From contig QHOP01000302.1 in assembly GCA_003219345.1 (NCBI GenBank), forward strand, positions 1-35,268: 35,268 bases of DNA, in the 5' to 3' direction. Source of the DNA: Verrucomicrobiota bacterium (lineage in GTDB: Bacteria > Verrucomicrobiota > Verrucomicrobiia > Limisphaerales > AV2). The notes beneath the pieces are model-generated. The model was not told where the DNA came from, searched no databases, and saw only the letters and a list, made by a program, of their open reading frames with translations. Each line of letters begins with the position of its first letter. The stretch's first letter is position 1. Below, piece by piece: positions 1-35,268 of this stretch. Made by a program: the position numbers and the translations under genes.

Positions 1-888
1 GGAGCCGTCGCCACAACCACACGCACGGTGATCGTGACAGATATCACTCCACCAGAGTTCACATTGATCAGCACTAATCCGCTGAACCTGGACGTCGGCA
101 CACCCTTCACAGATCCTGGCGCCACCGCTTTTGATCCGTGCGAAGGCGATCTCACCGCCAGTATTGTTCGCACCGGCACAGTGAATACTGCTGCTCCAGG
201 CTCGTACACGCTTAGCTACAGCGTGACCGATTCGAGTGGCAATACTGCCGTCACCAACCGAAACGTCTTGGTGCGAGGTTCGCCCGCAGTTCTGGGTTTC
301 AACGCGTTCTTCTCCGGAACCAACGCCGTCACTGGTTCGCCCGTGGTTCAATTCCTCGCCGACGTGAATCCAAACGGACTCGCCACCGTTGCTTTCGCCC
401 AGTATGGCCTGAACACCTCCTATCCCGGCCGCACCGCGTCGGTAAACCTTCCCGCCAGTTACAACACCAGCACTTTCTTCGCGACATTGGACGGCCTGAT
501 CCCCGGCGGGACCTATCATTTCCGTGTCGCGGCTTCGAACAGTCTCGGCGTGGCCTACGGGCCGGATCAGACCTTCGTCGTGCCTACGCTGTTCGCCGCC
601 GGCGACCTCAACGGCGACGGTCGCGTGAACGAAAGCGAACTCAACAGCGTCCTCTCCAACTACTGGCTCACAAGCTCGTCGCTGGTGATGACGAACCCGA
701 GCACGCTGGGCGGTGGACTCTTTCAGTTCGCGCTCACCAACGTCACCGGCTGGAACATGAGCGTGTTTGCATCCACGAATCTGACCGATTGGGAGCTGCT
801 GCCGGCGCAAGCTATGCCCGTCTGGCAATTCCTCGACCCTGCCTACACGAACTATCCGCAGCGGTTCTATCGTCTTCAATGGCCGTGA
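1..888 (+). CDS. C-terminal part of a large secreted/surface protein with Ig-like (DUF5011/HYR-type) and Fn3-like modules and a dockerin/EF-hand-like motif; 5' end outside window
   Basis: Frame 1 is open from base 1 (GAVATTTRTVIVTDITPPEFTLIS...). 'DVGTPFTDPGATAFDPCEGDLTASIVRTGTVNT...GSYTLSYSVTDSSGN' is Ig/HYR-like; 'AAGDLNGDGRVNESELNSVLSNYW' is dockerin/EF-hand-like; stop at 886-888. Confidence 0.8.
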   Translation, partial: GAVATTTRTVIVTDITPPEFTLISTNPLNLDVGTPFTDPGATAFDPCEGDLTASIVRTGTVNTAAPGSYTLSYSVTDSSGNTAVTNRNVLVRGSPAVLGFNAFFSGTNAVTGSPVVQFLADVNPNGLATVAFAQYGLNTSYPGRTASVNLPASYNTSTFFATLDGLIPGGTYHFRVAASNSLGVAYGPDQTFVVPTLFAAGDLNGDGRVNESELNSVLSNYWLTSSSLVMTNPSTLGGGLFQFALTNVTGWNMSVFASTNLTDWELLPAQAMPVWQFLDPAYTNYPQRFYRLQWP

Positions 889-1016
889 ACCAAACGGGAC
901 AATTTCTCAGGCTGTCCCGGCCAATGGAAATTATGTCGGTTAGAAATCCGAGCTCCGTCACACTTCGAAGCGGCATCAATGGCGCGCTCGTGAATCCCAA
1001 CGGGATTCCATCCCTC

Positions 1017-1190
1017 AGCCCAGGGTTGCGCGGCACGCGCTACCCTGGGTCAACGGTGAAAAACATTTTCAACCCCAAGGGGGTTGGATCCATGTTCCCG
1101 AAATCCGACGCAACCCTTTCACGGTTGTTAAAACATTTAAAACATTTGATTGATATTCCAGGGTAGCTCGTGCCTCGCAACCCCTGGGCT
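1017..1190. repeat. MITE-like unit: about 34-bp imperfect terminal inverted repeats flanking about 105 bp of non-coding DNA
   Basis: Left arm AGCCCAGGGTTGCGCGGCACGCGCTACCCTGGGT (1017-1050). Right arm TTCCAGGGTAGCTCGTGCCTCGCAACCCCTGGGCT (about 1156-1190) is its near reverse complement. Each arm is also a hairpin. Confidence 0.6.
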
Positions 1191-1296
1191 GGATGACGGT
1201 GCCCACTTTGGGGCAAAACCATACTCCTCGAGCGGCGCATTCAAATCCAACGCCGGCGCGAACGTCTTGAAACCAGCGACGGACGCGCCCGGGTTT

Positions 1297-1512
1297 CTAC
1301 TTCAACCGCCAGGTGATGCGTGCTTTCTCCAGGTCGTAGGGCGACATCTGCATTTTCACCCGGTCGCCGACGGTAAGACGCACCCAACGCTTGCGCATCT
1401 TGCCGCAGATGGTGGCCAGCACGAGGTGCTTGTTTTCCAATTCCACCCGGAACATCGTGCCAGGCAGCACGGTCATGACGCGACCTTCAACTTCAATATG
1501 TTCTTCTTTCAT
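1297..1512 (-). CDS. infA: Translation initiation factor IF-1
   Basis: MKEEHIEVEGRVMTVLPGTMFRVELENKHLVLATICGKMRKRWVRLTVGDRVKMQMSPYDLEKARITWRLK, classic IF-1 S1/OB fold sequence; start trimmed from the ORF track to the internal Met. Confidence 0.95.
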   Translation of the reverse strand: MKEEHIEVEGRVMTVLPGTMFRVELENKHLVLATICGKMRKRWVRLTVGDRVKMQMSPYDLEKARITWRLK

Positions 1513-1590
1513 GGGCTGATTGAGTAAAACCTGTCTGTCTTGCAGCGCGACATCCGGCCGATCTGCAAACATGACGCCGCGAGATAGAAA

Positions 1591-1620
1591 GGCGGGGCCC
1601 GGTCCAAGCCGAACCCCGCC
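1591..1620 (-). terminator. Terminator-like GC hairpin downstream of the RRM gene, between it and infA
   Basis: Minus-strand GGCGGGGTTCGGCTTGGACCGGGCCCCGCC followed by TTTCTATCT; 7-bp GGCGGGG/CCCCGCC stem. Confidence 0.55.
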
Positions 1621-1637
1621 ATGAAATCCCAAAGTGT

Positions 1638-1943
1638 TTAGTAACGACTGCGACCACCGCCGCCCGATTCGCGACGGCCTCCGCCCGCGCGCTCTTCGCG
1701 CGGCTTGGCGACGTTGACCGTGAGGGCGCGCCCGTCCAGATCCTTGCCATTCAATCCCTCAATTGCCTTCTGCGCCTCCTCGGCTGAACTCATGGTCACG
1801 AAGCCAAAGCCCCGGGGGCGATTGGTCATGCGATCCATCATCAGGTTTGCTTCGGTGACCGTGCCAAACGCGGCGAACGCGTCTTGGAGGTCGTTTTCGG
1901 TGGTATTGAAGGAAAGGTTTCCGACAAACAATTTACTACTCAT
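1638..1943 (-). CDS. RNA-binding protein, single RRM domain with Gly/Arg-rich tail (copy 1)
   Basis: [51 protein letters not shown]..., with RNP2 (LFVGNL) and RNP1 (RGFGFVTM), then GGGRRESGGGGRSRY. Confidence 0.95.
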   Translation of the reverse strand: MSSKLFVGNLSFNTTENDLQDAFAAFGTVTEANLMMDRMTNRPRGFGFVTMSSAEEAQKAIEGLNGKDLDGRALTVNVAKPREERAGGGRRESGGGGRSRY

Positions 1944-2110
1944 GCGATGTTTTGGTGTCCGACAAACCAGCACTTTCCACAGACTGTTCCCGAACGTCGG
2001 GTCTAAAATCATCACTGAACAAGGTTCACTTGAAGATTCACCATGCCTTGGAAGCGACAAGCCATCTGACAGACTGGCTCAGCCTGACGGGTTCCGGCGG
2101 GATAGCAATA
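1944..2110 (-). promoter_or_regulatory. Putative long 5' leader of RRM copy 1, conserved with RRM copy 2
   Basis: Nucleotide alignment by eye with 27186-27350, including CTGTYAGATRGCTTGTC, GGCATGG, TCAAGTGAACC, GTTCAGTGATGATTT, CCCG...CGGGAACAGTCTG, GTCGGACA and AAAACATCRC-ATG. Confidence 0.65.
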
Positions 2111-2121
2111 ACCATCGACAA

Positions 2122-2361
2122 CTATTTTTGGACAGCCGCGCTCCATTGCCGCAACTCGGTGAACTCCAGTGTGAACCGTCCGCGCCGTCCCGCGAAGTGG
2201 CATTGCTCCGGGTCGAGTAAAGGGTGGTCGGGTGCGAGAGCGCAAGCGGCACGCTTCAACCGCAAGGTATCAGGCACCAGTGCGCCGACGGCCAATTGAA
2301 TGAAAGGCCAGTTGTCCTGTTCAACGAGGTGGAAGCAGAAGCGCGGGAGCGTTGGCGCCAT
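2122..2361 (-). CDS. Small hypothetical protein downstream of the LysR gene
   Basis: 79-aa ORF, co-directional with and 31 nt downstream of the LysR gene; no recognised domain. Confidence 0.35.
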   Translation of the reverse strand: MAPTLPRFCFHLVEQDNWPFIQLAVGALVPDTLRLKRAACALAPDHPLLDPEQCHFAGRRGRFTLEFTELRQWSAAVQK

Positions 2362-2392
2362 ACCTGGCTAAAAACTCTTGATGCTCGAGCGA

Positions 2393-3289
2393 TCATTCCT
2401 TCTTCAAGGTCGTTTCCTTCGCACATTTCAAAAACCGTTCGGCGGCGATCGTGAGTCCGTTTTTGGCCCAGGCGGCGCCAATGACCAAAGGCGGCGGCGC
2501 GGGAGAGAACGGGATGAGTCTCAGGCGCGGCCCGGCGGTGCACGTCAGGGATTGCGGCGCTATGGCCACGCCGTTTCCCGCTTCGACCGCGGCGATCAGG
2601 CTGCTGACACTGTCGTGTTCCTCCGCGATGCGTGGTTTGCTTTTGATGGCGGCAAACATGGCTGCCAGATTTTCGTGAGCGTCGGGATAATCCTTGCGGC
2701 TGTACGTGATGAGCGGCTCCCGCGCGACCTCCGCCAGCGTCACGGTGCGCCGCCCGGCCAGCGGATGTTTCGGCGCAACCGCGAGGCAGATCGAGTCGCG
2801 CGCCAATTCCTCGAAGCGCAGTCCGCGCAACAAGGCGGGCGTCAGGCGCACCACGAAGGCAATCTGCAATTTGCCCTCGCGCAATCCGGCGAGCATTTCC
2901 TCGGTGGACAGATCGTGCAACCTCACGCGCACGTTCGGCAGCTCGGCCTGAAAGGCGCGCAACGCCGGCGGTAGAATCCGCGCGGTGAGCGACGGCGCGT
3001 AACCGACGTGCAATTCGCCTTGCCCGCCGGTGGCGATGGCCCGCGCCGCTTTCACGGCGTCCTCCGCGCGTTGCAGAACTGCGCGCGCTTCGGTGAAAAA
3101 CGCGCGCCCGGCCTCCGTCAGTCGGACGGACTTGGCGCTGCGTTCCAAAAGCAGGAAGCCGAGTTCCTCCTCCAGATCGCGGATTTGGCGGCTCAAGGCC
3201 GGTTGCGACACGTGCAGCTTCAGCGCGGCGCGGGAGACGTTCTCCTCTTCGGCCACGCCGATGAAATAGCGGAGATGGCGCAGTTCCAT
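2393..3289 (-). CDS. LysR-family transcriptional regulator
   Basis: MELRHLRYFIGVAEEENVSRAALKLHVSQPALSRQIRDLEEELGFLLLERSAKSVRLTEAGRAFF... is a canonical LysR wHTH; LysR substrate-binding domain follows. Confidence 0.95.
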   Translation of the reverse strand: MELRHLRYFIGVAEEENVSRAALKLHVSQPALSRQIRDLEEELGFLLLERSAKSVRLTEAGRAFFTEARAVLQRAEDAVKAARAIATGGQGELHVGYAPSLTARILPPALRAFQAELPNVRVRLHDLSTEEMLAGLREGKLQIAFVVRLTPALLRGLRFEELARDSICLAVAPKHPLAGRRTVTLAEVAREPLITYSRKDYPDAHENLAAMFAAIKSKPRIAEEHDSVSSLIAAVEAGNGVAIAPQSLTCTAGPRLRLIPFSPAPPPLVIGAAWAKNGLTIAAERFLKCAKETTLKKE

Positions 3290-3296
3290 GCTTAGA

Positions 3297-3317
3297 GGTC
3301 TATTTCATAAATAGACC
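3297..3317. promoter_or_regulatory. Perfect 9-bp inverted repeat directly upstream of the LysR start; candidate autoregulatory operator
   Basis: GGTCTATTT-CAT-AAATAGACC, ending 7 bp from the LysR ATG (3289). Confidence 0.55.
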
Positions 3318-3389
3318 ACTTAGCGAAGCATAGCCGCTGGCCGTCTTCAGGCAAGCAAGCTGGCGGCGCGACGGTTCAGCTTGTCGGAA

Positions 3390-4019
3390 TCACGTAGAAC
3401 CAGGCCGGGAATTCCTGGCGGCTGCCAATGATCTTTTAAGATTGTGCAATAATTCTTCCGCATTGAGCGCCTCATCTTTGGAAACCAATTCCTGATACCG
3501 GGTGAGCGCGCTTACCGCGGCGCCAAGGTCATTGTTTATCGCCTGAACGAGCGCCAGGTTGAAATAGACATTCGCAAACGAAGGGTCCACCTCCCTCGCC
3601 ATTTCATAGTGAATTTGCGCCAGCCGGAAGTCGTTCACATCGCAATACAAATTACCCAGATTATAATGCGCTTCAGAGTGACGCGGATCGTGTTTCAGTG
3701 AGGTCGTAAAACAATCAAACGCTTTGGCCGTGTTTCCCTTTTGCGATTCGATAATGCCGAGATTGCAATAGGCATCGGCGACGCAATCCTGCTCTTCAAT
3801 CGCCTTCCGGTACAACTCGGCGGCTTTCAGGTCGCCGCGTTCGTCCAACATCAGCGCTTGCTCAAAGCGACTCAATGCGGATGAAAAATCCAGAATTTGC
3901 GCCGTGGCCTTCGGAAATAAATCCAACTGATCCGGATCCTGGGCAGCCTTTGCCCGCCTCTTGACGCGCTTGAAACCGAACTTCGACGCTTGAACGGGGA
4001 ATTTTATGATTTGGACCAT
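3390..4019 (-). CDS. Tetratricopeptide repeat protein
   Basis: Tandem TPRs: ADAYCNLGIIESQKGNTAKAFDCFTTSLKHDPRHSEAHYNLGNLYCDVNDFRLAQIHYEMAREVDPSFANVYFNLALV; start trimmed to MVQIIKFPVQASKFG. Confidence 0.8.
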   Translation of the reverse strand: MVQIIKFPVQASKFGFKRVKRRAKAAQDPDQLDLFPKATAQILDFSSALSRFEQALMLDERGDLKAAELYRKAIEEQDCVADAYCNLGIIESQKGNTAKAFDCFTTSLKHDPRHSEAHYNLGNLYCDVNDFRLAQIHYEMAREVDPSFANVYFNLALVQAINNDLGAAVSALTRYQELVSKDEALNAEELLHNLKRSLAAARNSRPGST

Positions 4020-4107
4020 CGAATTCGCGCACCGACCCTTCACCCTGTCCGACGGGGAGAGATTTCTCGGAAAAATTTCGCGCATTGAGCCCCTGAACCC
4101 CGAGAGG

Positions 4108-4169
4108 CCCCCTCACCCGACCTCCGGCCACCCTCTCCCCCAGTGGGGGAGAAGGAAGGGGTGAGGGGG
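4108..4169. repeat. Palindromic repeat family A, full copy (CCCTCACCCG...CCCTCTCCC...GGGGAGA...GGGTGAGGG)
   Basis: CCCCCTCACCCGACCTCCGGCCACCCTCTCCCCCAGTGGGGGAGAAGGAAGGGGTGAGGGGG; near-identical copies at 6881-6942 and 12995-13052. Confidence 0.8.
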
Positions 4170-4231
4170 TTCATGGAAAGAATTCCCCGAAATGAAAATT
4201 CGCGCGTTGAACCCCCTGAACCGAGGGAAAA

Positions 4232-4340
<109 letters not shown>

Positions 4341-4378
4341 GAGAGCGAACACCTCCAAAATTCGGACGTGAGTTGGGG

Positions 4379-4480
4379 CCATGAACCCACCCCCAACCCC
4401 TCCGGAGGAGGGGAGTCAATGTCGGGCACGCTTGCCGAGTTCCCCTCCTGGGAGGGGTCAGGGGTGGGTCGGTTCATGGA
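4379..4480. repeat. Inverted repeat variant CCATGAACCCACCCCCAACCCCTCC...CCCTCCTGGGAGGGGTCAGGGGTGGGTCGGTTCATGG
   Basis: Arms at about 4379-4412 and 4440-4480 are complementary. Confidence 0.7.
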
Positions 4481-4508
4481 AAGGGACGGGGTGAGGGGCC
4501 GGATCACA

Positions 4509-5366
4509 TTACGCAACTTTCTGTTTCCTCTGCTTTGCCGGCTTGACTTCGACCGCTTCCTTGCGCTCGCCCTTGGCTCGTTCCATCGGCTTCTTCTTCG
4601 CTTTCGCCTGGTCGATGCTCTGCTTGAGCGCGGTCATAATGTCCACCACCGGCTTTTCCTCATCGGGAACGCTTACCACTTCCTTGCCGGCAATTTTCGC
4701 CTCAATCATCTCGCGCAGCGCGTCGCGATAGCGATCCGTCAAATCGAGTTCCTTGAGAGTTGAGGCCATGGATTCCACCAGACTGATCGAGAGTTTCAAT
4801 TCATCCTTGTTCACTGCTTTGTGCTCGATCTGCGGAACGCTCTCCATTTTCCGCACTTCACTCTGCTGCCGCAATTTATAAAGGACGAGTCCGCCGTCCA
4901 GGGGCGCAATCATCACGACTTCCTCGCGATCGCGCAAAACGACTTTACCAATGCCCACTTTCCCGCTCGCCTTCAGTGCCTCGCTCAACAAGGAATAGGT
5001 TTTCGTCGCGACCAATCCGTCCGGGCCGGCGAAATACGGCGATTCATACAGCGAGGGATGGACTTCGCCGGCGTCAATGAATCCTTCGATTTCGATAACT
5101 TTGGTGCTCTTGAGCTTGATCTTGGCGAGATCGTCCGGCGAAACGATCACGTATTGTTCCGGCTCGAACTGATAACCCTTGACGATCTCTTCCGTCGTGA
5201 GCGCCTTCCCGCACTTCTTGCATTTCTTTTCGTAACCAACGGCGCCGTTATCGTCCTTGTGCAATTGGTTGAACCGGATCGTTTCTTCCGTGTCCACGGC
5301 GTTGTAGATCCGGATCGGAATGGTAACCAAAGAAAATCGAATGTGCCCTTTCCAGATCGATCTCAT
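4509..5366 (-). CDS. ku: Non-homologous end-joining protein Ku
   Basis: MRSIWKGHIRFSLVTIPIRIYNAVDTEETIRFNQLHKDDNGAVGYEKKCKKCGKALTTEEIVKGYQFEPEQYVIV..., classic prokaryotic Ku with Lys-rich C-terminal tail. Confidence 0.95.
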   Translation of the reverse strand: MRSIWKGHIRFSLVTIPIRIYNAVDTEETIRFNQLHKDDNGAVGYEKKCKKCGKALTTEEIVKGYQFEPEQYVIVSPDDLAKIKLKSTKVIEIEGFIDAGEVHPSLYESPYFAGPDGLVATKTYSLLSEALKASGKVGIGKVVLRDREEVVMIAPLDGGLVLYKLRQQSEVRKMESVPQIEHKAVNKDELKLSISLVESMASTLKELDLTDRYRDALREMIEAKIAGKEVVSVPDEEKPVVDIMTALKQSIDQAKAKKKPMERAKGERKEAVEVKPAKQRKQKVA

Positions 5367-5447
5367 AACACACCTCGTTTCAGGTCGATGGTTGCGTTCA
5401 TAGGTTTGGCGAACAGGCAGGGAGCCTACCCCGGTTTCACCCGCCAT

Positions 5448-7844
5448 TCAAGGTTTGATTTGGAATCCCAGATCCGGCCTCAGCCTCACAAATACCGCTT
5501 CTCGCAACAGGCCTTCTGTGGTCAATGAAGCGAATTGCACCTCGCACATCAGTTTCGGCTCAATCCAGACAGACCGCGCATCATCGGGCGGTTTCTCTTT
5601 AATTGGCCTTTTGATCGTTTTTACCTTTTGCAATTCAGCGGCAACAGCCTTGAATGAATCATTATCAAATCCCGTTCCGACTTTCCCGAGATACTTAAGC
5701 TCATCGCCGTTTGCTTCTGCCAGGTGCAGCGCGCCGAAACTCGCTTCCCGGTCGCCCTTGCCCTTCGTGTAACCGATGATCACGCACTCCAGGGTCTGTC
5801 GCGTTTTAATCTTCAACCACGAGTCGCTTCGCTTGCCGGGCAGATACGGGCTGTTGCGCTGTTTGGCCATGATGCCTTCGAGACCCATCTCTTTCACGGC
5901 CTGGAAGAAAGCCGCTCCTTCTTCGACGACCTCACTCGCGCGATAAGCCGACCCCTTTTTGATCGCGTCTTGCAGCCACTCGCGCCGCCTTGTCAGCGGC
6001 TCATTAACAATCGGGCGTCCATCCAGGTAAAGGCAATCGAACACATAACACACCGCCGCGTGTTTGGCCCTGGCGCGTTCGATTCCCCCTTCCGTCTTTT
6101 GCTGCATGCGCTGGATCACGTTTCGGAAATTGGGCTTTCCATCCGCCTCCAGACAGACAATCTCTCCGTCAAACAGCGCGGAGGTTGCGCGAAACGCCTG
6201 TTCGGGAATCAGCAATTCAGGGAATTGTTCGGTCACATCCAACCCGTTGCGACCGCGAATTTTTATTTGTCCCTCATCCAAAGAAATCATCGCGCGAATG
6301 CCGTCCCATTTGACCTCGTAAACGTAATCTTCGGAATCCGGCGGCTTGTCCGCGGCCCGCGCCAGCATCGGCTCAATCGGATCACGCAGCCAGTCCGTTT
6401 GCGGGTTGTCCACGCGTTCGAGCAGCCACTGATTCTCCCGGGTATGGTGCGTGCGATATTCGGCGTTCAACTCGCGCGATTGCAAACGAAAATAGAATCC
6501 GTCCTTTTTCTGTTTGGTGATTTCGTACCGGCCCTGCGCGAATTTCCACATCATACCGCCGCCGTATTCGCCTTTGGGAATCGCGCCTTCGAAATGGACG
6601 TATTCCAGCGGATGATCCTCCACATTGACCGCCAGCCGCATGATGCCGGGCCTCGGCGGCAACCCTTTGGGAACAGCCCACGATTTCAAGACGCCGTTTT
6701 GTTCCAATCGCAAATCATAATGCAGCCGGGAAGCATGATGCCGGTGAACGACAAAAGCGCTTCCCGTTCCCCTCACCTCATCGGATGGGGAGAGGGGCGG
6801 AGGCGGCGGCTCCGCTGTCTTGTCGAAGCTGCGTTTCCTGGAATAGCTTTCGAGCTGTTCCGGCGTTTTGAAGGTGCGCGCACCCTCCCTCGCCCTGCGG
6901 GCACCCTCGCCCCCAACGGGGGAGAGGGACGGGGTGAGGGGGCGCTTCGGCTCTTTCTTTTCCGTGTGAATCGGCGCTGCGTAGGCGGCGATTGCTTCCC
7001 ATGGGTCCCCGTTTTGCATGACCCGCCGGGGAACGCTGTGAAGATCGAACGCCTTGGGACTTTCAATAGACTCCAGCTCCTCCCAATGCAGCGGAGTCGA
7101 AACCGGCGCGCCGGGAAGTCCGCGCACGCTGTAGGAGGCGACGATCGTTTGTGATTGCCGGTTGCGGTAAACATCGAGCAGAACCTTGCCTTTCCGGTGT
7201 TCCTTCCTGATCTGCAGCGTCAATACCGACGCGTGCGAATCCACGAACGGCTGGGCAACGGCCTTGGCTGCCTCAAATATTTTGTGAAATTCCCACTTCG
7301 GCTCGATCGGCGCCAGGACGTGCAAACCCTTGCGTCCCGTCGTCTTGACGAACGGATGGTAGCCGAAACTCTCGAGATGCTCTTTGAATTCCAGAGCAAG
7401 GCCTGCGACATCCGGAAACTTGAAATTCTCCGGCGGGTCGAAGTCGTACACGATGTAATCCGGCTTGTCAAAATGCGGCGCGCGCGAATGCATCTGGTGC
7501 AGTTCGATGCACGCCAGGTTCGCCAGCCAGACGAGCGACGCTTCCTCGGTCGCGATAACGTAATCCTTTTTTTCTTCGCCGAGCGTCACATGCTGGATCC
7601 AGTCAGGCGCCCAATCCGGCCGGTTTTTCTGAAAGAACGACTCCCCGCCGATGCCGTCCGGATACCGCACCAGCGACAATGGCCGCCCTTTCAGGTGCAG
7701 CAGAATCGTCGGCGCAATTTTGAGGTAATATTCAATGAGCTGCGCTTTGACGATGTGGTCGTCGGGAAAAAGAACTTTCGTCAGATTCGAAAGTTCAATC
7801 TTCCGTTTGCCAACCTGGGCTATTTGAGCTGTGCGCGAGGGCAT
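5448..7844 (-). CDS. ligD: Multidomain ATP-dependent DNA ligase LigD (polymerase-phosphoesterase-ligase order)
   Basis: N-term KIELSNLTKVLFPDDHIVKAQLIEYYLKIAPTILLHLKGRPLSLVRYPDGIGGESFFQKN (Pol); FVVHRHHASRLHYDLRLEQNGVLKSWAVPKG (PE); EPMLARAADKPPDSEDYVYEVKWDGIRAM (ligase KxDG). Confidence 0.95.
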   Translation of the reverse strand: MPSRTAQIAQVGKRKIELSNLTKVLFPDDHIVKAQLIEYYLKIAPTILLHLKGRPLSLVRYPDGIGGESFFQKNRPDWAPDWIQHVTLGEEKKDYVIATEEASLVWLANLACIELHQMHSRAPHFDKPDYIVYDFDPPENFKFPDVAGLALEFKEHLESFGYHPFVKTTGRKGLHVLAPIEPKWEFHKIFEAAKAVAQPFVDSHASVLTLQIRKEHRKGKVLLDVYRNRQSQTIVASYSVRGLPGAPVSTPLHWEELESIESPKAFDLHSVPRRVMQNGDPWEAIAAYAAPIHTEKKEPKRPLTPSLSPVGGEGARRAREGARTFKTPEQLESYSRKRSFDKTAEPPPPPLSPSDEVRGTGSAFVVHRHHASRLHYDLRLEQNGVLKSWAVPKGLPPRPGIMRLAVNVEDHPLEYVHFEGAIPKGEYGGGMMWKFAQGRYEITKQKKDGFYFRLQSRELNAEYRTHHTRENQWLLERVDNPQTDWLRDPIEPMLARAADKPPDSEDYVYEVKWDGIRAMISLDEGQIKIRGRNGLDVTEQFPELLIPEQAFRATSALFDGEIVCLEADGKPNFRNVIQRMQQKTEGGIERARAKHAAVCYVFDCLYLDGRPIVNEPLTRRREWLQDAIKKGSAYRASEVVEEGAAFFQAVKEMGLEGIMAKQRNSPYLPGKRSDSWLKIKTRQTLECVIIGYTKGKGDREASFGALHLAEANGDELKYLGKVGTGFDNDSFKAVAAELQKVKTIKRPIKEKPPDDARSVWIEPKLMCEVQFASLTTEGLLREAVFVRLRPDLGFQIKP
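6770..6798. repeat. Partial copy of palindromic repeat family A inside ligD
   Basis: CCCCTCACCTCATCGGATGGGGAGAGGGG, encoding ...PPLSPSDEVRG... in the LigD frame. Confidence 0.65.
6881..6942. repeat. Full copy of palindromic repeat family A inserted in frame inside ligD
   Basis: CACCCTCCCTCGCCCTGCGGGCACCCTCGCCCCCAACGGGGGAGAGGGACGGGGTGAGGGGG, encoding PLTPSLSPVGGEGARRAREGAR within the Pol-PE linker. Confidence 0.8.
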
Positions 7845-7993
7845 TAATTAAGAGTCGCGGTTGTCCGGAGGCTATCACCGCCGATCATCACTGGCCAACG
7901 AATTTGATGGCAAGGTCACAAGCGCGGGATCTGGACAAAGCCTTCGTTGTCTTCGTTTTCTTCTGTTCCGATTTCAGGCGTCGCAGCCCTGAG

Positions 7994-8395
7994 TCAACGA
8001 TTGGCCTCGGGCAGAATCATCCGCGCCACGCCATCGGTCAACTTCACCTCGTGAAAGTTGATGATAAGGCCAAGCGGAACGTCCAGGAGCTTCATATAAC
8101 TCAGGAGCTGTGCTTTGTGGATTGGCAGAATCTCCTGCACACATTTGAGTTCCAGCAGCAAAGAGCCCTCAATCAGAACGTCGAAACGAAGCGGCTCGTC
8201 GAACACAAGGCCTTTGTATTCGATTCTTACGAGTCGCTGGCTGACGGTGGCAACATTCCTGAGCTCGAATTCACGCATCAGACAACGCTCATAAATGCTC
8301 TCGATCAGGCCCGGCCCTTTCAGTCGGTGAACTTCAATGGCTGCGCCGATAGCCACGCGGCTCAAGTCATCAGCTTTGTGGTACAGTGGATGCAT
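7994..8395 (-). CDS. GxxExxY family protein
   Basis: VAIGAAIEVHRLKGPGLIESIYERCLMREFEL...VFDEPLRFDVLIEGSLLLELKCVQEILPIHKAQLLSYMKLL...LGLIINFHEVKLTDGVARMIL; carries the G..E..Y motif. Confidence 0.9.
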   Translation of the reverse strand: MHPLYHKADDLSRVAIGAAIEVHRLKGPGLIESIYERCLMREFELRNVATVSQRLVRIEYKGLVFDEPLRFDVLIEGSLLLELKCVQEILPIHKAQLLSYMKLLDVPLGLIINFHEVKLTDGVARMILPEANR

Positions 8396-8519
8396 GACAG
8401 AGTTTTCTACACCAAGGCAACAAAGGAAACGAAGAATCTTGTCAGGCGACCGCGACCGGCCAACTCGCGGGATTTTTCTTCCATTTGCTTATTCGTGATC
8501 CACATTCGAATTCGCATCG

Positions 8520-9194
8520 ATGAATTCCGCGGAGCCACAACCTGTCACCATACCGGTGCATGATGCGCAGCGCGTCTCCGGCCTGCTCCAGGCGCCCCGG
8601 GAGGCGCAGGCGTGCTGCGTGCTGGCGCACGGTGCCGGGGCCGGAATGACGCATCCGTTCATGACGGCCATCGCGAAAGGACTTGCCGAGCGCGGCACCG
8701 CCACGCTGCGCTATCAGTTTCCGTATATGGAGCAGGGCTCAAAACGGCCGGACGCCCCGAAACTGGCTCAGGCCACCGTCCGCGCGGCCGTGCTGGAAGC
8801 CTCACGGTTGCCGCTTGCTCTTTTCGCCGGTGGCAAATCGTTTGGCGGTCGCATGACGTCGCAGGCGCAGGCCGTGTCGCCTTTGCCCGGAGTGCGCGGA
8901 CTCGTGTTTCTCGGATTCCCGCTTCACCCGCCCGGACAGCCGTCGGACGAACGGGCAAAGCATCTCTTCGACGTGCAAATTCCGATGTTGTTCCTGCAAG
9001 GCACTCGTGATGAATTCGCGAACCTGCAGCTTTTGGAACCGCTTTGCGAACGACTCGGCGCCCGGGCGACACTCAAGTTGTTTCAAGATGCGGATCATTC
9101 GTTTCACGTGCCTGCCCGCACAGGACGCAAGGATTCGGAAGTCAGAGACGAACTGCTGGACGCGTTCACGGACTGGATCGGAAAAGTGATCTAA
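8520..9194 (+). CDS. Alpha/beta-fold hydrolase (dienelactone-hydrolase-like)
   Basis: [47 protein letters not shown]...[15 protein letters not shown]...[14 protein letters not shown]...DADHSFHVP; nucleophile, Asp and His motifs. Confidence 0.85.
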
Positions 9195-9419
9195 GCCGGC
9201 ACGATGCACTTGAAATGGGGATCACACGCGCCCCCGCGTGCCGTTTTCCGCGCCTCGCGGAAAACTTCGAGTGCACGACAGAAAGTTTCGAGCACTGAGA
9301 CAAGCGTGGCGCGAGAGAGCTGAACGCGAGGCGCGTCCGGCAACACCCGAGGCGGGTGTGCTCCCGGTTCTTGACCAGCAAGACTTGCTACCCGCATCAT
9401 CCCATCAAACTACAAGCCT

Positions 9420-10118
9420 ATGAACCTCTACGTCGGCACCAGCGGCTATTCCTATAAGGAGTGGAAGGGCAGGTTCTACCCCGATGACCTGCCGGACAAA
9501 CAGATGCTCCACTTCTACGGTGAGCGTTTTCGGTCGGTTGAGATCAACAACACCTTCTATCGCATGCCCAAGGCGTCGGTGTTGGAAGCCTGGGCGAATG
9601 AGGTCCCCGCCGATTTCATGTTTGTGCTCAAGGCATCGCAGCGCATCACACACCACCAACGGCTCAAGGACGCAGATGGTTCAATGTCGTATTTGCTCGA
9701 AGTCGCCGGGGCGCTGAAAGAGCGCCTCGGACCGTTGCTGTTTCAGTTGCCGCCGTATTTGAGGAAGGATGCGCCGCGGCTGCGCGAGTTTCTTGCGTTG
9801 CTGCCGTCGGACCGCCGCGCGGCGTTCGAGTTCCGCCATCAATCGTGGTTCGACGACGAAGTCTTCGGCCTGTTACGCGATCATCGGGCCGTTCTCTGCA
9901 TCGCGGAAGCGGAGAACGACCTTGAAATCCCCTTCGTATCCACGTCGGACTGGGGCTATCTGCGGTTGCGTCGGCCCGATTACGGCGATGCGGAGCTGAA
10001 GGCGTGGGCGAAACGGGTGCACGAGCAGGACTGGCGTGAGGCATTCATTTTCTTCAAACACGAGGAGGAAGGCAAGGGGCCGGAGATGGCGAAAAGGTTT
10101 ATGAAGCTGGCCACGTAG
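9420..10118 (+). CDS. DUF72 domain protein (YecE-like)
   Basis: MNLYVGTSGYSYKEWKGRFYPDDLPDKQMLHFYGERFRSVEINNTFYRMP...FEFRHQSWFDDEVFGLLRDHRAVLC...WGYLRLRR. Confidence 0.95.
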   Translation: MNLYVGTSGYSYKEWKGRFYPDDLPDKQMLHFYGERFRSVEINNTFYRMPKASVLEAWANEVPADFMFVLKASQRITHHQRLKDADGSMSYLLEVAGALKERLGPLLFQLPPYLRKDAPRLREFLALLPSDRRAAFEFRHQSWFDDEVFGLLRDHRAVLCIAEAENDLEIPFVSTSDWGYLRLRRPDYGDAELKAWAKRVHEQDWREAFIFFKHEEEGKGPEMAKRFMKLAT

Positions 10119-10197
10119 TCTTCAAGGACTGCAGCTCTGACTTGAACCGCAGAGCCGCAGAGAATTCAACCACGGATAGAAAATGGTTTTGACGCTC

Positions 10198-10233
10198 GCC
10201 CTCATCCCGGCCTTCTCCCCCGGGGAGAAGGAG
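10198..10233. repeat. Partial family A palindrome
   Basis: GCCCTCATCCCGGCCTTCTCCCCCGGGGAGAAGGAG. Confidence 0.6.
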
Positions 10234-10316
10234 AATCGTTCGCCGCGTTTTTGGAATGTCGTATGGCGGAGATGGCAGGAACGTCGTCGAGCAAACCTAA
10301 GACGGACGATGGCGGA

Positions 10317-10349
10317 CTCCCTCTCCGTGGGGAGAGGGCCGGGTGAGGG
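10317..10349. repeat. Partial family A palindrome
   Basis: CTCCCTCTCCGTGGGGAGAGGGCCGGGTGAGGG. Confidence 0.65.
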
Positions 10350-10471
10350 AGGTCGTAAAAACAAATTTGGCGGCTTGGGAGAACCGGTTATGGACTCTGC
10401 CGGACCGCGACTGCGTCCGCAGGATCGTTAATTCGTTTGATCGAAGTGACTTTTCCGGTATCGTTTCACTC

Positions 10472-10681
10472 ATGACCGCGAAAGCCGTCATTGAACAGAT
10501 CAAGCACCTGCCGCCCAGCGAACAATCGCGTGTGATTCAATTTGCCGTTGAACTCGCGCGCACCCGGCAGCTTGCCGGAGACGAATTGTCCGCGCTCGCG
10601 CGGCGCATGGTTGAATCCGACGATCCCGCCGAAGTTGAAAAACTGAAATCCGCACTGACGCACGGCTTCTACGGCAATTAA
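10472..10681 (+). CDS. Small antitoxin-like/uncharacterised protein (first gene of a two-gene unit)
   Basis: MTAKAVIEQIKHLPPSEQSRVIQFAVELARTRQLAGDELSALARRMVESDDPAEVEKLKSALTHGFYGN; next ORF starts 3 nt downstream. Confidence 0.7.
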   Translation: MTAKAVIEQIKHLPPSEQSRVIQFAVELARTRQLAGDELSALARRMVESDDPAEVEKLKSALTHGFYGN

Positions 10682-10684
10682 GCC

Positions 10685-10912
10685 ATGCCCCGTATCCAGC
10701 GCAGCAACCTGCCGCGGGCCTTGTTTGCGCATCTGCTCGACCGGATCAAAACCCGCCCAAAACTCAACAGGAGCGAGGCCCGTGGGAAGTTCGTTTCGAC
10801 GCGGGTATCGCCTCCCGAATACAAAGAAATTGTTGAAGCGGTCCGCAAAAGCGGGTTGCCTAAGACTCAATGGGTTAGGCGCGTTCTCCTTTTAGAAGCA
10901 CGGAAGGGCTAG
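10685..10912 (+). CDS. Small protein, possibly chimeric: N-term of a TA-partner-like family joined to an RHH/MobC-like segment
   Basis: MPRIQRSNLPRALFAHLLDRIKTR followed by FVSTRVSPPEYKEIVEAVRKSGLPKTQWVRRVLLLEARKG (ribbon-helix-helix-like). Confidence 0.55.
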   Translation: MPRIQRSNLPRALFAHLLDRIKTRPKLNRSEARGKFVSTRVSPPEYKEIVEAVRKSGLPKTQWVRRVLLLEARKG

Positions 10913-10961
10913 TATAAAACATTGCATTTCTTTGGGTTTTCTATAGGATCTAAATAGTGCG

Positions 10962-11110
10962 GGGGGCGAGGCACATGCACCTACGCCCCCTTCTACAAGT
11001 TGCCCTCTAGCGAGACAGGCTAGCAGCAACCCAAGTTGGTCGCAGGGAACGGCGGGTGAGTCCGTGATGACTTTCGGGATACTAATGGGTATCCCGGCTT
11101 TCCCGCCGCC
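10962..11110. other. Candidate structured non-coding element (three consecutive hairpins)
   Basis: GGGGGCG...CGCCCCC; CTAGCGAGACAGGCTAG; CGGCGGG...[GGGATACtaatggGTATCCC]...CCCGCCG nested hairpin. Confidence 0.45.
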
Positions 11111-11114
11111 CCTG

Positions 11115-11573
11115 CTAAATATCTAGCTTTGCATAAATAGCCTTTCTCTGACCGCGTCCTGGCCGAACGATTTTTATATACTTTCCCTTGTTCCGGTAGA
11201 TCACCCAGGACACAGTCTTTCGGTCTATCTCCCGCCCGTTTAAGTACCGTTTTATGGCCGCCATGAGGTCAGCAAAAGTGAAAGTGTCTTCAAAACGACT
11301 AACTACGGAAAGAATGTCATTCTCCAGATTTTCTTGGTTTAAATGACCGTTTGAAGTCTCAATCTGCTCTTCAGCGCCGATATGCGACTGATCTAACGTC
11401 TTAGCTGGAATCGGATTAGGAATAAGCTTTCGACGCCGGAGTCTTGCCGTCCCATCCGCTCGCAACTTATTCTTACGCAATAAGTGAATCACTCGTTTGA
11501 TCGCGGCAACGTCGGCCTTGTACTTGGCACTAATCTTCTCCTGAAGTTCCAAAATCGTTTTTTCGTCTAGCAT
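11115..11573 (-). CDS. Hypothetical protein with predicted C-terminal winged-helix-like region
   Basis: MLDEKTILELQEKISAKYKADVAAIKRVIHLLRKNKLRADGTARLRRRKL...FTFADLMAAIKRYLNGREIDRKTVSWVIYRNKGKYIKIVRPGRGQRKAIYAKLDI. Confidence 0.65.
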   Translation of the reverse strand: MLDEKTILELQEKISAKYKADVAAIKRVIHLLRKNKLRADGTARLRRRKLIPNPIPAKTLDQSHIGAEEQIETSNGHLNQENLENDILSVVSRFEDTFTFADLMAAIKRYLNGREIDRKTVSWVIYRNKGKYIKIVRPGRGQRKAIYAKLDI

Positions 11574-11759
11574 GCCAACCAAAGCTAAGCTTCTTGGCGT
11601 TAGTTGGCAACAAATCTTTGAGAAAAGTGGACAGTTCAAAATGGACACTTGGCGAGTATTTCCGAGCACCAATCTAGGCGAGCACCATACCCTTTACTTA
11701 TGCTGAGGCAAGAAACATGGTCTTTCCCAGGTCCACTGCTCGTGTGGCACTGTCTTGCC

Positions 11760-12455
11760 ATGATGAAAATACGAAAAGCAAACGAACGAGGGCACGCCGA
11801 ACACGGCTGGCTCGATACCTATCACACTTTCAGTTTCGCGGATTATTACGACCCGCAATGGATCGGCTTCCGCAGCTTGCGCGTCATCAACGATGATCTC
11901 GTCATGCCGGGGATGGGTTTCGGAACGCATCCGCATCGGGACATGGAGATTATCACTTACATCCTCAGCGGCGCGCTGGAGCACAAGGACTCGATGGGCA
12001 ACGGGCGTGTGATCCGCCCGGGCGAGGTGCAATACATGGCCGCCGGCACCGGAGTGCAACACAGCGAATTCAATCCGTCGAAGGATGAGGCGGTGCATTT
12101 GTTACAAATCTGGATTCTGCCCGAGCGCAAAGGCCTGACGCCGCGTTACGCGGAGAAGTCGATGAAGGACGCCGCCACCGGCAAGCTGCATCTGGTCACC
12201 AGCAAGACGGGCCGCGATGGGTCAATCGCCATCAACCAGGATGCCGACCTCTGGCTGGCCAAACTCGACGCGGACAATCGCGTCACGCACAAAGTGGCGC
12301 CCGGACGCCATGCGTGGGTTCATGTGGCCGAAGGCGAAGTGTCGCTGAACGGAAAAAAACTGAGCGGCGGCGATGCTGCGGCAATCAGCGAAGAGAGCGG
12401 ACTGGAACTGAGCGCGACAAAACCGGCGCAAGTCCTTTTGTTCGACCTGAGTTAA
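11760..12455 (+). CDS. Pirin family protein
   Basis: MMKIRKANERGHAEHGWLDTYHTFSFADYYDPQWIGFRSLRVINDDLVMPGMGFGTHPHRDMEIITYILSGALEHKDSMGN...GVQHSEFNPS. Confidence 0.95.
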   Translation: MMKIRKANERGHAEHGWLDTYHTFSFADYYDPQWIGFRSLRVINDDLVMPGMGFGTHPHRDMEIITYILSGALEHKDSMGNGRVIRPGEVQYMAAGTGVQHSEFNPSKDEAVHLLQIWILPERKGLTPRYAEKSMKDAATGKLHLVTSKTGRDGSIAINQDADLWLAKLDADNRVTHKVAPGRHAWVHVAEGEVSLNGKKLSGGDAAAISEESGLELSATKPAQVLLFDLS

Positions 12456-12461
12456 ACGCTG

Positions 12462-12520
12462 AACAGGAGGTAACGGAGGAAACAGAGTAATTCTCCGTTA
12501 TCTCCGTTTTCTCCTGTTCA
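12462..12520. repeat. Imperfect inverted repeat (hairpin) between pirin and DoxX genes
   Basis: GAACAGGAGGTAACGGAGGAAACAGAG-TAATT-CTCCGTTATCTCCGTTTTCTCCTGTTC. Confidence 0.7.
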
Positions 12521-12552
12521 AAAACCATCCAGAACCCAAAACACAAACAAAC

Positions 12553-12924
12553 ATGAAAATCCTGAGCATCATCGCCCGGAGTCTGCTTGGACTCACCTTC
12601 GTCGTGTTCGGTCTGAACGCTTTCCTGCAGTTCATTCCTCTGCCGCCGCCGCAAGGTCTGGCCGGCGATTTCATGAAGGCGCTCTTCGTGAGCCACTACT
12701 TTTACGTCGTGGCGATCCTGCAAATTGCCGGCGGGGCGTTGTGTCTGCTCGGACGGTTTGTGCCGCTGGGCTTGACTCTCCTTGGTCCGGTGATCGTGAA
12801 CATTTTGTTGTTTCACATCTTCCTCGAACCCACCGGACTGCCACTGGCTGTGGTGGTCAGCGTGCTTGCGCTCTTTCTACTTTGGGCATACCGCCAGTCG
12901 TTCGGCGGTTTGTTTAAACCGTGA
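12553..12924 (+). CDS. DoxX family membrane protein
   Basis: MKILSIIARSLLGLTFVVFGLNAFLQFIPLPPPQGLAGDFMKALFVSHYFYVVAILQIAGGALCLLGRFVPLGLTLLGPVIVNILLFHIFL; four TM-like segments. Confidence 0.85.
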   Translation: MKILSIIARSLLGLTFVVFGLNAFLQFIPLPPPQGLAGDFMKALFVSHYFYVVAILQIAGGALCLLGRFVPLGLTLLGPVIVNILLFHIFLEPTGLPLAVVVSVLALFLLWAYRQSFGGLFKP

Positions 12925-12956
12925 GCGTCCAATCCTGGCCGCGGACTTAGCGCGGT

Positions 12957-12993
12957 GAACCCGGCCCAAGTCCTTTTGTTTGACCTGAACTAA
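12957..12993 (+). pseudogene. 3'-end remnant of a second pirin-like gene
   Basis: AACCCGGCCCAAGTCCTTTTGTTTGACCTGAACTAA (NPAQVLLFDLN*) matches the end of the intact pirin gene, AAACCGGCGCAAGTCCTTTTGTTCGACCTGAGTTAA (KPAQVLLFDLS*). Confidence 0.75.
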
Positions 12994-12994
12994 T

Positions 12995-13052
12995 CCCTCA
13001 CCCGACCTTCGGCCACCCTCTCCCATCGGATGGGAGAGGGACAGGGTGAGGG
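12995..13052. repeat. Palindromic repeat family A, full copy
   Basis: CCCTCACCCGACCTTCGGCCACCCTCTCCCATCGGATGGGAGAGGGACAGGGTGAGGG. Confidence 0.8.
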
Positions 13053-13193
13053 CCTCGTGCACCTGAAGTTCTTACTCATAATCTTTCTCATAATCGTAAT
13101 CTTCTGATTCACCCAAACCAGAAACAAGAGACTTTCTCGGTTGTCTCCGTTCTCTTCTGTTAAAAAGCGAAAACCCAAACGAAATTCAACACA

Positions 13194-13955
13194 ATGAAAA
13201 CCAATACCAAAAAACTCAGCGGCAAAGTCGCTGTCGTCACGGGCGCATCCAAAGGGATCGGCGCTTCCATCGCAAAGCATCTGGCCGCCGAAGGTGCGTC
13301 CGTCGTCGTCAACTACGCTTCGAGCAAAGCAGGCGCAGACAAGGTCGTCGCTGAGGTTACCGGCAACGGCGGCAAGGCCGTCGCGGTGCAGGCTGACGTG
13401 TCCAAGAAGGCGGACATCGAACGCCTGTTTGCCGAGACGAAGAAAACGTTCGGCGCGCTCGACATCCTGGTCAACAATGCGGGTGTTTACGAATTTCTCC
13501 CGCTTGAGAAAGTGACGGAGGAGCATTTCCACCGGCAATTCAACCTGAACGTTCTCGGCTTGATTCTCGCAACCCAGGAAGCGGTCAAGCAGTTCAACTC
13601 CGAAGGCGGCAGCGTGATCAACATCAGTTCGGTTGCCAGCACCTCTGCGCCTGCGAGCGGCTCGGTTTATAGCGGCACCAAGGCGGCGGTGGATGCGGTG
13701 ACGAAGTCGCTGGCCAAGGAACTTGGGCCGCGCAAGATTCGCGTCAATGCCCTCAACCCTGGCATGGTGGAAACCGAAGGTGTGCGTTCTGCCGGCATCG
13801 CCGAGAGTGATTTTCGTAAACAGGTCGAGGCGCAAACTCCGCTGGGCCGCATCGGACAGCCGCAGGACATCGCGCCTGCCGCCGTCTTCCTCGCTTCCTC
13901 GGATTCGGCGTGGATCACGGGCGAAACACTGCTCGTCGCCGGCGGCCTGCGTTGA
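13194..13955 (+). CDS. SDR family oxidoreductase (FabG-like)
   Basis: KVAVVTGASKGIGASIAKHLAAEGASVVVNYASS...DILVNNAGVYEF...YSGTKAAVDAVTKSLAKELGPRKIRVNALNPG; TGxxxGIG, NNAG and YxxxK motifs. Confidence 0.95.
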   Translation: MKTNTKKLSGKVAVVTGASKGIGASIAKHLAAEGASVVVNYASSKAGADKVVAEVTGNGGKAVAVQADVSKKADIERLFAETKKTFGALDILVNNAGVYEFLPLEKVTEEHFHRQFNLNVLGLILATQEAVKQFNSEGGSVINISSVASTSAPASGSVYSGTKAAVDAVTKSLAKELGPRKIRVNALNPGMVETEGVRSAGIAESDFRKQVEAQTPLGRIGQPQDIAPAAVFLASSDSAWITGETLLVAGGLR

Positions 13956-14051
13956 TTCGCCCCAACGCGGGTATGAGAAACCTGCGGGCAAGATCACCTC
14001 GCTCACGGGTGCGGCGCCTGCCCTCGATGGCGGCCAGAACGCCTGAAACCT

Positions 14052-14531
14052 ATGAAAAAAATAAACACGAACCGGCTTGCTGAGGAAACCTGGTCTTCGC
14101 CCAAAGGAAAATTCACCGGCGCGGGCAAGGAGGTCTCGGAAGCATTGGGGCGCAAGCCGCAGTCCACGGATCTGCTTGAGCGGCATCCCTTCGACGTTGA
14201 GATCGTCCGCGTCGCGCCGGGCAAGACTCCTTACCCCTATCATTTGCACAGCGCGCAATGGGAATTTTACCACGTCATTTCCGGCACGGGTATCGTTCGG
14301 CACAAGGATGGCAAGACGCCCATCGAACCAGGCGACGCATTCCTCTTCAAGCCGAACGAACCGCACCAACTCATTAACGATGGCTCGCAGGATCTGATTC
14401 TTTACGTCGTGGCGGACAATCCGATTGGCGAGTCGGTTTATTATCCCGACAGCAGGAAATGGGGTGTGCGCTCGCCGGAACGCTGCATCCTCCGCTCCGA
14501 GGCGCTGGATTATTACGACGGCGAAGAATGA
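14052..14531 (+). CDS. Cupin domain protein
   Basis: YPYHLHSAQWEFYHVISGTGIVRHKDGKTPIEPGDAFLFKPNEPHQLINDGSQDLILYVVADNP. Confidence 0.9.
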   Translation: MKKINTNRLAEETWSSPKGKFTGAGKEVSEALGRKPQSTDLLERHPFDVEIVRVAPGKTPYPYHLHSAQWEFYHVISGTGIVRHKDGKTPIEPGDAFLFKPNEPHQLINDGSQDLILYVVADNPIGESVYYPDSRKWGVRSPERCILRSEALDYYDGEE

Positions 14532-14562
14532 GCGCGGTCATCAGGCAATATCTGCCGCCCGA

Positions 14563-15312
14563 TTACGGCTTCGCTGGTTCGGCGTTCCAAACCTTGATGT
14601 CGTCGAAGTAGCCGTCTTTGCCGGCGACGCCCAGTTCTATCTTCGACTTGGTCGCGTGACCGATGCCCGAGGATTTCAGGTAAGCGGCAGGGTTGCCGTC
14701 GAGGGCCACGCGCATTTCTTCGCCAACGGTCTCGACGACGAGCGTGTGCCACTTGCCGCTCTCGACCTTCGCAGGATACGTCACCTGGCGACCAGCGAGG
14801 AGCCTGGCGCGTTCGGCTTTCTTCGTCGGGTCCTGGCTCATCGCGTAAATGTCATTGCGCATGTTGCCGTCGCGCTCGTCGATGATCGTCACGCCGTTCG
14901 TCCGCACCTGCGCGCGGCAAAGGTGTCCGTAATGCGAGCCGGTGTATTTGCGGTCGTCGAACTCCACGTCCATCATCGTGGCGCCTTCCAAACGGATCTT
15001 CACTTCGACGACGCTGTCCTTGGTGGGGATCTCCAGACCGTGAACGGCGGCGTGCGCGGTAATGGCGGGTTTGCCATCGGCAGCGGGAACGTTTTTGTCG
15101 CGGGTCTGCATACCCTTCAATGAGCCCTTTTCGAAGGCGAAGGTGTCCACGACCCGGTGCCAGGGCTTCGCGGGCGTGGCGCTCTCGAAGTCATCGGAAA
15201 AAAGGAGCTCCTTCTTCCTGGCGATGGATTCGGCCGGGACGGGGGACAGCTCCGCCGCAAAGGCGGCCGTGGTGATGAGCGAAAGAGTGGTGAAGATGAA
15301 GCGTGTGTTCAT
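14563..15312 (-). CDS. Secreted protein with concanavalin-like/DUF1080-like domain
   Basis: Signal peptide MNTRFIFTTLSLITTAAFAAE; LLFSDDFESATPAKPWHRVVDTFAFEKGSLKGMQT...SGKWHTLVVETVGEEMRVALDG...GYFDDIKVWNA. Confidence 0.75.
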   Translation of the reverse strand: MNTRFIFTTLSLITTAAFAAELSPVPAESIARKKELLFSDDFESATPAKPWHRVVDTFAFEKGSLKGMQTRDKNVPAADGKPAITAHAAVHGLEIPTKDSVVEVKIRLEGATMMDVEFDDRKYTGSHYGHLCRAQVRTNGVTIIDERDGNMRNDIYAMSQDPTKKAERARLLAGRQVTYPAKVESGKWHTLVVETVGEEMRVALDGNPAAYLKSSGIGHATKSKIELGVAGKDGYFDDIKVWNAEPAKP

Positions 15313-15440
15313 AAGATGTCAGGTTCGGGCGGGATGTTTGATCCCTGTCCTGCCCTTGGCAAGCACAAGTGGCGGCGTCTTTTCACCGGAAGCTGTTTGT
15401 CTCGACCATGCTGCTGATTGCCTTTACCGTTCGACCAACC

Positions 15441-16730
15441 ATGCAACATCCTCCCAACATGATTCCGCCGGGCGTTTCCCGGCGCGCGTTTTTGAAGGCT
15501 TCCTCTGCGCTGGCAGCGGGCGCACCGCTGCTGGCGGGTTTGCTCAAGGCGCAATCGGCCGAAGCCAGGGGGCCGCTCATAGCCTACGTGGGCACCTTCA
15601 GTTCGCCTCTCCGCGATGTGCTGCCGACGCAGGTGGATTTGCCTCCCGGAAATGGACGGGGCATTCACCTGTTCCGGGTGAATCGCACCACCGGAGTCAT
15701 GATACCGAACGGCATCTATGAGCTGGAGACGAGCCCGAGCTGCCTGGCTTTGAATGCCGCCGGGACTCGCCTGTATTCCGCGAACGAAACGGACCGAGTA
15801 GGCGACGGCAAAGAGGGAACGGTCAGCGCCTTTGCCATCAATCGAGCCGACGGGCAGTTGAAACTGCTCAACACCGTTCGTTCCGGTGGTGAAGGTCCCA
15901 CCTATGTGAGCGCGCATCCGTCCGGACGATTCCTTCTGGTGGCCAATTATTTCTCCGGATCCGTGGCGGTGTTGCCGATCCTGCCTGACGGCAGCGTGGG
16001 GGCCGCCACCGACATCAAGAAGGATGCCGGAAAGCTGGGACCCACCAAGGCGACGAATGCTCCTTCCGGAAGTTTCGCCATCAGCGGCCACGACCGCACG
16101 CACGCTCACATGATCCAGGCCGATCCCTCGGGGCGCTTCGTCCTGCACGTCGATCTGGGCTTGGATCAAATCTTTGTCTGGAAGTTCGACCAGCAGAAGG
16201 GCGTGCTCACTCCGAATGATCCCGCCGCGATCTCGCTGCCGCCGGGAGACGGGCCGCGGCATTTCCACTTCCACCCGAATGGACGCTGGTTCTATTCCAT
16301 TCAGGAAGAAGCCTCGAACATCGTCCTGTTCGACTACGACGCCGGGAAGGGACGGCTCGCCGCGCGGCAGACCATCTCCAGCCTGCCGCCTGGATTCACC
16401 GGCAGCAATTTCTGCTCCGAGATACTGGTTTCCGCTGATGGCCGGTTCGTCTATGCGGGCAACCGCCTGCACGACAGCATTGGGATCTTCGCCGTCGGCA
16501 AAAACGGCGGGCTGACCTTCGTGGGTGAGGAATGGACGCGGGGGAACTACCCGCGCAGCTTTAACTTCGACCCCACCGGCCAGTTCCTTTACTCCTGCAA
16601 TCAGCGCGGCGACAACATCGCCGCCTTCCGCGTGGATCGCAAAACGGGCGGCCTGGCCTTCACCGGCCATTACACCCCCGTCGGCAATCCGTCGATCATC
16701 GTCTTCCTCGATCTCGCGAAGGCGGGATAA
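15441..16730 (+). CDS. Tat-exported lactonase family (7-bladed beta-propeller) protein
   Basis: Tat-like SRRAFLKASSALAAGAPLLAGLL; LIAYVGTFSSPL...GNGRGIHLFRVNRTTG...SCLALNAAGTRLYSANE...GPRHFHFHPNGRWFYSIQEEASNIVLFDYD...PRSFNFDPTGQFLYSCNQRGDNIAAFRVDRKTG. Confidence 0.9.
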   Translation: MQHPPNMIPPGVSRRAFLKASSALAAGAPLLAGLLKAQSAEARGPLIAYVGTFSSPLRDVLPTQVDLPPGNGRGIHLFRVNRTTGVMIPNGIYELETSPSCLALNAAGTRLYSANETDRVGDGKEGTVSAFAINRADGQLKLLNTVRSGGEGPTYVSAHPSGRFLLVANYFSGSVAVLPILPDGSVGAATDIKKDAGKLGPTKATNAPSGSFAISGHDRTHAHMIQADPSGRFVLHVDLGLDQIFVWKFDQQKGVLTPNDPAAISLPPGDGPRHFHFHPNGRWFYSIQEEASNIVLFDYDAGKGRLAARQTISSLPPGFTGSNFCSEILVSADGRFVYAGNRLHDSIGIFAVGKNGGLTFVGEEWTRGNYPRSFNFDPTGQFLYSCNQRGDNIAAFRVDRKTGGLAFTGHYTPVGNPSIIVFLDLAKAG

Positions 16731-16732
16731 CT

Positions 16733-17194
16733 TCATCGCGGACCAGCCTGACGCCGACCTTCATCCAAATCGATGAATTCAAACATCGTCTGCACCGTGC
16801 CTGGAGGCAGACCAATCTCCGCCAGCCGCTCATGCAATCGCTGCGTCCCGGCATCGCGCCAGCCGTATTTGGTCATGAATCCATTCCACACTTCGATTTC
16901 CTCCTCACTCGGCTGACGGCCATGCACGAACGCCCACGCGAGCAACTCCTCATCGCTGCCGCCTTTAAGAGTTTCCGCTTCGAACGCTGCGTAATCAATG
17001 TGCAGGAACTTGCAGCAGCGCGAGTCAAAACTCCGCTTCGAGGCAGTGCCCCGTGTCGCCTGCCATGCCTCCGGCAATTTCCCCGCCGCCGCAAGCCGGA
17101 TCTTGTCCAGCATGCGACCGAAATAAACGATGCCCTTGACCTGATCGAACGGGCTGCGAAGTCCGGGAATGAGGGTCGGGTATGATAGCGCCAT
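16733..17194 (-). CDS. DUF5069 domain protein
   Basis: LIPGLRSPFDQVKGIVYFGRMLDKIRLAAAGKLPEAW...RCCKFLHIDYAAFEAETLKGGSDEELLAWAF...EEIEVWNGFMTKYGWRD. Confidence 0.8.
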   Translation of the reverse strand: MALSYPTLIPGLRSPFDQVKGIVYFGRMLDKIRLAAAGKLPEAWQATRGTASKRSFDSRCCKFLHIDYAAFEAETLKGGSDEELLAWAFVHGRQPSEEEIEVWNGFMTKYGWRDAGTQRLHERLAEIGLPPGTVQTMFEFIDLDEGRRQAGPR

Positions 17195-17253
17195 GCGGCA
17201 GTAGAGCATGGCTGAATCGAGCGCGCAAGTGAACCATAGGCTCGACTCTACAT

Positions 17254-17340
17254 CAAATCAGGACACTGCCGGCGAGTTGGCTCGATGAATCGGCGCACAG
17301 CGCCGACGCTACAACCAAATCAGGACACTGCCAACTCGCC
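17254..17340. repeat. Direct repeat (CAAATCAGGACACTGCC x2) with inverted repeat GGCGAGTTGG/CCAACTCGCC and central hairpin
   Basis: Direct copies at 17254-17270 and 17316-17332; inverted arms at 17271-17280 and 17331-17340; CGGCGCACAGCGCCG at 17291-17305. Confidence 0.75.
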
Positions 17341-17507
17341 TGCGCTGGAGCTGGCTTGTTTGGAATTCTGTTTCCCGTCATGTTCGCCACGGTGCTTTGG
17401 TGAGCAGTTTCCTGCGGACCAGCCATTGGCCGCGCGAATTCTTTGCGATTAATGTCCTGAATCAATCACTCCGTTCGTCGTAATGATGAAAAACGAAAAC
17501 AAAAAAT

Positions 17508-17969
17508 ATGACAACAAACAACACAAACACCGTTCGACTTCATCGAGTGCTCCGCGCGACGCAGGAGCGAGTTTATCGGGCGTTCCTGGATGCGGACGCG
17601 ATGGCCAAGTGGCTTCCACCGAATGGATTTACGGGCGAGGTCGATCACTTGGACGCTAAAGTCGGCGGCACATACAAGATGTCGTTCACGAATTTCACCA
17701 CCGGCAAGAGCCACTCCTTCGGCGGAACGTATCTGGAGCTGAAGCCCCGCGAGCGCATCCGCTACACGGACAAGTTCGACGATCCGAATCTCGCGGGAGA
17801 AATGCAGACGACGATCATCTTGAAGCAGGTATTCTGCGGAACTGATTTGAACATCACGCAGGAAGGAATCCCCGCGGCCATTCCCGCCGAGGCGTGCTAT
17901 CTCGGCTGGCAGGAATCACTGACCCTGTTGGCCAAACTGGTCGAGGCTGAAATACCCGACCAGCAGTGA
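17508..17969 (+). CDS. SRPBCC/AHSA1 family protein
   Basis: VRLHRVLRATQERVYRAFLDADAMAKWLPPNGFTGEVDHLDAKVGGTYKMSFTNFTTGKSHSFGGTYLELKPRERIRYTDKFDDPNL. Confidence 0.9.
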   Translation: MTTNNTNTVRLHRVLRATQERVYRAFLDADAMAKWLPPNGFTGEVDHLDAKVGGTYKMSFTNFTTGKSHSFGGTYLELKPRERIRYTDKFDDPNLAGEMQTTIILKQVFCGTDLNITQEGIPAAIPAEACYLGWQESLTLLAKLVEAEIPDQQ

Positions 17970-18011
17970 AATCCTTTGAAGCTGAGCGGGTGACGCTCCG
18001 CCCTCACACGC

Positions 18012-18473
18012 TTAACTCTTCGGCGGCCATTCCACGCCGGCCAATTCCTTTGGCAATTGTTTCGGGTCAACCGGATAAATCCGCGACATGTCTGACTTGG
18101 TCTTTGCGTCGGGCAGGAATTCCACTTCCTCCGGCGCGCCCACGATGAGCCAGAGCATCTCGGCGTCGGTGTCGTTGAACACCTAGCGCAACTGGTCCGG
18201 CCCGGCCAGCACGCCGCCGTAGCGCGGCACGGTCAACGTCTCATCGCCCACGCGCAGGCGGCCCGTGCCTTCCAGCACGAAATAAAACTCCTCCGCGCGG
18301 GTGCGCTTGTGCAGCGCGTTCGCGCTTCTGGGCGGCAACCGCCAGAGCCGCGCGCCGAGATTCTCGCTTCCGGTGCGCTCCAGATAATCCGCGTTCGGGA
18401 TGCGCATCAGGTTGGAGGGCCGCCAGTGCAGGTCGCCCGGCGTGATGAGGTGGTAACCTTGGATGCGTTTCAT
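18012..18473 (-). pseudogene. Cupin domain gene interrupted by one in-frame amber (TAG) codon
   Basis: MKRIQGYHLITPGDLHWRPSN...RAEEFYFVLEGTGRLRVGDETLTVPRYGGVLAGPDQLR[TAG]VFNDTDAEMLWLIVGAPEEVEFLPDAKTKSDMSRIYPVDPKQLPKELAGVEWPPKS*; the frame is intact on both sides of the TAG (18183-18185). Confidence 0.85.
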
Positions 18474-18512
18474 GAATTTCCGAGAGGTCGCGAGACGCGG
18501 TCTGAGCAAAAT

Positions 18513-19088
18513 TTAGACCCTGAGCGAGCCGCGGAACGCCCTGGCGCTATAGTAAGACTGCGCACCGTTGTGACCCACGAAGACGCGGCCGTAGCGGCGC
18601 TCACAATAGAGCGCGCCGCCGAGTTTTCTAATATCAGAAGGTGTTTTCACCCAGCTCGACGTCTTTGTATCGAAATTTCCGAGTTTTTGCAGCTCTCGAT
18701 ATTCTTCTTCCGTTAAAAGCTCAATGCGCATGGCCGCTGCCATATCAATGGCCTTATTTTTCGGTTTATGTTCTTTCCTGGACTCCAGCCCTTCACGGTC
18801 GTAACAAACGCTGGTGCGGCCTTTAGGACTTTCCGCTGAACAATCAAAAAAGATGTATTCGCCTGTCTTTTTATCATGACCAACCATATCCGGCTCACCG
18901 CCGGTTCTTTCCATTTCATTGAGTGACCACAGCTTTTCAGCATTCGCTTCCAGCTTTGCTTGGACTTTAGCCCACTTAAGACCTTTATGGCGGTTCAGGT
19001 TTTTCTCAAAACGGGCTTTCAATGCTCTGAGCAGTTCATCACGTTGTTTTGGGGACAACTGCTTTTTATTGCTAGTGATGTTCTTCAT
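18513..19088 (-). CDS. DUF4256 domain protein
   Basis: LSPKQRDELLRALKARFEKNLNRHKGLKWAKVQAKLEANAEKLWSLNEMERTGGEPDMVGHDKKTGEYIFFDCSAESPKGRTSVCYDREGLESRKEHKP. Confidence 0.9.
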   Translation of the reverse strand: MKNITSNKKQLSPKQRDELLRALKARFEKNLNRHKGLKWAKVQAKLEANAEKLWSLNEMERTGGEPDMVGHDKKTGEYIFFDCSAESPKGRTSVCYDREGLESRKEHKPKNKAIDMAAAMRIELLTEEEYRELQKLGNFDTKTSSWVKTPSDIRKLGGALYCERRYGRVFVGHNGAQSYYSARAFRGSLRV

Positions 19089-19169
19089 ACTTTTACTTCA
19101 AGCGTATCGGCCAACTTTTCTATTGTCGCAAGGGGATGAGTCCCCACAGGATTCAACTCAGCACGAGGT

Positions 19170-19245
19170 TCAGGCAGGTTTCTCCACCACTTTGCCATCC
19201 TGCCAGACAATCACGGGCAGCTTCAGTGCACGGTGTTCAGATCTA
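19170..19245 (-). pseudogene. Probable 3'-end remnant of an unidentified gene
   Basis: Minus frame ...EHRALKLPVIVWQDGKVVEKPA* reads as a protein C-terminus with no upstream gene body. Confidence 0.4.
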
Positions 19246-19327
19246 GACCTAACGTTCCGCGCTGCTCGGCGAAAAGCACGTTCGGCCCGAATCACGAACG
19301 CCGGAGTCTTTGAGGCCTTGCTGGTTC

Positions 19328-19468
19328 TCACTTGCCTGAAGGGTGACCCGAAATCTGTCGAGCGGCGCGACGCGGGAAAGTCTTTGCGAGACGAATCAGT
19401 TGCGCCACCTTGCGGATTTTTTCCGCAAACGGTTCGCGAGCGAGTTTTTGGCGCATCTCCGGTTTCAT
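19328..19468 (-). CDS. 46-aa small protein, overlapping (ATGA) the nucleotidyltransferase gene stop
   Basis: MKPEMRQKLAREPFAEKIRKVAQLIRLAKTFPRRAARQISGHPSGK; its ATG overlaps the TGA of the upstream gene. Confidence 0.6.
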   Translation of the reverse strand: MKPEMRQKLAREPFAEKIRKVAQLIRLAKTFPRRAARQISGHPSGK

Positions 19469-19977
19469 ATCTTCGGCAACTTCAGTTTATGCCGTTGCAG
19501 CACGTTTTCCAAATAGGTTTTGTCGAGGTCAGCCTGTCGGAGCAGTTGCTCAATGCGCGCCTTGTCCTTCGCACGCCCCACGCTGGCGGCGATGGCCACG
19601 ATGTGTTCGGCGCGAAAAACTTTGGCAGGCACGCCTTCGTAATCAATTCGTTCGGCTTCGCGCACGGCTTCCTCGGCCAGGCCGCCGGCGGCGAGAAACT
19701 GGACCGGAAATCCGCGCACCAGAAGGTGTTCGCGCTCGACTTGCCAACCTTGTGATTGAAGATGGCTGGAGATGGCCGGGACGCCGGCAGTCAGGCCTTT
19801 GTCTTTCGAGATGAAGAAAATGTCCGCGTCGTAAGTCGTGAACGGCTCCACGTAGTAAATAGCCGCCAGCGCGCCGCCGAGCGCCCAGTCTTCAATCAGA
19901 CCTGCGGCCACCAATTCATTCGCAGCGCGGAAGACATCGGCCAACGGCAAGCTGTCGGATGGCTCATTGATTGCCAT
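19465..19977 (-). CDS. Nucleotidyltransferase-fold (MNT/AbiEii-like) protein
   Basis: ADVFRAANELVAAGLIEDWALGGALAAIYYVEPFTTYDADIFFISKDKG...VPAKVFRAEHIVAIAASVGRAKDKARIEQLLRQADLDKTYLENVLQRHKL. Confidence 0.75.
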   Translation of the reverse strand: MAINEPSDSLPLADVFRAANELVAAGLIEDWALGGALAAIYYVEPFTTYDADIFFISKDKGLTAGVPAISSHLQSQGWQVEREHLLVRGFPVQFLAAGGLAEEAVREAERIDYEGVPAKVFRAEHIVAIAASVGRAKDKARIEQLLRQADLDKTYLENVLQRHKLKLPKI

Positions 19978-20013
19978 GACTGTTGAGTAACAAGATTCGT
20001 GTCCGAAAGCGAG

Positions 20014-20086
20014 TCGCAGCAGCTTCGCCAGCCGGGACGCGTGGGAATGAACTCGACCGAGTGGAACTGCGGACGTTGCTGCGGCT
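20014..20086. repeat. Dispersed 73-bp repeat, copy 1
   Basis: TCGCAGCAGCTTCGCCAGCC...GACGTTGCTGCGGCT; same length and about 86% identical (10 mismatches counted by eye) to 20495-20567. Confidence 0.8.
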
Positions 20087-20494
20087 AATAGAGCTGCGCT
20101 CCGGACCGGGCCTCTGCGAAGCGCAGCGGAACCGCTCGGTGTTCTCAAGGACGAAATTCAACTGCTGACTTTTTCAAGCGGTCGCGATCCAGATTCTGAA
20201 GCGATCGCACGATGGTTCGATAAAGTGTTTCGCCGAGCGCAAATCCCTCCAAAGCTCCTTCGCCCTTAACGATTCTAATTAGCGAGTCCTTCTTCTCGTC
20301 GGAAACGGTAATCGCCAAATGGGTTCGAAGATTTTCGCGGCATTCAATGTCCGCGAAGATACAGTAGTAAGCTGAACGAAGAGATAGGTTGCTATTGACC
20401 GAATAAGTGTCTGCCGGCGTGGCAAGAATCGGAAACACGGATGTTCAGAACACCTGACTGAGGTCAAGCGCAGCATGAAGCGCCAGTCTGCTAC

Positions 20495-20567
20495 TCGCAG
20501 CAGCTTCGGCAGCCCGGAGGCATTGGAATGAATTCGAGCGTGTGGGACTGCCGACGTTGCTGCGGCT
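20495..20567. repeat. Dispersed 73-bp repeat, copy 2 (partial third copy at 20624-20656)
   Basis: TCGCAGCAGCTTCGGCAGCCCGGAGGCATTGGAATGAATTCGAGCG...GACGTTGCTGCGGCT; partial TCGCAGCAACTTCGCCAATCGGAAACGCGTGCG. Confidence 0.8.
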
Positions 20568-20686
20568 GGTCTTCGACACGGCCGCGCTCCGCCACCGGGC
20601 CGCGACTGTGCGCAAAACGTCGGTCGCAGCAACTTCGCCAATCGGAAACGCGTGCGAAAAAAATTAAAGGGTCTCGTGGTCTCGCA

Positions 20687-22120
20687 TCAGGCGAGCAAGT
20701 CTTTGACGACGTTGCCCGCCACGTTGGTCAGGCGCAGGTCGAGCCCCTGGAATTTCACCGTGAGCCGTTTGTGGTCGATGCCGAGCAGGTGCAGGATCGT
20801 GGCGTGCAGATCGTGCACGTGGACGATATTTTCCACCGCGTTGTAGCCGAGTTCGTCCGTCGCTCCGTAAGTGAGTCCGCCCTTGACGCCGCCGCCGCAC
20901 AGGAACATCGAGAAGCCTTTCATGTGATGGTCGCGACCCGGCCCACCTTTGTCTTTCTGGGCCATCGGCGTCCGGCCAAATTCGCCGCCCCAGATAATGA
21001 GCGTGTCGTCGAGCATGCCTCGTTGCTTCAGGTCCTGGATGAGGGCCGCAGTGGCGCGGTCCACGTGAGCCGCGTTCTGGCGGATGAATTTGACGAGGTC
21101 GTTGTGATGGTCCCAGTCGCGATGGTAAAGCTGGATGAACCGCACCCCGCGTTCGGCGAGGCGGCGCGCAAGGAGGCAGTTGGAAGCGAACGTGCCATCG
21201 CCCGGTTGGCAGCCGTAAAGGTCGAGGATGTGTTTCGGTTCGTTGGCCACGTCCATCAGGCCGGGCACGGAGGTTTGCATCCGAAAAGCCATTTCGTATT
21301 GCGCGATGCGGGTGGCAATCTCCGGATCGTCCACGATGCTCCGCTGCGAGCGGTTCAGCGATTGCACGGCCGTGACGAGGTCGTGTTGTTGGGCCTCGCT
21401 GACGCCGGGGGGACGGTTGAGATAGAGGACCGGGTCGCCTTTGGACTGCAAATGCACGCCCTGAAATTGTCCGGGCAGAAAGCCGCTGTGCCACATGCGC
21501 GTCGAGATGGGCTGCGGGCTGCGGCCCTCGGTGGAGGTCAGCACGACGAAGCCGGGTAAATTCTCGCTCTCGCTGCCGAGGCCGTACAACACCCAGGAAC
21601 CCATCGAAGGCCGCCCCGAAATGGTCGTGCCGGTGTTCATGAGCGTGTGCGCCGGATCGTGGTTGATGGCATCGGTGACCATCGAGCGGATGATGCAGAG
21701 GTCGTCGGCCACAGTGCCGATATGCGGAAACAGTTCGCTGATTTCCTGGCCCGACCGTCCGTGTCGCGAAAAGGCAAACTGCGGCGCAAAACAAGCCAAG
21801 TCCTGACCTTGAAGCTGGGCGACTTGCTGTCCTTTGGTGAATGACTCGGGCATCGGTTGCCCGTGCAGTTTGGCGAGCTGCGGTTTGTTATCGAACGTCT
21901 CCAGGTGCGACGGTCCGCCCGACATGTAAAGGAAGATGACCCGCCGGGCACGCGGCGGATGATGTGGCGGATTCACCACGCCCGTCCAGCGGGCCTTCGA
22001 GGTAACTGCGCTTCGCACGAGGCCGGGGTTCAACAGGCTCGCCAGCGCCATCAGGCCGAGACCGGAGCGACCGAGAAATGCCCGGCGATTAATCGCGAGC
22101 GTTGACGGAACCGACTGCAT
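20687..22120 (-). CDS. DUF1501 domain protein (Tat-exported), paralog B
   Basis: INRRAFLGRSGLGLMALASLL...RARRVIFLYMSGGPSHLETFDNKPQLAKLHGQPMPES...IIWGGEFGRTPMAQ...VHDLHATILHLLGIDHKRLTVKFQGLDLRLTNVAGNVVKDLLA. Confidence 0.95.
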   Translation of the reverse strand: MQSVPSTLAINRRAFLGRSGLGLMALASLLNPGLVRSAVTSKARWTGVVNPPHHPPRARRVIFLYMSGGPSHLETFDNKPQLAKLHGQPMPESFTKGQQVAQLQGQDLACFAPQFAFSRHGRSGQEISELFPHIGTVADDLCIIRSMVTDAINHDPAHTLMNTGTTISGRPSMGSWVLYGLGSESENLPGFVVLTSTEGRSPQPISTRMWHSGFLPGQFQGVHLQSKGDPVLYLNRPPGVSEAQQHDLVTAVQSLNRSQRSIVDDPEIATRIAQYEMAFRMQTSVPGLMDVANEPKHILDLYGCQPGDGTFASNCLLARRLAERGVRFIQLYHRDWDHHNDLVKFIRQNAAHVDRATAALIQDLKQRGMLDDTLIIWGGEFGRTPMAQKDKGGPGRDHHMKGFSMFLCGGGVKGGLTYGATDELGYNAVENIVHVHDLHATILHLLGIDHKRLTVKFQGLDLRLTNVAGNVVKDLLA

Positions 22121-22130
22121 CAGATTCGGC

Positions 22131-23591
22131 TCACGCGAGAATCCCATCGATCACTTTGCCGGAAACGTTCGTCAGCCGGGCGTCCAGGCCCTGGAATTTC
22201 ACCGTGAGCCGGGTGTGTTCGATGCCCAGCAGCCGGAGCATGGTAGCGTGCAGATCATGAACATCCACCGGGTCCTCCACGGCCGTGTAACCCAGTTCAT
22301 CGGTCGCGCCGTAAATGAGTCCGCTCTTGATCCCGCCGCCGCACAGCCAGATGCTGAACCCGGCGTTGTGATGGTCGCGGCCATCACCGCCCTGGCTCAT
22401 GGGCGTTCGGCCAAATTCGCCAGCCCACACAATGAGCGTGTCCGCGAGCATGCCCCGCTGTTTGAGGTCGGTGATCAGCGCCATGCAGGCGCGATCGACT
22501 TCCTGGGCTTTCAGCGTTATGCCTTCCTTGACGCCGCCGTGGTGGTCCCAGTCCTTGTGGTAAAGCTGGATGAAACGCACGCCGCGCTCCGCCAGCCGGC
22601 GCGCCAGCAGGCAGTTCGAGGCGAACGAACCGTCACCCGGCTTGCCGCCATAAAGATCGAGAATGTGCTGCGGTTCCTTGCGGGTGTCGATCAACTCCGG
22701 CACGCTCGCCTGCATTTTAAAAGCCATCTCGTATTGCGCGATGCGCGTTGAAATCTCCGGGTCATCCACGACGGCATCGTATTTTGAATTGATGGCGTTC
22801 ACGGCCTTGACCACGTCGTGTTGTTGCTCGCGGGTGACGCCCGGCGGTGCGCCGAGGTAAAGAACCGGATCGCCCTTGCCGCGCAGGTGCACGCCCTGGA
22901 AACGACTGGGGAGAAAAGCGGACGCCCATTGGCGCGCGGCGATCGGCTGGTTCTGGCCGCCTTTGCCAAGCGACGTGAGCACCACGAAGCCGGGCAACTC
23001 CTCCGCGTCCGAGCCCAACCCATAGACAACCCAGGCGCCCATGCTGGGACGACCGGCGATCTGCGAGCCGGTGTTCATGAACATGTGAGCCGGGTCATGA
23101 TTGATCGCTTCGGTGGTCATCGAGCGGATGATGCAAATGTCGTCCACCACCGAGCCGATGTGTTCGAACAGTTCGCAAATCTCCGCGCCGGACTTCCCGA
23201 ACTTCCTGAACTTGAGCTGCGGGCCGTAACACAACAGCTCCTTGCCCTGCAACTGCGCGAGCTGTTTCCCTTTCGTCATGCTCTCGGGCATCGGCTTGCC
23301 GTCCATCTCCGCCAGCTTCGGTTTGGGATCAAATGTTTCGAGATGCGACGGTCCGCCCGCCATCGAAAGCCAGATGATCCTCCTGACCTTTGGTGGAAAA
23401 TGGGGCGGATTGACCACACCCGTCCATTTGTCTTTCTTCGACGCCGCCTGGGCAGTCGCCGCGCGCAGGAGGGTCGGATGAATGAGCGACGCGAGCGCCA
23501 GCATGCCGACGCCCTGGGACGCACGCCCGAGAAACGCGCGACGCGTTTGTTGCAAAAGAGCGAACTGACGAAATTCGGAAACGGGGTTCAT
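22131..23591 (-). CDS. DUF1501 domain protein (Tat-exported), paralog A
   Basis: TRRAFLGRASQGVGMLALASLI...VRRIIWLSMAGGPSHLETFDPKPKLAEMDGKPMPES...VWAGEFGRTPMSQGGDGRDHHNAGFSIWLCGGGIK...LTVKFQGLDARLTNVSGKVIDGILA. Confidence 0.95.
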   Translation of the reverse strand: MNPVSEFRQFALLQQTRRAFLGRASQGVGMLALASLIHPTLLRAATAQAASKKDKWTGVVNPPHFPPKVRRIIWLSMAGGPSHLETFDPKPKLAEMDGKPMPESMTKGKQLAQLQGKELLCYGPQLKFRKFGKSGAEICELFEHIGSVVDDICIIRSMTTEAINHDPAHMFMNTGSQIAGRPSMGAWVVYGLGSDAEELPGFVVLTSLGKGGQNQPIAARQWASAFLPSRFQGVHLRGKGDPVLYLGAPPGVTREQQHDVVKAVNAINSKYDAVVDDPEISTRIAQYEMAFKMQASVPELIDTRKEPQHILDLYGGKPGDGSFASNCLLARRLAERGVRFIQLYHKDWDHHGGVKEGITLKAQEVDRACMALITDLKQRGMLADTLIVWAGEFGRTPMSQGGDGRDHHNAGFSIWLCGGGIKSGLIYGATDELGYTAVEDPVDVHDLHATMLRLLGIEHTRLTVKFQGLDARLTNVSGKVIDGILA

Positions 23592-23594
23592 GGT

Positions 23595-26576
23595 TCAGGA
23601 ACGAGTAATGGTTTCGTGAAGATTCAGAATCACTCGCGCGACATTCGTCCACGCGGCCAGCTCTGCGGGATCAAGGTCCTTCGAGGCCGGCGACAAACCG
23701 ACTTTCAGCAGCGATTCAGCAGCTTGCGTGTCCTGCCGGTATTCTGCGAGGTGCTTGTCGAGCAGCGCGTGGACAGTACTCATCTCGTCGGCGCGCGGCG
23801 CTCGTGACAAAGCCTGCTGCCAGGCCCATTTGATTCGGACTGTCGTGTCGCCACCACCTTCGGTGAGGATGCGCGCAGCGAGGGCGCGCGCGGCTTCGAC
23901 GTAGGTCGGGTCATTCAAGAGCGCGAGCGCCTGCTGGGGAATATTCGAGCGATTCCGCTCGGCGGTGCATTCCTCGCGGCTGGGCGCGTCGAACGCGAGC
24001 AGACTCGGATGAAGGAACGAGCGCTGCCACCAGGTGTAAAGACCGCGGCGATACTGGCTCTCGCCCCGGTCGGCCTCGTAGGTGCGAGTGGGGAAATTCA
24101 GATTCTCCCAATAGCCGTCCGGCTGATACGGCTTCACGCTCGGACCGCCAATTTTGGGGACGAGCAAGCCGGCGATGCTGAGTGCATTGTCCCGCACCAG
24201 TTCGGCCTCGATCCTCCAACGGCTTTGACGGGCCAGCTCGCGGTTGTAGGGATCGCGGGTTTGCAGTTGCTTCGACGCGGTCGAAACCTGTTTGTAAGCG
24301 TGGCTGTTCACGATGAGGCGGACCAGGTGCTTCACGTCCCAACCGCTGTCCATGAATTCACACGCCAGCCAGTCGAGCAGCTCCGGATTCACCGGCGGTT
24401 CGCCTTGCATTCCGAAATCGTCGAGCACCTTGGACAGGCCGGTGCCGAAGAACTGTTTCCAGAGCCGGTTGACGAAGACCCGCGCCGTGAGCGGGTTCTC
24501 GCGCGACACGATCCACTCGGCCAGGTCGAGGCGATTCAACCGCCGGTCATGCGCGTGCCGGGCCGACGTGGTCAGATAGGCCGGGAGGGCGGGTTGCATG
24601 ATCTCGCCGCTTTCGATCATCCAGTTACCGCGCGGCAAAGTGCGCACGGTGCGCGGTTCATCCGCAGCGACAGAGACCAGGCAGTGTGGAACGGCAGCTT
24701 CGAAATCCGTCCTGGCTTTCGTCGCGTCGGCAACGCGGTGTCGCTCGTCAATCAGTTCCGGGGCCGCGCTTCGTTGATACGCGGCGAGCTTTTGTTTCTG
24801 GTCTTCCGTGCGCTCCTTCGCTGCCACCTTCAACAGCTCCACGATTTCAGGCCGCGGCAGAGCGGTCTTCGGCGCGCGAACGGCACTCGGATTCGTCGTC
24901 GCGGCCAGACGGAATCGCCCGAGCACCTGATTGCCGCCACCGGTCTGCTGGATGACGAATGTGACACTGCTTTCGCCTTCGTTCACCATCGGTTCCTTCA
25001 CCGCGAAATAAATCGCCTGCTCAACGCCCGTCACCCCCTTGATCGCCCAACCGTTCTTTCCTTCCTGCTGGCCGTTGGCGTCTTCGACACTGAACTCGGT
25101 GAGAATGAAGTTTCCGTCTCCAGCGCGGCCCGGGCCATGTCCGGGGAGTTTCGCCGCGCTCAGTGCTTCGAGGCGAAAGCCAACCACGCTGTTCCAGTTC
25201 GTTTTGACCGTGATGCGATAAGTGTCCTTGCCATCCTTCGGGTCTTTTTCCGTGCTGATGATCCGGTCCTCGCCAACTGTAAGCTTCACGCCCGCTTCCG
25301 AAATCATCTTTTCGGGCGCCAGCAGCGTCCAGTTGGTCTCCGCGGCGATGGCTTCGAGCGCGGCTTTCTCCCACCTCTCCGCCAACTCAGGACGTGGCGC
25401 CTCGTATTCCCTCTGGAGCCGTGTTACTTCGCTGTCGAGTTTGGCGAGTTCGGCCGCCTGCTTCTGGTCCGGCACCAACATGCCGTCTTCGCGACGGCCG
25501 ATGATCGGCTCCTTGATGTCGGCGAAGAATGCGCCCAGCGAATAGAAGTCGCGCGACGTAATCGGATCGAATTTGTGGTCATGGCACTGGGCGCAGCCGA
25601 TCGTCTGTCCCAACCACACCGTGCCGACCGCGCGGACGCGATCCGTGAGCATGCGCGCTTCGTAATCCTTGGGCTGCGCTCCGCCTTCCTCGGTGGTGAG
25701 CAGCAGGCGATTGAAAGCCGAGCCGACCTTCTGCTCGAGGCCGCTGTTGGAGAGCAAATCGCCAGCGAGCTGTTCGCGCGTGAACTGGTCAAAGCGTTTG
25801 TTTTCGTTGAAAGACCTGATGACGTAATCCCGATACGGCCAGATGTTGCGCGGGTTGTCCGAGTGGTAACCGATCGTGTCCGCGAACCGCACGACATCGA
25901 GCCAGCCGATGGCCATGCGTTCGCCGTAGTGCGGCGACGCCAAGAGATTTTCGACCAGCCTGGCGTAGGCTTCAGGCGACTTGTCTTCCTGGAAGGCGGC
26001 GACTTCTTCGGGCTTCGGCGGCAGACCGATGAGATCGAAGCAGAGCCGGCGCGCGAGCGTGCGTCGGTCCGCCTCCGGCGAAGGTTGCAGGCCAATCTCC
26101 TTCAGGCGCTTTTGAACGAGAAAATCAATCCCGTTTCGACCTGTGGGCACAGATGGCTTGACCGGCGGCACGTAGGCCCAGTGCTTCTGGTACTCTGCGC
26201 CCTGAGCGATCCACCGTCGAAACAACTGCTTTTGCTCCGGCGTGAGTGTCTTGTGCGACTCAGGCGGGGGCATGAGATCATCCGTGTCGGTCGTAAAAAT
26301 GCGCTGGATCAGTTTGCTCTCGTCCGGTTTTCCAGGGACAATCGCCAGCTTGGCAATCGCCTCTTCGCGCACGTCGAGGCGGAGTTTGCCCTTGCGCTTG
26401 TTCTGGTCCGGCCCGTGGCAAAAGAAGCAGTTGTCTGAGAGCACGGGCCGGATATCGCGGTTGTAGGAGATTTTCTGCGCCGCCGTCGCAGCCACGGCCG
26501 CGGAAATGATCGCTGGCACCGATAGAGCCGTGCCCAGGTTTCGACACATCCGAACGAAAGCCTTAGATACTGTCAT
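23595..26576 (-). CDS. PSD1/cytochrome c domain protein (PSCyt1 + DUF1549 + DUF1553)
   Basis: ISYNRDIRPVLSDNCFFCHGPDQNKRKGKLRLD (PSCyt1 CxxCH); ARRLCFDLIGLPPKPEEVAAF...HYGERMAIGWLDVVRFADT (DUF1549); CAQCHDHKFDPI; TARVFVNRLWKQFFGTGL...LLDWLACEF (DUF1553). Confidence 0.95.
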   Translation of the reverse strand: MTVSKAFVRMCRNLGTALSVPAIISAAVAATAAQKISYNRDIRPVLSDNCFFCHGPDQNKRKGKLRLDVREEAIAKLAIVPGKPDESKLIQRIFTTDTDDLMPPPESHKTLTPEQKQLFRRWIAQGAEYQKHWAYVPPVKPSVPTGRNGIDFLVQKRLKEIGLQPSPEADRRTLARRLCFDLIGLPPKPEEVAAFQEDKSPEAYARLVENLLASPHYGERMAIGWLDVVRFADTIGYHSDNPRNIWPYRDYVIRSFNENKRFDQFTREQLAGDLLSNSGLEQKVGSAFNRLLLTTEEGGAQPKDYEARMLTDRVRAVGTVWLGQTIGCAQCHDHKFDPITSRDFYSLGAFFADIKEPIIGRREDGMLVPDQKQAAELAKLDSEVTRLQREYEAPRPELAERWEKAALEAIAAETNWTLLAPEKMISEAGVKLTVGEDRIISTEKDPKDGKDTYRITVKTNWNSVVGFRLEALSAAKLPGHGPGRAGDGNFILTEFSVEDANGQQEGKNGWAIKGVTGVEQAIYFAVKEPMVNEGESSVTFVIQQTGGGNQVLGRFRLAATTNPSAVRAPKTALPRPEIVELLKVAAKERTEDQKQKLAAYQRSAAPELIDERHRVADATKARTDFEAAVPHCLVSVAADEPRTVRTLPRGNWMIESGEIMQPALPAYLTTSARHAHDRRLNRLDLAEWIVSRENPLTARVFVNRLWKQFFGTGLSKVLDDFGMQGEPPVNPELLDWLACEFMDSGWDVKHLVRLIVNSHAYKQVSTASKQLQTRDPYNRELARQSRWRIEAELVRDNALSIAGLLVPKIGGPSVKPYQPDGYWENLNFPTRTYEADRGESQYRRGLYTWWQRSFLHPSLLAFDAPSREECTAERNRSNIPQQALALLNDPTYVEAARALAARILTEGGGDTTVRIKWAWQQALSRAPRADEMSTVHALLDKHLAEYRQDTQAAESLLKVGLSPASKDLDPAELAAWTNVARVILNLHETITRS

Positions 26577-26754
26577 GGTTTTCTCCCGGCACCGTGCTCG
26601 CGCTTGAGCGTGGCCGGGAATGTGTCACCCATCCTAAGGCAATTCAGCCCGGCGATCAAAGGCAGAAATTCATGCCGTGCGGGCGGGGCGCATCTTGGGC
26701 ACTACCACCCTGTCGAGTCCGCTCTGCAGGATTTCCGAAGACCCACCCTGTCCC

Positions 26755-26785
26755 ATGAACCCGGACGAACATCCAACATCGAACA
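26755..26785. repeat. Palindromic repeat family B, single arm
   Basis: CATGAACCCGGACGAACATCCAACATCGAAC is the exact reverse complement of the sequence at about 4309-4340. Confidence 0.75.
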
Positions 26786-26808
26786 TCCATCAACGACCAG
26801 GGGACGAC

Positions 26809-26842
26809 AAAAAAGCGAGGCCGGGTTTCCCCCGAACCTCGC
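26809..26842 (-). terminator. Rho-independent terminator of RRM copy 2
   Basis: Minus strand GCGAGGTTCGGGGGAAACCCGGCCTCGC-TTTTTT. Confidence 0.85.
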
Positions 26843-26864
26843 TGGATGAAAACGCGCTGACTTC

Positions 26865-27185
26865 CTAGTAGCGACTGCGGCCACCGCCACGACCGCCGCC
26901 AAATTCGCGACGACCGCCGCCTCCGCCCGGACGCTCTTCGCGCGGGCGAGCGATGTTGACCGTGAGGGCGCGGCCGTCCAACTCGGCCCCATTCAGGGCC
27001 TCGATGGCCTTCTGTGCCTCTTCCGGCGTGCTCATGGTGACGAAGCCGAAACCCCGGGGACGGCCGCTCATGCGGTCCATCATCAGGTTGGTTTCGACCA
27101 CCGTGCCGTGCGCCGCAAAGGCGTCCTGCAGATCGTTCTCCGTGGTGTTGAAGGAAAGATTTCCAACAAACAGTTTTGTGCTCAT
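26865..27185 (-). CDS. RNA-binding protein, single RRM domain with Gly/Arg-rich tail (copy 2)
   Basis: [51 protein letters not shown]...[20 protein letters not shown]; close paralog of 1638-1943. Confidence 0.95.
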
Positions 27186-27350
27186 GTGATGTTTTACTGT
27201 CCGACTTACGCTGTTCTCACCAGACTGTTCCCGACTACCGGGTTTCAAATCATCACTGAACCAGGTTCACTTGAGGATTTTCCATGCCGTGGGATTGACA
27301 AGCTATCTAACAGTTGGGCGAAACATGGACTTTTCTGGCGGAATAGCAAC
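27186..27350 (-). promoter_or_regulatory. Putative long 5' leader of RRM copy 2, conserved with copy 1
   Basis: Aligns by eye along nearly its whole length to 1944-2110 (see findings). Confidence 0.65.
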
Positions 27351-27455
27351 CGATTTTTTTAGAATTTTTTTCACGTTTTCACGCCTTTCCGCCCCTTCCG
27401 GTCGGAAGCGGCTGCGCAATAACCAACACGGCCCATCTGAGACTGAAATGTGCCT

Positions 27456-29312
27456 TTATTTTTGCGCTGCCTTGGGCAGGGAGAAGTAAAAGGTCGCGCC
27501 CTCGCCGGGTTTACTTTCGGCCCAGACGCGGCCACCGTGCCGGACAACAATGCGCCGGACGTTCGCCAGGCCGATGCCGGTGCCTTCAAATTCGTCGGCG
27601 CGATGCAGGCGCTGGAACACACCGAACAGTTTGTTCGCATATCGCATGTCAAACCCGACGCCGTTGTCGCGAACGAAGACCACCGCCTCCGCGGACGTCT
27701 CGCTGGAGCAGCCGGTTTCAATCTCACCCGCGTCGCGCGGGCGAGTGTACTTCACGGCGTTGCCCAGCAGGTTGACCAACACCTGGCGCAGCATGGCCGG
27801 ATCGCCTTCGACTTTTGGCAGGCGGCTGTTTTTCCAAACGATGTTGCGGCCTCGAACGTCCTGTTCCAGGCCGTGGATTGTCTCCTGAATGAGCTTCTCT
27901 AAATCCACCGTCTTCTTCCGCATCTCCGTCCGACCCACACGCGAGAAGACCAGCAGGTCATCGATGAGCGTGCCCATTCTTTTGGCCGACTCAGAAATCG
28001 TGTTCAAATAACGCCTGCCCTTTTCGTCCAACGCGTCGGCAACGTGCTTTTCGAGCATATTGGCAAAGCCGTCGATGTGGCGCAGCGGAGCGCGCAAGTC
28101 GTGTGAAACAGAATAAGTGAACGCTTCGAGCTCCGCGTTGGCGGCTTCGAGTTGCGAGGTGCGCTCTTTGACGCGGTGTTCCAGATCCTCGTTCAGGCGG
28201 CGGATCTGTTCGTCCGCCTGCTCGATTTGCCTCTGGCGTTGCTGCAACCGCTCCGCCATTTCGTCGAAAGCGCCCCCGAGTTGAACCAGCTCTGCGCCAC
28301 CCTGAATTCCGCCAGTTCGGGCGCTCAGGTCCCCTTCCGCCAACCGGTTGGCAGCCGCCACCAGCGCGTGGATCGGGCGCAAAAGGAATCGCTGCCCATA
28401 GAACCGGGCCCCCAGCAGGATTACGACGGCCACCAGGCCCAACACAATGGTGTTGCGAACCAGGGCTTGATTGGCTCGAGTGAAAGAAACGTTCAGCGGA
28501 ATCCCCACGCTGACGAACAGAGCGGGCGATTGGCCGTCGTTAATCGCTGTCATCGAGTGCACTCGCGGAACGCCGTCCACCCCTGTCAGCTCAAAGGTTC
28601 CCTTCGGTTGCGACAGAATCCTCTGCACAAAGGGAACACCGGACAGAGATTTGCCAACCCATTTTTCCGCCTCGGGGTAGCGGGCCAAAACCTTTCCGCG
28701 CCGGTCAACCACAATCAGCGCCCCGCCCGAAGGAAGACCAACGTGTTCGGCCGCCTCCGACAACCGGGACAGTTTCAAGGAAGCAAACAGAACCCGCTTG
28801 AGCTTTCCCCGCTCGTCGAGCACCGGGTATCCAAAATTCAGCGCCGGCTGGCCTGTCAACCGATCCACTTGAAAATCGTCGATGGAAAACAGCTTCGTCT
28901 GAATGACCCGCTGAAAAAAGGAGCGATCAGCGAGATTCACGGAACCATTCGTGGCTGTCGCGCTGCAAAACAGCGTTCCGTCCGCTTCGATCAATCCAAA
29001 GTCGAAGTAATCCGGCGCCAGGAGTCTCAGGTTGGAAAAATGAGTTTCGCAGAACGGTCGGTTCGTCGCCAGAACCAGGAAGGGAGATTGCGCGAGTGTG
29101 GCGAGCAATTGGCGGCTGTTCTTGATGAAGTTCTCCTCATTGGCCACCGCCAGTTGAGAGATGGCAGCGACCCCTTCTCGCACGCGGGCCTTTTCAATTC
29201 GACGTTGTTCCAGATTGCCGTACAGCACCAGTCCGAACGCGGGAATAACCAGCAGCAGCACCAGCAGGTTCAACCTCGTGCGAAGAAGCGCGGAGAATGA
29301 GGCCGGAGCCAT
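27456..29312 (-). CDS. Membrane sensor histidine kinase (dCache-like sensor, HAMP, HisKA, HATPase)
   Basis: N-terminal TM plus extracytoplasmic region; [29 protein letters not shown]-box [24 protein letters not shown] box [13 protein letters not shown] boxes [12 protein letters not shown] and [13 protein letters not shown]. Confidence 0.93.
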
Positions 29313-29319
29313 AGTCAGG

Positions 29320-29680
29320 TCAGCCGCTTGTTGACGACTCCCGAATTCGGTTTGGAAAAGATGAACTCACCTAACGGATGTCTTTTACGGAGAAATGGCT
29401 TTGACTCTGAATTTCTACCATTCGCACGCCGCCCAACGCAAGGAATACGTTCAAATCCACAGCCTTTCTCATCCAGAGCGTTGATATTTGTTCCGTGCGC
29501 CAACAGTATTTCCGCGATTTCTTTGTTTCCATTCTGTGCTGCCTCGGCAAAGGAGTGATGCCCGTGCTGCTCTTCGCATTGACCGCAACGCCCTTGTCCA
29601 ACAGAAAAACAACCGTCTCCCTTTGATGTATGCAGAACGGCCAGATGCAGAAGCGTAAGTCTCCCCACTCTCTAGCTCGT
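29320..29680 (-). pseudogene. Decayed ankyrin-repeat gene fragment with frameshifts
   Basis: TLLHLAVLHTSK in one frame, ETVVFLLDKGVAVNAKSSTGITPL in a second, AEAAQNGNKEIAEILLAHGTNINALDEKG back in the first. Confidence 0.8.
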
Positions 29681-29775
29681 GGCCTGTGGATTCACACGGG
29701 ATATCACGCCGCGCGTGAATCAGGTTGACTGACAGTCCATCGAATGGTTTCGTGCATCTTGTGACTACCTGGTCG

Positions 29776-32400
29776 ATGCGAAACACTGTACTAGGTTTGG
29801 CAGCCATGCCCTCTCTCCTCCTGCTCGTTGACGACCTCGAAGCCGCAACCTCCGGTGAGACACTCTTTTCTCGGGAAATTCGTCCGCTGTTGGAAACGCA
29901 TTGTTTCAAATGTCACGGGCCCGAAAAGCAAAAGGGCGGGTTGCGGTTCGACACGAAGGAGGGAGCATTCAAAACGGGCGAGTCGGGCGAAAAAGCCATC
30001 ATGCCGGGACACGCCAAAAAAAGCCGGCTGATCAAACTGGTTTCGTCGAAGGATGACGACGAGCGAATGCCCTCCAAAGGCGAGCCATTGTCCGCCGCGC
30101 AGATCGACCTGCTGAAACGTTGGATTGACAGAGGCGCGGAATGGTCGGAGGCGGTCGCATCCACAGGTGTCGTGAGGCGTTCGGAAATGGTTGTCACGGA
30201 TGAGGACCGCAAACATTGGTCTTATCTTCCTCTCAACAGTCCGCCTCTGCCTTCGGTCAAAAACACGGTGCCCGTCCGCACGCCGGTGGATCGTTTCATC
30301 CTGGCGCGGCTGGAAGAGAAGAAACTGGGGCTTTCGCCTCAAGCCGGCCCGCAAAAGCTCGTGCGCCGAATTTATTTCGATCTCATTGGCCTGCCCCCGA
30401 CGCCGGAGCAGGTCGAGTCGTTCGCCCGGCAATTCGCGAAAAACTCTCGATTGGCCGTGGAATCACTCGTCGATCAACTCCTGGCCAGCCCGCATTACGG
30501 GGAACGCTGGGCGCGTCACTGGCTCGATGTGGTGCGTTACGCCGACAGCGATGGACAGGAAAGCGATGCAGACAGGATCACGGCTCATCACTATCGCGAC
30601 TTCGTCATCCGCAGTCTGAATGACGACCTTGCGTTCGACACGTTCGCGCGCTGGCAACTCGCCGGCGACGAACTTGAACCGGACAATCCACAGGCCACTG
30701 CCGCGACCGGTTTCATCGTCGCGGGCACGCACGCCGTGCTGGCTGACAACCTGATGGAGGAAGAGAGAACTCGCGAGCGCTTTAATGACCTCGACGATAT
30801 GATCACGACGACGGGCGTTGCGATGCTCGGCCTGACTTTGGGTTGCGCCCGGTGTCACGATCACAAATATGATCCTGTGCCGCGACGCGATTATTATCGG
30901 ATGCTCTGCGCGTTCAATGGCGGCGACCGCGCGGAAGTGCCGCTCGCTCCGCTCGAAGTAGTTCGCCGCTACCGCGAAGCGGAAGGAAAGTGGAAGGGAG
31001 AATTCGACATAGCGAAGAAACGGCTGGACGATTGGTTAAAAGAAGCAAAGAAGCCGCACGAGACAGCGGCGCGCCACGCGAAAATTGACGCGTTGAAAAT
31101 CAGCGACGACGAAAAGGTCCTTCTGAAAAGAGCTCCTGACACCAAGGAAGCCAAAGAGCTGGCGGAAAAATTCTCCAAGGAACTCAAAGTTGAGGACAAG
31201 GATTTCCGGCCTCTCCTTTCCGATGAAGAGCGCGCCGAGTGGGACGCGAGAGAGAAAGCATTGAAAGCTGTGGAAGCGCGCAAGCCGGAAGCGCTGCCCA
31301 CCGCGCTCGCTTTCGCCGACTTCAACGCGAAACCGCGCGAGACCTTTTTGCTCGCGCGCGGTGATTTCCGCGCGAAGAGCGAGCCGGTGGAGTTGGGGTT
31401 TCTCACTGCGCTTACCAGAGGCAAATCGCCCGCGGATTACTGGGCAGCCGCGCGCGCTGAAAGCCGCCGGTCCGATTCCACCCAACAGCGGCGCGCCCTG
31501 GCGGAATGGATGACGGACACCGACCACGGCGCGGGCGCGCTGGTCGCGCGCGTGATCGTGAATCGCGTCTGGCAGCATCACTTCGGGCAGGGGCTGGTTC
31601 GCACGGTCAACGATTTCGGGGCGAGATGCGACCCGCCCACACACCCCGAATTGTTGGAATGGCTGACGAGCGAATTCGTGAGAGGCGGCTGGAAATTAAA
31701 ACCGTTGCATCGGCTCATCATGAACAGCTCGGTCTATCTTCAAGACACCGCGTTCGACGCCGCGAAGGCAAAGGTGGACCCGGACAACCGGCTTCTCTGG
31801 CGGCGTCGTCCGCTACGGATTGAATCCGAGATTCTGCGCGACGCCATGCTGGCGGTCAGTGGGACGCTGAATCCGCAAATGTTCGGCCCGGCAGTGAAGG
31901 CGCCCATCGCGCCCGAAGCGATTCAGGCCCGGAACATGACGGACCCGTATCCGAAGGACCTGAAGGACACCCCTTTTACGCGCCGGCGCAGCATTTACAT
32001 GTTTCATAAACGTGTCGTGCAGAACCCGCTCATGCAGGCATTCGACGGACCGGATGCGCAGGCCAGTTGCGGTCGCCGCGAAAACACCACCGTCGCGCCG
32101 CAGGCGCTGGCGCTCTTGAACGACAAGTTCGTGCGCTCGCGTGCGATGGACTTCGCTGAAAGGGTCGGCAAGGAAGCAGGCGCGGAACCTGAAGCCCAAG
32201 TTCGCCTGGCCTGGCGACTGGCGCTGGGACGCGAGCCGTCCGCCGGTGAACTGGAATCGGGAACAGCCTTCATCAGCGACCGGCTTCAGCAGCGTTCGAC
32301 GCGCGAACCGGGCAAACCTGAAAGGGATCTGCAAAACCTCGCGCTCGCGGATTTTTGTCAGGCGATGTTCGCCCTGAACGAATTCATTTACGTGGATTGA
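29776..32400 (+). CDS. PSD1/cytochrome c domain protein (PSCyt1 + DUF1549 + DUF1553)
   Basis: FSREIRPLLETHCFKCHGPEKQKGGLRFDTK; RIYFDLIGLPPTPEQVESF; HYGERWARHWLDVVRYADSDG; CARCHDHKYDPV; VIVNRVWQHHFGQGLVRTVNDFG. Start could also be 29725. Confidence 0.93.
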   Translation: MRNTVLGLAAMPSLLLLVDDLEAATSGETLFSREIRPLLETHCFKCHGPEKQKGGLRFDTKEGAFKTGESGEKAIMPGHAKKSRLIKLVSSKDDDERMPSKGEPLSAAQIDLLKRWIDRGAEWSEAVASTGVVRRSEMVVTDEDRKHWSYLPLNSPPLPSVKNTVPVRTPVDRFILARLEEKKLGLSPQAGPQKLVRRIYFDLIGLPPTPEQVESFARQFAKNSRLAVESLVDQLLASPHYGERWARHWLDVVRYADSDGQESDADRITAHHYRDFVIRSLNDDLAFDTFARWQLAGDELEPDNPQATAATGFIVAGTHAVLADNLMEEERTRERFNDLDDMITTTGVAMLGLTLGCARCHDHKYDPVPRRDYYRMLCAFNGGDRAEVPLAPLEVVRRYREAEGKWKGEFDIAKKRLDDWLKEAKKPHETAARHAKIDALKISDDEKVLLKRAPDTKEAKELAEKFSKELKVEDKDFRPLLSDEERAEWDAREKALKAVEARKPEALPTALAFADFNAKPRETFLLARGDFRAKSEPVELGFLTALTRGKSPADYWAAARAESRRSDSTQQRRALAEWMTDTDHGAGALVARVIVNRVWQHHFGQGLVRTVNDFGARCDPPTHPELLEWLTSEFVRGGWKLKPLHRLIMNSSVYLQDTAFDAAKAKVDPDNRLLWRRRPLRIESEILRDAMLAVSGTLNPQMFGPAVKAPIAPEAIQARNMTDPYPKDLKDTPFTRRRSIYMFHKRVVQNPLMQAFDGPDAQASCGRRENTTVAPQALALLNDKFVRSRAMDFAERVGKEAGAEPEAQVRLAWRLALGREPSAGELESGTAFISDRLQQRSTREPGKPERDLQNLALADFCQAMFALNEFIYVD

Positions 32401-32433
32401 GGACAGCACTAATCCACGTAGAGAAATTCGTTC
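32376..32433. terminator. Inverted repeat spanning the convergent 3' ends of two PSD1 genes; candidate bidirectional terminator
   Basis: GAACGAATTCATTTACGTGGATT-(12 nt)-AATCCACGTAGAGAAATTCGTTC; 20 of 23 positions pair, inner 10 bp perfect. Confidence 0.55.
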
Positions 32434-35162
32434 GCACTGAGCAACGCCTGGCAGAGATCGGTGAGGGCTTGCAGTTCGGGCGGGGGGTTCGGGGCAGGCT
32501 TGGTCTTTTCCCCCTTCTGCGCCTTCTCGTCCGTTTCCTCGACCACCGTTTGCAGGTGGTCCGCCTGCCGCGACAGGAATTCGAGCGCGTCGGCCAGCTC
32601 CGATACGGTCGGATTTCGGCTGAAGGCCAGTTGCCAGGCGCGGGCCACCTCGCGGACGCGGTCGTCCGCGGCTTCCGCGTGCAAGCGCTGTGCGAAGCGC
32701 GCGGCCTGGTCGAGGATGAACTGGCTGTTCATCAGCATGAGCGATTGCGTCGCGACCGTGGACGATTGGCGTCGCTCGCAGTTCACTTCCATCACCGGCG
32801 CGTCGAACGCGTGCAACATCGCCAGCGGACGGCTGCGCCGCACCTGGATGTAAATCCCGCGACGAAATTCCTCTCCCTTGAGCGGCACTTCGACCGGCAT
32901 TTTGTTGTCGCCTTCGGTCTTGTCGATGCCGACGACGATCTGGCCGTGCACATCCGGGCGCACCGGCACGGGCGGGCCGAACATCGTTTCGTTCAACACG
33001 CCGCTGGCGGCCAGGATCGCGTCGCGGATGACTTCGGCATCGAGACGATTGACGGGTTTGCGCCAGTAGAAGCGATTTTCGGGATCGCGCTGCTCGCGGC
33101 GGGGATCGCGGCGCGAGGATTGGCGGTAGGCGGTCGAGGTCATGATGAGTTTGTGCAATCGCTTCAATTGCCAGCCGTGCTCAACAAAATCGTTCGCGAG
33201 CCAGTCGAGCAATTCGGGATGAGACGGCCGTTCACCCATGACGCCAAAGTCCGACGGCGTGCCGACGAGGCCGCGTCCGAAATGGTGCTGCCAAACGCGG
33301 TTCACCAGCACGCGGGCGACGAGCGGGTTCGTGCCGCTGGTCAGCCATCGGGCGAAGGCGAGCCGGCGGCCGCTCGTGGCGAGGTCAGGATTCTTCGACG
33401 GCAGGTCCACTGACTGACCGGGGGCCGTGAGCACACTCAAGGCACCCGGCAGGATGGGTTCTTTCGGCTGTTTGGGATCACCGCGATGAAAAAGATAGGT
33501 GACCGGCAGCTTGTCCGCGGGTTCGGTCAGGACGCAAATGAAATCCTCCGGCGGTTTGCGTCCGCGAATCTCGGCGATCTTCGCGTCCATCGCCTTCAAG
33601 TCGTCGGCGGCCTTTTGATTGTATTGGTAGAGGACGCCGGCGTTGATGTTTACGCTGGGATTATCGGCGAGGAGCTTTTTTTGCTCGGCGGTGCGTTTGT
33701 CGGCGGGCGTGTCGTAAGCGGCCCGCAGTTGATCGCGCAAGGGCGCTTCAAATTTCTCGAGATGCTTCATCAAGGCTTCATCGATGTATTGCTTCTGCTT
33801 CGTCTCCTTTTCTTCGGAAAGTTTCTTCGCTTCGGCTTCGACTTCGTCGGCCTTCTTTCGGTCGGCATCGGTGTAAAGCGAAAGCAGGCGCTGGTCCGGT
33901 GTGCGCCAGTTCTTCCAGTCATACGCAGGCTCGATCACGGCGCGGAGCCGGTAGTAATCAGTCTGCGGAATCGGATCGTAGCGATGATCGTGGCATTGGG
34001 CGCAGCCGACGGACAACCCAAGCAGCGACGTGGAGACGATCTTGATCGTGTCAGCCACGACCTGGTTGCGCACGGCGCCCGGATCACTCAGGGCCGGAGT
34101 GGCGGTGCCATCGACGCCCATGCGGAGGAAGCCGGTGGCGATGAGTAATTCGCGCAATTGTGGGTCGGCCAGTGCGGCTTGCGGACTGCCCTGGGTCGCG
34201 CGTGCGAGTTCATCGCCGGCGAGTTGTTCGGTGATAAAGCGGTCAAATGGCTTGTCGGAATTGAAGGACCGGATGACGTAGTCACGATACTTGTAGGCGT
34301 AGCCCCGCGGCGGGTCGGCGTCGCTATAGCCGTCCGAGTCGGCGTAACCCGCGACGTCCAGCCAGTGGCGGCCCCAGCGTTCGCCGTAATGCGGGGAGTC
34401 GAGCAATCGGTCGATGAGCTTTTCGTAGGCATCGGGCGCCGTGTCCGCAAGGAATGCCTCGACCTCGGCGGGCGTCGGCGGCAGGCCCGTGAGATCGAAG
34501 CAGGCGCGGCGTACCAACGCCACCTTTTCAGCGTCGGGCGAGAAACTGAGTTTCTGCTTCACGAGCGCGCTGACCAGGAACGCATCGATGGGCGTGCGGA
34601 CGCGGTCTTTGGTTTTGGTCTTTGGGATGGCGGGCTGGCGGATCGGCTGGAACGACCAGAAAGCGCGCTCTTCCTCGGTGATGGCGCCGCCCTTGCCCAA
34701 CTCGGCCGGTTCGGGACGGGCGGTCTTCGCGCCGGCGGCGATCCACTGTTTGATCAACGCCACCTGTTCGCGGGTGAGCTTCTTGTCGCGCTTCGGCATT
34801 TCGCCGCTGTGAACCAGCTTGAAAAGCAAACTCTGGCCGGGCTTACCGGGGACAATCACTGGGCCGTCCTCGCCGCCTTGAAGCATCAATCGTCGCAGGC
34901 GCAGGTCGAGCCCGCCTTTCAACTTTTCGCCTTCACCGTGACATTCGAAACAATGCGCCTTGAGGATCGGGCGTATGTCCTTCTCGAACGTCGGCGAAGC
35001 AGCGCGGCAAACAGGAAAGGATAATAGAAGAGAACAGAGAGACCGCAGACCCCAGGAATCAGATGACAGAATGGATCGCTTCTTTCCTATCCTGCAAGTG
35101 CTCAGTTTGCTCCGCTGCCTCCTGTTGAGGATTCTGATTCTGCCCTGCATGAGCCCCTTCAT
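32409..35162 (-). CDS. PSD1/cytochrome c domain protein (PSCyt1 + DUF1549 + DUF1553)
   Basis: FEKDIRPILKAHCFECHGEGEKLKGGLDLRLRRLMLQGGEDGPVIVPGKPGQS; ACFDLTGLPPTPAEVEAF; HYGERWGRHWLDVAGYADSDGYSDAD; CAQCHDHRYDPI; VLVNRVWQHHFGRGLVGTPSDFG. Start at the ATGA overlap with the upstream gene. Confidence 0.93.
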   Translation of the reverse strand: MKGLMQGRIRILNRRQRSKLSTCRIGKKRSILSSDSWGLRSLCSLLLSFPVCRAASPTFEKDIRPILKAHCFECHGEGEKLKGGLDLRLRRLMLQGGEDGPVIVPGKPGQSLLFKLVHSGEMPKRDKKLTREQVALIKQWIAAGAKTARPEPAELGKGGAITEEERAFWSFQPIRQPAIPKTKTKDRVRTPIDAFLVSALVKQKLSFSPDAEKVALVRRACFDLTGLPPTPAEVEAFLADTAPDAYEKLIDRLLDSPHYGERWGRHWLDVAGYADSDGYSDADPPRGYAYKYRDYVIRSFNSDKPFDRFITEQLAGDELARATQGSPQAALADPQLRELLIATGFLRMGVDGTATPALSDPGAVRNQVVADTIKIVSTSLLGLSVGCAQCHDHRYDPIPQTDYYRLRAVIEPAYDWKNWRTPDQRLLSLYTDADRKKADEVEAEAKKLSEEKETKQKQYIDEALMKHLEKFEAPLRDQLRAAYDTPADKRTAEQKKLLADNPSVNINAGVLYQYNQKAADDLKAMDAKIAEIRGRKPPEDFICVLTEPADKLPVTYLFHRGDPKQPKEPILPGALSVLTAPGQSVDLPSKNPDLATSGRRLAFARWLTSGTNPLVARVLVNRVWQHHFGRGLVGTPSDFGVMGERPSHPELLDWLANDFVEHGWQLKRLHKLIMTSTAYRQSSRRDPRREQRDPENRFYWRKPVNRLDAEVIRDAILAASGVLNETMFGPPVPVRPDVHGQIVVGIDKTEGDNKMPVEVPLKGEEFRRGIYIQVRRSRPLAMLHAFDAPVMEVNCERRQSSTVATQSLMLMNSQFILDQAARFAQRLHAEAADDRVREVARAWQLAFSRNPTVSELADALEFLSRQADHLQTVVEETDEKAQKGEKTKPAPNPPPELQALTDLCQALLSANEFLYVD

Positions 35163-35268
35163 GACTCTCGTAAAATCTCCGTCACCACGCGGCACGGTTT
35201 GTTGTCGGTGATGCGTTGTTCCTGGCCGTTGTGGTGGTAAATGAGCTTCGTGTGGTCGAGGCCGAAGA
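35159..35268 (-). CDS. C-terminal end of a DUF1501 domain protein (continues outside window)
   Basis: Minus frame FGLDHTKLIYHHNGQEQRITDNKPCRVVTEILRES*, a typical DUF1501 C-terminus; TGA overlaps the ATG of the PSD1 gene. Confidence 0.8.
   Translation of the reverse strand, partial: FGLDHTKLIYHHNGQEQRITDNKPCRVVTEILRES

Follow-up and report, generated by a model that had tools for sequence, protein, structure and literature searches.

RRM proteins are common in bacteria outside the model organisms, and we know of little on how they are regulated or which targets they bind. The window analysed here, the whole of a 35,268-nucleotide stretch of DNA from a Verrucomicrobiota bacterium, contains two RRM-protein genes preceded by similar non-coding sequence, which raises the question of whether this sequence is a trace of duplication, a conserved promoter or a regulatory RNA. 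As set out below, the element is very probably a cis-acting RNA leader of RRM-protein mRNAs in the Verrucomicrobiia, a reading already put forward in a preliminary description of this DNA and now backed by a class-wide alignment and by covarying pairs.

Two RRM genes, their leaders and their promoters

The two genes and their leaders lie where the preliminary description had placed them, and the sequences it had quoted, with a common distal block and a small hairpin, were all found as given. The features of copy 2 and copy 1 are listed below, with E values from two covariance models, R1, built from 38 leaders, and R2, a more sensitive model.

27186–27316 (−): leader RNA of RRM copy 2; full-length match, R1 E = 1.3e-32 (whole genome), R2 E = 3.2e-33
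26865–27185 (−): RRM gene copy 2; 106 aa, C-terminus rich in Gly/Arg, Pfam RRM_1 4.5e-22
27342–27349 (−): predicted promoter −35 region of copy 2, TTGCTATT, the distal block mentioned above; TTGCnATT profile from 105 non-redundant leaders
27322–27327 (−): predicted promoter −10 region of copy 2, CATGTT (CAnnnT); 16 nt spacer, A and T conserved, fixed distance
27248–27279 (−): P3 arm of copy 2, AATCCTCAAGTGAACC..GGTTCAGTGATGATT; from RNAalifold and pair counts
27230–27242 (−): P4 hairpin of copy 2, CCCGGTAGTCGGG; from pair counts, with two-sided changes from C-G to U-A
26821–26835 (−): terminator-like hairpin 3′ of RRM copy 2

1944–2075 (−): leader RNA of RRM copy 1; full-length match, R1 E = 9.0e-30, R2 E = 1.3e-29
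1638–1943 (−): RRM gene copy 1; 101 aa, from the open reading frame and orthologs
2101–2108 (−): predicted promoter −35 region of copy 1, TTGCTATC; from the comparative promoter profile
2081–2086 (−): predicted promoter −10 region of copy 1, CAGGCT; from the comparative promoter profile
1989–2001 (−): P4 hairpin of copy 1, CCCGACGTTCGGG; from copy comparison and pair counts
1591–1620 (−): terminator-like hairpin of 12 pairs between RRM copy 1 and infA
1297–1512 (−): infA (IF1), the next gene past RRM copy 1; translation MKEEHIEVEG...

The leaders of the two copies are 77% identical and their coding sequences 76%, close values that would suit the competing explanation of the preliminary description, namely that the likeness is a mere remnant of recent duplication. 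Each window leader, however, is 89% identical to leaders from other families as against 77% to its partner, and leader conservation extends throughout the class; on these two grounds recent duplication is excluded and retains next to no likelihood. Within the 100 nt 5′ of both promoters, identity between the copies is 49%, which is the random level.

Comparison of 105 non-redundant leaders shows that conservation is nil upstream of about −62 relative to the CTGTTAGAT end, and, with the same numbering, yields a promoter profile composed of an A/T tract, TTGCnATT at −36 to −29 and CAnnnT at −14 to −9. A sigma-70 consensus scan missed this promoter, which scored under its threshold; the comparative profile detected it. 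Judged by this profile, the distal block TTGCTATYCC represents the promoter's −35 element, and the transcribed leader would therefore measure about 130 nt: the shared leader of some 165 nt in the preliminary description holds as a conserved element but not at that length. The start site predicted from the promoter is expected to coincide with the 5′ end of the leader. At the other end, AAACATCAC is the consensus directly before the start codon, where Shine-Dalgarno-like words are not in excess (22 of 132, with 15.9 expected).

Elsewhere in the window, adjacent Ku and LigD genes (4509–7844, reverse strand), of the bacterial end-joining type, include a palindromic repeat at 6880–6942 that falls within the LigD reading frame and is translated through as PLTPSLSPVGGEGARRAREGA. 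This repeat belongs to a dispersed palindromic set, CCCTCACCC...GGGTGAGGG, also present at 4107–4169 and 12992–13054, and a second repeat family, AACATCGAACATCCAACATCG, occurs at 4230–4266 and 26761–26811. From a look at the sequence only, the region 20687–35195 appears to hold four large planctomycete-type cytochrome/DUF1549-DUF1553 genes, and 20687–22147 and 22131–23591 two paralogous DUF1501-like genes.

Predicted fold of the leader RNA

RNAalifold returned an identical core for sets of 12, 38 and 79 leaders, comprising P2 (GGC-UG with CA-GUC), P3 (an arm of about 12 pairs) and P4 (CCCGR...YCGGG). The last of these is the small hairpin of the preliminary description, which is indeed present and turns out to be one of four helices rather than the whole structure. 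In a MAFFT alignment of the 79 leaders, this three-way-junction fold has 91.3% of cells paired versus at most 51% in slid controls, two-sided changes occur in 15 of 26 pairs, and none of 500 shuffles reaches the real value on any of five pairing measures, figures that come from a sequence-only alignment not fitted to structure, from which the structure itself was derived, and from counts that ignore phylogeny. Covariation is limited within the strongly conserved core, and the unpaired letters flanking P4, GAAA on its 5′ side and AA on its 3′ side, are near-invariant (0.84–1.00). Folded as single sequences, the two window leaders are not unusually stable (z = +0.6 and +0.7), so the structural case is one of comparison and not of energy; by comparison, a conserved, covarying secondary structure of the leader RNA is supported.

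The fourth helix, P1, is a long-range stem in which CUGUUAGAU at the 5′ end pairs with a GUCGGACAG-type sequence directly before the start codon, ending about 10 nt 5′ of it. Its sequence varies by lineage (for example UUGGA/UCCAA and GGUGUU/AACACC), and in an alignment-free comparison cognate strands pair at −11.6 kcal/mol versus −9.9 for non-cognate ones, a gap reached in 0 of 5000 permutations; composition controls account for 0.1–0.6 of the 1.7 kcal/mol. This cognate pairing bears on the possibility that a DNA-level promoter or operator alone is conserved and the RNA is functionless. A conserved promoter does stand upstream, as that explanation requires, but about 100 nt are conserved downstream of the inferred start and the compensatory pairs are strand-specific, which, together with P1, makes it highly improbable.

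Spread of the leader and the genes behind it

Queried with the copy-2 leader, the host genome gave two further convincing sites beyond the window copies, and a whole-genome covariance-model search likewise gave four leaders, three before RRM genes and one before a fatty-acid desaturase (Pfam FA_desaturase); the third of these RRM genes is followed by infA. In the genus, leaders are present in 5 of 5 genomes examined, with the desaturase leader in four of them. Of 196 genomes of the order, 191 have RRM genes, and nearly all of 30 RRM loci read there are preceded by the leader. R1 detects it in 52 of 62 genomes sampled from the order, almost every one from a family of its own; counted by family, the leader is present in about 51 of the 60 sampled. 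At the level of the class Verrucomicrobiia it was found with a covariance model in 126 of 291 genomes, and in a neighbouring class R2 detects it in a single family, in four genomes, the one locus read having it before an RRM gene. The leaders of RRM orthologs thus align past the start codon across order and class. In an exact-pattern scan of named genomes, the leader turned up under the labels Verrucomicrobia, Limisphaerales, Pedosphaera, Opitutaceae and Methylacidimicrobium. It was also seen in metagenome bins that carry the names Klebsiella, Nevskia, Akkermansia muciniphila and Proteobacteria (L271, L262, L206, L225 and similar), which are probably mislabelled or mixed. One 19-nt exact match, TTCAGTGATGATTTGAAAC (L005, G000:C341:13867-13885), lies in repeat-like DNA with the remainder of the leader missing, and was set aside on those grounds.

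In the order sample, 112 leader matches comprise 99 before RRM genes (assigned from coordinates or by inspection), 10 before other genes and 3 running off contig ends, which puts 99 of the 109 readable matches upstream of RRM genes. The exact-pattern scan gave 111 before RRM genes, 2 before other genes and 5 at edges (one of its loci, L303, being a repeat of L101). The ten non-RRM leaders of the order sample precede infA in three cases and infC in one, desaturases of two kinds, two fatty-acid hydroxylase-like genes, one DEAD-box helicase gene and a gene for a 135-aa protein; nine of the ten readable cases, all but the last, concern the gene kinds considered below for a cold link. A further infA case comes from another order (L152) and a further helicase case from the pattern scan (L285), which brings infA to four loci and the DEAD-box helicase to two, beside infC, the two desaturase types and the two hydroxylases. 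The leader-adjacent infA homologs are IF-1 by Pfam; the hydroxylase match falls under the Pfam cut-off (27.6 versus 31 bits). Two further loci are recorded here as observations: at L106 (G012:C74) the 135-aa protein has no Pfam match, and L089 (G014:C61, 544–3593) packs three leaders into 3 kb, those of two RRM genes on one strand and that of a fatty-acid desaturase on the other.

These non-RRM genes, infA, infC, desaturases, fatty-acid hydroxylases and DEAD-box helicases, are of kinds that take part in bacterial cold responses. At one helicase, one hydroxylase and one desaturase, alignment to RRM gene starts reveals RRM-gene remnants 3′ of the leader, scoring above every shuffle, and the helicase itself opens with an in-frame RRM remnant, MNREFRVGSIALDASEKNTQDAVAAHA; on the strength of these remnants we conclude that leaders outlived their RRM genes and now serve the neighbours. 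The infA cases call for more caution, since infA often follows an RRM gene and its leaders may reflect plain RRM-gene loss, saying little about cold.

A broad regulon was considered and rejected: R2 gave one to six leaders per genome, nearly all on RRM genes and with a clear score gap below, so the element is best described as an RRM leader with rare captures and not as a general regulon site. Genome searches found no leader at other standard cold genes such as the host csp gene. That RRM proteins replace cold-shock-domain proteins was likewise ruled out, with CSD proteins present in 23 of 30 genomes of the order.

Possible control by the leader and its relation to known RNAs

With a promoter marking its 5′ limit and the start codon its 3′ limit, the leader would, as the promoter position implies, be transcribed within the downstream mRNA, fold as the P2, P3, P4 junction with its ends held together by P1, and control translation or stability of the mRNAs that carry it, including, occasionally, those of other genes that have taken it over. 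The RRM proteins and the products of the captured genes would probably be made in the cold. That leader control is cold-linked we consider likely, because of the kinds of captured genes and by analogy with cyanobacterial RRM genes; the cold context suggested in the preliminary description accordingly gains support from the captured genes. The likeliest signal would be binding of the RRM protein to its own leader, and the linkage of gene and leader suggests direct autoregulation, to which we give slightly less than even odds. For the explanation as a whole, a cis-acting leader giving cold-linked, RRM-protein-responsive control, we estimate a probability of about 0.6.

The cold link could also be met by an intrinsic thermosensor of the cspA type, in which the leader refolds in the cold and boosts translation with no protein needed. 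A long structured 5′ UTR on genes for RNA-binding proteins and of cold type, a stem extending near the start codon and the lack of Shine-Dalgarno words are all in keeping with it, and E. coli cspA provides the precedent for such a thermosensor (PMC9800685). The cspA leader (RF01766) resembles the RRM leader in being a long 5′ UTR on a gene for a small nucleic-acid chaperone, but its protein has a CSD domain, unrelated to RRM, and the sole match of RF01766 in the host genome is the csp gene, under the gathering cut-off (45 versus 78 bits), with no leader matched. Moreover, a thermodynamic folding model predicts no rise in start-region accessibility in the cold (unpaired probability 0.43 at 5 °C and 0.50 at 37 °C), and the core is conserved far beyond the needs of a pure melting switch, so that we regard a protein-free thermosensor as unlikely. 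Since no cold opening is predicted and the junction is highly conserved, a protein reader is favoured, with the RRM protein as the obvious candidate. The aptamer-like, near-invariant unpaired letters of the junction (GAAA before P4, AAC after) might instead receive a small molecule, as in a riboswitch, or another RNA-binding protein; the downstream genes, however, form no metabolic pathway and no Rfam aptamer matches, and such a ligand seems to us rather improbable beside RRM-protein control.

No family of Rfam 15 matches the leader at gathering or permissive thresholds. Among the closest known RNAs is the Chlorobi-RRM RNA motif (RF01697), a conserved motif listed as cis-regulatory, named for RRM genes and reported from Chlorobi only (PMC2864571). 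Like the Verrucomicrobiia leader it is associated with RRM genes; it differs in being a 73-position model, and its search of the host genome gave no match at E ≤ 1, as permissive cmscan gave none in the leader loci scanned. Cyanobacterial RRM proteins have a role in cold adaptation, and their genes carry conserved cold-response 5′-UTR boxes (PMC9333190). Type-I rbp genes share with the genes described here RRM proteins with Gly-rich tails and conserved 5′-UTR elements, but the rbp boxes, compared by description only, are described as short and not as a covarying fold. RRM genes and Verrucomicrobia are absent from the main text of two large ncRNA discovery papers, and a prior listing in Weinberg 2017 is possible. 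Structured leaders of RNA-binding-protein genes are a known kind; the family described here, with its fold and its uptake by other genes, appears to be new among the RNA families and papers compared.

Being class-wide, covarying and bounded, the leader offers a concrete candidate target RNA for bacterial RRM proteins, and from the capturing genes we see what can be placed under its control. It may represent a new class of structured leaders, ancestral to the Verrucomicrobiia, by which RRM proteins regulate their own production together with that of the capturing genes (IF1, IF3, desaturases, fatty-acid hydroxylases and DEAD-box helicases), a proposal we hold tentatively. RRM autoregulation, and whether it drives cold adaptation, become directly testable questions; if the proposal is true, the leader would be a portable RNA module for cold response, able to outlive the RRM gene from which it came.
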